From assembly GCF_000819845.1 (NCBI RefSeq), contig NZ_CDCG01000040.1, forward strand, positions 168,533 through 232,532: a DNA stretch of 64,000 bases. The letters run 5' to 3'. The DNA is from Aeromonas enteropelogenes (lineage in GTDB: Bacteria > Pseudomonadota > Gammaproteobacteria > Enterobacterales > Aeromonadaceae). The notes under the pieces are model-generated. The model saw nothing but the letters and a program-made list of their open reading frames with translations. It had not been told where the DNA came from and searched no databases. This document shows, one piece after another, positions 1 through 64,000 of this stretch (positions are counted from its first letter, which is position 1; every line of letters begins with the position of its first letter). Both the position numbers and the translations under genes were made by a program.

Positions 1-1749
1 AAGTTTGCCGATGCCCTGCCACAACAGCGGGCGGCGGTGGATGAGGCCATCGCCAGATTTCGGGCCGAGGATCAGGGGATCGCCCATGAGCAGGCGGATC
101 AGGGGCTGGCCCAGCTGGCCGGGATCCGCGATCAGGTCAGTCAGCTGACCATAGAAGCGCCTCGTCAGGTGGCCTTCTATAGCCAGTTGATCGCTTCCCT
201 GCTGGGGGTGGTTGACGAGATCAGCCTGCGCAGCCGGGATGCAGGCATCGCCCTGCAGACCAACGCCTATGCCGCCTTCCTGCAAAACAAGGAGCGCATG
301 GGGATGGAGCGGGCAACCCTGAGCAACGTGTTTGCCAAAGACAGCTTCACGCCCGCCACCCTGCAGCAGTTCATGTCGCTGCTCGCTTCCCAGCAGAGCT
401 ATCTCGAGCGTTTTCGGGCGGTTGCCACGGATGAACAGATAGGGCTGCTTGATACCCTGCTTCAGTCTCCCGTGATGGGGGAGGTCAGCAAGCTGGAGCA
501 GGTTGCCCTCGACAAGATGGCGCAAGGGAGCTTTGGCGTTGATCCCGAACAGTGGTTTGCGGTCAGTACCAAGAAGATCGATCTGCTCAAACAGGGTGAA
601 GATCAGCTCTACCAGCAGCTCTTTGAGCGGGTAGCGCAGATGCAGATCAGCAGCCAGCACAACTTCTGGTGGGGTACCCTGGCGGTGCTGGTCTGTTTGC
701 TGTTGACCTGTCTCATCAGCTGGAAGGTACTGCGGGATCTGCATCTGGGCTTTGTCGCCCTGCACCGCACCTTCTCCCGTCTGGTCAATGAGAATGATCT
801 GACGGTGCGGGTGAACTGGCAGTCCGGCGACGAGCTGGGGGCGCTTTCCCGGGATCTGAACCAGTTCCTGCAACACCTCGAAGGCTTGCTGTGCGAAGTG
901 CGCCGCTCCTGCGATGTGCTGACGCGCAGTGCTTTTGCCTCCAACGAGGTGATCGCCGAAGTCAACGAGGGGGTCGAGCGCGGGGTGGGGCAGGTAGATC
1001 TGGTGGCAACCGCCGCCACCGAGATGGCGTCCACCGTGGCCGAGATCGCCCGCAATGCCACCCAGACCTCCCAGGCAACCCAGCAGGCCATCGGCCGTGC
1101 CCGCCAGGGGGACAAGGAGGTGGATCAGACCATCGCCGCCATCGCCCAGGTGGCCGATACCCTCACCCAGACCCGCCAGCTGGTCAACAACCTGCATCAG
1201 GATACCGAGTCGGCAGTGGAGGCCCTGAGCCTTATCAAGCAGATCTCCGATCGCACCAATTTGCTGGCTCTCAATGCGGCCATCGAGGCAGCGCGGGCCG
1301 GGGAGTCCGGGCGGGGCTTTGCAGTGGTGGCCGACGAGGTGCGCACCCTGGCCAACCGTACCCAACAGGCGGCCGATGATATCGAACAGATGCTCTCCCG
1401 CCTGCGTTCTGGTGCCAGTCAGGCGGTAGTGGCCATGCAGTCGGGCAGCGAACAGGCGGCGCTCAGCGTCACCGAGGCGAAACGGGCTGGCAGCGAGCTG
1501 ACCGATATAGTGGACGAGGTGCGCAAGGTAAGCGAGATGACCGCCCAGGTGGCCACTGCCACCGAGGAGCAGCGCTACGTCACCGACGATATCCAGAACA
1601 ACATGCTGACCATTCGCGAGGTGTACGAGGCGCACCGCCAGCACTCCGTTACTCTGCAAAAAAACAGCACAGAGCTGGATCAGTTGGCCCGCGAGCTGGC
1701 GGGGCGTATCGCCTGTTTCCGGCTGATGGAGCCCCCCGCTTCCCACTGA
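1..1749 (+). CDS. Methyl-accepting chemotaxis protein with NIT-like sensor domain (5' partial)
   Basis: The reading frame is open at base 1, so the true start lies outside the window; the first GTG at 37 is not the real start. About 582 residues are visible. The N-terminal helical part contains an [10 protein letters not shown] stretch typical of nitrate/nitrite-sensing (NIT) domains. One membrane segment lies near 664-738, followed by a HAMP linker and a cytoplasmic signalling domain whose hairpin tip has [15 protein letters not shown] and [12 protein letters not shown] (about 1258-1350). The protein should signal to CheA/CheW and flagellar motors. The ligand is inferred from the domain only. 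The gene ends in a stop codon just before motY. Confidence 0.93.
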
Positions 1750-1818
1750 GCCATTAATACCTAAAGCTTGGCCTGCCCTTGCCGATATCTGAAAAGAGAT
1801 CGCGTGGAGGGCAGGCAA

Positions 1819-2694
1819 TTGAACGCTTGGGTGTTAGGGTTGGTCAGCATATCAGTGAGTATGCAGTTGCAGGCGGGGGTCACCGAATTCGGTGCCGGCC
1901 TGGATCAATCCGTCTGGCGTTTGACCTCCGACAGCCAGATCGAATGCCGTCTCGAACATCCCATTCCCAACTGGGGCACGGGGGCCTTCGTTAGCCGTGC
2001 CGGCCGCAAGATCAACCTCGATTTCGAGCTAAAAGGAAAGCGTCCCCAAGCCCAGACCCAGACGGTGAGTCTCGGCATCATGCCGCCCATGTGGCGCCCC
2101 GGCATCGCCGGGCGGGAAGTGAGCCAGCTGCGTTTCTTCAAGCAGTTCGATGGCCTGGTCGACGGGCAGACCGCCTGGACCATGCTGGACGAGTTGGAAG
2201 GGGGGCGCATGCCGACCTTTCAATATCGGGACTGGTATCGTCAGAACCGGGCGGTACGGGTCTCCCTCTCTTCAGTCAACTTCCGGGTCAAGTACCAGGC
2301 ATTCCTCGACTGCCTGAGCGGCTTGCTGCCCTACAGCTTCAACGACATCGCCTTTAGCGTGCTCACTTACGACAAGAACAGCGATCAGCTCTCCATCTCC
2401 TCCAAGCGGCGGTTGGCGATGATCAGCGAGTTCATCAAGGCGGACAAGAGCATCGACGTGGTGGTGATCGACGCCTACAGCGACAGCTACGGCGGTCGCT
2501 GGCCGAACCAGAAGCTCTCGGAGAAGCGGGCCGACGCCATCAAGAAGGTGTTTGTCGATCTGGGGCTGGATCCCGGCAAGATCTCGGTAGAGGGGCACGG
2601 CGAGAAGCAGCACGTCGCCTCCAACGAAACCGAGCAGGGCCGCGCCAAGAACCGGCGGGTGGTGATCAGCATGGGCCGCAACGGCGAGATTTGA
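1819..2694 (+). CDS. motY: Sodium-type flagellar motor protein MotY
   Basis: 291 residues. I choose the TTG at 1819, because GGAGGG lies about 7 bases upstream and the resulting N-terminus (NAWVLGLVSISVS then MQLQAG) is a good signal peptide; an upstream ATG at 1768 would spoil it. The N-terminal half matches MotY (VWRLTSDSQIECRLEHPIP). The C-terminal half is an OmpA-like peptidoglycan-binding domain (SEKRADAIKKVF, GHGEKQHVASNET, NRRVVISMG). MotY forms the periplasmic T ring that stabilises the PomA/PomB stator of Na+-driven polar flagella. A strong terminator follows, shared with the convergent gloA. Confidence 0.93.
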   Translation: MNAWVLGLVSISVSMQLQAGVTEFGAGLDQSVWRLTSDSQIECRLEHPIPNWGTGAFVSRAGRKINLDFELKGKRPQAQTQTVSLGIMPPMWRPGIAGREVSQLRFFKQFDGLVDGQTAWTMLDELEGGRMPTFQYRDWYRQNRAVRVSLSSVNFRVKYQAFLDCLSGLLPYSFNDIAFSVLTYDKNSDQLSISSKRRLAMISEFIKADKSIDVVVIDAYSDSYGGRWPNQKLSEKRADAIKKVFVDLGLDPGKISVEGHGEKQHVASNETEQGRAKNRRVVISMGRNGEI

Positions 2695-2710
2695 GCACTG
2701 CCACAGACAT

Positions 2711-2739
2711 AAAAAAGAGCGCCAGAGCGCTCTTTTTTT
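2711..2739. terminator. Bidirectional intrinsic terminator between motY and gloA
   Basis: Six A residues, a GAGCGC stem, CAGA loop, GCGCTC stem and seven T residues. The A and T tracts make it functional in both directions for the convergent motY and gloA. Confidence 0.9.
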
Positions 2740-2758
2740 ATCTTCTGCGGTCAGGGGA

Positions 2759-3172
2759 TCAGTGGCTATCGCCCAGGCCCATGCCGGCATCTTTCTTGGC
2801 GATCAACTCAATCTTGTAACCGTCCGGATCTTCGACGAAGGCGATGACGGTGGTGCCGCCCTTGACAGGGCCCGGCTCGCGGGTGATCTTGGCGCCGGCG
2901 GCGCGCAGGGCGTCACAAGTGGCATAGATGTCGTCCGCTTCCAGGGCGATGTGGCCATAGGCAGTGCCCAGTTCATACTCGCTCACCCCCCAGTTGTAGG
3001 TGAGCTCGATGACGGCTTCATCCTTCTCGTCACCGTAACCGACAAAGGCCAGGGTGTACTTGTACTCGCTGTTCTCGCTCTGGCGCAGCAGCTTCATGCC
3101 AAGCACGCGGGTGTAGAAGTCGATGGAGCGTTGCAGATCGCCCACACGCAACATGGTATGCAGAATTCTCAT
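2759..3172 (-). CDS. gloA: Lactoylglutathione lyase (glyoxalase I)
   Basis: 137 residues, the normal length for bacterial nickel-type GloA. The metal ligands are visible at H5 (ILHTM), E56 (VIELTYN), H74 (YGHIAL) and E122 (YKIELI). It isomerises the glutathione-methylglyoxal hemithioacetal to S-lactoylglutathione in the cytoplasm. The Shine-Dalgarno CCGGAG upstream of the ATG is provided by the end of a decayed nth copy (see the remnant at 3174-3270), suggesting nth and gloA were once directly adjacent and translationally coupled. The 3' end meets motY at the shared terminator. Confidence 0.95.
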
Positions 3173-3173
3173 T

Positions 3174-3270
3174 GCTCAGTTCTCCGGGTAGTTTTCTCTT
3201 TGTATTCACACAGCGCTTCGATACGCGAGAAGCCGCTGCCGCAGATGTTCGCGAGCGAGGCCGCCGGTAT
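3174..3270 (-). pseudogene. Decayed copy of the nth 3' end
   Basis: The first 18 bases differ from the 3' end of nth (3324-3341) at one position. Read on the minus strand the stretch gives IEALCEYKEK and, after a frameshift, NYPEN-stop; intact nth ends IIEDLCEYKEK VYPES-stop. Only the last 25-30 codons are recognisable and the FeS cysteine spacing is lost. I interpret it as the residual tail of an ancestral nth left after the nth copy at 3326-3967 was brought in or shifted by recombination. Confidence 0.7.
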
Positions 3271-3325
3271 GGCTTAAGAGCGCAGGGGCCCTGCGGTTCA
3301 AACCACCTTGTTCAGGTCACCGGGC

Positions 3326-3967
3326 TCAGCTCTCCGGGTAGACCTTTTCTTTGTACTCGCACAAGTCTTCGATGATACAGGAGCCGCAGCGCGGTTTGCG
3401 AGCCAGACAGGTGTAGCGTCCGTGCAGGATCAGCCAATGGTGCACGTCCAGCTTGAACTCGGCAGGGACCACCTTGAGCAGCTTCTCCTCCACCTGATCC
3501 ACGTTTTTGCCCACCGCAAAACCGGTGCGGTTCGACACGCGAAAGATATGGGTGTCGACGGCGATGGTGGGCCAGCCAAAGGCGGTATTGAGCACCACAT
3601 TGGCAGTCTTGCGACCCACCCCTGGCAGGGCCTCCAGCGCCTCGCGATTTTTCGGCACCTCGCCGCCGTGGCGATCGAGCAGTATGGTGCAGGTCTTGAT
3701 GACGTTTTCGGCCTTGGTGTTAAAGAGGCCTATAGTCTTGATGTACTCCTTCACCCCGTCCACCCCGAGGGCCAGCATGGCCGCCGGGGTATTGGCCACG
3801 GCATAGAGCTTGTCGGTCGCCTTGTTGACGCTCACATCGGTCGCCTGGGCCGAGAGCAGCACGGCGATCAGGAGCTCGAACGGCGAGTTGAAGTTGAGCT
3901 CGGTCGTGGGGTGGGGATTGTGCTCCCGCAGCCGCTCCAGGATCTGGCGGCGTTTCTGGTTGTTCAT
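3326..3967 (-). CDS. nth: Endonuclease III (DNA glycosylase/AP lyase)
   Basis: 213 residues. The helix-hairpin-helix LPGVGRKTANV holds catalytic K120, and VDTH holds catalytic D138. The [4Fe-4S] loop has C187, C194, C197 and C203 in C-x6-C-x2-C-x5-C spacing, as in E. coli Nth. It excises oxidised pyrimidines and nicks AP sites. It is the last gene of the rnfABCDGE-nth operon, 14 bases after rnfE, an arrangement conserved in gammaproteobacteria. A decayed copy of its own 3' end lies directly downstream. Confidence 0.97.
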   Translation of the reverse strand: MNNQKRRQILERLREHNPHPTTELNFNSPFELLIAVLLSAQATDVSVNKATDKLYAVANTPAAMLALGVDGVKEYIKTIGLFNTKAENVIKTCTILLDRHGGEVPKNREALEALPGVGRKTANVVLNTAFGWPTIAVDTHIFRVSNRTGFAVGKNVDQVEEKLLKVVPAEFKLDVHHWLILHGRYTCLARKPRCGSCIIEDLCEYKEKVYPES

Positions 3968-3981
3968 GGCTCCCTCTTGTC

Positions 3982-4743
3982 TCAGAGCTGGGTTGCCCGC
4001 GCTCTGGCGGGGGGCACGCTGCAGTGGGCTATGGTGGCCGACTGCTTTTCGTGGCGCCAGTCGTTGATGGCATTCTTGGCGGCGATAAGCAGCCCCAGAC
4101 CGATGAAGCCGCCCGGTGGCAAAATGGCCAGCAGCAGGCTGGCATCGGCGTGGAACAGCTCGATTCGCAGGGATTTGGCCCAGTCGCCGAGCAGCAGCTC
4201 GGCACCGTCAAACAGGGTGCCCATGCCGATGATCTCACGCATCGCCCCCAGCAGCAGCAGCACCAGGGTAAAGCCCAGCCCCATCATGAAGCCGTCGATG
4301 ACGGCCAGCAGCGGCGGGTTCTTGGAGGCATAGGCCTCGGCCCGACCTATGATGACGCAGTTGGTGACGATGAGCGCGATGAAGATGCCGAGCGCCTGAT
4401 AGAGCCCATAGGTGTAGGCGTTCATCAGCAGCTGCACGCTGGTCACCAGGGAGGCGATGATCATCACGTAGACCGGGATGCGGATATCTTTCGGCACCCA
4501 GTTGCGTACCAGGGAGACGGCGAGGTTTGAGCCGATCAATACCGCCATGGTGGCCAGACCCAGCCCCAGGGCGTTGGTGAAGGTGGAGGAGACGGCGAGT
4601 GTCGGGCACAAGCCCAGCACCTGCACCAGGGAGGGGTTGTTCTTCCACAGCCCCTGTACCATCAGCTCCTTGAATTCGCGTTTGCGGTTGTCCGGCTCGG
4701 CTGTCGGGACTGTGCCCGTTTCAATCTGTTCCATCTGTGTCAT
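3982..4743 (-). CDS. rnfE: Ion-translocating oxidoreductase subunit RnfE/RsxE
   Basis: 253 residues from the ATG at 4743, preceded by GGAG; an in-frame ATG at 4734 is an alternative. It is an integral membrane subunit homologous to RnfA and NqrD. Paired motifs LGLCPTLAV and VTNCVIIG carry the cysteines that bind a membrane-embedded [2Fe-2S] cluster together with RnfA. About six membrane helices. The cytoplasmic tail after residue 225 is polar and variable. It is part of the Rnf complex that couples NADH/ferredoxin electron transfer to ion movement and, as Rsx, reduces SoxR. Confidence 0.96.
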
Positions 4744-4760
4744 GACGGGATCGACTCCGG

Positions 4761-5393
4761 TTATTGGGCCGCCGGACAGGCCGGGGCGTTGCTTAGCCAT
4801 TCGGGATGCTTTTGCTGCAGTGTCAGCAGGTTCTTCACTGCCTTGACCACGGCGCGCGGCGTGATGGTGGCGCCGGTGAAGGCGTCGAACTCGCCGCCAT
4901 CCTTGGTCACCGCCCAGCTGGCCTCGTTGTCCGCACTCAGGAACTTGCCGGCGAAGCTGTTGATCCAGCCCGATTTTTTCAGCTCAATCTTGTCGCCAAG
5001 GCCAGGGGTCTCCTTGTGCTCGAGTACCCGCACCGCGCTGATCGTGCCTTTGGCATCGATGCCGACAATCAGGCGGATGGCTCCACTGTAACCGTCCGGC
5101 GCTATGGTCTCCAGTGCATAGCCGGTGGCGACGCCCCCCTTGGTGGCGGTGTAGAGGGCCTGGGGCTGATCGCTGCCCAGGTATTTGCGGCTGGTCACCA
5201 GCTTGCAACTGGCCACCAGATCGTTGTCATAACTTCCCTCCGGCAGCAGGGCCGAGAGGGTTTGCAACTTTTCCCGCTGCTGCTGCTGGGCCACTTTCTC
5301 TTTGGTCAATTCGTGGGTCAGCACCACCAGTGCGGTGCAACCCAGCGCGAACAGGGCCAGGATCAGGCCGTTTTTTCCCATGCTTTTTAACAT
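4761..5393 (-). CDS. rnfG: Ion-translocating oxidoreductase subunit RnfG/RsxG
   Basis: 210 residues from the ATG at 5393, which has GGAG nine bases upstream; a longer frame to 5453 would overlap rnfD and lacks a membrane start. One N-terminal membrane anchor ([15 protein letters not shown]) is followed by a periplasmic FMN-binding domain. FDAFTGAT (residues 169-176) matches the ApbE flavin-transferase target, with FMN expected on T176. It accepts electrons from RnfD/RnfA-E on the periplasmic side of the Rnf complex. Confidence 0.96.
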
Positions 5394-5433
5394 GACAGGG
5401 CTCCGGCGGCGGTGACAAGAGGACGAAGAGAGA

Positions 5434-6486
5434 TCATTTGCGACGGGCTCCATACACTTTCGGGCGAGTCAGGCTATCGATCAGCGGGACGCAGAGGTTG
5501 GCCAGCAGCACGGCAAAGGCAAAGGCATCCGGGTAGCCGCCAAAGCGGCGAATAATATAGACCAGCACGCCGATAAGCACCCCGTAAGCCAAGCGGCCAC
5601 GGGGCGTGGTGCTGGCCGTCACCGGGTCGGTGGCGATAAAGAAGGCCCCCAGCATGGTGGCGCCGCTGAACAGATGGAAGATGGGGGTGCCGGTGGCATC
5701 CGGGCTCAGCAGATAGCCGAGGGTGGCAGAGACCAGCAGGGCGCCGAGCACAGCCACCGGAATGCGCCAGTTGATCACCTTCTGCTGCAGCAGGAACAGG
5801 CCTCCCAGCAGGTAGCCCAGGTTCACCCAGCTCCAGCCGATACCGCCCCAGCCTTCAAACAGCGGGCCGCTCAGGATCTCGCTGGTGGTCAGCCCCTGGG
5901 TCAGGCCCGTCTTCAGGGTATCGAGCGGGGTGGCCATGGTGAGGCCGTCCACCCCCTGCTTGAGCTGGGCCATGCTGTAGCCGTCGAGGCTAAAACCGGT
6001 GAAAATCACCGACAGGGCGTCGCCAAGCCCCAAGTCATAGGCCCGCACGCTCTCTGGCGGCAACCAGCTGGTCATCTGCACCGGGAAGGAGACCAGCAGC
6101 AGCACATAGGCCACCATGGCCGGGTTGAACAGGTTCTGACCAAGGCCACCATAGAGGTGCTTGGCGATGATGACGGCAAACGCCGTGCCCACCACCAGCA
6201 TCCACCAAGGTAGCAGTGGCGGCAGGGAGAGGCCGATCAGCACGGCGGTCAGCGCCGCGCTGCCATCCAGCAGGGCGGGCTTGATGGCCCGGCCACGCAG
6301 CTTGAGCACCAGCGCCTCGCAGCCCAGCGCGGTCACCAGCGCCAGCAGGATCTGGATAAGGGTGCCCCAGCCGAAGAACCAGGTCTGGGCCAGAAAACCC
6401 GGCACGCAGGCGAGGATCACCAGCAGCATCAGGGTTCGGGTCTGTTTGCGGTTATGGGCAAACGGCGCAGTCGCGATATTGAACAT
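5434..6486 (-). CDS. rnfD: Ion-translocating oxidoreductase subunit RnfD/RsxD
   Basis: 350 residues, the usual length. A polytopic membrane protein related to NqrB. DGLTMAT (residues 180-186) fits the ApbE flavinylation consensus, so FMN is expected on T186. [12 protein letters not shown] and [11 protein letters not shown] are conserved family stretches. It lies 29 bases after rnfC and 40 before rnfG, in the middle of the operon. RnfD is thought to form a main part of the ion channel together with RnfG. Confidence 0.96.
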
Positions 6487-6515
6487 GGAGAAGTCGGTTA
6501 CCTCTGTTGTAACGA

Positions 6516-9188
6516 TCAGTGTGGCGATGAGCCTTCGCTCGGCGACGTTTCATTGGCATTTGCACCGGTATTGGCCGCGGCTTGTGCCGCCAGCTTCTTG
6601 GCTTTGGCACGAGCGATGGCGGCGGCAATAGCGGCTTTCTTGGGATCGACCTCGGTGCTGGCCGGCTCGGCTGGGGTCTCGCTTGCTTCAGGGGCTGGTG
6701 CTGCCTCTACCTGATTGCCTTCGCCGCTTTGGGCCAGCTTCTTGGCCTTGGCCCGAGCGATGGCGGCGGCAATGGCTGCCTTCTTGGGATCGACCTCGGT
6801 GCTGGCCGGCTCTGTCGGGGCCCCGTTTGCCTCAGAGGCTGGAGTAGCCTCAGATTGATCCGTTTCTCCCTGCTGCTGCGCCAGCTTTTTTGCCTTGGCG
6901 CGAGCGATGGCCACGGCAATGGCGGCCTTTTTGGGGTCAACCTCGGTGCAGGCCGGTTCGGCTGGGGCGTCGCTTGCCTCAGAGGCTGGAGCAGCCTCTA
7001 GCTTATTGCCTTCACCACTTTGGGCCAGCTTTTTGGCCTTGGCACGAGCAATGGCGGCGGCAATGGCTGCCTTTTTGGGGTCGACCTCGGGGCTTGCCGG
7101 TTCGGCTGGGGCCTCGCTTGCTTCTGGGGCCGGTGCAGCCTTTACCTGATTGTCTTCACCGCTTTGAGCCAGCTTTTTGGCCTTGGCGCGAGCGATGGCA
7201 GCGGCAATGGCTGCCTTTTTGGGATCGACCTCGGGGCTTGCCGGTTCAGCCTGAGCCACTTTGTTGTCAACGGTTGGCTCGGTGGCATCAGCCTTATCGC
7301 CTGCCTGGGCTTTCTTGGCCTTGGCACGGGCAATGGCTGCCGCGATGGCGGCTTTTTTCGGATCGCTATCGGCCGCGGAGCTCACTGGTGCATCTGATGT
7401 AGCGGTCTGTGCTGCCTCGGCATCACCGCTCTGGGCGGCTTTCCTGGCCTTGGCCCGCGCCAGTGCAGCGGCGATGGCCGCTTTTTTCGGATCCGCCTCG
7501 GCCGTGGCTGTGGTGTCACTCGCTGCGGCAACCGACGCTTCGGCCGCCTTGGCTGCGCGGCGCGCTTCTGCCTCCCGTTTGCGAGCCTCGCGGGCGGCGA
7601 TCACCGCGCTGTTGTCGGGCAAGCCTTGTGCGGTGGCGGCAACGGCCGTGACAGGGGCCTCCTGCTTGGCCTTGATGCGGGCAAGGGCCGCAGCCACCGG
7701 GTCTTCACCCCCGGCGGCCGTCATGGCCTGACGGCGCTGGGCGGCGGCTTCGGCGTGGCGAGCCTCGCGGGCCGCTTTTTCCCGCTCGAAACGGGCCTGC
7801 TTGGCCTCGAAGCGTTGCTTGGCACGCTCGGCCTTCTCGGCTTCGGCACGGGCTTCGCGAATGTCATCCTTGGCAATCTTGTAGTACTGCACCAGCGGGA
7901 TCTCGCTCGGGCAGACCCAGGCGCAGGCGCCACATTCGATGCAGTCGAACAGGTTGAGCCCTTCTGCCTTGTCGTATTCCCTGGCCCGGCTGTACCAGTA
8001 GAGCTCTTGGGGCAGCAGGGTGGCCGGACAAGCATCGGCACAGGCGCTGCAACGGATGCAGGCCTGTTCCGGACCGGGGAAGGGCAGTTCGGCACGGGTT
8101 GGGGCCAGCAGGCAGTTGGTCGCCTTGACCACGGGCACCATGGCGTGGGGCAGGGTAAAGCCCATCATGGGGCCCCCCATGATGACTCGCTGATCCGCCT
8201 CGGGCTGCAACTCAAAGCGTTGCAGCAGCCAGCGCACCGGCGTGCCCAGGCGCACCCAGGCGTTGCCGGGCTGTTTGAAGCTGTCGCCGGTGAGGGTGAC
8301 GATCCGCTCGATCAGCGGCTCGCCGTCGATGATGGCGCGCTTGATGGCAAACACGGTGGCGACGTTGAGCACCATGATGCCAATATCGACCGCCCGGCCC
8401 CCCTTGGGCACCTGACGACCGGTGAGCAGCTCAATGGTCTGCTTGGCACCGCCCGAGGGGTACTTGGTGGGCACCGTCTTGACCAGCACGTCCTCGTCGG
8501 TGGCGTGGCGGGTCAGCTGGTCGATGGCTTCCGGCTTGTTGTCTTCCACCCCGATCAGGGTGAGCTTGGGTTTGAGCAGGTGCTTGAGTACCCGGATGCC
8601 ATCCATGATTTCGTCGGCGTATTGCTGCATCAGCCGATCGTCGGTGGTAATGTAGGGCTCGCACTCCAGCCCGTTGACGATCAGGATCTCGGTGAGCTGG
8701 CCACGGCCATCAAGCTTGCTGTGGGTGGGGAAGACGGCGCCCCCAAGGCCTGCGATGCCCGCCTGCTGGATGCGCTCGAGCAGCTCGCCCCGTTCCAGAT
8801 TCCAGTAGTCGGGTTTGCCATTGCGCTCGCCCCAGGTATCCTCGCCATCCGGGGTGAGGGTGATGCAAAGATCGTCGAGACCGGAGGGATGGGCAACCGT
8901 GTGGTTGCCAATCTCGGTAACGGTGCCCGAGGTGGGGGCATGGACCGGCACGATTCGCCCCTTGGCGTAACGGGTCAGGGGCTGGCCCTTCTTGACCCGA
9001 TCACCCACCTGCACCAGCAGATCGCCGGCCAGGCCTGCGTGCTGGCGTACCGGAATGATGAGTTGTGGCGGCAGACCTGCGTCTACTACCGGGGTCTGGC
9101 TCGATTGACGTTTGTTGTCGGCCGGATGAATGCCGCCGTGAAAATCCCACAAGGTGCCGGCTTTGATATGTTCGAGTAAGGACTGCAT
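6516..9188 (-). CDS. rnfC: Electron-transport complex subunit RnfC/RsxC with repeat-rich C-terminus
   Basis: 890 residues from the ATG at 9188 (MQSLLEHIK); upstream codons overlap rnfB. The core (about residues 1-440) has the NADH/FMN motifs [12 protein letters not shown] and KYPSGGAKQ and two [4Fe-4S] sets, C377/380/383/387 and C416/419/422/426. Then comes a charged coiled-coil segment and, from about residue 566, seven repeats starting DPKKAAIA with a period near 48 residues, plus one degenerate unit. The core is the NADH-oxidising peripheral subunit of Rnf. The Ala/Lys-rich tail is present in many gammaproteobacterial RnfC proteins, but repeat number varies. Confidence 0.96.
6580..7493 (-). 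repeat. In-frame tandem repeats in the 3' third of rnfC
   Basis: Seven units of about 144 bases each encode [18 protein letters not shown] followed by a spacer rich in Ala, Pro and Glu. Central units are nearly identical at the DNA level (same codons in the IARAKAKK block), as expected from recent unequal recombination or slippage. All units stay in frame. Confidence 0.9.
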
Positions 9189-9190
9189 GG

Positions 9191-9757
9191 TTACTCCACT
9201 ACCTTGACCGGGATGATGACGTTGTTGAGATCCCACTTCCAGTTATCGACCGTGGTCGGCACCGGGATCATCTCGATGCAATCGGTGGGGCAGGGGTCGA
9301 CACAGAGATCGCAGCCGGTACATTCGCTGGCGATCACGGTGTGCATCGCCTTGGTGGCGCCGACGATGGCGTCTACCGGGCAGGCCTGGATGCACTTGGT
9401 GCAACCGATGCACTGATCTTCGTGGATAAAGGCGACCTTCTTGACCGGCACGGCGGCCTCGTCCCCCCCGCCGAGCGGCTGGGGTTCGACCCCCATCAGA
9501 TCGGCAATCTTGCGCATGGTGGCGTCACCACCGGGCACGCACTTGTTGATGGCGTCGCCACCTGCAACCGCCTCGGCGTAGGGTTTGCAGCCCGGGTAGC
9601 CGCACTGGCCGCACTGGGTCTGGGGAAGCAGGGCGTCGAGCTGATCGACGACGGGATCCTCCTCCACATGAAACTTGACGGCGGCAAAGCCCAGGATAAT
9701 CCCGAACGCCAGCGCCAGCAGGGTGAGCACCAGAATGGCAAAGAGAATATGGATCAT
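9191..9757 (-). CDS. rnfB: Electron-transport complex subunit RnfB/RsxB (ferredoxin)
   Basis: 188 residues. An N-terminal membrane helix ([15 protein letters not shown]) is followed by a four-cysteine cluster (C49, C52, C57, C73) typical of RnfB, then two ferredoxin motifs, C116/119/122/126 and C146/149/152/156. It shuttles electrons between the cytoplasmic module and the membrane-bound Rnf subunits. Only two bases separate it from rnfA and from rnfC, so the three are surely co-transcribed. Confidence 0.97.
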
Positions 9758-9759
9758 GG

Positions 9760-10341
9760 TTATATCTTGATTAGGCCGGTAAAGCCCATAAAGGCCAGCG
9801 ACATCAGGCCGGCAGTGATCATGGCAATCGAAACCCCGCGAAAGGGGGCGGGCACATCGGCGGCCACCAGTCGCTCGCGCATGGCGGCAAACAGGATCAG
9901 CACCAGCGAGAAGCCAAGCGCGGCGCCAAAGCCGTAAATCACGCTCTGGATAAAATTGTGACGCTCATTGATGCTCAGCAGCGCCACCCCGAGTACGGCG
10001 CAGTTGGTGGTGATGAGGGGCAGGAAGATCCCCAGCAGGCGATAGAGGGTGGGGCTGCTCTTGCGTACCACCATCTCGGTAAATTGCACCACCACGGCGA
10101 TCACCAGGATAAAGGCGAGGGTGCGCAAGTAAACGATATCCAGCGGCAGCAGGATATAGTGCTCCACCAGATAGGAGCTGGCACTGGCGAGGGTCATCAC
10201 GAAGGTGGTGGCCAACCCCATGCCGATGGCGGTTTCCAGCTTGCCGGAGACCCCCATGAAGGGGCACAGGCCGAGGAATTTCACCAGCACGAAGTTGTTA
10301 ACCAGCACGGTGCCGATCAATAAAAGCAGGTACTCAGTCAT
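9760..10341 (-). CDS. rnfA: Ion-translocating oxidoreductase subunit RnfA/RsxA
   Basis: 193 residues, six predicted membrane helices, homologous to Nqr[10 protein letters not shown] (C26) and TTNCAVLG (C114) are the cysteine motifs that, with RnfE, hold a membrane [2Fe-2S] centre. First gene of rnfABCDGE-nth; a promoter-like sequence lies 35-65 bases upstream. Confidence 0.97.
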
Positions 10342-10376
10342 CGAATGTCGGGTTATCCGGTTTGAAGGCGGGCGGT

Positions 10377-10405
10377 ATTATCTGATTTTAGGGCACGTTA
10401 AACAA
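10377..10405 (-). promoter_or_regulatory. Candidate promoter for the rnf-nth operon
   Basis: On the minus strand TTGTTT (10405-10400), 17 bases, then GATAAT (10382-10377), placing the start about 30 bases before rnfA. It lies in the 167-base gap between rnfA and the end of the helicase gene; no clear terminator is seen for the latter. Assignment is from consensus only. Confidence 0.5.
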
Positions 10406-10508
10406 CCGCAAGGGGACAGGGTTATTATGCAACCGGATAATTTGCCCGCGGTTTTGCTCAAGATGGCGGCAGGTTTTGCTCCATATTCCTTCAGGACGAA
10501 GATGTTCA

Positions 10509-13500
10509 CTAACCAACCGCCAGTTTGGCGGCTTCTTTCCACATAAATGGCGGCATTGGGGTCATTAGGCGCCATTTGATGTTCATCGGTTGGCTGCCGC
10601 TATGAGATACGTACTCCACCTCGCCAAAGTTCACGAAGCCAAGGGTGCGGCCAAATTCATCTTTGCTCTGCTCGCGGACGAACAGAAACAAGCGCTTACC
10701 TTCTGCTCTGTGGTGTATGTAACTCAGACCCTTACCCCGCTCAGGGCGAGCGCTGTTTTGGCTCTGCCAATGAAACAGCGACTCGTTGATGGCGTAGTCG
10801 TGATAACGGGTGGTGGGGGAGAAGTGCTGCTCAGTTTTATTCAGAGTCACAAACAGCAACTCGATATTTTGCTCCGCGATGACATAGACCCCTTCTCGAG
10901 CCGTGGGTTGTTGCCCGAAGGTGGTTGCGCCAAAGCCAACCAGCACCTGCTCTCTGGCATAACGGGCATGCAGTTGCAGTGGATTGCCGGGAAGGTGAGG
11001 CATGGCCCGTTGCTCATGTTGCACCCGGTTGATCAGCATGGGCAGCAGATCTGCCAGCTCGGCCCTTAACTCTGGTTGATTGAGTTGTTTCAGGCTGTGC
11101 GCCAAGGAGCTAAAGCCTGCGTTGGGGCCACTCTGTTGCCAGAAGTCGTAGTGGCACATCAAGGCCATCCGTTCATCATGCTCGGCCGTTAAGGTAAAGG
11201 CGCTTTCCACCAAGGTTTGTAAGAAGTTCAAGTAATTAAGCGCATCGCAGCCCAATAGCCGGGTTCTGATAGCCCGGGTGTAGAGGGTGGATAGCTTCTC
11301 ATCGCTCATTTCAGAAATGGTATGGTTGCGGGCCTGTTTGACCAAGGTACTCCAATTGCCGCGCTTGTAGATCTCCTCAAGGCTGATATGAGGGTAAAAC
11401 TTCAAAAAGTTCGCCAGTGTCAGCGGTAAATCACAATCCTGTGAGAAACGGCGGATCAAGCCCATGAGGCGCGAGGTATTGAGGGTCGCCTTCTTGATAT
11501 TGCTAAGAATTAACTCTTGGGTCTGTTTTGAGAGCTCTATGCGGCAACCCAATGGGGCGTGAGGGAAGCCCTGTTTGATTTCGTGGCTGATCGCCTTATT
11601 GGTTTTACCCACCAGAGCCCGGAATTTCTGGGCAAAGTCATACTCCGCGCGAGCATTGCCAACAAAATCCAACACGGTACAGCACTCTTTATCGCTCGCC
11701 AGCCGCAGGCCCCGCCCTAATTGCTGCAAGAAGATGGTGAGGCTTTCCGTTGGTCGTAAAAACAGCAACGTATCGACTTCCGGGATATCGACACCTTCGT
11801 TGAAGATGTCTACTACGCAAAGAATATTGATAACCCCAGTACGCAAACCCTGTTGTTTGCTATGGCGCTCGTCTCGATTATCGCTAGTGAGGATGTCAGC
11901 CTTGATGCCCTTCAATAAAAATGCCTTGCACATAAAATCGGCATGTTCACGGCTCACACAAAATGCCAGCGCTTTGATCTTGGTAATATCGGTGACGATC
12001 TCATTGAGGCTTTGGACTATCTTCTGTACCCGCTGCTGATTGTGAGTATAGATATTGGTGAGCTCACTAATGTCATAACGGCCATTTTTCCAAGCAACTT
12101 GGCGCAAGTCAGTATCATCATCGATACCAAAATATTGGAACGGACAGAGATGGCGACGATTGATGGCCTCTGGCAAGCGGATCTCTGCCGCGATCACACC
12201 ACAAAAGTCAGCGAGAATATCACCGCCATCATGGCGCTCTGGCGTTGCGGTTAATCCCAGCAAAATGTGAGGTTCAAAGGCGGCGAGCAAACTACGATAA
12301 CTGGCCGCTGCAATATGGTGAACCTCATCGATGACGATGTAATCGAAATAATTTGGGCTAAGACGCAAATTAGCCCGCTGGTTATTCAAAGATTGCACCG
12401 AGGCAAATAGCTGACGGTAGTGGGTAGGCATGGCACCACCGACCAAGAGTTCGCCAAAATTGGATTGCTTGAGCACTCCGCGGTACGAGGCCAATGCTTG
12501 GCGCAAGATCTCCTCTTTGTGGGCGACAAACAGGAACTTGGCGTCAGGTTTGGTTTTCAGAAAACGCGCAAAATCAAAGGCGGAGATCAGGGTTTTCCCT
12601 GTACCGGTGGCTGCCACCACCAAGTTACGGAAGCGCTGGTGTAAAGCACGCTCCATCGCCAATTGCTCAAGGATCTCCTGTTGATGGGGAAATGGCGTGA
12701 TATCAAAGAAATAGTTGGGGCTATTTCTGTCACCATATCCACGGGCCTCTTGCAGCGCATGCTGCAATTTTGTATGGCTTTCGAGCTTGCCATCGAACAG
12801 CTCAAAGTCATCGGACTCCCAATAGGTTTCAAAGGTACTCAGGGATTTCTCGATAATATGAGGGATCTCTTGCGAGGTGATTTTTAGGTTCCACTCCAAG
12901 CCACTGGTGAGGGCCGAATGAGAGAGGTTCGATGAACCTATATAGCCGGTATGAAAGCCGGTATTTCGGCAAAAGAGATAACTCTTGGCATGCAACCGCT
13001 CACGCTGGGTGTTGTAGCTGAGTTTGACTTCTGTGTTGGGCAGGCTGGCTAAAAATTCGACCGCTTTGGCATCGGTTGCCCCCATATAAGAGGTTGTAAT
13101 CACTTTTAATTGGCGGCCGCTGCGGGTGAACTCCTCTAACTCATGACGGAAAATACGGATACCTGCCCATTTGATAAATGAGACCAGCCAGCAGATGCTA
13201 TCTGCCGATAATATCTCCCGTTTAATCTCCGACTCCATCGACAAACCTGCATTGCTGCCACAAAACAGTTCACTTTGAGTGAGACCAGTCAGGGGGAAAA
13301 TATCCTCCGCATATTGTTTCAGATTGGCGGAGATGGGGTTATCCAACTGGTACAGAGCTGTCAGGATTTTTCCCTGACTATCGATGAGGTTCTCGCCAAT
13401 AAAGTCTGAGTCTTGCGTGCGATCCTTTAGCCAAAGCAATAACTGGTTAGCCAGCTCAATCTGCCGTTGCAACTGATCCTCTCCAGTGACCGAGCCCACC

Positions 13501-13760
13501 GCATATTCCAAAACCCTGCTCAGAAATCGCGATAACCAGACAGCCGCTTCAGCAGGCTCAAGTTGGCGTTCCCCTACGTAAAAGCGCTCGCGGTCGAGTC
13601 TAGATGTCAGCAGTTGAGTAATGAGCTGTTCATAAATACCGCATTGTTGCATCGCATACTGGCCTTGAACGTTGTACATGAGGGTGGCAAGAATAGTATC
13701 ATTTTTTCCAACCAAATCAGTAAGCTGCTGTCGTCTGTTACTCGTTTGAAAATCGCTCAC
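10509..13760 (-). CDS. PLD-nuclease / SF2 helicase / DUF3427 protein, probable defence gene
   Basis: 1083 residues. A phospholipase D-like nuclease domain has LHAK (residues 256-259) and GSSNLSHSAL. An SF2 helicase core follows: ATGTGKT (Walker A, about 384-390), DEVHH (motif II), GLTATPERHDGGD (motif III) and QQLGRGLR (motif VI). The C-terminus matches DUF3427 (SPTTRYHDYAINESLFHWQSQ, LFLFVREQ). Proteins of this architecture occur sporadically in bacteria and are suspected to act on foreign DNA; that role is inferred. The gene is visibly less GC-rich than the rnf genes, stands alone, and is inserted upstream of a housekeeping operon, all signs of transfer. Confidence 0.85.
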   Translation of the reverse strand: MSDFQTSNRRQQLTDLVGKNDTILATLMYNVQGQYAMQQCGIYEQLITQLLTSRLDRERFYVGERQLEPAEAAVWLSRFLSRVLEYAVGSVTGEDQLQRQIELANQLLLWLKDRTQDSDFIGENLIDSQGKILTALYQLDNPISANLKQYAEDIFPLTGLTQSELFCGSNAGLSMESEIKREILSADSICWLVSFIKWAGIRIFRHELEEFTRSGRQLKVITTSYMGATDAKAVEFLASLPNTEVKLSYNTQRERLHAKSYLFCRNTGFHTGYIGSSNLSHSALTSGLEWNLKITSQEIPHIIEKSLSTFETYWESDDFELFDGKLESHTKLQHALQEARGYGDRNSPNYFFDITPFPHQQEILEQLAMERALHQRFRNLVVAATGTGKTLISAFDFARFLKTKPDAKFLFVAHKEEILRQALASYRGVLKQSNFGELLVGGAMPTHYRQLFASVQSLNNQRANLRLSPNYFDYIVIDEVHHIAAASYRSLLAAFEPHILLGLTATPERHDGGDILADFCGVIAAEIRLPEAINRRHLCPFQYFGIDDDTDLRQVAWKNGRYDISELTNIYTHNQQRVQKIVQSLNEIVTDITKIKALAFCVSREHADFMCKAFLLKGIKADILTSDNRDERHSKQQGLRTGVINILCVVDIFNEGVDIPEVDTLLFLRPTESLTIFLQQLGRGLRLASDKECCTVLDFVGNARAEYDFAQKFRALVGKTNKAISHEIKQGFPHAPLGCRIELSKQTQELILSNIKKATLNTSRLMGLIRRFSQDCDLPLTLANFLKFYPHISLEEIYKRGNWSTLVKQARNHTISEMSDEKLSTLYTRAIRTRLLGCDALNYLNFLQTLVESAFTLTAEHDERMALMCHYDFWQQSGPNAGFSSLAHSLKQLNQPELRAELADLLPMLINRVQHEQRAMPHLPGNPLQLHARYAREQVLVGFGATTFGQQPTAREGVYVIAEQNIELLFVTLNKTEQHFSPTTRYHDYAINESLFHWQSQNSARPERGKGLSYIHHRAEGKRLFLFVREQSKDEFGRTLGFVNFGEVEYVSHSGSQPMNIKWRLMTPMPPFMWKEAAKLAVG

Positions 13761-13807
13761 GGTTTTCCGTAATACAGCTCGGCAATAGCAACCACAAGGA
13801 GGTGGTG

Positions 13808-14275
13808 ATGGATCCGGTATCCTATCTTTTCTCGGCCTATCTCAACCTGGTGCAGCAGCAGGTGTCGGATATTTATGGCACCGAGCTTAAGACGCTGGTG
13901 GTGCAGTATGAGGGGGAGCAGGTGCCCTACTCTTTTCAGCTGTGGCGGATCCAGCCACAGAGTGTTTGCCGACCTTACGAGCAGGATGTTCGGCGCTTTA
14001 GCCAGTGTACGGTCAAGGCATCGGCGCTGTTTCACCGGCTCTGCGACGATCTGAATCGCCAAGACGACAGCAGTTTGCAGCAGCCCAGGTTTCGCGCCAT
14101 GTATTGCCAGGCGGCGGTCAGCTACCGCCCCATGATCGCCGAGATAGGGGAGGCCAGACAGAACCCGGCCCAATTGGCAGAACGGGCCTGCAATCAGGCC
14201 ATTCTGGCGGCCATGGATAGCGAGGATGAAGCCCTGCAGGCCCAGCGTGACAAGGCGTGTGCCAAGGTGCAGTGA
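13808..14275 (+). CDS. Conserved protein of unknown function
   Basis: 155 residues from the ATG at 13808, chosen because AAGGAGG ends 5 bases before it. I do not recognise the family. The protein looks soluble: no signal peptide or membrane helix, four cysteines (in SVCRPYEQ, SQCTVKAS, RLCDDLN and MYCQAAVS, with further ones near the end) and a mainly helical C-terminal half. GC content matches the core genome. It diverges from the helicase gene with only 47 bases between the two starts, but there is no sign the two act together. Confidence 0.75.
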   Translation: MDPVSYLFSAYLNLVQQQVSDIYGTELKTLVVQYEGEQVPYSFQLWRIQPQSVCRPYEQDVRRFSQCTVKASALFHRLCDDLNRQDDSSLQQPRFRAMYCQAAVSYRPMIAEIGEARQNPAQLAERACNQAILAAMDSEDEALQAQRDKACAKVQ

Positions 14276-14428
14276 GGCTGTCTACCGATATTCTCAAAAA
14301 GAGGCTGTTTGCCGCACGTTTGAGCCGTTTTGCTTACTCGCTGTTTACGTCAGTTGAGTAGGGTAGGTATATCGCGGGAGCCGCCATCATCTTGATAGCC
14401 ATGACAGCGATAATCACAGGGAGGATGC

Positions 14429-14797
14429 ATGATCAGCCATATCGACCATCTGGTACTGACAGTCAGCGATATCGAACGCTCGGTGGGGTTTTACAGCACA
14501 GTGCTCAATATGGAGGCCGTTACCTTTGGCGAGGGGCGCCGCGCCCTGCGCTTTGGCAACCAGAAGATCAATTTGCAGCTGCTCGGGCAGGAGCCGCGCA
14601 ACCGGGCGCGGGTAGGCTCGGGGGATCTCTGCCTCATTACCCACTGGCCTCTGGATCAGGTGCTGGCCCGGCTTGCGAGCCTGGATGTCGAGGTCGTGGA
14701 GGGGCCCGTGATAAAGAGCGGTGCCTGCGGACCCATCGAGTCGGTCTATCTCCTCGACCCGGATCGGAACCTCATCGAAATAAGCCGTTATCGCTGA
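14429..14797 (+). CDS. VOC-family (glyoxalase-fold) protein
   Basis: 122 residues forming two beta-alpha-beta-beta-beta units typical of the vicinal oxygen chelate fold: HIDHLVLTVSDIERSVGFY at the start and VYLLDPDRNLIEIS at the end. Conserved metal-type positions H6 and E116 are present. Related small proteins include fosfomycin-resistance-like and extradiol dioxygenase-like enzymes; the substrate cannot be read from sequence. The ATG at 14429 follows GGGAGG. It is a single-gene unit between the unknown gene at 13808 and a minus-strand DUF3955 gene. Confidence 0.85.
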   Translation: MISHIDHLVLTVSDIERSVGFYSTVLNMEAVTFGEGRRALRFGNQKINLQLLGQEPRNRARVGSGDLCLITHWPLDQVLARLASLDVEVVEGPVIKSGACGPIESVYLLDPDRNLIEISRYR

Positions 14798-14814
14798 CCT
14801 TTTGGCGCCTTGCC

Positions 14815-15027
14815 TCATTCTCCCTTGGCGGCGCGTCTGCGCAGTACCGAGTGCAGCGGAACAAGCAGGGCTAACACAGCGCCTGCGAAGAGCAATAGAT
14901 AGCCCAGAGGGATCAGGGCGAACGGCTCATGGAGGACTCCTTGAGTATCCAGAGTGGCGCCTATCTGATGAAAGGCCAGAAAACAGCCGAGCCCTGCCAG
15001 AATGAGCAGAATGCCGAGTCTTGTCAT
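14815..15027 (-). CDS. Small membrane protein, DUF3955-like
   Basis: 70 residues from the ATG at 15027, with GGAGCACC upstream. Two hydrophobic segments (LGILLILAGLGCFLAF and LIPLGYLLLFAGAVLALLV) flank an IGATLDTQGVLHEPFAL loop that fits the DUF3955 family. Function unknown. It lies downstream of gdhA on the same strand but behind a hairpin, so co-transcription would be by read-through. Confidence 0.65.
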   Translation of the reverse strand: MTRLGILLILAGLGCFLAFHQIGATLDTQGVLHEPFALIPLGYLLLFAGAVLALLVPLHSVLRRRAAKGE

Positions 15028-15117
15028 GGGGTGCTCCTTGTTCGCGACATGCGGTGAGAAAGGGGGAGTGCGCAGCCTGCCATGCTTGGGTGAAGTAACG
15101 GTGAAGTGGAGCAGAGA

Positions 15118-15150
15118 GACAATAACGGCAGCCATGGGCTGCCGTTATTA
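15118..15150 (-). terminator. Hairpin downstream of gdhA
   Basis: AATAACGGCAGCC, a short CATG-type centre and GGCTGCCGTTATT form a near-perfect 13-bp stem. The T tract on the minus strand is weak, so termination may be partial. Confidence 0.6.
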
Positions 15151-15204
15151 TTGGCGGGAGAGGGCGCTCGTTCAAGCCACCCCCTCGAGATGGGACGGGC
15201 GGAG

Positions 15205-16551
15205 TTAGCAGACCCCCTGCGCCAACATGGCATCAGCCACCTTGACGAAACCGGCGATATTGGCGCCGCTTTCGTAGTTCACATGACCCTCCTCATCCTG
15301 GCCGTAACGCACGCAGGTGGCGTGGATGCTGGTCATGATCCCCTGGAGGCGGGCATCCACCTCTTCCCGGCTCCAGCCAAGGCGCTGGGCATTCTGGCTC
15401 ATTTCAAGGCCCGAGGTGGCCACCCCGCCGGCATTGGCCGCCTTGCCCGGGGCAAACAGCACCTTGGCCTCGTGAAACAGCGCGATGGCCTCGGCGCTGC
15501 TCGGCATATTGGCGCCCTCGGCGACCAGTTGCACCCCATGGGCGATAAGCTCGCGGGCATCTTCCTCCAGCAGTTCGTTCTGGGTGGCGCAGGGCAGGGC
15601 GACCTGGGTGGCGATATGCCAGGGGGTGCGGCCGCTGTAATACTCGAGCCCCAGTTCATAGGCGTAATCGGCGATGCGCTTGCGCTGCTCGTTCTTGAGT
15701 TCCATCAACCGGGCCAGCTTCTCGGGGGTGAAGCCGTCGGGATCGTACACGGTACCACCGGAGTCGGAGGCGGTGATGACGCGGGCCCCTAGCTCCATCG
15801 CCTTCTCGATGGCGTACTGGGCCACGTTGCCCGAGCCAGACACCGACATTGTCATGCCAGCCAGCGACTGACCGCGATGGGCCAGCATGGCCTGGGCGAA
15901 ATAGAGCAGGCCGTAGCCGGTGGCCTCAGGGCGAATGAGACTGCCGCCAAAGGAGAGCCCTTTGCCGGTAAAGACGCACTCGGCGCTGTTGGTGAGCTTC
16001 TTCATCATGCCGGTCATGTAGCTCACCTCGCGCCCGCCGACGCCGATGTCACCGGCCGGCACGTCGGTGTTGGCCCCCAGATGGCGATGAAGCTCCAGCA
16101 TCAACGCCTGGCAAAAACGCATCACCTCTCCTTCGCTCTTGCCCTTGGGGTCGAAATCGCTGCCCCCCTTGCCACCGCCCATGGGCAGAGTGGTGAGGGC
16201 ATTCTTGAAGGTCTGCTCGAAGGCGAGGAACTTGAGCACAGAGAGATCCACCGAGGGGTGAAAGCGCATCCCCCCCTTGAAGGGACCTATGGCGGAGCTG
16301 TGCTGGACGCGGTAGCCGCGGTTTACCTGTACCTGGCCCTGATCGTCCACCCAGCTGATGCGAAACTGGATCAGCCGCTCCGGCTCCACCAGTCGCTCCA
16401 GCAGGCCATGTTGCAGGTAGCGGGGATGGCGCTCGACATAGGGCCAGATAGAGGCAAGCACCTCGCTGACGGCCTGGATAAATTCCGGCTGGTGGGGATT
16501 GCGGCTGGCGACCTGCGCCAGGAAGTCCGCCCGGGATAGGGAATGACTCAT
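15205..16551 (-). CDS. gdhA: NADP-specific glutamate dehydrogenase
   Basis: 448 residues, the size of E. coli GdhA (447). PMGGGKGGSDFDPKGK carries the substrate-binding and catalytic lysines; SVSGSGNVAQYAIEK is the Rossmann dinucleotide loop; LTNSAECVFTGKG and ANAGGVATSGLEMSQN are family signatures. It makes glutamate from 2-oxoglutarate, ammonia and NADPH. The ATG at 16551 follows AGGAG. A 565-base AT-rich gap upstream should hold its promoter. Confidence 0.97.
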   Translation of the reverse strand: MSHSLSRADFLAQVASRNPHQPEFIQAVSEVLASIWPYVERHPRYLQHGLLERLVEPERLIQFRISWVDDQGQVQVNRGYRVQHSSAIGPFKGGMRFHPSVDLSVLKFLAFEQTFKNALTTLPMGGGKGGSDFDPKGKSEGEVMRFCQALMLELHRHLGANTDVPAGDIGVGGREVSYMTGMMKKLTNSAECVFTGKGLSFGGSLIRPEATGYGLLYFAQAMLAHRGQSLAGMTMSVSGSGNVAQYAIEKAMELGARVITASDSGGTVYDPDGFTPEKLARLMELKNEQRKRIADYAYELGLEYYSGRTPWHIATQVALPCATQNELLEEDARELIAHGVQLVAEGANMPSSAEAIALFHEAKVLFAPGKAANAGGVATSGLEMSQNAQRLGWSREEVDARLQGIMTSIHATCVRYGQDEEGHVNYESGANIAGFVKVADAMLAQGVC

Positions 16552-17117
16552 CTGTAACTCCTGTAGTGAAGGGTGAAATTGGCCTCTTGCCAGAGAAAAG
16601 CACATGCCCTGCATCCAAATTTTTGAGGTTATAAGTCACTTGGACGCAGACAAAGATCCGACTTAATGATGGGCTTGCCGCCGATTATTGTGCCAATCGT
16701 TGAAAACTACCGAGAGTCAGGGCGACGGGCACAAGATAATTCGTGTTGATGAAAATCTTTTTATGCATTTTTGATTAATAAATAGCAAGAAAATATTAGC
16801 TCCGTATGGCGCAGAGACGGCGCCTGTGCATAACAACCAAATAACGATAAACGAGTGTAACGAGAGGGAGAGGCGTGACCCCTGGCGCATTTTGGCTGGT
16901 AGGGGGGCGCCGCGAGCAAGTATCCGGCGTGTTAAAGCTGGCAATATGCTACTGTGTCGGCATTTTTGACGGATAAGCTGGCCTTTGCCCTTTTTAAGAT
17001 GGAAAACTATGCAAAAACTTGACGCGGTGACGCGGTTGATGCCGCTGGCCGAGCCTGCGCTGGCAAACAATACCAGAGTTCAACGAGGCGAGGCTTCTGC
17101 CCGCAGGCAGGTGACCC
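16552..17117. other. Divergent intergenic region between gdhA and rluF
   Basis: No convincing gene. The stretch 16730-16860 is clearly AT-rich (for example TTTTTATGCATTTTTGATTAATAAATAG split around 16760-16785) and probably holds the gdhA promoter and regulator sites; an arginine- or nitrogen-type operator is possible but not demonstrated. A 40-codon frame from 17009 overlaps the start of rluF and is not called. Confidence 0.5.
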
Positions 17118-18164
17118 ATGCTGGCCGATGAATCCATGCGCCTGAACAAGTACATCAGCGAGAGCGGCATCTGTTCGCGCCGCGAGGCCGACCGCTTTAT
17201 CGAGCAGGGCCACGTCTTTATCAACGGCAAGCGTGCCGGGGTGGGGGATCAGGTGTTTGCCGGGGATCTGGTCAAGGTCAACGGTCAGGTGATCGAGCCG
17301 CGCGAGGCCGACAGCCTGGTGTTTATCGCGCTGAACAAGCCGGTGGGCATTGTCAGCACCACGGAGGCGGGTGAGAAGGACAACATCGTCGACTTCGTCA
17401 ACCACAGCACCCGCATCTTTCCCATCGGCCGGCTCGACAAGGACTCCCAGGGCCTTATTTTTCTCACCAACCACGGCGATCTGGTCAACAAGATCCTGCG
17501 GGCGGGCAACGATCACGAGAAAGAGTATCTGGTGACCGTCGACAAACCGGTGACCGACGACTTTATCAAAGGGATGGCGGCCGGGGTGCCGATCCTCGGC
17601 ACCGTCACCAAGAAGTGCAAGGTGAAAAAAGAGGCGCCGTTCGTGTTTCGCATCACCCTGGTGCAGGGGCTGAACCGCCAGATCCGCCGCATGTGTGAGC
17701 ACTTCGGCTTCGAGGTAACCAAGCTTGAGCGTATTCGCATCATGAACGTCAGCCTCAAGGGGCTGCCGGTGGGTGAGTGGCGCGACCTTGACGGTGACGA
17801 GCTCATTGAGCTGTTCAAGCTGATTGAGGACTCCTTCTCCGAGGTGAAACCGGCCAAGGGCAAGCAGAACGCAACTCCGCAGGGCAACAAGGGGGCTGGC
17901 AATCAGGGGCAGGGGGGCAAGCCTGTACAGGGCAAAAAACCGCGCCGGGATGATGCCCACGAAATTGGTGGACGCCCCAATGTGCCGGGCCCGGAAGCAT
18001 TCGAGAAGAAAACCCCGGTCGGCAAGGGCGGTGGCGGTAAAGGTGCAGGGAAAGCTGCCGCAGGCAAAGGCGGTGCCGGCAAAGGAGCCCCGAACAAGGG
18101 AGGCAAACCCGCCGCGGGCAAGCCGCGCGCCGGTCAGGGTGGGCGGCAGAAGAAGGGGCGCTAG
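17118..18164 (+). CDS. rluF: 23S rRNA pseudouridine(2604) synthase with long basic tail
   Basis: 348 residues versus about 290 in E. coli. An N-terminal S4 RNA-binding domain ([20 protein letters not shown]) is followed by the RsuA/RluB-type catalytic domain with GRLDKDSQG containing the catalytic Asp. The start [11 protein letters not shown] aligns with E. coli MLPDSSVRLNK, which decides for 17118. From about residue 240 the tail is a low-complexity Lys/Gly/Ala/Gln region ([17 protein letters not shown]) likely to be disordered and RNA-binding. It modifies U2604 of 23S rRNA and possibly tRNA-Tyr. Confidence 0.94.
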
Positions 18165-18203
18165 GGCGCCTTGTCTGCTCGCGTTGTTGTCATCGACTCG
18201 CAT

Positions 18204-18236
18204 ATACACCGGCCATCAGGCCGGTGTATTGCTTTG
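18204..18236 (+). terminator. Hairpin after rluF
   Basis: Perfect 11-bp stem ATACACCGGCC / GGCCGGTGTAT with an ATCA loop, followed by TGCTTTG. It sits between convergent rluF and rsmS. Confidence 0.7.
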
Positions 18237-18251
18237 GGAAAGAGGCTGGGG

Positions 18252-18407
18252 TCAGTGATCCCGTCCCTCTTCCAGCTTGCGCTGGTAATCCTGCTGGACG
18301 ATGGCGAGCGCCGCGAGAGCCAGGGCCGGATCGATCCGGTTGGTCTCCAGCAGTTCGATAAGATCCACCGCGAGCTGGACTTCGGGGGGGGCATTTTCCA
18401 GTGACAT
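18252..18407 (-). CDS. rsmS: RsmS/YbaM-type small regulator (DUF2496)
   Basis: 51 residues from the ATG at 18407, preceded by [24 protein letters not shown] and [15 protein letters not shown] match E. coli YbaM, renamed RsmS, a small pleiotropic regulatory protein. The mechanism is not established. It converges on rluF. Confidence 0.88.
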
Positions 18408-18468
18408 GGGGGGCTCCGGTAAGGGGAAAGCGCCATTATACACGGGGCGCCGTCCCGACTGACTGGGG

Positions 18469-18939
18469 TTAGAGGTGCTGGCGCATCTCCTTGTCTATCT
18501 CCTCGCGCAGGGCCATCAATTTTTTGGCATAGAGCTGCAACTGCAGATCGGCGGCCGAGACCGGCTGCCACTGGGGTACCGGGGTCGGTTTGCCTTGCTC
18601 GTCCATGGCAACGAAGATGATGATGCAGTGGGTGGTCTTGTGACGCTGGGCCTCAGTGGGGTGGCGGCTGTAGACATCTACCGCCAGGTGCATGCTGGTG
18701 GTGCCTGTGTGGATCACCCGGGCGTGTACCTCCACCAGCTGACCTATCTGGATGGGGCGCAAAAAGCGGATCCCCCCCACATAGACGGTGACCGCATAGC
18801 CGCTGCACCAGCCGGCGGCGCAGGCGTAGCCCGCCTGATCGATCCACTTCATCACCATGCCGCCGTGCACCTTGCCGCCGAAATTCACGTCGGCAGGCTC
18901 GGCCAGAAATTGCAGGGTCAGCTCGCGGGGTGGGGTCAT
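18469..18939 (-). CDS. Acyl-CoA thioesterase (hotdog fold, YciA-like)
   Basis: 156 residues. [23 protein letters not shown] is the hotdog active-site helix region (given here from residue 27, with the N-G-x-V-x-G-G core), and [17 protein letters not shown] is the following strand block. It hydrolyses acyl-CoAs to free acid and CoA. AAGGAGA five bases before the ATG at 18939 fixes the start. The unknown periplasmic gene ends 20 bases upstream on the same strand, so the three minus-strand genes 18469-20107 probably form one operon. Confidence 0.88.
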
Positions 18940-18959
18940 GTACTCTCCTTGATCCGGGT

Positions 18960-19259
18960 TCATTGCCGGTAACTCTTGCGGTAGGTTTCAGCCTGCTGGC
19001 AGGGGGGCAGGTCGCCAAGGGCAGGGCGCTTGTTGCCCTCGCGCTGGCCGAAGCTGGCGAACTCCTGCTGACACTTGGCGGCCTTGCCGCCTTCCTTGAT
19101 GCAGGCGTCGATCCGCTGCTGCTTGCCCTGTTCAATCAATTGCTGCTGGGCTTGCTGGCAGGCGGCGTCCAGTTTGGCCTGTTTGGCATCCCTGTCCTCC
19201 ACTGCGGCCAGCAGGGGGAGCGAGAGGGCACAACCGAGCAGCAATACGAGCATCTTCAT
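18960..19259 (-). CDS. Small exported protein of unknown function
   Basis: 99 residues. An N-terminal signal peptide (MKMLVLLLGCALSLPLLA) precedes a charged, helical mature part rich in Lys and Gln with four cysteines (AACQQAQ, DACIKEG, AKCQQEF, PPCQQAE), which could form two disulfides in the periplasm. I do not recognise the family. Its ATG overlaps the stop codon of the DMT transporter gene by four bases (ATGA), so translation is coupled. Confidence 0.8.
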   Translation of the reverse strand: MKMLVLLLGCALSLPLLAAVEDRDAKQAKLDAACQQAQQQLIEQGKQQRIDACIKEGGKAAKCQQEFASFGQREGNKRPALGDLPPCQQAETYRKSYRQ

Positions 19260-20107
19260 GATGATTTTTCTCCTGAAGGGGGGCGTCCGGCAATCACCAG
19301 GGCAATCCCCCCCAAGATGCCCAGGGTCGACAATACCAAGCGCAGCGACCAGGACTCATCCAACCAGATGAGCCCAGCCAGGGCGGCGAGCAGAGGCACC
19401 AGCAGCTGGACGCTGGCGGCCAGGGTGCGGCCAAGATGGGGCAACACCAGATACCAGAGTGCATAACCAAGGCCGGATGCCAGCGCCCCCGAGGCCAGGG
19501 CATAACCGATGGCGACGGGGCTGGTCTGCAACTGTCCGAGCAACAGATAGAGCAGGGCGGCCGGCAGGCTGGCGCGCAGAAAGTGGCCGGCGTTGGCAGC
19601 GACCGGATCGGCAAAGCGCGAGGCCCGCAGGGTATAACCGGCCCAGGCGATGCCGGCCACTATCATCAGGGCTGCCCCCAGCGGATCCGGCGCGCTGAGG
19701 CCGGGGAGCAACAAGACCACCAGACCCGCCATGGCGAGCAGCAGGCCGAGCCACTGACACCGGGGCAGGGACTCCCCGCGCAGCAGGGGCGGTACCAGCA
19801 TGCTGAGCTGGACGGCGGCAAACAGCAACAGGGCGCCGGTGCCCGCGGTCAGGGTGAGGTAGGAGAACGAGAAGGTAGCGCCATAGGTGATAAGGGCCAG
19901 GGCACCACCCCAATCCCCCTGGCGAGGCGATTTTTTGCGCGCGCCGCACAGCAACACCAGTACCAGGGCGCCGCTGGTCAGGCGCAGCAGGGTGAAGAGG
20001 GCGGGATCCATCCGCTCTTCAAACAGGGCCAGCCGACAGAGCACCGAGTTGGCGGCGAACGCCATCAGGGTCAGCAGAGTCAGTAACAGCAGGCGGGGCA
20101 GTGGCAT
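19256..20107 (-). CDS. DMT-superfamily (EamA) transporter
   Basis: 283 residues with about ten hydrophobic segments arranged as two EamA repeats: FAANSVLCRLALF in the first and PLGAALMIVAGIAWAGYTL in the second, as in RhaT/YdcZ-like metabolite exporters. Substrate unknown. First gene of a probable three-gene operon with the exported Cys protein and the thioesterase. The start at 20107 diverges from the yebE-like gene, with 62 bases between. Confidence 0.9.
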   Translation of the reverse strand: MPLPRLLLLTLLTLMAFAANSVLCRLALFEERMDPALFTLLRLTSGALVLVLLCGARKKSPRQGDWGGALALITYGATFSFSYLTLTAGTGALLLFAAVQLSMLVPPLLRGESLPRCQWLGLLLAMAGLVVLLLPGLSAPDPLGAALMIVAGIAWAGYTLRASRFADPVAANAGHFLRASLPAALLYLLLGQLQTSPVAIGYALASGALASGLGYALWYLVLPHLGRTLAASVQLLVPLLAALAGLIWLDESWSLRLVLSTLGILGGIALVIAGRPPSGEKSS

Positions 20108-20169
20108 CCATTCACCTTGAGTTCAGTGGGGCAGGTTCAGCATGGTTCACCATCCAACGAGGAGGTCCC

Positions 20170-20820
20170 ATGAAACAAATGCTGGAGCAATTGATGGGAG
20201 CTGGCAAGGGCTGGCTCAACGAAGGTGGCGACAGCCGCAAGGCGCAGATGAAGGGGATGGCGCAAGGGGGCCTGGCGGCCGGTGCCATGGCCCTGCTGCT
20301 TGGCAACAAGAAGATGCGCAAATATGGTGGCAAGGTGGCGGCGGTCGGTGGGGCGGCGGCCCTCGGCGGTCTGGCCTACAAACTCTATCAGGACTGGCAG
20401 GCTCAGCAGTCTGCCCCGGCGCAGCCGACCCAGCCCATCGGCACCTTGCAGGGCAACGCTCTCGATGCCCGCGCAGCTCTCTTGGTGCGGGCCATGGTGG
20501 CGGCGGCCCGAGCCGATGGCCATATCGATAACGACGAGCGCCAGAAGATCCAGCAATATCTGACCGAACAGGGCCAGAGCGATGCGGCGCGCTGGATTGA
20601 TGATGAACTGGCCCGCCCGCTCGATCCCCATGCCCTGGCGCGGGAAGTGACCGACATGGAGCTGGCGACCGAGGTCTATCTTGCCTCCCTGCTTGCCATC
20701 GACGTGGATCACTTTATGGAGCGCGGTTATCTCGACGAGCTGGCGCGCGCCCTCAAGCTCGATGACAACCTCAAAGGCAGCATTGAGCGCCAGGTGGCCC
20801 AGCTGGATGCCCCAGCCTGA
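20170..20820 (+). CDS. yebE: YebE-like inner-membrane protein (DUF533/TerB fold)
   Basis: 216 residues from the ATG at 20170, with GGAGG eight bases before it. A Gly/Ala-rich hydrophobic stretch (GGLAAGAMALLLGN and GGAAALGGLAYKLY) precedes a TerB-like helical domain (LLVRAMVAAARADGHIDNDER). Its E. coli homologue YebE is envelope-stress (Cpx) regulated; function is not established. It ends in a hairpin shared with the convergent MocR gene. Confidence 0.85.
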   Translation: MKQMLEQLMGAGKGWLNEGGDSRKAQMKGMAQGGLAAGAMALLLGNKKMRKYGGKVAAVGGAAALGGLAYKLYQDWQAQQSAPAQPTQPIGTLQGNALDARAALLVRAMVAAARADGHIDNDERQKIQQYLTEQGQSDAARWIDDELARPLDPHALAREVTDMELATEVYLASLLAIDVDHFMERGYLDELARALKLDDNLKGSIERQVAQLDAPA

Positions 20821-20847
20821 TCCCCGGTTAGTACATGGAATGTCGAT

Positions 20848-20878
20848 AAGGCCTCGTTACGGGGCCTTGTTGTTTTTT
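20848..20878. terminator. Terminator between convergent yebE-like and mocR genes
   Basis: AAGGCCtCG / CGgGGCCTT stem with a short TTA centre, then TGTTGTTTTTT. It overlaps the last codons of the minus-strand MocR gene. Confidence 0.75.
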
Positions 20879-22296
20879 GGAGGAATGGCGTCCAGCTGCT
20901 GGTGGATAAGCTCGGCCAGCCGGGTGAGAGCCCCCTCCAACTGCTCGCTCCAAGGATGGGAGCTGTTGAGCCGCAGGCAGTGGTTGTGCAGCCCCTTGCT
21001 GGAAAAGAGCGCGCCGGGCGCCAGTGAGAAACCGCTGGCCAGCGCCCGGGCGTGCAGGGAGCGGCTGTCGAGGCGCGGGTCAAACTCGAGCCAGAGAAAG
21101 TAGCCGCCATCGGGGGAGGAGATGCTCACTTCCCCCGGCAACAGGCGTAGCAGGGCGGCCCGCATCTGCTGCTGGCGCTGGGCCAGGGTGTGGCGCAACC
21201 GGCGAAAGTGGGCATCCACCCCGCCCTGGCGCAGCATCTCGGCCAGCGCCAATTGGCTTGGCACATTGGTGGAGAGGGTCGACATCAGTTGCAGCCGCTG
21301 CACCCGTTCGGCGTGGCGACCCGCCACCACCCAGCCGACCCGAAACCCGGGTGCCAGGCATTTTGAAAAGGAGCTGCACAGCAGGCTGTCATCACGCTTG
21401 TCCCAATACTTGATGGGCCTTGGCCGCTCGCGGCCGAAATAGACCTCGGCATAGACGTCGTCCTCCACCAGCGGCACTCCATGTTCGTTGAGCAGCGTCA
21501 TCAGCGCCTGCTTGTGCTCGTCGGGCATGGTATGACCGAGCGGGTGCTGGACATTGCCCATCAACCAGCACGCCTTGACGGGCATGCAGATGAGGGCATC
21601 TTCCAGCTGTGCCAGATCGATACCCACCCCCGGGATCACCGGGATCTCCACCGCCTTGAGCTTGAGTCGCTCGATGGTCTGCAGGGCGCCATAGAAGGTA
21701 GGGGACTCCACCACCACCCAGTCACCTGGTTCGGTCAGCACTTGCAGGCTGAGGGAGAGCGCCTCCATGGCGCCGGTGGTGATGATGATCTCCCCGGGAT
21801 CGACCGCCAGCCCCTCGCTGGCGTAGCGCTGGGCGATGGCGCGACGCAGCGCCTCGTTGCCGGGGGGCAGGTCTGCCACCGTGCTGAAGGGATCGAGCCG
21901 ACGCATGCAGCTGGCCAGTGCCCGGCCGAGTTGGGGGTGGGGAAAGAGGGTGGGATCTGCCACCGACATGCCCAGCGGCACCAGCTCTCGCGACTTGCTC
22001 GCCTGCAACACCTCGAATACCAGATCGTTGATGTCCACCGAACCGCTGTAGTGGGTCTGGCGAGGGGGATGGTGCGCCACCTTTGGTGAGGCTGCCTTGA
22101 CGTAGTAGCCGGACTGGGGGCGAGCGAGGATCCGCCCCTGACTCTCCAGCAACTGATAGGCCTGCAGCACCGTCATGGGGCTCAGATTGTGGTTTTTGCA
22201 GCTCTGGCGGATGGAGGGGATGCGTTCCCCCGGTTGCCAAATGCCGTCATCGATCTCGCAGCTCAGACGTTCTGCCAACTGTTGGTAAAGGGGCAT
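20857..22296 (-). CDS. MocR-type PLP-dependent transcriptional regulator
   Basis: 479 residues. An N-terminal GntR-type winged helix (residues 1-70: PLYQQLAERL, ERIPSIRQSCKNHNLS, GRILARPQSGYYV) is fused to a fold-type I aminotransferase domain with the PLP lysine in SSFSKCLAPGFRVGW. Such regulators sense amino-acid or PLP-derived ligands. I use the ATG at 22296; a TTG at 22308 is in frame but lacks a ribosome site. It diverges from cydA, and operator-like repeats fill the shared region, so it probably controls itself and the cyd operon. Confidence 0.93.
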   Translation of the reverse strand: MPLYQQLAERLSCEIDDGIWQPGERIPSIRQSCKNHNLSPMTVLQAYQLLESQGRILARPQSGYYVKAASPKVAHHPPRQTHYSGSVDINDLVFEVLQASKSRELVPLGMSVADPTLFPHPQLGRALASCMRRLDPFSTVADLPPGNEALRRAIAQRYASEGLAVDPGEIIITTGAMEALSLSLQVLTEPGDWVVVESPTFYGALQTIERLKLKAVEIPVIPGVGIDLAQLEDALICMPVKACWLMGNVQHPLGHTMPDEHKQALMTLLNEHGVPLVEDDVYAEVYFGRERPRPIKYWDKRDDSLLCSSFSKCLAPGFRVGWVVAGRHAERVQRLQLMSTLSTNVPSQLALAEMLRQGGVDAHFRRLRHTLAQRQQQMRAALLRLLPGEVSISSPDGGYFLWLEFDPRLDSRSLHARALASGFSLAPGALFSSKGLHNHCLRLNSSHPWSEQLEGALTRLAELIHQQLDAIPPKNNKAP

Positions 22297-22308
22297 GAAC
22301 TGATCCAA

Positions 22309-22355
22309 CTGTTATAGGTGTTATTTACTATAACTGCATCTGTTATAGGTGTCAT
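22309..22355. promoter_or_regulatory. Repeated operator-like sites between mocR and cydA
   Basis: CTGTTATAGGTGT occurs twice in direct orientation, at 22309 and 22340 (31 bases, three helical turns, apart). Between them CTATAACTG (22329-22337) is a near-inverted copy. The AT-rich cores (TATAAC/TATAGT) could also serve as -10 elements for mocR. Direct repeats near two to three turns apart are usual for MocR dimers such as PdxR and GabR. Confidence 0.65.
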
Positions 22356-22418
22356 GGCTCGTGGTGTACTTGTTACGCATTAAACGCGCAAGACAAATAC
22401 AACAAAAGAGAGTGATAC

Positions 22419-23990
22419 ATGATCAATCCGGATGACGTGGTCAGCCTGTCGCGCCTGCAATTTGGCGCCACCGCTCTGTTCCACTTTCTGTTTGTCCCCC
22501 TTACCTTGGGACTGTCCTGGATCCTGGTGATCGCCGAATCGGCCTACGTGATGACCGGCAAGGCGATTTATCAGGACATTACCCGCTTCTGGGGCAAGCT
22601 GTTTGGCATCAACTTCGTGATGGGGGTCACTACGGGGATCACCATGGAGTTTCAGTTTGGTACCAATTGGGCTTACTACTCCCAGTACGTGGGGGACATC
22701 TTCGGTACCCCGCTTGCCATTGAGGGGCTGATGGCCTTCTTCCTCGAATCCACTCTGGTGGGGCTTTTCTTCTTTGGCTGGGACAAGCTCTCCCGCGGTC
22801 AACACCTGTTGGTGACCATGTTGGTGGCGCTCGGCTCCAACCTATCGGCACTCTGGATCCTCATCGGCAACGGCTGGATGCAAAACCCGGTAGGGGCCGA
22901 GTTTAACCTGCTTACCCAGCGGATGGAGCTGGTGGATATCGCCGCCGTATTGCTCAATCCGGTGGCGCAGGTCAAGTTCGTCCACACGGTGGCGGCGGGA
23001 TATGTGGCCGCCTCCCTGTTCGTGATGGGGGTGAGCAGCTGGTATCTGCTGCGCAAGACCGAAGTGCAGTTTGCCCTGCGCTCCTTTGCCATCGCCTCGG
23101 GCTTTGGTCTCGCGGCCATCCTCTCGGTCATCGTGCTCGGTGACGAGTCGGGTTATCGCACCGGCGAGGTACAGAAGGTCAAACTGGCCGCCATCGAGGC
23201 GGAGTGGGAGACGGAGCCCGCGCCGGCCGCCTTTACCCTGTTTGGTTTTCCGGATCAGGGCGCCGAGACCACCCATGCCGCGGTCAAGATCCCCTACCTG
23301 ATGGGCATCATCGCCACCCGCTCCCTCGATGAGCAGGTGACAGGTCTCAAAGATCTGAAAGCGCAGCACGAGGCGCGCATTCGCAGTGGCATGGTGGCCG
23401 CCGGGGCGCTCGAGCAGATCCGGGCTGGCAACGACTCAGCCGAAAACAGGGCGCTCTTTGACAAGCACGGCCAGGATCTTGGCTACGGGCTGCTGCTCAC
23501 ACCCTATGCCAGGAATATCGCCAAGGCGGGTGAGGAAGAGATCGCCAAAGCGGTAGAGGACTCCATCCCGCAAGTGGCACCGCTGTTTTGGAGTTTTCGC
23601 CTGATGGTAGGACTCGGGGTCGTCATGCTGGGGCTGATGGTGGTGAGCTTTGTCCAGCTCTGTCGTAACCGGCTGCTCGCCTCGCCCCGCCTGCTCAAGG
23701 CGCTGCTGTGGAGCATTCCGCTCCCCTGGATTGCCATCGAGGCGGGCTGGTTCGTGGCCGAGTTTGGTCGCCAGCCCTGGACCATCAGTGACGTGCTGCC
23801 GGTGTCGGCCTCGGTGTCGCTGCTGACCCCAGGCCAGCTCTGGTTCAGCCTCATCTCCATCTGTTCTATCTACACCCTCTTGCTGGTAGTGGAGCTCTTC
23901 CTGTTGCGTCATGTGATCCGCAAGGGGCCAGTCATTATCCGTGCCAGCCGTGACGCTGGTGAACAATCCGAACTTGCGAGGATCGCCTGA
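22419..23990 (+). CDS. cydA: Cytochrome bd ubiquinol oxidase subunit I
   Basis: 523 residues, very close to E. coli CydA in length and sequence, including the long Q-loop ([20 protein letters not shown] onward). Haem ligands are visible: the early His in LFHFLFVPL (b595/d side), His in [11 protein letters not shown] (b558) and Met in FRLMVGLG (b558). GRQPW is the subunit I signature. It oxidises quinol and reduces oxygen without copper. RBS AGAGAG precedes the ATG. cydB follows with a one-base overlap. Confidence 0.97.
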
Positions 23991-25129
23991 TGGATTACGC
24001 AACTCTGAAACTCATCTGGTGGGCGCTGCTGCTCTTCATGATGGTCGGCTTTATCGTGATGGATGGCTTCGATCTCGGCGTGGCCATGCAACTGCCCGTG
24101 GTCTCGGAGGATGACGAGGACAGACGGATGGTGATCAACAGCGTGGGGCCGGTATGGGAGGGCAACCAGGTGTGGCTGATCGCGGGGGCTGGCGCCCTGT
24201 TTGCCGCCTGGCCGCTGGTCTACGCTGCCGCCTTCTCGGTGCTTTATATCCCCATGGTGGTGCTGCTGCTCGGCCTTTTTCTGCGCCCGGTCGGTTTTGA
24301 CTATCGCAGCAAGCTGACCGACCCAGTGTGGCGTCGCTGGTGGGACAGAGCGCTGGTGGCAGGCGGTTTGGTGCCGACCCTGATCCTCGGTGCTGCCATC
24401 GGACTCGTGATGCAGGGGTTGCCATTTCGCTTCGACAGTGCCCTGCGTCTGCACTATGGCGCCTTTATCTTTCACTGGGGTTGGTTGCTTTCGGTGCTGG
24501 CGACTGTCATCAGCCTGATGCTGTTACACGGAGCCAGCTTTCTGCAGGCCAAGGTGACGGGAACGCCAGCTCTGCGCGCACGCGGGCTTGCTATCTTGCT
24601 GGCGCCACTGGTGACCCTCTGCTATCTGCGGGCTGGCTGGTATCTGGTGGATCTACAGGGTTATCAACTGACCGGCCTTGCAGGCCAGCCCTTTGATCCC
24701 GATACGGCCATGAGTCCCCTGATGAAGGGGGTGAGCGTCCACGCTGCTGGTTGGTTGCGCAACTACTACGAACAACCGCTGTTCTGGCTGGTGCCCGTCA
24801 TCGGGGCCGTTGCACCGCTGGTGAGTGGTCTTGCCGCCTGGCAGGAGAAGGGACGGTTGGCACTGCTGGCCAGTGGCCTGGCCTGCGCCGCCATGCTCTG
24901 CTCGGTGGCTATCGCCCTGTTCCCCTTCGTGCTGCCCTCATCGCTGGATCCGGCAAGCAGCCTGACCCTGTGGGATGGTACCTCCAGTTACAGGACGTTG
25001 GCCATCATGCTCGGGATCGTGTTGGTGATGATGCCGGTCAACCTGGGTTATACCGGCTGGGTGTATCGGGTAGTGCGGGGCAAGCTCGACCGTGCCCTCA
25101 TCAAGCGCGACAGCCATCAACTCTACTGA
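23990..25129 (+). CDS. cydB: Cytochrome bd ubiquinol oxidase subunit II
   Basis: 379 residues. [21 protein letters not shown] at the N-terminus (first helix, split here at residue 11 onward) and [12 protein letters not shown] are CydB signatures; about eight to nine membrane helices. It pairs with CydA; the TGATG junction gives translational coupling. CydX starts 20 bases after its stop. Confidence 0.97.
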
Positions 25130-25149
25130 CAGTAAGTAAGGAGGACATC

Positions 25150-25272
25150 ATGTGGTACTTCACCTGGATGCTGGGGCTCGGCTTTGCCCTGCTGCTGGGC
25201 CTGTGCAATCTGCTCTGGCTGGAGGCACGCTGGGAAGCCGATGAACGGGATGAGTTCCGCTCTCAACCCTGA
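25150..25272 (+). CDS. cydX: Cytochrome bd small subunit CydX
   Basis: 40 residues, a single membrane helix. MWYFTWMLGLG at the start matches CydX (MWYFAWILG in E. coli) and the acidic C-terminus (EADERDEF) is also typical. It stabilises the haem-containing CydAB core. AAGGAGG lies upstream of the ATG at 25150. A strong terminator follows directly. Confidence 0.93.
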   Translation: MWYFTWMLGLGFALLLGLCNLLWLEARWEADERDEFRSQP

Positions 25273-25279
25273 TCCCCCC

Positions 25280-25320
25280 GGTCGGGGAGGGCAGGCACTG
25301 CCTCGCCCCGACCCCTTTTT
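25280..25320 (+). terminator. Intrinsic terminator or attenuator after cydX
   Basis: GGTCGGGG / CCCCGACC outer stem with an inner AGGGCAG / CTGCCT extension, then CCTTTTT. Only 29 bases lie between the T tract and the ATG of the next gene, too few for a full promoter, so partial read-through into the MBL-hvf genes is likely. Confidence 0.85.
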
Positions 25321-25349
25321 CTTGTCATCCAACCGACAGGTAATCCGTT

Positions 25350-26324
25350 ATGAAACAGACAATCAAAGCGGTGACGCTGGCCATCGGCTGCGCGCTCGTC
25401 ACTGCGCCAGCCTGGGCCGAGCCCGTACAACTGACGCCACTGGACAAGGCATTCACCCTGCAGGTGCTCGGCAGCGGCGGCCCCATCTCCGACGATCTGC
25501 GTGCCTCCTCGAGCGAGGTGATCTGGTGGAAGGGCAAATCGCGCATCCTGATCGATGCCGGCGGTGGCGTCTATCTGCGCTTTGGCCAGGCGGGCGCCAA
25601 GCTCGAAGAGGTCGACTTTATCGGCATCACCCACTTTCACACCGATCATGTGACCGATCTGCCCGCGCTGCTCAAAGGGGCCTACTTCTTCAAGCGCAGC
25701 GATCCGCTCGATCTGGCGGGGCCGCAAGCCGGCTCGGCCTTCCCCAGCATGAGCGGCTACTTTGACGCCCTGTTCAACCCGAGCAAGGGGGCTTATGCCT
25801 ACCTGAGCGGGTTCAAGGATGGTAGTGATGGCCTCTTCCCCATCACCCTGCACGATGTGCCCTACCAGACCGTACGGCCGCAACAGGTTTATCAGCAGGA
25901 TGGCTTGACCATCACGGCGCTCGGCATCCCCCACGGGGACGTGCCCTGTCTGGCCTATCGCATCGAGAGCGCGGAGGGGACCATCGTCATTTCGGCGGAT
26001 CAGAATGGTTCCAATCCAGCCTTCCTCGATTTTGCTCGTGGAGCCGATATCCTGGTGATGCCACTTGCCATCCACGAGGATGCCGATCCCGTCTCCGCCA
26101 CACTCCATGCCAAGCCTTCTGTGGTAGCCAGGATTGCCAACGAGGTGAACCCGAAGCTGCTGGTGCTTAACCACTGGATGGGGATTGGGCTCAGTCACAA
26201 GACCGAAGCGCTCGCCATCGTCAAATCGCAGTTCCACGGTCAGCTGGTGGCTGCTCGCGATCTCTCCAGCTATCCACTCTCATCCCTCAAGGAGGCCAAT
26301 CATGATGAAGAACGTAACCAGTAA
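25350..26324 (+). CDS. Secreted MBL-fold metallohydrolase in the cyd-hvf locus
   Basis: 324 residues. A signal peptide (MKQTIKAVTLAIGCALVTAPAWA) is followed by a metallo-beta-lactamase fold with HFHTDH (H95, H97, D99, H100), GIPHGDVPCLAYRI and ISADQNGSN as later metal/strand motifs, and LNHWMG near the end. Closest in style to RNase Z/arylsulfatase-like periplasmic MBL enzymes; substrate unknown. Its last 23 bases overlap the hvfA-like gene, which has its ribosome site (GGAGG, 26291) inside it, so the two are translated together. Confidence 0.88.
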   Translation: MKQTIKAVTLAIGCALVTAPAWAEPVQLTPLDKAFTLQVLGSGGPISDDLRASSSEVIWWKGKSRILIDAGGGVYLRFGQAGAKLEEVDFIGITHFHTDHVTDLPALLKGAYFFKRSDPLDLAGPQAGSAFPSMSGYFDALFNPSKGAYAYLSGFKDGSDGLFPITLHDVPYQTVRPQQVYQQDGLTITALGIPHGDVPCLAYRIESAEGTIVISADQNGSNPAFLDFARGADILVMPLAIHEDADPVSATLHAKPSVVARIANEVNPKLLVLNHWMGIGLSHKTEALAIVKSQFHGQLVAARDLSSYPLSSLKEANHDEERNQ

Positions 26325-26625
26325 ACTGACCCTCTCCATCGCCATAACGGGGCTCATCGCCTTGACTCCGGAGTTGGCACTGGGGGCAGCGCCGAGCGAT
26401 GCGCCGGTGAAAGCCGCCCCGAGCGAACAGCATGGTGGCAAGTGTGCGGCAGGCAAGTGCGGCACCGAGAAGCGTTTCGAGAAGCAGACCCTCGATAGCG
26501 ATCCACAGGATCGACTGGTGCGTGCTCGTGACGGCAAGTGCGGAGTGGCAGGGCAGGGAGTGGACGGTGACAAGTCCCGTGTCGAGAGTGACAGCAAGAT
26601 GACGGAGGGAGTATGCGGTCAATAA
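26302..26625 (+). CDS. hvfA: HvfA/bufferin-like RiPP precursor peptide
   Basis: 107 residues. A signal peptide (residues 1-29, ending ALGA) precedes a short charged mature part with only four cysteines, each in a Gly-rich motif: GGKC48, AGKC53G, DGKC80G and EGVC105G. These resemble the EGKCG motifs that MNIO enzymes convert to heterocycles in HvfA and bufferins, which bind copper in the periplasm. The next gene encodes just such an enzyme and overlaps it by 13 bases. Identity as precursor is strong from context; actual modification is inferred. Confidence 0.85.
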   Translation: MMKNVTSKLTLSIAITGLIALTPELALGAAPSDAPVKAAPSEQHGGKCAAGKCGTEKRFEKQTLDSDPQDRLVRARDGKCGVAGQGVDGDKSRVESDSKMTEGVCGQ

Positions 26626-27485
26626 GCTTCCACAGTCGGGGGATAGGGCTGCGTCAGGAACATTTGACACAGCTCTGCGAAGAGCCGGCGCACCCCTCTA
26701 TCGACTTTCTCGAGCTGGCGCCAGAGAACTGGATGGCTATCGGTGGAGCCAAGCGGGAGCAGCTGCACCAGATCGCCGAACGTTATCCGCTGGTGGCTCA
26801 TGGTCTGAGCCTCTCTCTTGGCGACTGCCAGCCACTCAACCACACACTGCTCGGCCAGATCCGTGCCTTTCTGGACGAGTTTGCCATCGATATTTACAGC
26901 GAACACCTGAGTTTTTCCCGTGATGCACAGGGGTATCTTTACGAGCTGCTGCCGATACCGCGCCAGTGGGAGAATATCCCCTATCTGGCTGCCCGGATCA
27001 CGCAGGTACAGGATGTGCTGGCCCGCCCTCTGGTGCTGGAGAATATCTCCTACTACTACAACTATGACCACGAGATGACCGAGGAGGATTTTCTGGCCGA
27101 GCTGGTGGCGCGCAGCGGTTGCGAGCTCTTGCTCGACATCAACAACGTCTACGTCAACAGCCGTAACCATGACTACTGTCCCAAACGGATGATCGCCGGC
27201 TTACCGGGCTCGGCGATCCGCTACTTTCACATCGCCGGTCACCTCAAAGAACGGGATGGCACACTGCTCGATACCCATGGCAGGCCGGTATGTGATGCAG
27301 TAGTGGCACTGGCTCGGTACACGGTGGAAACCCACGGGTTGCGCCCCCTACTGCTGGAGCGGGATCATTATTTGCCACCGTTGGCGGAGCTGGAGGCCGA
27401 GCTGTCCTGGATCCATGAAGCTTGTTGTCAGGTGGCTGACAAGCCACCGGCACAGGAGTCGATGCTGGAGGTGAACCATGGATAA
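26613..27485 (+). CDS. hvfB: MNIO-family (DUF692) peptide-modifying oxidase, HvfB-like
   Basis: 290 residues, a TIM-barrel multinuclear non-haem iron oxidase. Candidate metal ligands lie in conserved places: H63 (VAHGLSLSLGD), H98 (SEHLSFS), E143/N144 (VLENISYYY), D175/N177 (LLLDINNVYVN), H206/H210 (YFHIAGH) and E249 (LLERDH). Relatives MbnB, BufB and HvfB oxidise precursor cysteines to oxazolone or thiooxazole groups. GGAGGGAGT precedes the ATG at 26613, within the 3' end of the precursor gene. Confidence 0.93.
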   Translation: MRSISFHSRGIGLRQEHLTQLCEEPAHPSIDFLELAPENWMAIGGAKREQLHQIAERYPLVAHGLSLSLGDCQPLNHTLLGQIRAFLDEFAIDIYSEHLSFSRDAQGYLYELLPIPRQWENIPYLAARITQVQDVLARPLVLENISYYYNYDHEMTEEDFLAELVARSGCELLLDINNVYVNSRNHDYCPKRMIAGLPGSAIRYFHIAGHLKERDGTLLDTHGRPVCDAVVALARYTVETHGLRPLLLERDHYLPPLAELEAELSWIHEACCQVADKPPAQESMLEVNHG

Positions 27486-28341
27486 ATGGCTATTGTCGCA
27501 GAACGAGTCTGCGTCGGCAGAGCTACCCCCTGTGTGGTTGCAGCAGCAAATCGAGTGGCTGGCCAGCCGAGTACGCCAACCGAAAGAGAACGTCGCTTGC
27601 CACTATGTTCGCAGCGTGCGGGCTAATGTGGAGTATGTGCTGGAGAGCTGCTTTGGGCTCACCCTTGGCTATCTGTCGCCTGATGAGTGCCGCAAGCTGG
27701 TGGAAGGCTTCGTCACCCACCATGGTGCTCTTGAGCCTGCTTTTCATCATATTGCCACCGAGTTTGTTCGCTATGTGCAGCGGCGCTGCAAGAGTGCTCC
27801 GCAACCTGGCGGCGAGGTGCCGCTTAATTGGCCAAGGCAGTGGCTGGCCTTGCTGGAGTACGAGTGGGCCTGTCTCGGGGTAGAGATTGACGAGGCGCAG
27901 GTGCCGCTCCCCGTCATAGGGGAAAAAGTCGTGGCAGAGAGTTGCCTGCGGCTCAATCCTACTCTGCAGCTTCTTAATCTTCCCTTTGTCATCCGTAGCA
28001 ACGGCGTAGTCGCGAGTCGGCAGGAGAGCCATTACCACGCCCTGTTTCGCACACCCGATCATCAGGTGGTAACCCAACTGCTGCGTACACAGGATGTAGC
28101 CCTGATCCAGCGACTTGACCAACAGGAAGTGGTGAGCGTTGTCAGGTTCGAACAGCAGTTGCGACGCTTTCACAACGGTTTCGATCTGCTGGCATGGGCT
28201 CGTCATTTTCACCAGCTTGGTTTGCTCACCATGCAGCTCCCGGTAATCGGCCATCAGGCGCTCTTATCTGACAAACTCCAAGGAGAATTTCATGAACAAT
28301 CCCCTTATCCATTGGTACGAGCGGGCTGTGGCTCAGTGTAA
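27478..28341 (+). CDS. hvfC: DUF2063 partner protein, HvfC-like
   Basis: 287 residues. The N-terminal helical half (VWLQQQIEWLASRV, HYVRSVRANVEYVLESCF, FVTHHGALEPAFHHIATEF) matches the DUF2063/BufC-HvfC family that pairs with DUF692 enzymes and is thought to bind the precursor leader. The C-terminal half is a winged-helix-like region. Its ATG overlaps the end of hvfB by eight bases, and its own end overlaps hvfX by 50 bases, an unusually long overlap. Confidence 0.88.
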   Translation: MDKWLLSQNESASAELPPVWLQQQIEWLASRVRQPKENVACHYVRSVRANVEYVLESCFGLTLGYLSPDECRKLVEGFVTHHGALEPAFHHIATEFVRYVQRRCKSAPQPGGEVPLNWPRQWLALLEYEWACLGVEIDEAQVPLPVIGEKVVAESCLRLNPTLQLLNLPFVIRSNGVVASRQESHYHALFRTPDHQVVTQLLRTQDVALIQRLDQQEVVSVVRFEQQLRRFHNGFDLLAWARHFHQLGLLTMQLPVIGHQALLSDKLQGEFHEQSPYPLVRAGCGSV

Positions 28342-28897
28342 GCGGCTCGATTTTCTTGCTCTGCTGGCGATTCGTCTCTACCTCATCCCGGTCATCTATG
28401 TGGGGGCCCACTCCAAGGTGGTGGGTTTTGCCGGCACCGTCGCCTGGTTTGGCGCACCGGTATCGGAAGGAGGCCTAAACCTGCCGTTCCCGACCCTGCT
28501 CGCCTTTCTGGCGGCGGGTACCGAGGTGCTGGGCTGTATCTGCATCGCCCTTGGTCTCTTTACCCGCATCATGGCCATTCCGACCATCTTCCTGATGAGC
28601 GTGGCGAGCGCCATGGTGCACTGGAAGCACGGCTGGGATGCCATTGCCACCGGCAGCATGGAGGCGACATTGCGCCTCAACGGCTTTATCGAGTGGTTGG
28701 CCGCCAACTTCCCCGGTCGTTACAACTACATCACCGAGCTCGGGGATCCCGTGATGCTCAACAACGGGATGGAGTTTGCCGCCACCTACTTCGTGATGCT
28801 GCTGGTGCTGCTGGTGTACGGCGGCGGTCGCTACGTCAGCCTCGACTACTGGCTGACACGCGCCGTGACAGGCAAGGCCGGGCCGCAAGCGGCATAA
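28292..28897 (+). CDS. hvfX: DoxX-family membrane protein, HvfX-like
   Basis: 201 residues, four membrane helices in the DoxX fold (LALLAIRLYLIPVIYVGAHSK, LLAFLAAGTEVLGCICIALG, IMAIPTIFLMSVASAMV, FAATYFVMLLVLLVYG). DoxX proteins accompany DUF692/DUF2063 pairs in bufferin and Hvf operons; a quinone or thiol-redox role has been suggested but not shown. RBS AAGGAGAA precedes the ATG, located inside hvfC. A strong terminator ends the operon. Confidence 0.9.
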   Translation: MNNPLIHWYERAVAQCKRLDFLALLAIRLYLIPVIYVGAHSKVVGFAGTVAWFGAPVSEGGLNLPFPTLLAFLAAGTEVLGCICIALGLFTRIMAIPTIFLMSVASAMVHWKHGWDAIATGSMEATLRLNGFIEWLAANFPGRYNYITELGDPVMLNNGMEFAATYFVMLLVLLVYGGGRYVSLDYWLTRAVTGKAGPQAA

Positions 28898-28929
28898 CAA
28901 AAACAAAGTAAACAGAGCGTGAAAGCGAG

Positions 28930-28960
28930 ACGAGCGGCATCAGCCGCTCGTTTTTATTTT
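28930..28960 (+). terminator. Terminator of the cyd-hvf operon
   Basis: ACGAGCGGC / GCCGCTCGT nine-bp stem with an ATCA loop followed by TTTTATTTT. Confidence 0.92.
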
Positions 28961-28981
28961 GCAGAGGAAAAGCCTGCGGCT

Positions 28982-30163
28982 TCAATTCTGGGGGCAGGCC
29001 TGTGCCATCCGAGCGGCTTGCCGTTCACTCAGATGGGTGAGGCCATAGGCCAGCAGCACAATAAGGGCGCCTATCCAGGGGGTGTGCATCAGGCCGAGGT
29101 GCTCCACCACCAGGCCGCCGACCACGGAGCCCAGCGTAATGCCGACGTTGAAGGCGGCGATATTGAGGCCGGAGGCTACGTCCACCGCCCTTGGAGTGTG
29201 CTGCTCGGCCTGTTTGACCACCAGCACCTGCAGCCCGGGTACGTTGCCAAAGGCAAAGGCGCCCCACACCAGCACGGTGAGCACTGCTAGCACCGGATGG
29301 GGGGCGGTGAAGGTGAGCACCAGCAGCACCATAGCGAGACCTGCAAATAGCAGCTTCAGCGCCGGCAATGGGCCCAGACGGTCGGCCAGCTTACCGCCCC
29401 AGATATTGCCGACGGCGACCGATACCCCGTACACCAGCAGGATGAGGCTCACCGCACCGGCGCTAAAGCCGCTTACCTGTTGCAGGATGGGGGCGAGGAA
29501 GGTAAAGGCCGTGAAGGCGCCGCCGTAACCCAGCGCGGTCTTGGCGTAGACCAGCAGCAAGGGCTTTTTGGTGAGCACGGAGAGCTGATCGCGGATGGTC
29601 GAGGCCGCTCCTTTGGGCAGGTTATTGGGGATCAGCAGCAGGCTGCCCACCATGGCGACCAGCCCCAGCAGGCTCACCACCAGAAAGGTGTCGCGCCAGC
29701 CAAAGACCTGACCAATCCAGGTGCCTAGCGGTACGCCGGTCACCAGCGCGATGGTGAGGCCGCTGAACATGATGGCGATGGCGCTGGCTGCTTTCTCTTT
29801 GGCCACGAGGCCGGTGGCGATGGTGCTGCCCACCGAGAAGAAGACCCCGTGGGCCAGCCCGGTCAGGATGCGGGCCAGGATCAGGCTCTCGTAACCGGGG
29901 GCCTGCCAGGCCAGCAGGTTGCCGGCGGTAAAGAGCGCCATCAGCCCCACCAGCAGCCACTTGCGCGGCACCTTGCCGGTGAGTGCCGTGAGCAGAGGGG
30001 CGCCGATGGCCACGCCAAGGGCATAGAGGCTGACCAAGAGGCCCGCCGAGGGAAGCGAGACCTGAAGCTGGTCGGCGATGGTGGGAATGAGCCCCACGAT
30101 CACGAATTCGGTGGTGCCGATCGCAAAGGCACTTAAGGTGAGGGCAAACAACGCCAGTGGCAT
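28982..30163 (-). CDS. MFS efflux transporter (AraJ/YdhP-like)
   Basis: 393 residues, twelve predicted helices. FAIGTTEFVIVGLIPTIA and LTGLAHGVFFSVGSTIA are hallmark stretches of the DHA1-type AraJ/YdhP/SotB subfamily that exports sugars or drugs. I use the ATG at 30163, which has AAGGAG six bases before it; upstream in-frame codons give a non-hydrophobic extension. Substrate unknown. It converges on the hvf operon and diverges from the HAD gene. Confidence 0.92.
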   Translation of the reverse strand: MPLALFALTLSAFAIGTTEFVIVGLIPTIADQLQVSLPSAGLLVSLYALGVAIGAPLLTALTGKVPRKWLLVGLMALFTAGNLLAWQAPGYESLILARILTGLAHGVFFSVGSTIATGLVAKEKAASAIAIMFSGLTIALVTGVPLGTWIGQVFGWRDTFLVVSLLGLVAMVGSLLLIPNNLPKGAASTIRDQLSVLTKKPLLLVYAKTALGYGGAFTAFTFLAPILQQVSGFSAGAVSLILLVYGVSVAVGNIWGGKLADRLGPLPALKLLFAGLAMVLLVLTFTAPHPVLAVLTVLVWGAFAFGNVPGLQVLVVKQAEQHTPRAVDVASGLNIAAFNVGITLGSVVGGLVVEHLGLMHTPWIGALIVLLAYGLTHLSERQAARMAQACPQN

Positions 30164-30467
30164 AACAACTCCTTGGATGGTGACTCCCGACGGGAGAATG
30201 GCGCCAGTATGCCGAGGCAGTTTGTTGGCAAAAATGACGGCATATTCAAATGACTTTTGATCAATTCGCATCAATCTGGCCGTTAATCGCCTTCTCCCCC
30301 TGGCTTGCTGTGGCTATTGGCAGTGGTGTCATATTGCACTCGTTGGGCGTTGGGGTAAGCTCCGGTAGATGGTTTAGGTGCTGGTGCAGGAGTGGCCCGG
30401 ATACATGACGGGGGATGTCGCTCAGGGCTGCCAGTCATGGCTTTTCCCTTGCAAAACAGGACACAAG
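30164..30467. other. Divergent promoter region, MFS gene / HAD gene
   Basis: 304 bases without a gene. An AT-rich stretch at 30228-30270 with CAAATGACTTTTGATCAATT is the likely MFS promoter/operator zone. No further structure recognised. Confidence 0.4.
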
Positions 30468-31475
30468 ATGAAACTGACCGGACTATCCTCCCTTCTTTTG
30501 CTGTGCGGTGCCTTTGCCGCCCAGGCCGCCCCGCAAGATCCCCTCTTCGCCTGGAATGACACAACCACCAAGCAGGCGATCATCAAATGGGTGGCCGATG
30601 CCACGGATCAGCAAAAAGCCACCTTTATCCCGGAAGATAAGCGCTTTGTAGTGTTTGATAATGACGGCACCCTGTGGCCTGAGGCGCCCCTGACGTTTCA
30701 GCTGCAGTTTGCGATAGACGAGATTAAGCGTCTGGCGCCAGACCACCCTGAGTGGAAAAAAGAGCCCGTCGTCGCCGCTGTGCTGAACGATGATCTCAAG
30801 GCTCTGACCAGGATGGGGGAGAAGGGGCTTGTGCAACTGGTGGCCCTGACGCACAGCGGCATGACCACCACGGAATTTGCCAAGCGAGTGAACAACTGGG
30901 TGAGCAGCAAAAAAGATCCCCGCTATGGCTGCCACTACAACCAGCTTGGCTATCTGCCGATGAAGCAGCTGCTTACCTATCTGCGGGAGAACGGCTTCAA
31001 GACCTGGATTGTCTCCGGCGGTGGCGCCGACTTTATCCGGGAGCTGGCGGAGCCTATGTATGGCATACCGCCGCAGCAGGTGGTGGGGTCGTTTGCGCAA
31101 GGGGAGTTTGCCCTGACGGAGGATGGGGCAGCGATCCGCAAGACCATGAAGGGGGCCTATTATGACGATGGCAAGGCCAAACCGGCGGCCATCCACCTCT
31201 TTATGGGACAGCGCCCGGTGGCGGCCTTTGGCAACAGCGATGGCGATGTGCCCATGCTGCAGTACACCTCGACCAACCCCGACTACCGTACCCTTGGTCT
31301 GCTAGTCCACCACACGGACGCCAAGCGGGAATATGCCTATGACAGTCACCCTCCGGCCAGCGGCAAGCTGGTCGATGGGTTGGCTCAGGCGAAGGCGCGG
31401 GGCTGGGTGGTGGTCGACATGAAGTCGGACTGGAACCAAGTGTTTGATCCTGCGCTCTGCCCAAATGCCCCCTGA
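30468..31475 (+). CDS. Secreted HAD-superfamily phosphatase
   Basis: 335 residues from the ATG at 30468. A signal peptide (MKLTGLSSLLLLCGAFAAQA) is followed by a haloacid dehalogenase fold: VVFDNDGTLW (nucleophile D64 and D66), a helical cap, WIVSGGGADF (motif II) and FGNSDGDVPML (motif IV). The export signal and serine-phosphatase-like motifs suggest a periplasmic phosphomonoesterase; substrate unknown. A large hairpin follows the gene. Confidence 0.9.
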   Translation: MKLTGLSSLLLLCGAFAAQAAPQDPLFAWNDTTTKQAIIKWVADATDQQKATFIPEDKRFVVFDNDGTLWPEAPLTFQLQFAIDEIKRLAPDHPEWKKEPVVAAVLNDDLKALTRMGEKGLVQLVALTHSGMTTTEFAKRVNNWVSSKKDPRYGCHYNQLGYLPMKQLLTYLRENGFKTWIVSGGGADFIRELAEPMYGIPPQQVVGSFAQGEFALTEDGAAIRKTMKGAYYDDGKAKPAAIHLFMGQRPVAAFGNSDGDVPMLQYTSTNPDYRTLGLLVHHTDAKREYAYDSHPPASGKLVDGLAQAKARGWVVVDMKSDWNQVFDPALCPNAP

Positions 31476-31530
31476 CGGGAGGCGATTGACGGGGCGTGAT
31501 AAAGCAGCAAGCGGGATCTATCCCGCAAAT

Positions 31531-31569
31531 CCGGGCGAAGGCGGGAGCGCCTTCGCCCGGCTTGTTTTT
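31531..31569. terminator. Strong hairpin between HAD gene and dkgB
   Basis: Perfect 13-bp stem CCGGGCGAAGGCG / CGCCTTCGCCCGG, GGAG loop, then CTTGTTTTT on the plus strand. It separates convergent genes. Confidence 0.88.
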
Positions 31570-31595
31570 GGCTGCCAGGGGCGTTGCATCCCGGC

Positions 31596-32402
31596 TTAGT
31601 TATCCCAGGCGGGGGCAAAGTCCGGGTTGGCGCAGCGCTCGCCTCGATCCAGGGTGGCGATGACAGCCATCTCATCGCTACTGAGCGTCACCTTGAGGGC
31701 GGCCAGATTGGCGGTCAGGTTTTCCCGCCTGGTGGAGCTCGGGATCACCGCCATGCCCTGCGCCAGCAGCCAGGCGAGCGACACTTGGGCCGCAGAGACG
31801 CCGTGGCGCTGGCCGATCTCCATCAGCAGCGGCTCGCTTAACACCTTGCCGTAGGCAAGCGGCATATAGGCGGTGACGGCGATGCCCTGTGCCTGGCAGA
31901 ACTCCACCACCTTGCGGTTTTGCAGCAGGGGGTGAACCTCCACCTGCTGGTGGGCGATGGCGCCCGGCCCCAGAATGTCGATGGCTTCTTTAAGCTGGGC
32001 CACGGTGAAGTTGGAGACCCCTATCTCGCGGGTCAGCCCCCGGGCCTTGGCCTCGGCCAGCTGCTCCAGATAGACCGCCATCGGCACTTCATCCCTGGGG
32101 GAGGGCCAGTGAATGAGCGCCAGATCCAGATAGTCGGTGCCCAGTTTTTCCAGGCTCATCTCCAGGCTCGGGATCACCTTGCCCTGGCCAAACTCGCTGG
32201 TCCACACCTTGGTGGTCAGGTAGATATCCTGGCGGGGCACGCCGCTCTCGGCCATCAGCTGGCCCACTTCGGCCTCGTTGGCGTAGATCTGGGCGGTGTC
32301 GATATGGCGGTAGCCAAGCTCAAGCCCCTGCAGCAGGGAGTCACGCAAGGGTTGCCCGGTCAGGCGGAAGGTTCCAAGACCCAGGTTGGGCATCTTCATC
32401 AT
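31596..32402 (-). CDS. dkgB: Aldo-keto reductase (2,5-diketo-D-gluconate reductase B-like)
   Basis: 268 residues, as in E. coli DkgB. The catalytic tetrad is visible: D35 and Y40 in DTAQIY, K65 in TTKVW and H98 in LIHWP. GVSNFTVAQL and IPSSTRRENL are NADPH-site motifs. It reduces small aldehydes including methylglyoxal. Start could be M1 or M2 (two adjacent ATG-type codons around 32402). E. coli dkgB is next to LysR gene yafC; a LysR gene is nearby here (35442) but not adjacent. Confidence 0.9.
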   Translation of the reverse strand: MMKMPNLGLGTFRLTGQPLRDSLLQGLELGYRHIDTAQIYANEAEVGQLMAESGVPRQDIYLTTKVWTSEFGQGKVIPSLEMSLEKLGTDYLDLALIHWPSPRDEVPMAVYLEQLAEAKARGLTREIGVSNFTVAQLKEAIDILGPGAIAHQQVEVHPLLQNRKVVEFCQAQGIAVTAYMPLAYGKVLSEPLLMEIGQRHGVSAAQVSLAWLLAQGMAVIPSSTRRENLTANLAALKVTLSSDEMAVIATLDRGERCANPDFAPAWDN

Positions 32403-32498
32403 GCTTATTCCTCAAATTGGTTGCCCCTCTTTAAAGAGTAAAGGGCAGGGCGAAAGGGCAAGGCTGTGTTTTGTGTCGTTGTCAGGGGAATGGGCCAT

Positions 32499-32795
32499 TC
32501 AGGCGCCCAGCGGCTGATAACGGCGAATGGTGCTGCCGGCAAACCAGGGCCCGGTTTTGGCGAGAAACTCGATAAAGTGGGGTTGGCTCTGGTGAGTGGT
32601 GAGGGCGGCTTCACTCTCCCACACCTCATAGAGCATCCAGCTGTGGGGATGGTCCAGATCCTGATGCAGTTGATAGCGCAGGCAGCCCGACTCCTGCAAG
32701 GTGGCCGCGATCAAGGGGCTCAAGGCGGCGTGAAACTGGGCGGCAAATTCGGGTTTGGCCTCAAGCTGGGCAATCACTATCACGGGCGATGACAT
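32499..32795 (-). CDS. Antibiotic biosynthesis monooxygenase-like (ABM) protein
   Basis: 98 residues from the ATG at 32795, with AAGGAGG eight bases before it. A ferredoxin-like ABM fold: VIVIAQLEAKPEF, ESGCLRYQLHQDL, MLYEVWESEAALTTHQ. Relatives include YgiN quinol monooxygenase. Function is probably quinol or small aromatic oxidation without cofactor, not proven. Confidence 0.88.
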   Translation of the reverse strand: MSSPVIVIAQLEAKPEFAAQFHAALSPLIAATLQESGCLRYQLHQDLDHPHSWMLYEVWESEAALTTHQSQPHFIEFLAKTGPWFAGSTIRRYQPLGA

Positions 32796-32924
32796 CTGAA
32801 CCTCCTTGCAAAATGAAGGTTCAGTATGCCCGCCGTCTATCACAGGAAACAGGGCGCTGGCCACAAAACAGTATTGAAGGGAGAGCAGCAATCGCGGTAG
32901 TGAGATTTTTTATGACTGATTATC

Positions 32925-33896
32925 TTAATTTGTCGTCAATGACCCTGTTTCTGCTATATGAACCAGTCTTTTGATAATTGAGGATGAATTCAATGATTGT
33001 GTCTGATCTATTTTTAACGCATACCTAAAAAGATTAGCTAGTCTATGTATCTCATCAGTAATAAATTCATCATCCATATCGATATAGGCCATTAGAAAAT
33101 ATGCGGATATTCTACGGTTGATATTTTCCATATATTCTGTAGTCGTTGGTGCAATATCGCTAGCAATATATTCAAAAAGGCAGTAAATATAATAGAGTAA
33201 ATATGGAAGCCTTGTGTATAAATATCGTTGCTGACTATAAATTTGCTCAACACCTGAAAAAATAAAATTTATGTTCAATAAATCTGTTTTTATCGATGAG
33301 TGTTCGGTAAAAAGATGCATCGCATGATTACAAACTCTATCGAAGCTATCATAGCTCTTTTTGTCATATCGTAATTCAGAAATATATTGACTGCTGAATA
33401 TTTCCCTTAAACCCATCTTATCTAAAACAATGTCTATTCGTTGAGCATGGCCTACTGGCCCACCTCCATTTTTAGGCCTGAGAAATAATGGGTCTTTAGA
33501 TAAATGCTCTACAAATGAGTTTTTATCTATCGCCATTGACTCAAGCAGATATAAGCTTTCCTGTAATGGTTTTCGCAACAACATAAAGGAAACTGCCATT
33601 TTACCTTTTTTGGATGTAGATAGGCCTTCAAAAATACAATGTAACATGTCTGATAAGACTGCTGGCAGTACAACAGTTCGTATTACTAAATTTCTTTGCT
33701 CACTTCTGTTGTTTTCTTCAAGCCAATCCAAGATATGTTGGTCGGTCTTTTCTAAAGAAGAAATTTCTTCTTCATTTATATTTATAGACTGATTGAAAAC
33801 ATCATGCATCTCCCCAGACTTAATAAATTCCACCATGACATCGTGAATATATAAACACAATTCATGAGAACGCTCAAATTCTGTCGGGAGCATCAT
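32925..33896 (-). CDS. AT-rich orphan gene of unknown function
   Basis: 323 residues; I do not recognise a family. The product is mainly helical and acidic, with no signal peptide. A hydrophobic/aromatic stretch (LPYLLYYIYCLFEYIA) near residue 230 might be buried or membrane-associated. Codon use is dominated by A/T-ending codons (AAA, ATA, TTA), in sharp contrast to the GC-rich neighbours, so recent transfer is likely. It stands alone between the ABM gene and a decayed VOC gene; single AT-rich genes in such positions are often defence or toxin genes, which is only a guess here. Confidence 0.8.
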   Translation of the reverse strand: MMLPTEFERSHELCLYIHDVMVEFIKSGEMHDVFNQSININEEEISSLEKTDQHILDWLEENNRSEQRNLVIRTVVLPAVLSDMLHCIFEGLSTSKKGKMAVSFMLLRKPLQESLYLLESMAIDKNSFVEHLSKDPLFLRPKNGGGPVGHAQRIDIVLDKMGLREIFSSQYISELRYDKKSYDSFDRVCNHAMHLFTEHSSIKTDLLNINFIFSGVEQIYSQQRYLYTRLPYLLYYIYCLFEYIASDIAPTTTEYMENINRRISAYFLMAYIDMDDEFITDEIHRLANLFRYALKIDQTQSLNSSSIIKRLVHIAETGSLTTN

Positions 33897-34017
33897 TTTC
33901 AGTGTTATCCTGTAATAGTCTTAGCGCCGAAATATAATAGCATGATATCGCATAGAATAAGCAGCTGAAAAATGCTGACTTGCTTCCCCATAGGGGTTAG
34001 ATGCAGTCTGGCCCAGA

Positions 34018-34176
34018 CCAGACTGCAAATTCATTGTTTCGGGGCTCAACAAAGTGGAAGCTGCAGCCAGCGGGAAAATCGAACAAGGGCACGAACTATG
34101 GTGCCCCCGAGCTAGCTACCTTGCTCTGGGTCGCCGCAATATCGGGGCTGTAGAACACCAGCAGGGCGCCCCCTTG
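34018..34176 (-). pseudogene. Decayed 3' part of a VOC gene
   Basis: On the minus strand this stretch reads GGALLVFYSPDIAATQSKVASSG, then after a frameshift PLFDFPAGCSFHFVEP and NNEFAVWSG. It parallels the last 58 residues of the intact VOC gene immediately upstream (GGALLVFYSANIEATQAKV and PLFDFPGGRRFHFTEPSG). The 5' half is absent. It is a partial tandem copy or the residue of an older allele. Confidence 0.8.
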
Positions 34177-34179
34177 CCA

Positions 34180-34542
34180 TCAGGCGCTGGCCGGCTCCGA
34201 CCAGACGGCAAATTCATTACCGCTGGGCTCGGTAAAGTGAAAGCGGCGGCCACCGGGAAAGTCAAAGAGCGGCCGTACTATGCTGCCGCCAGCGCTGGCC
34301 ACCTTGGCCTGAGTCGCTTCAATATTGGCGCTGTAAAACACCAGGAGAGCCCCGCCTTGCGCGCTCTGGCTGCAGAGATCGGCGCGATAGAAACCGCCGT
34401 CGAGCCCTTCCCCGGCAAAGGCACAGTAGTCAGGGCCGTAATCGGCAAACTGCCAGCCAAAGGCGGCCTGAAAGAAGGCCTTGGTGGCGGCGAGATCCCT
34501 GGCGGCAAACTCCACATAGTTCAGTTTTTCATGGGCTTTCAT
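34180..34542 (-). CDS. VOC-family protein (YdcJ/PhnB-like glyoxalase fold)
   Basis: 120 residues. LNYVEFAARDLAATKAFF at the start and FHFTEPSGNEFAVWSEP at the end are the two halves of a vicinal oxygen chelate fold; GWQFADYGPDYCAF is the typical central strand. Closest to the 27-kDa-antigen Cfp30B/glyoxalase-like subgroup. Substrate unknown. A broken copy of its own 3' half lies directly downstream. Confidence 0.88.
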   Translation of the reverse strand: MKAHEKLNYVEFAARDLAATKAFFQAAFGWQFADYGPDYCAFAGEGLDGGFYRADLCSQSAQGGALLVFYSANIEATQAKVASAGGSIVRPLFDFPGGRRFHFTEPSGNEFAVWSEPASA

Positions 34543-34624
34543 CTGGGTTGCTCCCTGCTGGTCGATGGTTCGCCGGCTTATCCGCGCGGTGTCGATGAGT
34601 TGATGATGGCAGAAGAAAGCTTGC

Positions 34625-34873
34625 CTATTGAAACTCTTCGCCCTGATTGGCCAGGGTATCGAGCCCGCATCTGGTGCAGACCAGATAGCGGTCGACCTGA
34701 TCCATGGCGGCGATGCCGCTCATGCTTGAGCCGGAAAAAAGACCGCTGAGAAAGGCCTTGAGGACCCCGCGGGGAGACTCCTCGTGGTGCTGAATCTTGG
34801 GCAGGATCCGCTCGCGGTGATCGGTCTCAACCCCGCAGCGGGGACAAAATTGGTTGAACATGGGGTCACTCAT
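34625..34873 (-). CDS. Small zinc-ribbon protein of unknown function
   Basis: 82 residues with two CxxC knuckles, CPRCG near residue 10 and CTRCG near residue 71, which probably bind one zinc ion. The middle part (GVLKAFLSGLFSGSSMSG) is mildly hydrophobic. Its ATG overlaps the last bases of the DUF6404 gene, so the two are translationally coupled. Confidence 0.75.
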   Translation of the reverse strand: MSDPMFNQFCPRCGVETDHRERILPKIQHHEESPRGVLKAFLSGLFSGSSMSGIAAMDQVDRYLVCTRCGLDTLANQGEEFQ

Positions 34874-35246
34874 GGATGGTGGGGGTCGTTGTCGTGGGGG
34901 CCAGCTGCTCCCACGGGGTCAATTTCAGCTGTTTGCGCCTTATTCCTATGCTGCTTGCCATCAGCAGACCGAAGAGGGCAGCAAACAGGGCTGTCTGGCG
35001 CAGGGCGTCAACGGGTTCTATTTCAGTGCCATGCCAGCTGAACAGCCACATTAACAGACCCCAGATCAGCCCGGCGCTGATGCCAAATCCCAGCAGGTTG
35101 GCAAGCCAGCTCTGATAGTGGGGTGGCTTGACCGGATAACCGAGCCTGCGCAGCAGTCTGAACAGGAGAGGAGCGTAATGGGATTGCCATACGCCCCTGC
35201 TGGCAAGCTCCTGATGGGCGGCGGCCAGTCGCTCTTCGAATGTCAT
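34866..35246 (-). CDS. DUF6404-like small membrane protein
   Basis: 126 residues from the ATG at 35246 (MTFEERLAAA). The N-terminus (ASRGVWQSHYAPLLFRLLRRLG) and FGISAGLIWGLLMWLFSW fit DUF6404; a second hydrophobic segment (ALFAALFGLLMASSIGI) follows. Function unknown. Forms a pair with the zinc-ribbon gene. Confidence 0.75.
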   Translation of the reverse strand: MTFEERLAAAHQELASRGVWQSHYAPLLFRLLRRLGYPVKPPHYQSWLANLLGFGISAGLIWGLLMWLFSWHGTEIEPVDALRQTALFAALFGLLMASSIGIRRKQLKLTPWEQLAPTTTTPTIHE

Positions 35247-35441
35247 GGGATATTTCCTTGTGAGCATGCATGGCGCCATACGATGCCTGATGGCGAGCAT
35301 TCTACCCATAAGCCCGATGGATAGATGGGTTGGCCATCACGTTATTGGCGAGGATTTTGCGGCTGGTGGCGTCCCGTTGGCCTTGCCAGTGCATGGCCAA
35401 TGCGCCTATAAAGGCCCATTACTCTTGCCGGAATAACATCA

Positions 35442-36344
35442 ATGAAGACCCATTCTGATGAACTGACCCTGTTTGTGGCCGTGGTGGAGGCGGGCAGTTT
35501 TCGCCAGGCGGCGGAGAACCTCGGCATGGACAACTCGGTGGTGAGCCGCGGCATCAAGCGGCTCGAAGAGAAGCTCGCTACCGTGCTGCTCAATCGCACC
35601 ACCCGGCGGGTCAGCCTGACCGAGGAGGGGAGCTGGTTCTATCAGCGGGCGGTGAAGATCCTGACCGAGATGAGCGAGGCGGAGGGGCTGCTGCTGATGC
35701 GGCGCGAACAGCCGGAGGGGATCTTGCGGGTCGATGCCGCTACCCCCTTTATCCTGCATCGACTGGTGCCCATTATCGGCGAGTTTCGCCGCCGTTATCC
35801 GGGGATAGAGCTGCAACTGCACAGCTCCGAGGGCTTTATCAACCTGATGGAGCGGCGGGTGGACATGGCCATTCGCATCGGCGAGCTGAGCGACTCTTCC
35901 CTCCGCGCCCTGCCGCTCGGACGATCCAGATTGCGGCTGCTGGCCTCTCCCGACTATCTGAAGGCGCGCGGCACCCCGCGCCAGCCGGCGGATCTGCTGA
36001 CGGGCCACGAACTGCTCGGCTTTTTGCATCCCGATCACCTCAATCACTGGCCGCTACTGAGTGAAGAGCAGGGGGATCGCTTTCCCATTACCCCGACCCT
36101 GCGCGCCAGCAGTGGCGAGACCTTGCGCCAGCTGGCGCTGGCGGGGGAGGGGATCGTCTGCCTGTCGGACTTTATGACCGGGCCGGATCGGGCGAGTGGC
36201 GCCCTGGTGGAGGTGCTGGCCCGCAGCAACAGCGGCGCCTCGCGCCCCATCAATGCGGTCTTCTACTCTGATGCCCAGCGGGATATCCGGCTGCGGGTCT
36301 GGCTCGATTTTTTGAAGGAGCAATTAGGCAGCCACACCCTGTAA
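35442..36344 (+). CDS. LysR-family transcriptional regulator
   Basis: 300 residues. The winged helix (residues 1-65) has LFVAVVEAGSFRQAAENLG and SVVSRGIKRLEEKLATVLL; the effector domain begins about residue 90. Resembles the YafC/DsdC-like group of LysR proteins. A possible target is the divergent DUF6404/zinc-ribbon pair, whose start lies 195 bases away, or dkgB nearby as in E. coli. Confidence 0.9.
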   Translation: MKTHSDELTLFVAVVEAGSFRQAAENLGMDNSVVSRGIKRLEEKLATVLLNRTTRRVSLTEEGSWFYQRAVKILTEMSEAEGLLLMRREQPEGILRVDAATPFILHRLVPIIGEFRRRYPGIELQLHSSEGFINLMERRVDMAIRIGELSDSSLRALPLGRSRLRLLASPDYLKARGTPRQPADLLTGHELLGFLHPDHLNHWPLLSEEQGDRFPITPTLRASSGETLRQLALAGEGIVCLSDFMTGPDRASGALVEVLARSNSGASRPINAVFYSDAQRDIRLRVWLDFLKEQLGSHTL

Positions 36345-36483
36345 GGGCTGAACAGGGCTGGGAGGAATATAGGTGTCAACCCATTCCCGGCCTCTGGCAG
36401 GCTAGAGGTGAGCATGGATGGCTGGCTTCATGGTTCAATGACGCAGGTGGTCATCAAGGCAGAACACGCACAGAGCGCGAGAT

Positions 36484-36515
36484 AAAAAAGAGGCCGACAT
36501 CGCTGTCGGCCTCTT
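36484..36515. terminator. Bidirectional terminator between LysR gene and glpK
   Basis: Twelve-bp stem AAGAGGCCGACA / TGTCGGCCTCTT, TCGC loop, with an A run on the left that gives a T tract for the minus-strand glpFK operon. Confidence 0.9.
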
Positions 36516-36551
36516 GGCATGTTTGTTTCCAAAAAGATGTCGGCTAGCCGA

Positions 36552-38069
<1,518 letters not shown>

Positions 38070-38083
38070 TTATGGGGCCGCTC

Positions 38084-38938
38084 TTACGCGGCGGCCTCTT
38101 CTTTGGCTTTGGCGGTTTGGGTGGCTTGCTCGGTGGTGGCAACACGGTTGCCCGGCACACAGGGGGCCAATACTTTCACATAGAGGGCGGCACCAATCTG
38201 GGCACCGACGATGGGGCCAAGGATGGGTACCCAGAAGTAGGGGTTGTCACGACCACCGGTCAGGGCCACATCACCCCAGCCAGCGACGAAGGCAAACAGC
38301 TTGGGACCGAAGTCACGGGCCGGGTTCATGGCAAAACCGGTTAACGGGCCAAGGGAGGCGCCGATCACCGCGATCAGGATACCGATCAGCAGGGCGGCGG
38401 CGAAACCTTTGGGGGCACCGTTGTTGTTGTCGCACAGCGCCAGAATGCCCAGCATCAGCACGGCGGTGATCACCAGCTCGACCGCGAAGGCCTGCAGGTT
38501 GGAGATCAGGGCATTGGGGTAGGTAGAGAAGATGCCGGCGGTGCCGAGGCTCTCGATGCTGCCGCGTGCCACGTTATGGGTCACTTCCCACTGGGTGAAA
38601 AGGTTACCATACAGGAAGTAGACAAGGGCGGCGAAGCAGAAGGCGCCTGCCATCTGGGCGATGATGAAGGGCACCACCTTGCGTTTGTCAAAGCCGGCGA
38701 AGGTCATCAGCGCCAGGGTGACGGCCGGGTTCAGGTGGGCACCTGAAATACCGCCGGTCACATAGATGGCAATGGCCACGCCAAGGCCCCAGGTAATGGA
38801 TATTTCCCACTGACCAAAATTGGCGCCTGCCAGCACCAGGGCGGCCACACATCCTACGCCGAAGAAGATCAGCAGGCCGGTGCCGATAAACTCGGCGATG
38901 CACTCACCAAGCAGGGTATTGGGTCTTTGTATGCTCAT
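38084..38938 (-). CDS. glpF: Glycerol uptake facilitator (aquaglyceroporin)
   Basis: 284 residues, six membrane helices plus two half-helices with the NPA boxes HLNPAVT and MNPARDF. LGECIAEFIGTGLLIFFG is the typical first helix. It lets glycerol diffuse through the inner membrane for trapping by GlpK. The ATG at 38938 follows GAGGA. The C-terminus is Ala/Lys-rich. Confidence 0.97.
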   Translation of the reverse strand: MSIQRPNTLLGECIAEFIGTGLLIFFGVGCVAALVLAGANFGQWEISITWGLGVAIAIYVTGGISGAHLNPAVTLALMTFAGFDKRKVVPFIIAQMAGAFCFAALVYFLYGNLFTQWEVTHNVARGSIESLGTAGIFSTYPNALISNLQAFAVELVITAVLMLGILALCDNNNGAPKGFAAALLIGILIAVIGASLGPLTGFAMNPARDFGPKLFAFVAGWGDVALTGGRDNPYFWVPILGPIVGAQIGAALYVKVLAPCVPGNRVATTEQATQTAKAKEEAAA

Positions 38939-39448
38939 ATCTGTATTCCTCGTATCCACCCGTAGTAGAGGTTTGATGTTCTGTTATTGTCGATGTTCCG
39001 TTTTATCGTTTTTCTATCTATCTGTTGCGTCCGGAAACGTTTCCCTGTTTTTTCTCACCTTACGCAAACGTTATGCTCGTTTTTGTTCGTTATCGGACGT
39101 GTGAGAAAATAACCCGTCCCGCCGAATTCACCATCCCCCCGCCATGGGAAATGTGGGCAAGATCCCACTCATTGCTAAGAAAATGTGACGTAAAGCAACC
39201 TGATAATGGCCAATTACCCCCAAGGTGGTAGTCTCTATCCCTTACCGTACAAGGGGTTGCGCTTGATGATTGATTTCTCATTTGAGGCTTTTTGTTTGTA
39301 ATAAATCTGCAATATTTGAGCATGTGTCACAGAACTTGTGAGCGTTTATGCGCACAATTGGCTCGCTTTCGAATTTGAGGACTCACTCGATTCGTCAGCT
39401 TGGTCAGGGCATCCTCAACCGCCCATAACAACAATAAGGAAGCAGAAC
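38939..39448. promoter_or_regulatory. Divergent glpFK / glpT control region
   Basis: 510 bases without a gene. ATGTTC half-sites lie near 38976 and 38993. The 20-base segment 39082-39101 matches the E. coli GlpR operator (WATKTTCGWTAWCGAACATW) at 16 positions. TGTGA half-sites near 39184 and 39337 might bind CRP. AT-rich segments at 39240-39330 probably hold the glpT promoter. Confidence 0.65.
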
Positions 39449-40804
39449 ATGCTTAGTCTCTTCAGGCCTGCACCGCACATCGACAGGCTTCCGGCTGACA
39501 AGGTCGACCCCTTCTATAAACGCATGCGTTGGCAAGTCTTCATCGGGATCTTTTTCGGTTACGCAGGTTACTACCTGGTTCGGAAAAACTTCAGTCTGGC
39601 CATGCCCTATCTGGTGGAGCAGGGCTTCTCCCGCGGGGATCTCGGCTTTGCCCTGTCCGGGGTCTCCATCGCCTATGGCCTTTCCAAGTTTTTGATGGGC
39701 AACGTGTCGGATCGCTCCAACGCCCGTTACTTCCTCTCCGCCGGTCTGCTGCTGTCGGCCGGCATCATGTTCATGATGGGGACCATGCACTGGGCCACCT
39801 CCAGTATCGCCATCATGTTCGTGCTCCTGTTCCTGAACGGCTGGGTGCAGGGCATGGGCTGGCCCCCCTGTGGTCGCACCATGGTGCACTGGTGGTCACA
39901 AAAAGAGCGGGGCGAGATCGTTTCGGTCTGGAACGTGGCTCACAACGTGGGTGGCGGCATGATAGGCCCGCTGTTCATCCTGGGGATGGGCTGGTTCAAT
40001 GACTGGCGCAGTGCCTTCTATGTGCCGGCTGCGGCCGCCGCTGCCATCGCGGTCATCGCCTTCTTCGTGATGCGTGATACCCCGCAATCGGTTGGTCTGC
40101 CCCCCATCGAGGAGTACAAGAACGACTATCCGAAGGATTACAACGAGAGCCACGAGCAGGAGTTTTCCGCCAAGGAGATCTTCGTCAAGTACGTGTTGCA
40201 CAACAAGCTCTTGTGGTACATCGCCATCGCCAACGCCTTCGTTTACCTCATTCGTTACGGCGTGCTGGACTGGGCCCCGACCTATCTGAAAGAGGCCAAG
40301 GACTTCTCCGTCGACAAATCCTCCTGGGCTTACTTCCTCTATGAGTGGGCGGGTATCCCGGGCACCCTGCTGTGTGGCTGGATCTCCGACAAGATGTTCC
40401 AAGGCCGCCGCGCCCCGGCCGGCATCCTGTTCATGGTGCTGGTGACCCTGTTCGTGCTGGTCTACTGGCTCAACCCGGCGGGCAACCCCACCGTCGACAT
40501 GCTGGCGCTGGTGGCCATCGGCTTCCTCATCTACGGCCCCGTCATGCTGATCGGTCTCTATGCCCTGGAGTTGGCACCGAAGAAGGCGGCCGGTACCGCG
40601 GCAGGCTTCACCGGTCTGTTTGGTTACCTGGGTGGTGCGGTCGCGGCCAACGCCATGCTGGGCTACACCGTTGACCACTTTGGCTGGGATGGCGGCTTCG
40701 TGGTGCTGACTGCATCCTGCGTGCTCTCCATCATCCTGCTGGCGATGACCCTCAAGCACGAGAACATCGCCGTTGCAGCCAAGGCGGCGGCCAATAAGGC
40801 ATAA
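39449..40804 (+). CDS. glpT: Glycerol-3-phosphate/phosphate antiporter
   Basis: 451 residues, twelve helices, major facilitator OPA family. [23 protein letters not shown] (from residue 24) contains the signature and R45; [21 protein letters not shown] holds the family motif with the second substrate Arg near 269 in a later helix ([14 protein letters not shown]). The ATG at 39449 follows AAGGA. It imports G3P (and fosfomycin). A terminator separates it from glpR. Confidence 0.97.
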
Positions 40805-40854
40805 AACGTGATCCCCAGCTTATTGATCCCAAAGGGGATCAGGTAAACTGCCAG

Positions 40855-40884
40855 AAGGCCCCGCATCTGCCGGGGCCTTTTTTC
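40855..40884 (+). terminator. Terminator after glpT
   Basis: AAGGCCCCG / CGGGGCCTT stem, CATCTGC loop, then TTTTTT. Confidence 0.9.
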
Positions 40885-40906
40885 GTTTCATCATCGGAGT
40901 GAAAGC

Positions 40907-41665
40907 GTGAAACAAACCCAACGACATCTGGAGATCCTGGAGGTCCTGACGCGGCAGGGATTTGTCTCGACCGACGATCTGGTGAGCCATTTTGACGTCA
41001 GTCCCCAGACCATTCGCCGGGATCTGAACGATCTCGCCGAACAGAACAAGATCCGGCGCCATCACGGTGGTGCCTCTTTGCATTCGAGCACGGTCAATAC
41101 CGCCTACAGTGCCCGCAAGGTGATGCAGCTCAAGGAGAAAGAGCGTATCGCGCGGGAAGTGGCGGCCAATATTCCCGACGGCTCCTCCCTCTTTATCGAC
41201 ATCGGCACGACCACCGAGGCCATCGCCCGCGCCCTGCTCGATCACCGTGAGCTGCGCATCGTCACCAACAACCTCAACGTGGCCAGCATACTGACCGCCA
41301 AGGATGACTTCACCGTCATCATCGCCGGGGGCGAGATCCGCAACCGGGATGGCGGCATAGTGGGGGAGGCGACCCGCGACTTCATCGGCCAGTTTCGCAT
41401 GGATTATGGCGTCATCGGCATCTCGGGCATCGACAGCGATGGCTCCCTGCTCGATTTCGACTATCACGAGGTGAAGATTGCCCAGGCCATCATTGCCCAC
41501 TCCCGTCAGGTGTTCCTGGCCGCCGACCACACCAAGTTCGGTCGCAATGCCATGGTCAACCTCGGCAACCTCAGCCAGGTTCACGCCCTCTTCACCGATC
41601 AGGAGCCGCCGGAGAAGCTGGTGCGGCTGATGGCGCAGCACCAGATCGCCTGCCATATCTGCTGA
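40907..41665 (+). CDS. glpR: Glycerol-3-phosphate regulon repressor (DeoR family)
   Basis: 252 residues. An N-terminal helix-turn-helix (RHLEILEVLTRQGFVSTDDL, SPQTIRRDLNDLAEQ) precedes a DeoR sensor domain with DIGTTTEAIA and GVIGISGIDSDGSLLDFD. It represses glp genes until G3P binds. Placed between glpT and glpD, whose upstream region carries matching operators. Its own terminator follows. Confidence 0.96.
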   Translation: MKQTQRHLEILEVLTRQGFVSTDDLVSHFDVSPQTIRRDLNDLAEQNKIRRHHGGASLHSSTVNTAYSARKVMQLKEKERIAREVAANIPDGSSLFIDIGTTTEAIARALLDHRELRIVTNNLNVASILTAKDDFTVIIAGGEIRNRDGGIVGEATRDFIGQFRMDYGVIGISGIDSDGSLLDFDYHEVKIAQAIIAHSRQVFLAADHTKFGRNAMVNLGNLSQVHALFTDQEPPEKLVRLMAQHQIACHIC

Positions 41666-41689
41666 TCATCGTCGGCAGATATCACTATT

Positions 41690-41720
41690 AGCCGCCCATT
41701 CGGGCGGCTTTTCTATTTTT
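41690..41720 (+). terminator. Terminator after glpR
   Basis: AGCCGCCC / GGGCGGCT stem with an ATTC loop followed by TTTCTATTTTT. Confidence 0.88.
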
Positions 41721-41846
41721 ATATCCCTTAATGGCTAGTTTTCACCAGGGCTGCGCTACTCCCTGTCCGGCAGCGCATCATTGGTGAGCGTGTCATGCCA
41801 TATTTGCCACTTTCCGTGGGATGGTGCGATCACACTTTCGCCATAA

Positions 41847-41897
41847 AATGTTCGTTTGTTGGTTTTTCATGTTCTAAAATGAGCGAAATCAAACATT
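41847..41897 (+). promoter_or_regulatory. Two GlpR-operator-like sites upstream of glpD
   Basis: AATGTTCGTT at 41847 matches one full operator half. The 20-base segment 41878-41897 (AATGAGCG to AAACATT) matches the GlpR consensus at about 16 positions. Both lie 40-90 bases before the glpD start, suitable for repression. Confidence 0.7.
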
Positions 41898-41934
41898 GCT
41901 GCCATAGCAATCATAAAAATGAAAGTAGGTGAAC

Positions 41935-43422
41935 ATGAGCGAACATTATGATCTGGTCGTCGTCGGCGGCGGCATCAACGGCGTCGGCATCGCGGCCGAT
42001 GCGGCGGGGCGTGGGCTGAAGGTGGCGCTGTTTGAAGCGCAGGATCTCGCCTCGGCCACCTCCTCCAACTCCAGCAAGCTGATCCACGGCGGCCTGCGCT
42101 ATCTCGAACATTATGAATTCCGGCTGGTGAAAGAGGCGCTGGCGGAGCGGGAGGTGCTGCTCGGCATGGCGCCCCATATCGCGCGCCCCATGCGTTTTCG
42201 CCTGCCCCATCGCCCGCACCTGCGCCCGGCCTGGATGATCCGTGCCGGCCTCTTTCTCTATGACAATCTGGCCAAGCGCGACAAGCTCAAGGGCAGCAGC
42301 GGCGTGCGCTTCCTGCCGCAAGATGGCTTGACCGCCGGCATCAGCAAGGGGTTTGAATATTCCGACGCCTGGGTCGATGACGCCCGCCTGGTGGTGCTCA
42401 ACGCCATGATGGCCCGGGACAAGGGCGCCGACGTGCAGACCCGTACCCGCTGCGTCAAGGCGGTGCGCGGATCCAAACACTGGACCCTGACCCTGGAGCG
42501 GGAAGGGGGCGAGCAGTTCACCGTCTCCTGCCGCGGTCTGGTCAATGCGGCCGGCCCCTGGGTCAAAACCTTCTATGACGAGAGCCTGCACGAGGCATCC
42601 CCGCGCGGTATTCGCCTCATCAAAGGCAGCCATATCGTGGTGCCGCGCATCCATGAGCGCGAAGAGGCCTACATCCTGCAAAACGAGGACAACCGCATCG
42701 TCTTCGTCATTCCCTACCAGCAGGATTACTCCCTCATCGGCACCACGGACGTGGAGCACCACGGCAGCCCGCGCGAGGCCAGGATCAGCGACGCCGAAGT
42801 CAACTACCTGTGCAAAGTGGTCAACGCCCACTTCACCCGCCAGATTGCCCCGAAAGATGTCCTCTGGACCTATGCCGGGGTGCGCCCGCTGTGCGATGAC
42901 GAATCCGACTCGCCCCAGGCGGTGACCCGCGACTACACGCTGGAGCTCTCCGGCGAGTCCGACGGTGCGCCACTGCTCTCGGTGTTTGGTGGCAAGCTCA
43001 CCACCTATCGCAAGCTGGCCCAGGCCGCTTGCAACAAGCTCAAGCCCTGGTTCAACCAGATGGGCGAGGACTGGACCGCCAGCAGCCGCCTGCCCGGCGG
43101 CGAGTTCGACTGCACGGTACGCGAACTGGCGCGCGCCTATGCGCTCGAATTCGACTGGCTCGATGATCGCAGTGCCCTGCGCATCGCTGAAGCCTATGGC
43201 AGCCATGCCCGCCTCTGGCTGAAAGAGGAGCGTGGCCAGCACTTTGGTGCCGGATTGTATGAATCCGAGGTGCGCTATCTCATCGAGCGCGAGTGGGCCT
43301 TTACCCTGGAAGATATCCTGTGGCGCCGCAGCAAGCTGGGGCTGCGCCTCTCCGACGCCGAACAGCAGCAACTGCAAGCCTGGTTGGCGCAACATCATCA
43401 CGCCTTGCCCAAGGCAAGCTGA
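41935..43422 (+). CDS. glpD: Aerobic glycerol-3-phosphate dehydrogenase
   Basis: 495 residues. VVVGGGINGVGIAADAAGRG is the FAD-binding dinucleotide fold; LIHGGLRYLEHYEFRLV and GGKLTTYRKLAQ are GlpD signatures. Peripheral inner-membrane flavoprotein that oxidises G3P to dihydroxyacetone phosphate and feeds ubiquinone. I use the ATG at 41935 with AGGTGAAC before it; a GTG six bases upstream is less likely. Confidence 0.97.
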   Translation: MSEHYDLVVVGGGINGVGIAADAAGRGLKVALFEAQDLASATSSNSSKLIHGGLRYLEHYEFRLVKEALAEREVLLGMAPHIARPMRFRLPHRPHLRPAWMIRAGLFLYDNLAKRDKLKGSSGVRFLPQDGLTAGISKGFEYSDAWVDDARLVVLNAMMARDKGADVQTRTRCVKAVRGSKHWTLTLEREGGEQFTVSCRGLVNAAGPWVKTFYDESLHEASPRGIRLIKGSHIVVPRIHEREEAYILQNEDNRIVFVIPYQQDYSLIGTTDVEHHGSPREARISDAEVNYLCKVVNAHFTRQIAPKDVLWTYAGVRPLCDDESDSPQAVTRDYTLELSGESDGAPLLSVFGGKLTTYRKLAQAACNKLKPWFNQMGEDWTASSRLPGGEFDCTVRELARAYALEFDWLDDRSALRIAEAYGSHARLWLKEERGQHFGAGLYESEVRYLIEREWAFTLEDILWRRSKLGLRLSDAEQQQLQAWLAQHHHALPKAS

Positions 43423-43428
43423 TGAAAA

Positions 43429-43453
43429 AGCGGGCTGCTGCCAGGCAGCCCGC
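43429..43453 (+). terminator. Hairpin between glpD and glpQ
   Basis: GCGGGCTGC / GCAGCCCGC stem with a TGCCAG loop and no T tract. It may stabilise the glpD mRNA end or attenuate read-through. Confidence 0.55.
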
Positions 43454-43515
43454 CCTAAAACTGCAATAAACCTCTGATAGAACAACTACCTACACAATAA
43501 TAAAGAGCATCACAT

Positions 43516-44604
43516 ATGAAAAAATTCGCTATTTCCCTCATTGCGTTGGGCCTTGGGGCCTCCCTGTCATTGCCTGCGCTGGCCGTCGATGAAGGCAAGG
43601 TGGTGATCGCTCACCGCGGCGCCTCCGGTTACCTGCCCGAACACACCCTGGCGTCCAAGGCCATGGCCTACGCCATGGGAGTGGACTACCTCGAGCAGGA
43701 TCTGGTGATGACCAAGGATGACCAGCTGGTGGTGATGCACGATCACTTCCTCGACGGCATTACTGACGTGGCCGAGCGCTTCCCCGGCCGGGCCCGCCCG
43801 GATGGCCGCTACTATGTAGTGGACTTCACCCTGGACGAGGTGCGCTCCCTGCGCATGACCGAGCCGTTCCAGCTGGTGGATGGCAAGCAGGTCCCCGTTT
43901 ATCCCGCCCGCTTCCCGCTCTGGAAGTCCAACTTCAAGATCCACACCTTCCAGGAAGAGATCGAGATGATCCAGGGCATGAACAAGAGCACCGGCAAGAA
44001 CGTCGGCATCTATCCGGAGATCAAGGCCCCCTGGCTGTTTCGCCACGAAGGCAAGGACATCTCCAAGGCAGTGCTGAAGGTGCTCAAGGAGTACGGCTAC
44101 ACCACCAAGGATGACAAGGTCTATCTGCAATGCTTCGATGCCAACGAGCTCAAGCGCATCAACAGCGAGCTGATGCCTGCCATGGGGATGGATCTCAAGC
44201 TGGTGCAGCTGATGGCCGAGACCGACTGGAACGAGACCATGGTCTATGACGCCAAGGGCAAGGCTACCCCCTATGACTACGACTGGATGTTCAAACCGGG
44301 CGCCATGAAGACCATCGCCTCCTATGCCGAAGGGATTGGTCCCTGGAAGCCGATGGTGGTGACCGAGCCGGGTACTCCTGGCAAGCCGGACTTCACCAAC
44401 ATGGTGAAAGAGGCCCATGCCGCCGGTCTCAAGGTGCATCCTTATACCTTCCGTCAGGATGAGGGACAGATCCCCGCCTATGCCAAGGACTTCACCGATC
44501 TCCTGAACATCTTCCTTTATCAGGCGGATGTGGACGGGGTGTTCAGCGACTTCCCGGACAAGGCGGTGGCCGTCATCCAGGCCCATGAGACGGCTAAAAA
44601 ATAG
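43516..44604 (+). CDS. glpQ: Periplasmic glycerophosphodiester phosphodiesterase
   Basis: 362 residues. Signal peptide MKKFAISLIALGLGASLSLP ending in ALA, then IAHRGASGYLPEHT with catalytic His, EQDLVMTKDDQLVVMHD with the second His, and YPEIKAPWLF with metal-binding Glu. It splits deacylated phospholipids into G3P, which GlpT imports. In E. coli glpQ sits with glpT; here it follows glpD. Confidence 0.97.
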   Translation: MKKFAISLIALGLGASLSLPALAVDEGKVVIAHRGASGYLPEHTLASKAMAYAMGVDYLEQDLVMTKDDQLVVMHDHFLDGITDVAERFPGRARPDGRYYVVDFTLDEVRSLRMTEPFQLVDGKQVPVYPARFPLWKSNFKIHTFQEEIEMIQGMNKSTGKNVGIYPEIKAPWLFRHEGKDISKAVLKVLKEYGYTTKDDKVYLQCFDANELKRINSELMPAMGMDLKLVQLMAETDWNETMVYDAKGKATPYDYDWMFKPGAMKTIASYAEGIGPWKPMVVTEPGTPGKPDFTNMVKEAHAAGLKVHPYTFRQDEGQIPAYAKDFTDLLNIFLYQADVDGVFSDFPDKAVAVIQAHETAKK

Positions 44605-44628
44605 TGAAAAAAGAGTAAGTTGGTGCAT

Positions 44629-44655
44629 GGCGAGGTCAGTTGGCCTCGCCTTTTT
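44629..44655 (+). terminator. Terminator after glpQ
   Basis: GGCGAGG / CCTCGCC stem, eight-base loop, TTTTT. Confidence 0.85.
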
Positions 44656-44811
44656 CATGACATTCCCGCAACGGGCGTGTGCACCATGTCAGAAAATAAC
44701 CAGATAGCGTCATTGTGTGCCGGTTCCTGCGAGATTTGCGGCGCAGAGCGCTGGCATGAAATCGGCAGAGCGGTTAGTCTAGCGGCGTTGAACCAACCCC
44801 AAGAGGTACAG

Positions 44812-45294
44812 ATGAAAACCGTACTGCGTTTTAGCCTGCTGGGCGCCTTGTTGCTGGGCGGCCATGCCGTCGCTGCCGAGCCGAAAAAATTTGATATCAG
44901 CATGTTCCCGGCCGCTGACGTGAATCAGGAACGTGTGGTGATCCGCCTGCCCGAAGTCGAAAAAGAAGCCGACATGATGGTCGAGCTGCAGGTTGGCAAG
45001 AAGATGATGGTGGATTGCAACGTGCCACGTTTTGCCGGCAATCTGGAACAGCACAGCGTCAAGGGCTGGGGCTACAACTACCTGGTGCTGGGCAAGGTAT
45101 CCGACCCCATCAGCACCCTGATGGCCTGCCCGGATGGACAGAAGAAGGAGTCTTTCGTTCAGGTATATGGCCAGGGCTTCTTTGTGAACTACAACTCCAA
45201 GCTGCCATTCGTCATCTATGTGCCCCAGGAATATGAAGTGCGCTATCGTCTGTGGCGTGCCGACAACCTGGCTCAACCGGCCATGATCGAGTAA
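44812..45294 (+). CDS. eco: Ecotin, periplasmic serine-protease inhibitor
   Basis: 160 residues. Signal peptide (MKTVLRFSLLGALLLGG to AVAA) and the ecotin fold. The reactive loop ISTLMACPDG has Met104 at P1, as in E. coli ecotin, and C69-C106 form the conserved disulfide. It protects against trypsin-, chymotrypsin- and elastase-like proteases. The ATG at 44812 follows AGAGG. Confidence 0.95.
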   Translation: MKTVLRFSLLGALLLGGHAVAAEPKKFDISMFPAADVNQERVVIRLPEVEKEADMMVELQVGKKMMVDCNVPRFAGNLEQHSVKGWGYNYLVLGKVSDPISTLMACPDGQKKESFVQVYGQGFFVNYNSKLPFVIYVPQEYEVRYRLWRADNLAQPAMIE

Positions 45295-45332
45295 CTCGCT
45301 CTGCAGCCCTGCGACACGAGTTGACTCGCGAT

Positions 45333-45364
45333 AAAAACAAAGCGCCATATGGCGCTTTGTTTTT
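45333..45364 (+). terminator. Terminator after ecotin gene
   Basis: Fourteen-bp stem AAAAACAAAGCGCC / GGCGCTTTGTTTTT with an ATAT loop. Confidence 0.92.
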
Positions 45365-45592
45365 ATCTGTCGCGGTGACAAATCGGCCTGTCAGGATGAC
45401 ATCGTTTTGGCATAAGCCCGTTATTTATCAATGATTTTTTCTTGTTTTGAGACGAAATCATCAATAGAGTCGGGATAAATCGACATCAATAAAAATTTTT
45501 TATTAACATAGTGAAAAAATTGATTTTGCACTCGGCGATGGCCTGATGATACTTGCCCGCAAAGGTCAAACTAACCAGAAAAAAAGAGCACT

Positions 45593-45958
45593 ATGAGCTT
45601 CGAATCAGACAAGCGTTTCAACGACTTCAAACATTTTCCCCGTGGCCTGCGTCGCAGTGGTGAATTCACTGTGGCCGAAGCGGACAGTCTGGAAAAGTAC
45701 GGTACCGCCATGCTGGCACTCTATCAGGGCAACCTGGCCCCTCGTGACGAGGTTGAGTCTGCCTTCATCGAGCAGGTCAAATCCGGCGCTGCCGGTGCCA
45801 ACCCCCATGCCAAGGTGTGGTTCAAGTACCTCAAGGTGATCGGTCCCAAGCGTGTTCATCGTCTCTGCACTGTTGTGGGTGGTGCCAGCGAAGAGAGCAG
45901 CGGTGGTGGCAGCTTTGACGTGGGCGGCGGCGGTGGCAGTGACGAGTCCATCGATTAA
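45593..45958 (+). CDS. maoP: MaoP, macrodomain Ori organisation protein (DUF413)
   Basis: 121 residues. RFNDFKHFPRGLRRSGEFT and GPKRVHRLCTVVGG match E. coli MaoP/YifE (KHYPRGFSRHGDFT). With the DNA site maoS it constrains long-range DNA contacts near the origin in E. coli. The C-terminus is Gly/Ser-rich (SSGGGSFDVGGGGGSDES). It overlaps hdfR by one base (TAATG), whereas in E. coli the two genes diverge. Confidence 0.92.
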   Translation: MSFESDKRFNDFKHFPRGLRRSGEFTVAEADSLEKYGTAMLALYQGNLAPRDEVESAFIEQVKSGAAGANPHAKVWFKYLKVIGPKRVHRLCTVVGGASEESSGGGSFDVGGGGGSDESID

Positions 45959-46833
45959 TGGATACCGAGCTGCTTCGGACCTTCATTGAGGTAAGCAAGA
46001 CCCGGCACTTTGGCCGGGCTGCCGAAAATCTTTACCTGACCCAGTCGGCGGTGAGTTTCAGGATCCGCCAACTCGAACAGCAACTCGGTGTCAGCCTGTT
46101 TGCCCGCCATCGCAACAATATTCGTCTGACCGCTTCCGGTGAGCGTCTGCTGCCTTATGCAGACGCCATCTTGCATACCCTGGGTCGTGCCAAGCAGGAT
46201 GTGGCCCTCTCCCCCGGATTCAGCCAGCAGCTGGCTATCGGGGCGCCGGCGGTGTTCTGGGAGCTCGACTTCAACGACTGGCTCAACCACATCTATGCTC
46301 TGGCCCCCGGGCTTGCAGTGCGCCTGGAAACGGCTTCGCGCGAGCACCTCTGCCGGCAGCTGCTGGAGCGCTCCCTCGATCTGGCGCTGCTATCCGAGCC
46401 CACCAAGATCGACGAGATCGCCCTGCATCCCATCGGCGAGCTGGTGTTCGAGCTGGTGAGCCGGGAGCCGGCGGCCAATGCCGACAACCTGATCCAGATG
46501 CCTCATATTCATCTGGATTGGGGCACCAGTTTCGAGCCGCAGCCGAGCCGTCTGCAGAGTCTGCAAAAGACGCCTGTGCTGCATTCGAGCTCCGCCAGCA
46601 TGGCGCTGCAGTTCGTGCTGGCCAATGGTGGCGCTGCCTATCTGCCGCGGCGGATGGTGAGCCCCTATCTGGAGAAAGGGGCCCTGCATCTGGTGGAAGA
46701 GGCGCAGCCCCTGAGCCGCCCCCTCTATCTCGCCTACCTGGAAAAATCCGATCGGCGGGAGCTCATCGATCAGCTGCTGGCGCTGCCGCTTGGCTGGCAT
46801 GAAGCCGATCTGCGCCTGAACGAACCTCAATAA
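45958..46833 (+). CDS. hdfR: LysR-family regulator HdfR
   Basis: 291 residues. Winged helix MDTELLRTFIEVSKTRHFGR and SAVSFRIRQLEQQLGVSLF match HdfR; in E. coli it represses flhDC and binds near maoP. Translation is coupled to maoP by the TAATG overlap. A clear terminator follows. Confidence 0.92.
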   Translation: MDTELLRTFIEVSKTRHFGRAAENLYLTQSAVSFRIRQLEQQLGVSLFARHRNNIRLTASGERLLPYADAILHTLGRAKQDVALSPGFSQQLAIGAPAVFWELDFNDWLNHIYALAPGLAVRLETASREHLCRQLLERSLDLALLSEPTKIDEIALHPIGELVFELVSREPAANADNLIQMPHIHLDWGTSFEPQPSRLQSLQKTPVLHSSSASMALQFVLANGGAAYLPRRMVSPYLEKGALHLVEEAQPLSRPLYLAYLEKSDRRELIDQLLALPLGWHEADLRLNEPQ

Positions 46834-46848
46834 GCCCGTCGAACTCAT

Positions 46849-46876
46849 AAAAAACCCGCCTGCAGGCGGGTTTTTT
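46849..46876 (+). terminator. Terminator after hdfR
   Basis: AAAACCCGCC / GGCGGGTTTT stem, TGCA loop, T tract. Confidence 0.92.
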
Positions 46877-47051
46877 GTTTGGGGCAAGGGTTGCCGGCTT
46901 CCTGGATGGGGAGGGTGGTGTCGGGCCTATTCTTGCTGCCAGCCTTCCCTTGTTCATGCGCTGAGTCACGGATTGCCCCGACCGGGCTTGGCCGGGGCTC
47001 ACAAGATCAGTTAATTTCCGGCTCTCGTTGCGACACAGGGATGGAGTGCAA

Positions 47052-47993
47052 GTGATCGATTTTCGTCACCCCGAATGGCGGGAGCTGGCCCGGCAGCTGC
47101 TGGAACACTCGCCCTTGGCGATCCGGGGCCGCCAATGGCAGCCGTTGGTGGGCCTGCTCAGGGACAACCAGCTGTTGCTGGCCCTAGGCAATCACCACTA
47201 TGAGCTGACGCCGGCGGGACGACGCTATCTGACCCGTGAGCTGATGCTGGCGGAGATCGCCACGGCGCCACCGGCCCCCGAGGAGTGGCTGCACGCCCAG
47301 GGGTGGCAGCTGGGGGAGCTGGTCAACGAGCAGGTGCTGGCAGCGCTATATCGCAAGTCTGGGGCGGGGTTCAGTCCGGTCGAGCAGATCGACTTCGAGG
47401 ACAAGGGGATCCGGCTCTGCAGCGATCAGCTGCTGCGCCTGCGCGCCTCTGCCCCCTTCAGCCTGTTTTTCAGTGGCGGTACCCTGCTCGATGCCGCGCC
47501 CTGGTTGCAGACCCTGGGGGAGGTGGCCCTGCCGGAGCGCACCCTCGCCGGGCTTGGCAAGATCCTGTGGGGGGAAGGAGAGCTCTTGCGGGTGATCAGC
47601 ACGGATTGCATCGGCGCTTTTGCCGAACTTCCCCTCGCGGATGGCACTCTGCTGGTGTGGGCGCCGGCCATGGCACATTCGGCCCTGCAACAAATCGTGG
47701 CGGCCCTGCCGCCCAATGTGCAGTGGAGCCATCTCACCGCCCTCGACCCCGCCGGGGTGGATCGGGTCCAGGCGCTGGCCCAGCGTCTCGGGCGTCCGGC
47801 CAGCTGGTGGTTGCCCGTTTCCCTCTCTCCCATCATGGCTGCCTATGGCCAGCCGCTGACGGAGAGTCGGCCCTGGGAGACGAGCCGTCTGCCCAGATCT
47901 TTGTTGGCAGTTTGTAGCGCTTTGGTTGAATCCAATGGTGGTTTGTCTGCCGAAGTGTGCGCGCTGGCCTCCAGCTGGCATGCCGTCGGCTGA
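47052..47993 (+). CDS. Orphan protein with winged-helix start and possible Toprim-like end
   Basis: 313 residues from the GTG at 47052, chosen for GGAG five bases before it; a TTG at 47028 is in frame. The first 60 residues look like a winged helix. The C-terminal half (LFFSGGTLLDAAPWL, LLRVISTDCIGAFAEL, LTALDPAGVDRVQALAQRLG) resembles the acidic DxDPxG strand of JetD/MksG/DUF2220 Toprim-like proteins that work with SMC complexes, but no SMC genes are nearby. The similarity is weak and needs profile search. Confidence 0.6.
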   Translation: MIDFRHPEWRELARQLLEHSPLAIRGRQWQPLVGLLRDNQLLLALGNHHYELTPAGRRYLTRELMLAEIATAPPAPEEWLHAQGWQLGELVNEQVLAALYRKSGAGFSPVEQIDFEDKGIRLCSDQLLRLRASAPFSLFFSGGTLLDAAPWLQTLGEVALPERTLAGLGKILWGEGELLRVISTDCIGAFAELPLADGTLLVWAPAMAHSALQQIVAALPPNVQWSHLTALDPAGVDRVQALAQRLGRPASWWLPVSLSPIMAAYGQPLTESRPWETSRLPRSLLAVCSALVESNGGLSAEVCALASSWHAVG

Positions 47994-48137
47994 AATCGCC
48001 GCACGGATGGGCTAAAAAGCGGTTTTCCCTCCTTGAACGCAGTGATATAAAGAGCTGACGAAGCGCTCGCAGGATGGGCGCTTTTGTTTGCCACCATGCT
48101 TTGCCATCCAAGCCATCAACGGAATACAGGGAATACC

Positions 48138-49328
48138 ATGTTTGAAAAGGTTGTTGCCGCCCCAGCGGATCCGATCCTGGGCCTGACCGAAGCCTTCCGC
48201 GCTGACACTCGCAGCCACAAGATCAATCTGGGCGTAGGGATCTACAAGGATGAGACCGGTGCCACCCCTATCCTTCATTGCGTCAAGCGAGCCGAACAGA
48301 AGCTCTTGACCGACGAGAAGACCAAGAATTACCTCGGTATTGAAGGCAATATCGAGTACGGCCGCATCGTGCAGCAGCTGCTGTTCGGGCAGGACTCCCC
48401 ACTGGTCAACAGTGGCCGCGCCAAGACTGCCCAGGCACCGGGTGGTACCGGTGCCCTGCGCATCGCCGCCGAGTTCGTGGTGCGCAACAATCTCGCCAAG
48501 ACCGTCTGGATCTCCGATCCCACCTGGGCCAACCACGTCAGCGTGTTCCAGGCAGCGGGCCTGACCGTCAAGTGGTACAAGTACTACGATGCAGCGACCA
48601 AGGGGCTGGATTTTGCCGCCATGCAGGCGTCGCTGGCCGAGGCACAAGCCGGCGATCTGGTGTTGCTGCACGGCTGCTGCCACAACCCGACCGGTATCGA
48701 CCCGACAGCTGATCAGTGGCGCGCCCTGGCCAAACAAAGTGCCGCCGCCGGCTGGCTGCCGCTGTTTGACTTTGCCTATCAGGGTTTTGCCCGTGGTATC
48801 GAGGAGGACGCCGAGGGTCTGCGCATCTTCGCCGAGTGCCACGACGAGCTGCTGGTGGCGAGCTCTTTCTCCAAGAACTTCGGCCTCTACAACGAGCGGG
48901 TTGGCGCTTTCACCCTGGTCAGCGCGACCAAGGAGATCGCCGAGGTGGCCTTCACCCAGGTCAAGACTGTCATTCGTGCCAACTACTCCAACCCGCCGTC
49001 ACACGGTGCGGCCGTGGTCACCGCCGTGGTGAGCGATCCGGCCCTCTATGCCGAGTGGGTGGAAGAAGTGGCCGCCATGCGGGTGCGCATTCGCGAGATG
49101 CGCGAGCTGCTGGTGGAAAAACTGGCTGCCCGTGGCGTAAACCAGGATTTCGGTTTCATTCGTGAGCAGAATGGCATGTTCTCCTTCTCCGGCCTCAGCA
49201 AGGATCAGGTTGAGCGCCTCAAGAGCGAGTTCGCCATCTACATCGTTGGCTCCGGCCGGATCAGCGTGGCCGGGATCACCCGTGCCAACATCGATCCCCT
49301 GTGCGATGCCATCGCCAAGGTGCTGTGA
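48138..49328 (+). CDS. aspC: Aspartate/aromatic aminotransferase
   Basis: 396 residues as in E. coli Asp[18 protein letters not shown] holds the PLP lysine (near 246); [13 protein letters not shown] and [13 protein letters not shown] are class I signatures. It transfers amino groups between aspartate and 2-oxoglutarate and also acts on aromatic amino acids. The ATG at 48138 follows AGGGAA. Single transcription unit with its own terminator. Confidence 0.94.
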
Positions 49329-49359
49329 CAAATTAGTCGTGATGGCGCCAGGCCAGACA

Positions 49360-49392
49360 AAAGCCCGCCGGGGAGACCCGGCGGGCTTTTTT
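49360..49392. terminator. Terminator between aspC and yjgR
   Basis: Thirteen-bp stem AAAGCCCGCCGGG / CCCGGCGGGCTTT with a GAGA loop, then TTT. Confidence 0.92.
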
Positions 49393-49414
49393 GTATCCGT
49401 CGCTTTTGGTGGCG

Positions 49415-50923
49415 TCAGCGTCGCCGTTTGCTGCCCCCCAAGAGAGAGCCGAGCACCCCGCGTACCAGCTGGCGTCCCACTTCGTTGCCTATGGTGCGGG
49501 CCACGCTCTTGGCGGCGGTCTGTACCACGCCGTCATGCTGGCCACCACGGGGACCGGTGCGGCCAAACAACATCTCGTTCAGGGCATCGAGCAGCCCGCC
49601 TTCCCTGCTGGATGACGGCTCGCTGCCTTGTTCGCTTGTGGTTGTCACCTTGTCCCCGTTGAGACGCTCGAAGGCGGATTCGCGATCCTCCGGCGTCTCG
49701 TAGCGGCCATGCAGCAATGAGCCCTGGATCAGGTGCTGTCGCTCTGCCTCGCTCAGGGGCCCGATCCGGCTGGCCGGCGGGGCAATAAAGGCACGCTCCA
49801 CCACGCCGGGGCGGCCCTTCTCGTCGAGCAGGGAGATGAGTGCCTCGCCGACCCCGAGTTCGGTGATGACGCCGGCGGCATCGAAGGCCGGATTGGCGCG
49901 CAGGGTATTGGCGGCGATCCGCACCGCCTTCTGATCGCTCGGGGTAAAGGCGCGCAGGGCGTGCTGCACCCGGTTGCCGAGTTGCCCCAGCACGCTGTCG
50001 GGAATGTCGGCCGGACTCTGGGTGACGAAGTAGACGCCCACTCCTTTCGAGCGGATGAGCCGTACCACCAGCTCGATCTTCTCCAGCAGCGCCCTGGGGG
50101 CATCGTTGAACAAGAGGTGAGCCTCATCGAAGAAAAAGACCAGCACCGGCTTGTCCGGATCGCCCACTTCCGGCAACTGCTCGAACAGCTCCGAGAGCAG
50201 CCAGAGCAGGAAGCAGGCATAGAGGCGGCTGGAGTGGGTCAGCTTGCCCGCCGCCAGCACATTGATATGACCGTGACCCGCCTCGTCGGTCTGCAGCAGA
50301 TCCTGAATGTCCAGCATGGGTTCGCCGAAGAAATGATCGCCACCGGCGCTCTCCAGGGTCAGCAGGTTGCGCAAAATGGCCCCGATGGAGGCGGTGGAGA
50401 CGTTGCCGTAACGGGTGGTGAGGGATTTGGCATTCTCCCCGGCAAACTGAACCATGGCTCGCAAGTCCTTGAGATCCAGCAGCAACAGCCCCTCGTCGTC
50501 CGCCACCTTGAACACCAGCTCCAGCACCCCGCTCTGGGTATCGTTGAGACCGAGCAGGCGGGAGAGCAGCAAAGGCCCCATGTCGGAGACGGTGGCCCGC
50601 ACCGGATGCCCCTGCTCGGCAAAGAGATCCCAGAACAGGGTCGGGCTCGCGGCAAAGTTGGGGGCTGAAATGCCGAGCTGGGCCAGCCTGGCATCCAGCT
50701 TGGCCGAGCCAGCACCGGCGGCGCCAAGGCCGCTCAAATCCCCCTTCACATCGGCGAGAAACACCGGTACCCCGAGGCGGGAGAAGCCCTCCGCCAGCAC
50801 TTGCAGGGTGACCGTCTTGCCAGTGCCGGTTGCCCCCGTGATGAGACCGTGGCGATTGGCCATGGAGGGCAGCAGGGTGAGGGGCTTGCCATCGGCATAG
50901 GCCAGGATCAGCGGGTCGGCCAT
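49415..50923 (-). CDS. yjgR: HerA/FtsK-like ATPase YjgR (DUF853)
   Basis: 502 residues. Walker A GATGTGKT at residues 30-37, Walker [14 protein letters not shown] near 260-275, and [20 protein letters not shown] are typical of DUF853. The C-terminus carries a Gly/Arg-rich membrane-type tail ([14 protein letters not shown]). Function of YjgR is not established; HerA relatives pump or translocate DNA. GGAGG four bases before the ATG fixes the start. Confidence 0.92.
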
Positions 50924-51049
50924 GGTGGCCTCCTTGTTTCGGATTGTGTGCAGGAAACAACGGCTTACAAGGAGTGTGGCGGGAGAGTCAGATGAAGGCA
51001 AGACGGGCCATGGCGGCCCGTCTGCGGCACGGAATGACGGCGGCTGGTG

Positions 51050-51544
51050 TTAGCGCGGAGCCAACTTCTGTTTCAGTTGCAGTGCCAGCAGGGTCAGCAG
51101 GCCCCCGAGCAGGGCGGTGATGATGGCCAGCAGCAGGCTGCCGAGCAGGAAGGGAGGCACCAGGGTGGCCGCCTCCTGCTCCATCCAGTGGAGCGTCCAG
51201 GTGAGATGGAAGGGCTCCGGCGGCTGGCTTAGCACCAGACAGCCGGTGCGATAGGCGTAAAGATACATGAAGGGCAGAGTCAACGGATTGTTGAACCAGA
51301 CTGCCAGCAGGGCTAGCGGCAGATTGAGGCGAAAGGCCAGCGCCAGCGCGACGGCGATCAGCGAATGCATGGGGATGGGAAACCAGCAGGCAAAGATGCC
51401 TGCGGCCACGGCACCGCAGAGTGCCCGGGGTTGGGTCTGCCAGAGCGCCGGGTTGAGCAGGCGCTCACCAAACAGGGCAAACCACTTCTGCTGGCGCAGG
51501 GTGTCCGGGTTTATCTTGAAGCGCTCAAACCAGCCGTTCAGCAT
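51050..51544 (-). CDS. DUF2062 inner-membrane protein (first of tandem pair)
   Basis: 164 residues from the ATG at 51544. LLNPALWQTQPRALCGAVAAG and FNNPLTLPFMYLYAYRTG are DUF2062 motifs; about three membrane helices. Its start overlaps the end of the next DUF2062 gene by seven bases. Function unknown; the family is common next to comEC/msbA in gammaproteobacteria. Confidence 0.9.
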   Translation of the reverse strand: MLNGWFERFKINPDTLRQQKWFALFGERLLNPALWQTQPRALCGAVAAGIFACWFPIPMHSLIAVALALAFRLNLPLALLAVWFNNPLTLPFMYLYAYRTGCLVLSQPPEPFHLTWTLHWMEQEAATLVPPFLLGSLLLAIITALLGGLLTLLALQLKQKLAPR

Positions 51545-52056
51545 GCCCGCGCCACCTTGCGTTTTTGCCACTGACGCACCGTGCTGATCCGCCAGAAGGT
51601 GCGGATCAGGGCATAACCAATCAGGGAACTCAGCAGTGCCAGCACCAGGGAGCCCAGCAGCAGCGGCGGGGCCACGGTTTCAAAGACCGAGACCAGCCAG
51701 ACCCAGGTGAATTCGATGTCGATGGGTTGGGCGTGCTGGCCCAGCAGTTGGCAGCCGGTCAGGTAGGCGCCATAAAACAGTGGCGGCATGGTAATGGGAT
51801 TGGAGAGCCAGACCAGGGCCACCGAAAGGGGCAGGTTGACCCGAAACAGGATGGCGCCCCCGGCGGCCAGCAGCATCTGGCAAGGGAGGGGCACCCAGGC
51901 CATGAAGAGGCCCACCGCAAAGGCCCCCGCGGCGGAGCGCCGGTTGAGATGCCAGAGGTTGGCATCGAGCAGCAGCTTGCCAAACAGGCGCAAGTGCTTG
52001 TGTTCTTTCAGGCTTTGCTGATCGGGCATCCAGCGCTGTATGAGTCGTTTGGGCAT
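51538..52056 (-). CDS. DUF2062 inner-membrane protein (second of tandem pair)
   Basis: 172 residues. FGKLLLDANLWHLNRRSAAG and LSNPITMPPLFYGAYLTG mirror its downstream paralogue, so the pair arose by tandem duplication. Basic N-terminus, three or four membrane helices. It diverges from comEC, with 27 bases between the two starts. Confidence 0.9.
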   Translation of the reverse strand: MPKRLIQRWMPDQQSLKEHKHLRLFGKLLLDANLWHLNRRSAAGAFAVGLFMAWVPLPCQMLLAAGGAILFRVNLPLSVALVWLSNPITMPPLFYGAYLTGCQLLGQHAQPIDIEFTWVWLVSVFETVAPPLLLGSLVLALLSSLIGYALIRTFWRISTVRQWQKRKVARAC

Positions 52057-52083
52057 ATCGTAACCTTGCTAAATACTTGCTCC

Positions 52084-54285
52084 ATGGATCTGCGTCTGTT
52101 GTCGTTTGCCCTGGGGGCAAGCTCCTCACTGCTCTGGCCATGGTTACCTTCATTCGCATGGGGGGGACTCTTGCTGTCCCTGCTGCTTCCCCTTGCATAT
52201 TATCGTGCCTGGCGGCTGCTGTTTCTCCTGTTCGGCATCCTCTGGATGCAGGCCAATCTGTCGTGTCGACTGGCCTGGCTGAACCTGCTGGGAGATCAGG
52301 CGAGCCACATCATAACCGCACAGCTGAAAAGTGCAGAGCCCGAGGGCGATAAATTTGTGCGCCTGCAGCTGCAGGTGGAACAACTCGACGGCCAACCGCT
52401 CTGGCCCGCGCCTCTGGTGCGAGTCAATGCCTACCAGGCGCTGCCTGCGTTGACGGCGGGCAGCCGGCTGACCCTGGTCAGCTCCCTCAAACCGGCACAC
52501 GGGCTTGCCAACGAGGCGGGGATGGACGGTCGTCGCTTGCTGCTGGGCAAGGGGATCACCGCCACCGGCAATTTGCGACGGATCATCGACATTCAGCCGG
52601 TGGCACCTGGTTGGCGCGAACGCTGGCTGGCGGCGGCCGAGACAAGTTGGCGCCCGCTCACCCATGGCCCTCTGCTGGCGGCGCTCACCTTTGGCGAGCA
52701 AGGCGGGATTACGGATGAGCAGTGGACCCTGTTTCGCGGCAGCGGCATCACTCACATCATTGCTATTTCGGGTCAGCATATCGCACTGGTGGCCGTGCTG
52801 GGCTGGTGGCTTGGCCGCCTGTTCGGGCTGCGCGGCGCCATCCTCACGTCATTGCTGTTTGCGGCGACTTACAGCTGGCTGGCGGGCTTTGCGGTGGCGA
52901 CCGAGCGGGCACTCATCATGGTGCTGGTGTGGAGCCTGCTGCGTTGGTGCCGGCGGGAGTGGCCCGCCTATCGTATCTGGTTGTGGGCTTTCGTGGTGCT
53001 GGTGTTGTGGGATCCGTTCGCCCTCTACTCGGCGGGGTTCTGGCTCTCGTTTCTGGCGGTGGCCATCTTGCTACTGATGGGCTATTGCCATGCCCGCCCC
53101 GGGCTTTGGCAGATCCAGCTCTGGTTGCTGCTCGGTCTGCTACCCCTGCAGTTGGCGCTGTTCGAGGGCATAGCGCCGCTGGCCATGGTGATCAACCTGC
53201 TGGCGGTGCCGCTCTTTTGCATCGCCATCATACCGCTGGCCCTGATCGGGGTGCTGCTTGCGCCGCTTGCTGCCCCATTGGCTTACGGACTGTTCTGGCT
53301 GGCGGATCTTGGGCTCGAGTGGGTGCTGAGTCTGCTGGCCTGGCTGGCGGCCCGGTTGCAACTGTGGTGGCCGCTGCCCCACTGGTGGCTGCCCCTGTGT
53401 ACCTTGTTGCTGCTGCTCTGGGCGGGTTGGCGATGGCCTCCGGCCCGCTGGTTCTGGTTGCCCGGCGTACTGGCCATGGTGCTGACACTCTGGCCCACCG
53501 AGGCGCGTTGGCAGCTGCGGGTGCTGGACGTGGGACAGGGGTTGGCGGTGCTGATCAGCAAGGGGGATCGGGCCATCCTTTATGACACGGGCGATCGCTA
53601 CCCGGGCGGTTACAACATGGCGGATGCGGTGATCCTGCCCCAGCTGAGCCGGCTCGGGATCCGGGTCATCGATCGCCTCATCCTCAGCCACAAGGACAGG
53701 GATCATGCCGGTAACCGCCAGCGATTGCTCACCACCCTGATGGTACGCGGCGAGCTCTCTTCCCATCGGTTCGACGAACGAACGTCGCTTTGCCAGCGGG
53801 GTCAGCAGTGGCGCTGGCAGGGGCTCGATTTCTCTGTGCTCTGGCCAGAACATCCCGGGGGCGGGCGCAACAACGATGGCTGCGTGGTGCGTATCCGCGA
53901 CGGGCACGCCAGCGTGCTGCTGAGCGCGGACATTGAACGCCAGGCGGAGCAGCGGCTGGTAGCGCTGGAAGGGGAGGGGCTTGCCAGCACCCTGCTGGTG
54001 AGTCCGCACCATGGCAGCCGCACCTCTTCCACGCCGCCCTTTGTCGCGGTGGTCGCTCCTCGCTACGTCGTGCACAGCGCAGGCTTCATGAACCAGTGGG
54101 GGTTTCCCCGCCCCGAAGTGGTGGCGCGCTATCGGGCCGCCCGCCAGTGGGTTACGGGGCTGCATGGTGCCATCCTGATCCAGCCTGAGGGAGAAGGCTT
54201 GATGGTCAGTGCCGAGCGCAGCCGGGGCCCCTGGTATCGGCGTGATGGCGCCTGGTGGCGACCCGGGCTCTGGCCTGCGCCCTGA
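52084..54285 (+). CDS. comEC: DNA internalisation/competence protein ComEC (Rec2)
   Basis: 733 residues. The membrane N-terminus leads into a small extracytoplasmic OB-like part, then the Competence channel domain (GITHIIAISGQHIALVAVLG, SAGFWLSFLAV), and a C-terminal MBL-type nuclease domain (DVGQGLAVLISKGDRAILYD, LSHKDRDHAGN, SPHHGSRTSS). It passes single-stranded DNA across the inner membrane during natural transformation. The true start is the ATG at 52084; upstream in-frame codons run through the divergent DUF2062 gene. Confidence 0.95.
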   Translation: MDLRLLSFALGASSSLLWPWLPSFAWGGLLLSLLLPLAYYRAWRLLFLLFGILWMQANLSCRLAWLNLLGDQASHIITAQLKSAEPEGDKFVRLQLQVEQLDGQPLWPAPLVRVNAYQALPALTAGSRLTLVSSLKPAHGLANEAGMDGRRLLLGKGITATGNLRRIIDIQPVAPGWRERWLAAAETSWRPLTHGPLLAALTFGEQGGITDEQWTLFRGSGITHIIAISGQHIALVAVLGWWLGRLFGLRGAILTSLLFAATYSWLAGFAVATERALIMVLVWSLLRWCRREWPAYRIWLWAFVVLVLWDPFALYSAGFWLSFLAVAILLLMGYCHARPGLWQIQLWLLLGLLPLQLALFEGIAPLAMVINLLAVPLFCIAIIPLALIGVLLAPLAAPLAYGLFWLADLGLEWVLSLLAWLAARLQLWWPLPHWWLPLCTLLLLLWAGWRWPPARWFWLPGVLAMVLTLWPTEARWQLRVLDVGQGLAVLISKGDRAILYDTGDRYPGGYNMADAVILPQLSRLGIRVIDRLILSHKDRDHAGNRQRLLTTLMVRGELSSHRFDERTSLCQRGQQWRWQGLDFSVLWPEHPGGGRNNDGCVVRIRDGHASVLLSADIERQAEQRLVALEGEGLASTLLVSPHHGSRTSSTPPFVAVVAPRYVVHSAGFMNQWGFPRPEVVARYRAARQWVTGLHGAILIQPEGEGLMVSAERSRGPWYRRDGAWWRPGLWPAP

Positions 54286-54328
54286 TCCGCTTTTTATCGT
54301 GCCAGGCCCTTTATCGAGATGGGGATGC

Positions 54329-54357
54329 TTGGTGGAAGCCCAAGCTTTGGCTAGAAT
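54329..54357 (+). promoter_or_regulatory. Candidate promoter for msbA-lpxK-ycaR-kdsB
   Basis: TTGGTG, 17 bases, TAGAAT; the start would be about 25 bases before the msbA ATG at 54389. Confidence 0.6.
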
Positions 54358-54388
54358 AGCCCGTCATTTCCATTACTAACGGCTATTC

Positions 54389-56158
54389 ATGCAACAAGAA
54401 ACCTCACAAGAGAGCTGGCCAGTATTCAAACGCCTGCTCGGCTATGTTCGAGATCGCAAGCTGGGCCTCATTGGCGGCATCATCGGCATGCTGGGTTATG
54501 CCGCGGTCGATACCACCTTCGTCTACTCCATCAAGCCGCTTATCGATCAGGGGATTAATGGCAACGATGCCACCGTGCTGAAATGGATGCCCTTCTTCGT
54601 GCTCGGCATCGTCGCCCTGCGCGGTCTCGCCAACTTTCTCTCCAACTACTGCATGGCCTGGGTCGGCAACCACGTGGTAATGCGCCTGCAGCAGCAGGTG
54701 TTCAATCACATGGTGGCGATGCCGATGAGCTTCTTCGACCGGCAGAACACCGGTCACCTGCTCTCCAAAGTGACCTATGATGCGAGCCAGGTCTCCTCGG
54801 CCGCGAGTACCACCTTGGTGACCCTGGTGCGGGAAGGGGCGACCGTCATTGGCCTGCTCGGCCTGATGTTCTATCACTCCTGGCAGCTGTCGGTGATCTT
54901 CCTGGTGGTGGGGCCGCTGGTGGGCATCATCATCGGCCTCATCAGCCGTCGTTTTCGCAAGATCAGCCGCCATATCCAGCAGGCGGTCGGAGACATCACC
55001 ACCTCCACCGAGCAGATGCTCAAGGGGCATAAAGAGGTGCTGATGTTCGGTGGCCAGAAGGTGGAGGAGAAACGCTTCTTCCAGGTCAGCAACAACATGC
55101 GCCAGCAGACCATGAAGATGGTGGCGGCGGATGCCATCGGCAGCCCCATCGTCCAGATGGTTGCCTCCATCGCCCTGGCCGCCTTCCTCTATGTGGCGAC
55201 TATCGACAGCGTGCGCAGCGAGCTGACTGCCGGTACCTTTACCGTCATGATCACCTCCATGATGATGCTGCTCAAGCCGCTGAAAAGCCTGACCGACGTC
55301 AACAACCAGTTCCAGCGCGCCATCACCGCCTGCCACAGCCTGTTTGGCCTGCTCGATACCGAGCCGGAGCAGGATACCGGCACCCGTACTCTGGAGCGTG
55401 CCCGCGGCGAAATCGAGTTTCGCAACGTCACCTTTACCTATCCGACCAAGGACACTCCGGCGCTGCACAACGTCAGCTTCAAGGTGGAGGCGGGTAAATC
55501 CGTGGCCCTGGTGGGGCGCTCCGGCTCCGGCAAGAGCACCATTGCCAGCCTGCTGACCCGCTTCTATGACATCGAGCAGGGGGAGATCCTGCTGGACGGC
55601 ATCAACATCCGCGAGTACCAACTGAGCGAGCTGCGCAAGCAGTACGCCCTGGTCTCCCAGCATGTCCACCTGTTCAACGATTCGGTGGCCAACAACATCG
55701 CCTACGCGGCGGAGGACCGCTACAGCAGCGACGAGATCCGCCAGGCGGCCCGCATCGCTCACGCCGACGAGTTTGTCAGCAAGATGCCGCAAGGTTACGA
55801 CACTGTGGTCGGTGAGAACGGTGCGTCCCTCTCCGGCGGCCAGCGTCAGCGTATCGCCATCGCCCGCGCCCTGTTGCGCGATGCTCCGGTATTGCTGCTG
55901 GACGAAGCGACCTCGGCGCTGGATACCGAATCCGAGCGCCATATCCAGGCCGCCATCGACGAGCTATGCAAGGCGCGTACTTCCCTGGTGATCGCCCACC
56001 GCCTCTCCACCATCGAGAAGGCGGACGAGATCCTGGTGATCGACGAGGGTCATATCGTCGAGCGCGGCAACCACGATGCCCTGATGGCCCAGCAAGGCAC
56101 CTATGCCCAGCTGCGCGCCATCCAGTTTGGCAACCAGGCTGCGGGTCACAAGGAGTGA
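54389..56158 (+). CDS. msbA: Lipid A export ABC transporter MsbA
   Basis: 589 residues, a half-transporter with six N-terminal helices and a C-terminal ABC domain: Walker A GRSGSGKST, signature LSGGQRQRIAIARAL, Walker B VLLLDEATSAL, and H-loop IAHRLST. It flips core-lipid A across the inner membrane. TGATG overlap couples it to lpxK. Confidence 0.98.
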   Translation: MQQETSQESWPVFKRLLGYVRDRKLGLIGGIIGMLGYAAVDTTFVYSIKPLIDQGINGNDATVLKWMPFFVLGIVALRGLANFLSNYCMAWVGNHVVMRLQQQVFNHMVAMPMSFFDRQNTGHLLSKVTYDASQVSSAASTTLVTLVREGATVIGLLGLMFYHSWQLSVIFLVVGPLVGIIIGLISRRFRKISRHIQQAVGDITTSTEQMLKGHKEVLMFGGQKVEEKRFFQVSNNMRQQTMKMVAADAIGSPIVQMVASIALAAFLYVATIDSVRSELTAGTFTVMITSMMMLLKPLKSLTDVNNQFQRAITACHSLFGLLDTEPEQDTGTRTLERARGEIEFRNVTFTYPTKDTPALHNVSFKVEAGKSVALVGRSGSGKSTIASLLTRFYDIEQGEILLDGINIREYQLSELRKQYALVSQHVHLFNDSVANNIAYAAEDRYSSDEIRQAARIAHADEFVSKMPQGYDTVVGENGASLSGGQRQRIAIARALLRDAPVLLLDEATSALDTESERHIQAAIDELCKARTSLVIAHRLSTIEKADEILVIDEGHIVERGNHDALMAQQGTYAQLRAIQFGNQAAGHKE

Positions 56159-57159
56159 TGGAGCAACTCTGGTATGGCAAAAGCGGTTGGCGCTGGTGGC
56201 TGGCTCCTTTTGCCCTGCTGTTTGCCATCATCAGCGGTGCCCGCCGCTACGCCTACCGACGTGGCTGGCGCAAGGCCTATCGGGCCGGCGTTCCCGTCAT
56301 CGTGGTGGGCAATATCTCTGTGGGGGGCAACGGCAAGACCCCGGTGGTGATCTGGCTGGTGGAACAGTTGCAGGCGCGCGGTTACAAGCCAGGGGTGGTG
56401 AGTCGCGGTTATGGCGGCAAGGCGCCCCATTACCCCTACCGGCTTGATGCTGCCAGCACCACGGCGCAGGCTGGCGATGAGCCTGTCCTGATTGCCCGGC
56501 GCTGCGGCTGCCCCGTGGTGGTGGCCCCCAAGCGGGCCGATGCGGTCAGGCTGCTCGAGCAAAGCGGCGAGGTGGACATCATCATCACCGACGATGGCCT
56601 GCAGCACTATGCGCTGGCCCGCGACATCGAGCTGGTGGTGGTGGATGGCGCGCGCCGATTTGGCAATCGCTGCCTGCTGCCCATGGGGCCGCTGCGCGAA
56701 CCGGTGACTCGCTTGAAGCGTGTGGATGCCATCATCTGCAATGGTGGCGAGCCGGCCAAAGGGGAGTATCCCATGAGCCTGATCGCCGATGGGCCGAGAC
56801 GGGTGTGCGACGATGCCCCGCTTGCCGACCCTCTGCCGCGCGCCGTGGATGCCCTGGCGGGTATCGGCCATCCTCCCCGTTTCTTTGCGACCCTGACCGG
56901 GCTTGGCTATGAGCTGCAACAGAGCGTCGGCTATGCGGATCACCATCCGTTTGATCGCGATGAACTTGTCGCCCGTTTTGGTCAACGCCCCCTGTTGATG
57001 ACGGAAAAAGATGCGGTCAAGTGCCGCCCGTTTGCCCGGGACAACTGGTGGTATCTGCCGGTGAGCGCCCAACTGCCCGCCTCCTTGCTGGACACCTTGC
57101 TGCAAAAGCTGGCTCAGGCCAAGTCGGCAACAGTCGCTGCTACCGGCGCCAGAGAATAA
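56158..57159 (+). CDS. lpxK: Tetraacyldisaccharide 4'-kinase
   Basis: 333 residues. VVGNISVGGNGKTPVVIWL is the P-loop; IITDDGLQHYALARDIELV and LLMTEKDAVKC are LpxK signatures. It phosphorylates the 4' position of the lipid A precursor. The ATG overlaps the msbA stop codon by one base. Confidence 0.97.
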   Translation: MEQLWYGKSGWRWWLAPFALLFAIISGARRYAYRRGWRKAYRAGVPVIVVGNISVGGNGKTPVVIWLVEQLQARGYKPGVVSRGYGGKAPHYPYRLDAASTTAQAGDEPVLIARRCGCPVVVAPKRADAVRLLEQSGEVDIIITDDGLQHYALARDIELVVVDGARRFGNRCLLPMGPLREPVTRLKRVDAIICNGGEPAKGEYPMSLIADGPRRVCDDAPLADPLPRAVDALAGIGHPPRFFATLTGLGYELQQSVGYADHHPFDRDELVARFGQRPLLMTEKDAVKCRPFARDNWWYLPVSAQLPASLLDTLLQKLAQAKSATVAATGARE

Positions 57160-57287
57160 ACGGCAGGCTTGCTCTGCCCCTGAATGGATTATCACCTTGT
57201 CCGGCATCTTCCCTGGCCGGGCAAGGCGCTTGCTCGACACATTGTTTGCCGGGCCTATCTGCTCGACATTGTTGAAGGAGTATCGTT

Positions 57288-57476
57288 TTGGCATTGGATA
57301 TCAAATTGCTCGACATCATTGCTTGCCCTGTCTGCAAGGGGAAACTGCAATACAACAAGGCTGTCCATGAGCTGGTCTGTCGCTTCGACAAGCTGGCTTA
57401 TCCGCTGGAGGAGGGGATCCCCGTGCTGCTGGAAAACCGCGCCCGTCCCCTCAACAGCGACGAGCTGCCATCATGA
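57288..57476 (+). CDS. ycaR: YcaR/Trm112-like small zinc protein
   Basis: 62 residues from a TTG start at 57288, supported by AAGGAG seven bases before it. [14 protein letters not shown] carries one CxxC pair; the fold is Trm112-like. The gene is always found between lpxK and kdsB in related bacteria; role unproven. It overlaps kdsB by four bases (ATGA). Confidence 0.92.
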
Positions 57477-58234
57477 GCTTCGTGGTCGTGATCCCTGCCC
57501 GCTACGCCTCGACCCGCTTGCCGGGCAAGCCGCTGGCGGATATCCATGGCAAGCCCATGGTGCAACATGTGGTGGAGAAGGCGCTGCAATCCGGCGCCGA
57601 GCGGGTGATCGTCGCCACCGATGACGAGCGGGTGGCACAGGCGCTGGCACCTGTCGCGGCAGGCATGGGCGCCGAAGTGTGCATGACATCACCGGATCAT
57701 CAGTCCGGTACCGAGCGCCTCGCCGAGGTGTGCCGCCACTACGGTTTTGCTGCCGATACCATCATCGTCAACGTTCAGGGGGATGAGCCGCTCATCCCGC
57801 CCGCCATCATCCGTCAGGTGGCTGATAACCTGGCCGCCGCGACGGCGCCGATGGCGACTCTCTCTGTGCCCATCAAGGATGCGGAGGAGGCATTCAACCC
57901 CAATGCGGTCAAGGTGGTCACCGACAAGGATGGCTACGCCCTCTACTTCAGCCGGGCCAGCATTCCCTGGGATCGGGACCGTTTCGCCCAAAGTCACGAG
58001 CAGATTGGTCCGCACTATCAGCGCCACATCGGCATCTACGCCTATCGCGCCGGTTTCATTCAGCGTTATGTGGACTGGGCGCCGAGTGCACTGGAGCAGG
58101 TAGAAGCGCTGGAGCAGCTGAGGGTGCTCTGGTACGGCGAGAAGATCCACGTCGCCCAGGCCCTCGAGGCGCCGCCGGTCGGGGTGGATACCCCGGCGGA
58201 TCTGGAGAAGGTGCGTGCTTTCCTGGCCAGCTGA
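57473..58234 (+). CDS. kdsB: 3-deoxy-manno-octulosonate cytidylyltransferase
   Basis: 253 residues. [20 protein letters not shown] is the nucleotide-binding start; [11 protein letters not shown] and [12 protein letters not shown] are family motifs. It activates KDO to CMP-KDO for the LPS inner core. Last gene of the msbA operon. Confidence 0.97.
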
Positions 58235-58255
58235 ATGCGTTGCCAGCAAAATGGA

Positions 58256-58285
58256 AAAACGGTGTCGCGAGACACCGTTTTTTGT
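58256..58285 (+). terminator. Terminator after kdsB
   Basis: Eleven-bp stem AAAACGGTGTC / GACACCGTTTT, GCGA loop, then TTGTTTT. Confidence 0.92.
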
Positions 58286-58445
58286 TTTGATTATTTATAT
58301 AATTATTTGATTTAAAACGCCATTAATGCACATTCTCAAACTTTTGGCCTGCGTAGTTTGCCAAAGCGACGAGTTTGGTTATGATGCAAGACGCCCTGTT
58401 AACCCTAACCGGGCGGCAATAACGAGATAAGAACGGGGTGTTTGG

Positions 58446-59090
58446 GTGATAAATGTATTCCTGGTCGATGATCATGAGCTGGTGCGTACAGGGATAAGAC
58501 GCATTCTGGAAGATGTGCGCGGGATCAAGGTGGTGGGCGAGGCACAGAGCGGGGAAACCGCGGTGGCATTTTGTCGTCAGCACCATCCGGATGTGATCCT
58601 GATGGACATGAACATGCCGGGTATTGGCGGCCTGGAGGCGACCCGCAAGATCCTGCGGATCCGCCCCGATGTGCGCATCATAGTGCTGACCATTCATTCA
58701 GAAAATCCGTTCCCCACCAAGGTGATGCAGGCGGGGGCCGCCGGTTATCTGACCAAGGGGGCCGCACCTGACGAGATGATCCAGGCGATCCGGCTGGTGC
58801 ACTCGGGCCAGCGCTACATCTCCCCGGAGATCGCCCAGCAGATGGCCCTCAGCCAGTTTGCCTCGGCGGACGAGAACCCCTTCAAGTCCCTCTCCGAGCG
58901 GGAGCTGCAGATCATGATGATGATCACCAAGGGGCAGAAGGTGACCGATATTTCCGAACAGCTCAACCTGAGCCCGAAGACGGTCAACAGTTACCGTTAC
59001 CGCTTGTTCAGCAAGCTGGGCATCAATGGTGATGTGGAGCTGACCCATCTGGCCATTCGCTATGGCATGCTGGATGCCGATACCCTGTAA
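58446..59090 (+). CDS. uvrY: GacA/UvrY/VarA-type response regulator
   Basis: 214 residues. Receiver domain with DDHELVR, phospho-acceptor D54 region (VILMDMNMPG) and K104-type lysine (YLTKGA); LuxR-type helix-turn-helix at the end (SERELQIMMMITKGQ, LNLSPKTVNSYRYRLFSKLG). Partner of a BarA/GacS kinase and activator of Csr/Rsm small RNAs. The start is a GTG at 58446, fitting INVFLVDDHE. uvrC follows, as in E. coli. Confidence 0.96.
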   Translation: MINVFLVDDHELVRTGIRRILEDVRGIKVVGEAQSGETAVAFCRQHHPDVILMDMNMPGIGGLEATRKILRIRPDVRIIVLTIHSENPFPTKVMQAGAAGYLTKGAAPDEMIQAIRLVHSGQRYISPEIAQQMALSQFASADENPFKSLSERELQIMMMITKGQKVTDISEQLNLSPKTVNSYRYRLFSKLGINGDVELTHLAIRYGMLDADTL

Positions 59091-59109
59091 CCGGGTCATG
59101 TGTGGTCAC

Positions 59110-59138
59110 AAAGGCGGCGTGTGCCGCCTTTTGCTTTT
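59110..59138 (+). terminator. Hairpin between uvrY and uvrC
   Basis: AAAGGCGGC / GCCGCCTTT stem, GTGT loop, TGCTTTTT. Confidence 0.85.
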
Positions 59139-59218
59139 TGCCACCCTGGCGCAGTATGCTCTCCCCGTTGATGTTCACTGCACCTGTTTTCGCCCCTTTG
59201 TATTGAGTCGAGTCACCG

Positions 59219-61072
59219 ATGTCCCTATCTTCCGAGCCCCTCTTTGACAGCAAGGCCTTCTTGCGCGCAGTGACCCACCAGAGCGGCGTATATCGCATGT
59301 ACGACAGCGGTGGCACCGTCATCTATGTGGGCAAGGCCAAGGATCTGAAAAAGCGGCTTGCCTCCTACTTTCGGGCCAACGTCGACAGCATCAAGACCCG
59401 CACCCTGGTGCGCCAGATCGCCGATATTCAGGTGACTGTGACCCACACCGAGACCGAGGCACTGATCCTCGAGCACAACCTCATCAAGCAGTATCAGCCG
59501 CGCTACAACGTGCTGCTGCGCGATGACAAATCCTATCCCTGGATCATCATCACCGCTCATCAGCACCCGCGCATCGGGGTTCATCGTGGTGCCCGCAAGG
59601 TGAAGGGGGACTATTTCGGTCCTTACCCCTCCGGCGGGGCGGTGCGCGAGAGCCTGCACCTGATGCAGAAAATCTTTCCGGTACGCCAGTGCGAAGATGC
59701 CGTCTATGCCAACCGCACCCGTCCCTGCCTGCTCTACCAGCTCAAACGCTGCGCCGGACCCTGTGTGCCCGGACTGGTGAGTGAGGCCGAATATGCCCAA
59801 CAGGTGGAGCTGGCCAAGTTGTTTTTGGCGGGCAAGAACCAGCAGGTGATAGGCGAGCTGGTAGGCAAGATGGAGTCCGCCAGCGGCGATCTGCGCTTCG
59901 AGGAGGCCGCCCGCTACCGGGATCAGATCCAGGCGCTGCGCCGGGTCACCGAGCAGCAATCTGTGAGCGGCAACGTGCTGGACGAGCTCGATGTGGTGGG
60001 GGTCGCCTTCGAGCAGGGCTCGGCCTGTATCCACGTGCTCTTCATCCGTCAGGGCAAGGTGCTGGGCTCGCGAAGTTATTTCCCCAAGGTGCCGGGGGAT
60101 ACGCCGCAAGAGGAGGTGGTGCAGGCCTTCTTGCTGCAGTTTTATCTGTCGGGGCAGGGGGGACGGCAGATCCCGAGCGAGGTACTGCTGGATGTGGCCC
60201 TTGAGGACGAGGCGCTGATCGCCGAGACCTTAAGCCAGACTGCTGGCTACAAGGTGCGGGTGGTGAGCCGTACCCGCGCCGAGCGGGCCCGCTTTATCAA
60301 GCTGGCCGCCATCAATGCCGAGACGGCCCTGCGCTCGCGCCTGGCCCACAAGAGCACCATCACCGCCCGCTTCAGCCAGCTGGAGGAGCTACTGGAGCTG
60401 GAGGCCTCCATCGCCCGCATGGAGTGCTTCGATATCTCTCACACCATGGGGGAGCGCACTGTCGCTTCTTGTGTGGTGTTCAACCGGGAGGGGCCCCTCT
60501 CTTCCGAATATCGCCGCTTCAATATCGACGGCATCACGGGTGGGGATGACTATGCCGCCATGGAGCAGGCGCTGGAGCGCCGCTTTGGCAAGCCTCAGGA
60601 GCCGGACAAGGTGCCCGACATCCTCTTTATCGACGGCGGCCTCGGCCAGTTGCGCCGCGCCGAGGAGATCCTGGCTCGCCAGCTGGAGTTTCTCGGTGGC
60701 AAATACCCCTTGCTGGTGGGTATCGCCAAGGGGGTGACCCGCAAGGCAGGGCTGGAGACCCTGATCATGGGGGAGAGCCACGAAGAGCTGCACCTGCCGG
60801 CGGATATGCCTGCCCTGCATCTCATCCAGCATATTCGCGATGAATCCCACCGTTTTGCCATCACCGGGCACCGCGCTCGCCGCGCCAAGGCTCGCACCAG
60901 CAGCAGCCTGGAGGATATTCCCGGCGTCGGGCCCAAGCGCCGTCAGGCGCTGCTCAAATACCTGGGGGGGCTGCAGGAGGTGAAACGGGCGAGCGTTGAT
61001 GAGCTGGCCAAGGTGCCCGGCATCAGCCAGGAGCTGGCCCAGACCATTCATGATGGCTTGCACTCAGCCTGA
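59219..61072 (+). CDS. uvrC: UvrABC excinuclease subunit C
   Basis: 617 residues. N-terminal GIY-YIG nuclease ([21 protein letters not shown]), UvrB-binding UVR motif ([15 protein letters not shown]), RNase H-like 5' nuclease ([25 protein letters not shown]) and helix-hairpin-helix repeats at the end ([18 protein letters not shown]). Makes both incisions in nucleotide excision repair. Confidence 0.98.
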
Positions 61073-61294
61073 GCCTTGAATGAAGCCGCTTATTCGACGG
61101 GGTCGACAGCCGGGGAAAATCGCTAACTCCTTGATGCACAAGAGCCGTGACGAAGAGGGGGCGTAAATGCCATAATGACCCCGCATTTCGTGAAGATTGC
61201 TGGGTTAACAAGACCAGGACGGGCGCCGCCGCGGTTGCATCGCAAATCGGCTTTGGCGCACTATGTAGCGACGTACAAGAAGTGGCTGAAAATA

Positions 61295-61849
61295 ATGACA
61301 AACATACCTAACCTGTTGACGTTTTTCCGGATTTTGCTCATCCCCGTCTTCGTCATCATGTTCTATCTTCCCTACCAGTGGTCCTATCTGGCTGCGGCCA
61401 TCGTCTTCATCCTGGCGGCCGCCACCGACTGGTTTGATGGTTACCTCGCCCGCAAGCTCAATCAGTCCACTGCCTTTGGTGCTTTTCTTGATCCGGTCGC
61501 CGACAAGATCATGGTTGCCGCTGCTCTGGTGGTGATTGTCGAGCACTACAACACCATCTGGGTGACCATCCCCGCCATGACCATGATTGGTCGGGAGATC
61601 ATCATCTCCGCCCTGCGTGAATGGATGGCGGAGCTGGGCAAACGTTCTGCCGTCGCGGTCAGCTGGATTGGCAAGTGGAAGACCATGATCCAGATGGTGT
61701 CGCTCACCGGCCTTATCTGGCAGTACAACGTCTGGATGGTGTGGCTCGCCTATGTGCTGCTCTATGTCGCCACCGTGCTTACCTTCTGGTCCATGTTCCA
61801 GTACATGAAGGCCGCCTGGGGCGATCTGACCCATCACTCCAGATTTTGA
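61295..61849 (+). CDS. pgsA: Phosphatidylglycerophosphate synthase
   Basis: 184 residues from the ATG at 61295 ([13 protein letters not shown]). The CDP-alcohol phosphotransferase motif [11 protein letters not shown] through [10 protein letters not shown] has all Asp residues. Four to five membrane helices. It makes PG-phosphate from CDP-diacylglycerol and G3P. Confidence 0.97.
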
Positions 61850-61967
61850 GCCGGTGAGATGGAATGTGCGCTTTCTGGCAATTTGATGGAAGAAATTGGC
61901 AAAGGCGCTAAAACTGCTCAAAAAGGGCAAAAAATGCCCGAACGATCAGTTAATTAAATATTTCTGG

Positions 61968-61995
61968 TTGACTGAGCGAGGAACATCGCTAGAAT
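61968..61995 (+). promoter_or_regulatory. Promoter of the tRNA-Gly-Cys-Leu operon
   Basis: TTGACT, 16 bases, TAGAAT followed by GCGTC, a GC-rich discriminator typical of stringently controlled tRNA promoters, about 30 bases before the first tRNA. Confidence 0.8.
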
Positions 61996-62029
61996 GCGTC
62001 TTCGTAGTCAGGCAGTCAGCCGGACCAAT

Positions 62030-62105
<76 letters not shown>

Positions 62106-62140
62106 AATTCAGACAATAGAGAGTCTTCTCTCTTTTGCAT

Positions 62141-62214
62141 GGCGCGTTAGCAAAGCGGTTATGCAGCGGATTGCAAATCCGTTTAGTCCGGTTCGACTCC
62201 GGAACGTGCCTCCA
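62141..62214 (+). tRNA. cysT: tRNA-Cys (anticodon GCA)
   Basis: 74 bases. GGCGCGT / ACGTGCC acceptor, anticodon loop ATTGCAAAT with GCA at 62173-62175, GGTTCGACTCC T arm, encoded CCA. Confidence 0.96.
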
Positions 62215-62255
62215 TATTGACAAGCCCGCGACGCGGACTTGATACCGATTGCGGT

Positions 62256-62342
62256 GCCCGAGTGGTGAAATCGGTAGACACAAGGGATTTAAAATCCCTC
62301 GACGTTCGCGTCGTGCCGGTTCGATTCCGGCCTCGGGCACCA
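62256..62342 (+). tRNA. leuZ: tRNA-Leu (anticodon TAA)
   Basis: 87 bases with a long variable arm. GCCCGAG / CTCGGGC acceptor, anticodon loop TTTAAAA with TAA at 62290-62292, GGTTCGATTCC T arm, encoded CCA. Last of the cluster and a usual integration site. Confidence 0.96.
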
Positions 62343-62361
62343 TTAAAATCAAAGACTTACG

Positions 62362-62396
62362 AAGGCCACTAGCGATAGTGGCCTTTTTGTTTTTGG
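62362..62396 (+). terminator. Terminator of the tRNA operon
   Basis: AAGGCCACTA / TAGTGGCCTT stem, GCGA loop, TTTGTTTTT. Confidence 0.9.
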
Positions 62397-62400
62397 CAAA

Positions 62401-62420
62401 ATGGCGACAAAGTGGCGACA
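62401..62420 (+). repeat. Short direct repeats next to tRNA-Leu
   Basis: TGGCGACA occurs twice, 11 bases apart. Such repeats beside a tRNA 3' end are often integrase arm sites, so this may be part of an att region of an element whose integrase is outside or lost. Confidence 0.45.
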
Positions 62421-62434
62421 GCAAAAAAGCTGTG

Positions 62435-62469
62435 TTGTTTCTTGATTTGGCTGCGTGTACTATGTACAC
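62435..62469 (+). promoter_or_regulatory. Promoter and palindromic operator of the toxin-antitoxin pair
   Basis: TTGTTT, 17 bases, TACTAT. The palindrome GTGTAC-TAT-GTACAC (62455-62469) covers the -10 box and is a likely site for antitoxin autorepression. Confidence 0.7.
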
Positions 62470-62500
62470 CGTGATGTAGGGTGTTCAGAGTGAGTGATGC

Positions 62501-62833
62501 GTGAGTCACGCGATTGAATTTATAGAGACGTCGATCTTCACTAGGCAGATAAAGGCCCTGGCGACAGACGATGAGCTCAGAGCATTACAGGCAGAGCTGA
62601 TTGCCCAGCCAGAAAAAGGCGATTTAATCCAAGGTACTGGTGGCCTGAGAAAAGTTCGCATGGCAACAGGCCAGCAAGGGAAAAGCGGCAGTGCCAGGGT
62701 GATCTACTTTTTGGCGACCGTTGAGACGATATACCTGGTTCTGGCTTATGCGAAGAGTGAGAAAGAGAGCCTCACCACCGCAGAAAAAGCAGAGTTGAAG
62801 AAATTGACCACGTTACTGAAAGGCGAGGTTTGA
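62501..62833 (+). CDS. higB2: RelE/HigB2-type toxin
   Basis: 110 residues from a GTG start. LIAQPEKGDLIQGTGGLRKVR and SGSARVIYFLATVETIYLVLAY match Vibrio HigB2 (ELMLNPKLGDVIQGTGGLRK), a ribosome-dependent mRNA interferase. The toxin gene comes first, as usual for hig systems, and the antitoxin ATG is two bases after its stop. Confidence 0.9.
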   Translation: MSHAIEFIETSIFTRQIKALATDDELRALQAELIAQPEKGDLIQGTGGLRKVRMATGQQGKSGSARVIYFLATVETIYLVLAYAKSEKESLTTAEKAELKKLTTLLKGEV

Positions 62834-62834
62834 T

Positions 62835-63119
62835 ATGAACATGTTTGACGAACTGAAAGCCTCTCTTGAAGAGGCGGTCGAGATCAAGCAGGGTCGCGTA
62901 GAGCCTGCCGCACGGACAAAATACGAGGTCGCTGACGTCAAGGCTATTCGTCTGGCCCTCAAGGTATCGCAGCAGGAGTTTGCCCAGGCGCTGGGAACGA
63001 GCGTTGATACAGTCAAAAGCTGGGAAACCCGGCGTCGCAATCCGACTGGATTGGCCGCGAAGGTATTGACGCTTATGCAAGAAAAGCCCGATCTCTACAG
63101 TGAGCTGGCCGCACACTAA
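62835..63119 (+). CDS. higA2: HigA2/NadS-type antitoxin with helix-turn-helix
   Basis: 94 residues. FDELKASLEEAVEIKQG is the toxin-binding start; the Xre helix-turn-helix is KVSQQEFAQALGTSVDTVKSWE. It neutralises the toxin and represses the pair. A terminator follows. Confidence 0.9.
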   Translation: MNMFDELKASLEEAVEIKQGRVEPAARTKYEVADVKAIRLALKVSQQEFAQALGTSVDTVKSWETRRRNPTGLAAKVLTLMQEKPDLYSELAAH

Positions 63120-63142
63120 AGGTGGAATGACGAAAAAGATCG

Positions 63143-63179
63143 AGAAGAGGCTCCATGGTGCGAGCCTCTTCTGTTTTTT
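63143..63179 (+). terminator. Terminator after the toxin-antitoxin pair
   Basis: Eleven-bp stem AGAAGAGGCTC / GAGCCTCTTCT, eight-base loop, GTTTTTT. Confidence 0.9.
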
Positions 63180-63241
63180 GATGGCGGGAATGACGGCATA
63201 AAAGCCTGTTTTCGATGACGGTCTCGGTTAAACATCACGGT

Positions 63242-63405
63242 TCATACTTTTTCAAAATTTCAGTTATCAGATCATCATCCTCATATCTAACTAGCTGAAA
63301 CAAAGAGTTTTTCGGCCAACTCAAAGCAACGACGCAGATCCTCGCCGTCCATTCAAATTCCCACGGAATGTACGGCCTACCCAATACATTCAACAACTTA
63401 CATTT
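63242..63405 (-). pseudogene. Possible remnant of an AT-rich gene
   Basis: The minus strand reads LLNVLGRPYIPWEFEWTARI, CVVALSWPKNSLFQLVRYED and DDLITEILKKYEP-stop, a protein-like stretch of about 54 residues without a proper start; the upstream frame is broken by a TGA. It may be the C-terminus of an immunity or other accessory gene. Confidence 0.35.
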
Positions 63406-63739
63406 TCACCATCGTTATTCCGACCCTCTTCAAACTGTAAATCCTTGCAAAAAAGATCCTTCATTTCAGATCCTCAACGCCTTGTGGATCCTTTATCTGG
63501 CGCGGTCTGGGCATATGGTTTTGCGGTAATTCACTTTTGCAAAAAATTTTCCTGGTGAAGCCCGCAGGCGGGAGCGGATGAGCGCGGATTCCGTGGCGCA
63601 GACGCGCCCGTGGGCGTCGTTGCAGTGCGCTGACGGCTGTGAGCGGCGCTGTACTTCACGTATGATGCTCGCCTGCCTGATGGTGCCCCTACATGCGGCG
63701 CCCTTCCCTGGCCATGCTCTGGCGCTGTCAGGCAGATAG

Positions 63740-63769
63740 AAGGAGGCCCCACGATGTGGGGCCTCCTTT
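63740..63769 (-). terminator. Hairpin after the phage-tail-like gene
   Basis: Perfect 13-bp stem AAGGAGGCCCCAC / GTGGGGCCTCCTT with a GAT loop; T tract short. Confidence 0.65.
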
Positions 63770-63779
63770 GCTTGGTGGG

Positions 63780-64000
63780 TTACTCGATGATGGGGGAGAG
63801 GGTAGCGGCCAGTGTTCCGGCCTGCTGGCTTTGGTCTGTGAACGTTCCGGCATTGGTTGGCTGTGTGCCTCCGTGGGTATGACATGCTGTGGCGGCGGCC
63901 AGTTGCTCCACCAAGTTCATCAGTTGGAGCAGCAGCCTGAAGATGTTCACCCCCTCTGTGCCCATCCACGAACGGGGTGCTTCGAAGTGCTGAAGCTCGC
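63780..64000 (-). CDS. Phage-tail/VgrG-like protein, C-terminal part
   Basis: Open at the window edge; about 72 residues are visible. The end reads LLLQLMNLVEQLAAATACHT, HGGTQPTNAGTFTDQSQQAG and TLAATLSPIIE. The His-x-His-Gly-Gly pattern with a Thr/Ala/Gln tail resembles baseplate spike or VgrG-type proteins of phages and contractile systems. Assignment is tentative, because only the C-terminus is present. Confidence 0.5.
   Translation of the reverse strand, partial: ELQHFEAPRSWMGTEGVNIFRLLLQLMNLVEQLAAATACHTHGGTQPTNAGTFTDQSQQAGTLAATLSPIIE

Follow-up and report, generated by a model that had tools for sequence, protein, structure and literature searches.

Do a cytochrome bd paralogue and a peptide-modification module that stand side by side in Aeromonas enteropelogenes belong together, or is their adjacency an accident of gene order? 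The locus lies in a window of 64,000 nucleotides, by which we mean the whole stretch of DNA that was analysed, and a preliminary description had taken its genes for one head-to-tail series acting in respiratory protection, in a combination of which it knew no description.

Gene content of the locus and class of the module

Genes were called from open reading frames together with Pfam and NCBIfam profile matches, and the gene set and order first proposed were confirmed. The mocR gene (20857..22308, minus strand) is divergent from cydA2-cydB2-cydX, which are followed on the plus strand by genes for an exported MBL protein, a Cys-motif RiPP precursor, HvfB (MNIO), HvfC and HvfX, and neighbouring genes of the series either overlap by 1 to 50 nt or are separated by 20 or 77 nt. 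MocR is a MocR/PdxR-type regulator with a GntR domain and an aminotransferase fold (Pfam GntR, Aminotran_1_2) that scores under the NCBIfam cut-offs; its gene is kept across Aeromonas whether the module is present or absent and is therefore part of the cyd side. A pattern search located two direct repeats of CTGTTATAGGTGTNAT on the plus strand at 22309-22324 and 22340-22355 (span 22309..22355), 2 matches against 0.01 expected in shuffles, which are perhaps MocR sites. Repeats resembling CTGTTATAGGTGTNAT can also be seen by eye upstream in A. dhakensis, A. veronii and two module-free Aeromonas.

On the plus strand, cydA2 (22419..23990) encodes subunit I of 523 amino acids (PF01654, 562.7 bits) with GRQPW at residue 450, and cydB2 (23990..25129) encodes subunit II (TIGR00203, 377.8 bits, cut-off 117.3). 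The 40-residue small subunit CydX (25150..25272) is recognised only by translation and by its conservation in most Aeromonas relatives; it gave no Pfam match, but the frame of the stretch scanned was off by one base. With all three subunits (I, II and X) and GRQPW present, the set agrees with cytochrome bd-I and CIO operons (cydABX, cioAB), but here the oxidase is a paralogue beside a RiPP module, and elsewhere in the source genome there is a second copy of cydABX.

All five module genes lie on the plus strand. The first (25350..26324) matches Lactamase_B_2 at 57.8 bits (cut-off 27) and its product has a signal peptide, read by eye, and so would be exported; comparison of a structural model (pLDDT 71) by Foldseek suggests an MBL-fold metalloprotein of the RNase Z/PNGM-1/YhfI type, and the HxHxDH residues are kept in 46/46 rows having letters there. 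We rejected an orthodox RNase Z, since the protein falls under the NCBIfam cut-offs and appears to be exported, and an unrelated insertion, since the gene is conserved together with the module. The precursor (26302..26625, 107 aa), whose signal peptide was likewise read by eye only, has the core GKCAAGKCG ... RDGKCG ... GVCGQ with Cys 48, 53, 80 and 105, which are invariant in 15 aligned rows; KCAAGKCG supplies a C-x4-C at Cys48/Cys53, and this CxxxxC motif occurs in 47/47 module rows. It has no match in Pfam or NCBIfam, DUF2282 included. The HvfB-like MNIO (DUF692) enzyme (26613..27485; PF05114, 309.4 bits, cut-off 25), which would modify the peptide, is homologous to 3BWW, and its HvfC-like DUF2063 partner (27478..28341; PF09836, 28.5 bits, cut-off 27.2) reaches 77 bits with the HvfC model, under the cut-off of 142. 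The HvfX/DoxX membrane protein (28292..28897; NF050144, 198.8 bits, cut-off 80; PF07681 above cut-off) ranks among the best-conserved module proteins, with identities of 95-99% within Aeromonas and 66-80% to seven rows from other genera. An intrinsic terminator (28927..28954, plus strand; −25.4 kcal/mol, 0/200 shuffles as stable) found by the terminator scan closes the module. Pfam and NCBIfam scans recognised no copper regulator or exporter among the five genes, and a known anti-phage role was rejected, as the five proteins are without a PADLOC match.

By motif and gene content, the module probably belongs to the 'CxxxxC' type of MNIO cluster already published (PMC12452194), with which it has in common a signal peptide, the CxxxxC motif, occurrence in Pseudomonadota, and MNIO, DUF2063, DoxX and MBL genes, all found beside the precursor with their profiles above cut-off. 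The MBL gene, which had seemed an extra of unclear connection, is a known companion, a Lactamase_B_2 gene being present in 54% of these clusters (PMC12452194). The module shares HvfB/HvfC/HvfX-type proteins with Hvf/oxazolin (Buf_EGKCG), bufferin (Buf1/Buf2) and 'captophorin' clusters, and by analogy probably also thiooxazole-type cysteine modification and copper binding (PMC13097082), whereas the exported MBL protein and the bd neighbour set the locus apart from Hvf and bufferin clusters. The source precursor has no EGKCG (GGKCA, AGKCG, DGKCG and GVCG stand instead), the Hvf/oxazolin HvfB equivalog model gives 326.7 bits against a cut-off of 360, and the DUF2282 precursor typical of Buf1 has no counterpart by Pfam.

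Thiopeptides are a separate RiPP class. The word 'thiopeptide' used at first for the product is wrong, as the groups reportedly introduced by MNIO-HvfC enzymes are of the thiooxazole or oxazolone-thioamide kind (PMC12452194, PMC13097082). In the main text of PMC12452194 the word 'cytochrome' does not occur, though Cytochrom_C domain fusions of Buf1 are named, and no bd link is seen there. Our literature searches found no description of the link between the module and cytochrome bd.

Linkage of the module to cytochrome bd

The gene order of the module is kept in Aeromonas, Vibrionaceae, Chromobacterium, Sphingomonadales, Pseudomonas, Cysteiniphilum and Francisella philomiragia. At least 43 module loci were named; among the matches listed, cydAB or a remnant lies at one module edge, on either side, in 24/43, and no bd gene lies at the edge in 19/43, two of which have one within about 10 kb. 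Scraps of cydA adjoin the module in V. pectenicida and two Sphingomonas, and an intact cyd lies downstream in 10 loci (7 Vibrio, 2 Aliivibrio, 1 Chromobacterium), in which hvfX is the gene adjoining cydA. On the CydA tree the linked proteins fall at four distinct positions (the tree omits L240, whose end was wrong, and L241, whose start was odd; the contig of L135 has no cydA), and the bd oxidase is CIO-type in the Chromobacterium and Sphingomonas links. The simplest reading of this tree is at least four joinings of module and bd oxidase, although one ancestral bd partner may instead have been replaced in place. The linked locus of Acetobacter sicerae, with a deletion in cydA, is 99.7% identical over 7.7 kb to that of a Sphingomonas sp., therefore is not an independent case, and would represent contamination or a very recent transfer.

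As a control, we measured the proximity of cydA to MNIO genes in 36 module genomes, with L163 left out, a cydA on another contig taken as not near and remnants not taken as intact. Of the module MNIO genes, 16/36 have an intact cydA no more than 5 kb away, against 0/28 of the other MNIO genes, and one of these 28 has a cydA within 12 kb. A CydA match was present in 36/36 carrier genomes searched, G449 giving only a scrap. In an even class sample, for which the neighbours of MBL matches were looked at in 28 loci, none of the four recognised non-Aeromonas carriers (one being the MAG of L170) had a bd gene in the stretch read.

Two genera were sampled in depth. Of the 118 Vibrio genomes, 12 carry a particular CydA subtype, and 12/12 of these have the module at a distance of 2.5-2.8 kb; four genomes have the module only and 102 have neither the module nor the linked subtype (Fisher p 2e-13, uncorrected for relatedness). 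In Aeromonas, the module is found in 11/37 genomes, always adjoining cydAB2, and 22/37 have cydAB2 without an intact module. The module label changes once each on the cydA2 and cydB2 trees, twice on that of mocR and four times each on those of MFS, dn2 and up1, and scars are visible as a scrap of hvfX in one genome (G026) and scraps of the MBL gene in another (G032).

Across genomes, cyd and module do co-occur, and independent placement of the two blocks in relatives was found only in part: modules without adjacent cyd and Aeromonas cydAB2 without the module do exist, yet CydA proteins of four lineages adjoin a module, in either gene order. These comparisons lend strong support to the idea that cytochrome bd belongs with a metal-binding RiPP module, and the link as more than an accident of Aeromonas is well supported.

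Signals between the two blocks

The 77-nt gap between cydX and the MBL gene holds, by RNA folding, a terminator-like stem-loop (25280-25313; −26.4 kcal/mol) with the T-run TTTTTCTT (25280..25325, plus strand), the stem-loop being followed by CCTTTTTCTTGT. Equal stability was reached in 2/200 shuffles of 25262-25325 and 14/200 of 25262-25335, and the hairpin is absent from the list of a simple terminator scan. A single uninterrupted cyd-hvf operon, as implied by the head-to-tail arrangement, is therefore not established, and we rejected it for the source locus. A hairpin with T-run at this place is confined to the source locus among 11 Aeromonas gaps (one with Ns; G538, in which no ATG start was found, was left out). 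Elsewhere it occurs between the blocks in both Photobacterium and in Chromobacterium, and in weaker form in the one Aliivibrio looked at; 0/6 Vibrio hvfX-cydA junctions looked at have a stable hairpin.

An FNR/DNR-like palindrome precedes the MBL gene in 14/15 named Vibrionaceae and both Chromobacterium, and in 3/8 further Vibrio genomes, being absent from the other 5/8. No such box was found before the source module or near the MBL gene in seven named Aeromonas. The 18 box-bearing loci include two Aeromonas hits about 319 nt upstream, which were not counted as sites because they fall inside cydB. Universal FNR-type control of the module was dropped.

Function of the pairing

Since the pairing recurs with four oxidase lineages, joint work of the module and the bd oxidase is suggested. 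We give an even chance to a locus that pairs a metal-buffering RiPP with a copper-free bd oxidase under shared metal stress, where the choice of metal, the trigger and the sharing of tasks are inferred. HvfB and HvfC would convert precursor cysteines to thiooxazole-type metal ligands in the cytoplasm. After export by Sec, the modified peptide would bind Cu(I), or another soft metal of that kind, in the periplasm, and HvfX and the MBL protein would help it to mature or to handle the metal. The same metal stress, perhaps together with low oxygen, would cause copper-dependent oxidases to fail or be under-assembled and would leave respiration to the copper-free bd oxidase. Bufferins aid growth under copper stress (PMC12452194), MNIO-HvfC products bind copper (PMC13097082) and, in Bordetella pertussis, CydAB is required at copper scarcity (PMC12914433). 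Against this, bufferin mutation in a B. pertussis cydAB-deletion strain did not reproduce the copper-import defect (PMC12914433), and in the presence of added copper the related peptides of Microbulbifer escaped detection (PMC12538549). The module loci with no bd gene at the edge, the hairpins between the blocks, the Aeromonas genomes that keep cydAB2 alone, the patchy FNR-like box and the lack of a recognised copper regulator or exporter also weigh against it. The chalkophore of Mycobacterium tuberculosis offers a parallel, as cytochrome bd and a peptide product that binds copper together sustain respiration at copper shortage, but it is a diisonitrile lipopeptide and no RiPP, and the link is physiological rather than one of genes (PMC12140626). 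A further possibility, which we consider rather doubtful, is that HvfX and the periplasmic peptide, once modified by the MNIO, work with a dedicated bd isoform in the role of metal guard, chaperone or electron donor, forming a RiPP-dependent respiratory branch recruited with four bd lineages of two bd types.

DoxD is part of thiosulfate:quinone oxidoreductase, and HvfX, of the DoxX/DoxD family, could feed electrons from periplasmic thiol or metal oxidation to the quinone pool with the linked bd oxidase as quinol sink, which would then directly serve RiPP maturation or detoxification. The strong conservation of HvfX and its position next to cydA in the ten downstream links favour such a coupling; we nevertheless think it unlikely, as module copies without adjacent cyd exist and a dedicated quinol sink is not obviously needed where nearly all carriers have some CydA.

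Cytochrome bd resists NO, sulfide and cyanide, and module and oxidase might both be low-oxygen answers to these agents, in which the MBL protein and modified thiols would act on reactive nitrogen or sulfur species. The FNR/DNR-like boxes of Vibrionaceae and Chromobacterium and the CIO-type oxidases are consistent with this quite improbable reading, but the box is missing from most of the further Vibrio and before the source module, and the MNIO-HvfC products tested bind copper (PMC13097082). Least probable, and already disfavoured, is a chance adjacency of two mobile blocks of separate function, to which the patchy presence, the hairpins between blocks in four lineages, the many Aeromonas with cyd alone and the nearly identical locus in two unrelated records would lend themselves, but which fits poorly with four CydA-tree places in both block orders, a Vibrio subtype never found without the module and the rarity of cydA beside the remaining MNIO genes in these genomes.

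Copper-binding MNIO peptides are a recent discovery, and their repeated pairing with cytochrome bd suggests that this branch serves respiration. The pairing may also be a reason for the second bd oxidase in some bacteria, as in the Vibrio sample, where one CydA subtype was never found without the module (12/12).

The cyd locus and its module

The preliminary description had read a set of mocR, cyd, MBL, precursor, MNIO, DUF2063 and DoxX genes here, and this set was borne out at 20857-28897. CydA2 (523 aa, with GRQPW present) and CydB2 make up a complete cytochrome bd, and the gene of a 40-aa CydX comes after cydA2-cydB2. The genome (4.47 Mb) has a second cydABX elsewhere (locus L078), of which cydA2 and cydB2 are paralogues with 66% and 42% identity, respectively, and a further MNIO gene, at G000:C2, unlinked to the module. 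The precursor is 107 aa long and its four cysteines lie in GKCAAGKCG, RDGKCG and GVCGQ. The HvfC protein (DUF2063; 27478-28341) is 57-60% identical to ten other Aeromonas copies and that of A. dhakensis is similarly divergent (59-60%), whereas the HvfB (MNIO) and HvfX (DoxX) of the window are far nearer to their Aeromonas counterparts (82-85% and 96-98%). Convergent with the module is a gene for a Cmx/CmrA-like MFS transporter at 28982-30274 (299 bits, cut-off 400), which is retained whether the module is present or absent.

The gene order MBL-precursor-HvfB-HvfC-HvfX is kept far beyond Aeromonas. When GTDB genomes were searched with the MBL alignment as query, at least 79 loci were recovered, at least 43 of them with the module; among the matches listed, the module loci belong to Vibrio (11), Aeromonas and Sphingomonas (7 each), Novosphingobium (4), Aliivibrio, Photobacterium, Cysteiniphilum and Chromobacterium (2 each), and a Sphingomonas-like isolate, Acetobacter, a Sphingomonadales MAG, Pseudomonas, Francisella philomiragia and a gammaproteobacterial MAG (1 each), the module of L156 being truncated by the contig end past hvfB. 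Of the 369 genomes in a class sample, 39 gave an MBL match (E <= 1e-20), and the module was found in 4 of the 28 loci whose neighbours were read (genomes G247, G109, G307 and G352; G307 is the same MAG as L170). The precursor core is closely alike across all 47 rows compared, and MBL residues H95, H97, D99 and H100 are retained in 46/46 rows with letters there. A clade of three rows (L112, L113, L168) is altered throughout at both H195 and D217, so the metal site of the MBL may be different there. Structure comparison, run alongside a sequence search, found the MBL model (pLDDT 71) similar to an arylsulfatase entry, PNGM-1, YhfI and RNase Z. The 'CxxxxC' clusters of the MNIO survey agree with the module in gene content and 54% of them carry a Lactamase_B_2 gene (PMC12452194); thus, the MNIO-MBL pairing was already known.

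Linkage of the module to cytochrome bd

Among the matches listed, 24 of the 43 module loci have cydAB or a remnant of it at one module edge. It lies upstream in Aeromonas (7/7) and Photobacterium (2/2) and downstream in Vibrio (7 intact and one scrap of 11), Aliivibrio (2/2) and Chromobacterium (1/2), and of the 7 Sphingomonas loci one has an intact CIO-type oxidase upstream and two have scraps of it there; the Acetobacter record L162, near-identical to a Sphingomonas locus, likewise has a CIO-type oxidase upstream. This A. sicerae contig shares 99.7% identity over 7.7 kb with Sphingomonas sp. MA1305, with a cydA deletion, a likeness that is contamination or very recent transfer. Two further loci (L158, L167) have bd genes about 10 kb or less from the module; no bd gene occurs in the stretch examined at the other 17 listed loci, nor in the stretch read around the four class-sample carriers. 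The 36 listed MBL loci without the five-gene module gave no cyd match, a weak control as they are mostly from other taxa. In V. anguillarum and V. ordalii, an additional CIO-type cydAB is on the opposite module side (L139 35-1929 and L140 3538-5858), giving bd oxidases on both flanks.

A further comparison came from 36 module genomes searched for cydA and MNIO, a cydA on a different contig being scored as not near. Intact cydA was within 5 kb of 16/36 module MNIO genes vs 0/28 other MNIO genes (Fisher p 2e-5) and within 12 kb of 17/36 vs 1/28 (Fisher p 7e-5), with relatedness uncorrected in both. Among 118 evenly sampled Vibrio genomes, 16 contained the module MBL and 12 the linked CydA subtype (83-100% identity to that of V. 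jasicida; the next matches were one partial at 78% and full-length ones at 76% and below), and in all 12 the module was 2.5-2.8 kb from the subtype cydA. The subtype never occurred without the module, and 102 genomes had neither.

History of the pairing

Linked CydA proteins occupy four separate places in a quick tree of 76 rows: within Aeromonas cydA2, in a Vibrionaceae clade apart from canonical CydA, and in Chromobacterium CIO and Sphingomonas CIO, the last two resting on single rows each. For the label of cyd-adjacent or not, the 47-row module tree required 6 changes. The simplest reading is at least four joinings of module and bd; in-place replacement of one ancestral bd partner would be an admissible alternative.

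The module is found in 11/37 Aeromonas genomes, every time downstream of cydAB2. Scars occur in two other genomes, as MBL scraps in G032 and HvfX residues 170-193 in G026, located directly 3' of cydX (L043 7056-7269 and L050 7134-7205, respectively), and these scraps are footprints of module loss. In 20/37 genomes cydAB2 has no module, with the MFS gene next in 19, and in 4/37 cydAB2 is absent. In small gene trees holding 27 to 32 of the 33 cydAB2 loci, the module-or-scar label required 1 change for cydA2 and for cydB2 (support 94 and 47), 2 for mocR and 4 each for MFS and the flank genes dn2 and up1; starred branches forced 2, 2, 3 and 3 changes for mocR, MFS, dn2 and up1. The fewer changes on the cydA2 and cydB2 trees suggest that the module follows cydAB more closely than it follows the flanks.

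Junctions, upstream motifs and function

A feature not mentioned in the preliminary description is a long, G+C-rich hairpin (−26.4 kcal/mol) in the 77-nt gap between cydX and MBL of the window, with CCTTTTTCTTGT after it; its stability is equalled by 2/200 shuffles for 25262-25325 and by 14/200 for a stretch 10 nt longer. It resembles an intrinsic terminator or attenuator. Among 11 Aeromonas gaps scanned (that of A. veronii contains Ns), only the window had a hairpin with a T-run at this position; by eye, A. dhakensis retains the stem with a broken T-run. Both Photobacterium have a hairpin and T-run between cydX and MBL, Chromobacterium has them between hvfX and cioA, and the one Aliivibrio examined has a weaker pair (−10.4 kcal/mol) between hvfX and cydA. 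Six Vibrio junctions scanned gave no stable hairpin with T-run. An 8-bp stem stands directly 5' of the cydA ribosome-binding site in 13/13 Vibrio junctions where the ATG start was found (L141 13493-13512 and equivalents) and is absent from the Aliivibrio junction; across 11 different Vibrio sequences, pairing holds in 98.9% of cells, with both-side changes at two pairs. This stem between hvfX and cydA may serve in RNA-based control or in processing.

A palindrome, TTGAY-N4-ATCAA, which we take to resemble the FNR consensus, is located 74-105 nt 5' of the MBL start in 14/15 named Vibrionaceae (the exception is V. ostreicida) and occurs in 3/8 further Vibrio genomes. In the two Chromobacterium it is at −141 and −223, counted from the assigned MBL coordinate, which in L196 falls inside the gene. 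Among the 43 module loci listed, 18 have the box against 0.8 expected from letter shuffles, in two of them inside Aeromonas cydB. No such box precedes cydA2 of the window or A. dhakensis. The mocR-cydA2 interval has two exact direct repeats, CTGTTATAGGTGTNAT, at 22309-22355 and nowhere else in the window; similar repeats are seen by eye upstream of cydA2 in module-free Aeromonas too, and these repeats may be MocR sites.

A literature search, with subscription journals mostly outside its coverage, found no paper pairing 'cytochrome bd' with 'DUF692', 'DUF2063' or 'MNIO'; the word 'cytochrome' is absent from the main text of the MNIO survey (PMC12452194), and the texts of PMC13097082 and PMC12538549 contain neither 'lactamase' nor 'cytochrome'. 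In related systems, bufferins are helpful under copper stress (PMC12452194), MNIO-HvfC products bind Cu (PMC13097082), B. pertussis requires CydAB when copper is scarce (PMC12914433), and chalkophore and bd jointly maintain respiration in M. tuberculosis (PMC12140626). The genes, the conserved module, its recurrent linkage and the terminator-like hairpin are direct observations, and a functional link between the module and cytochrome bd is very probable. With evenly balanced confidence, we infer a mechanism, conceivable for copper excess as for copper shortage, in which the peptide would act as a periplasmic buffer for copper or a similar metal and respiration would meanwhile be carried by the copper-free bd oxidase.
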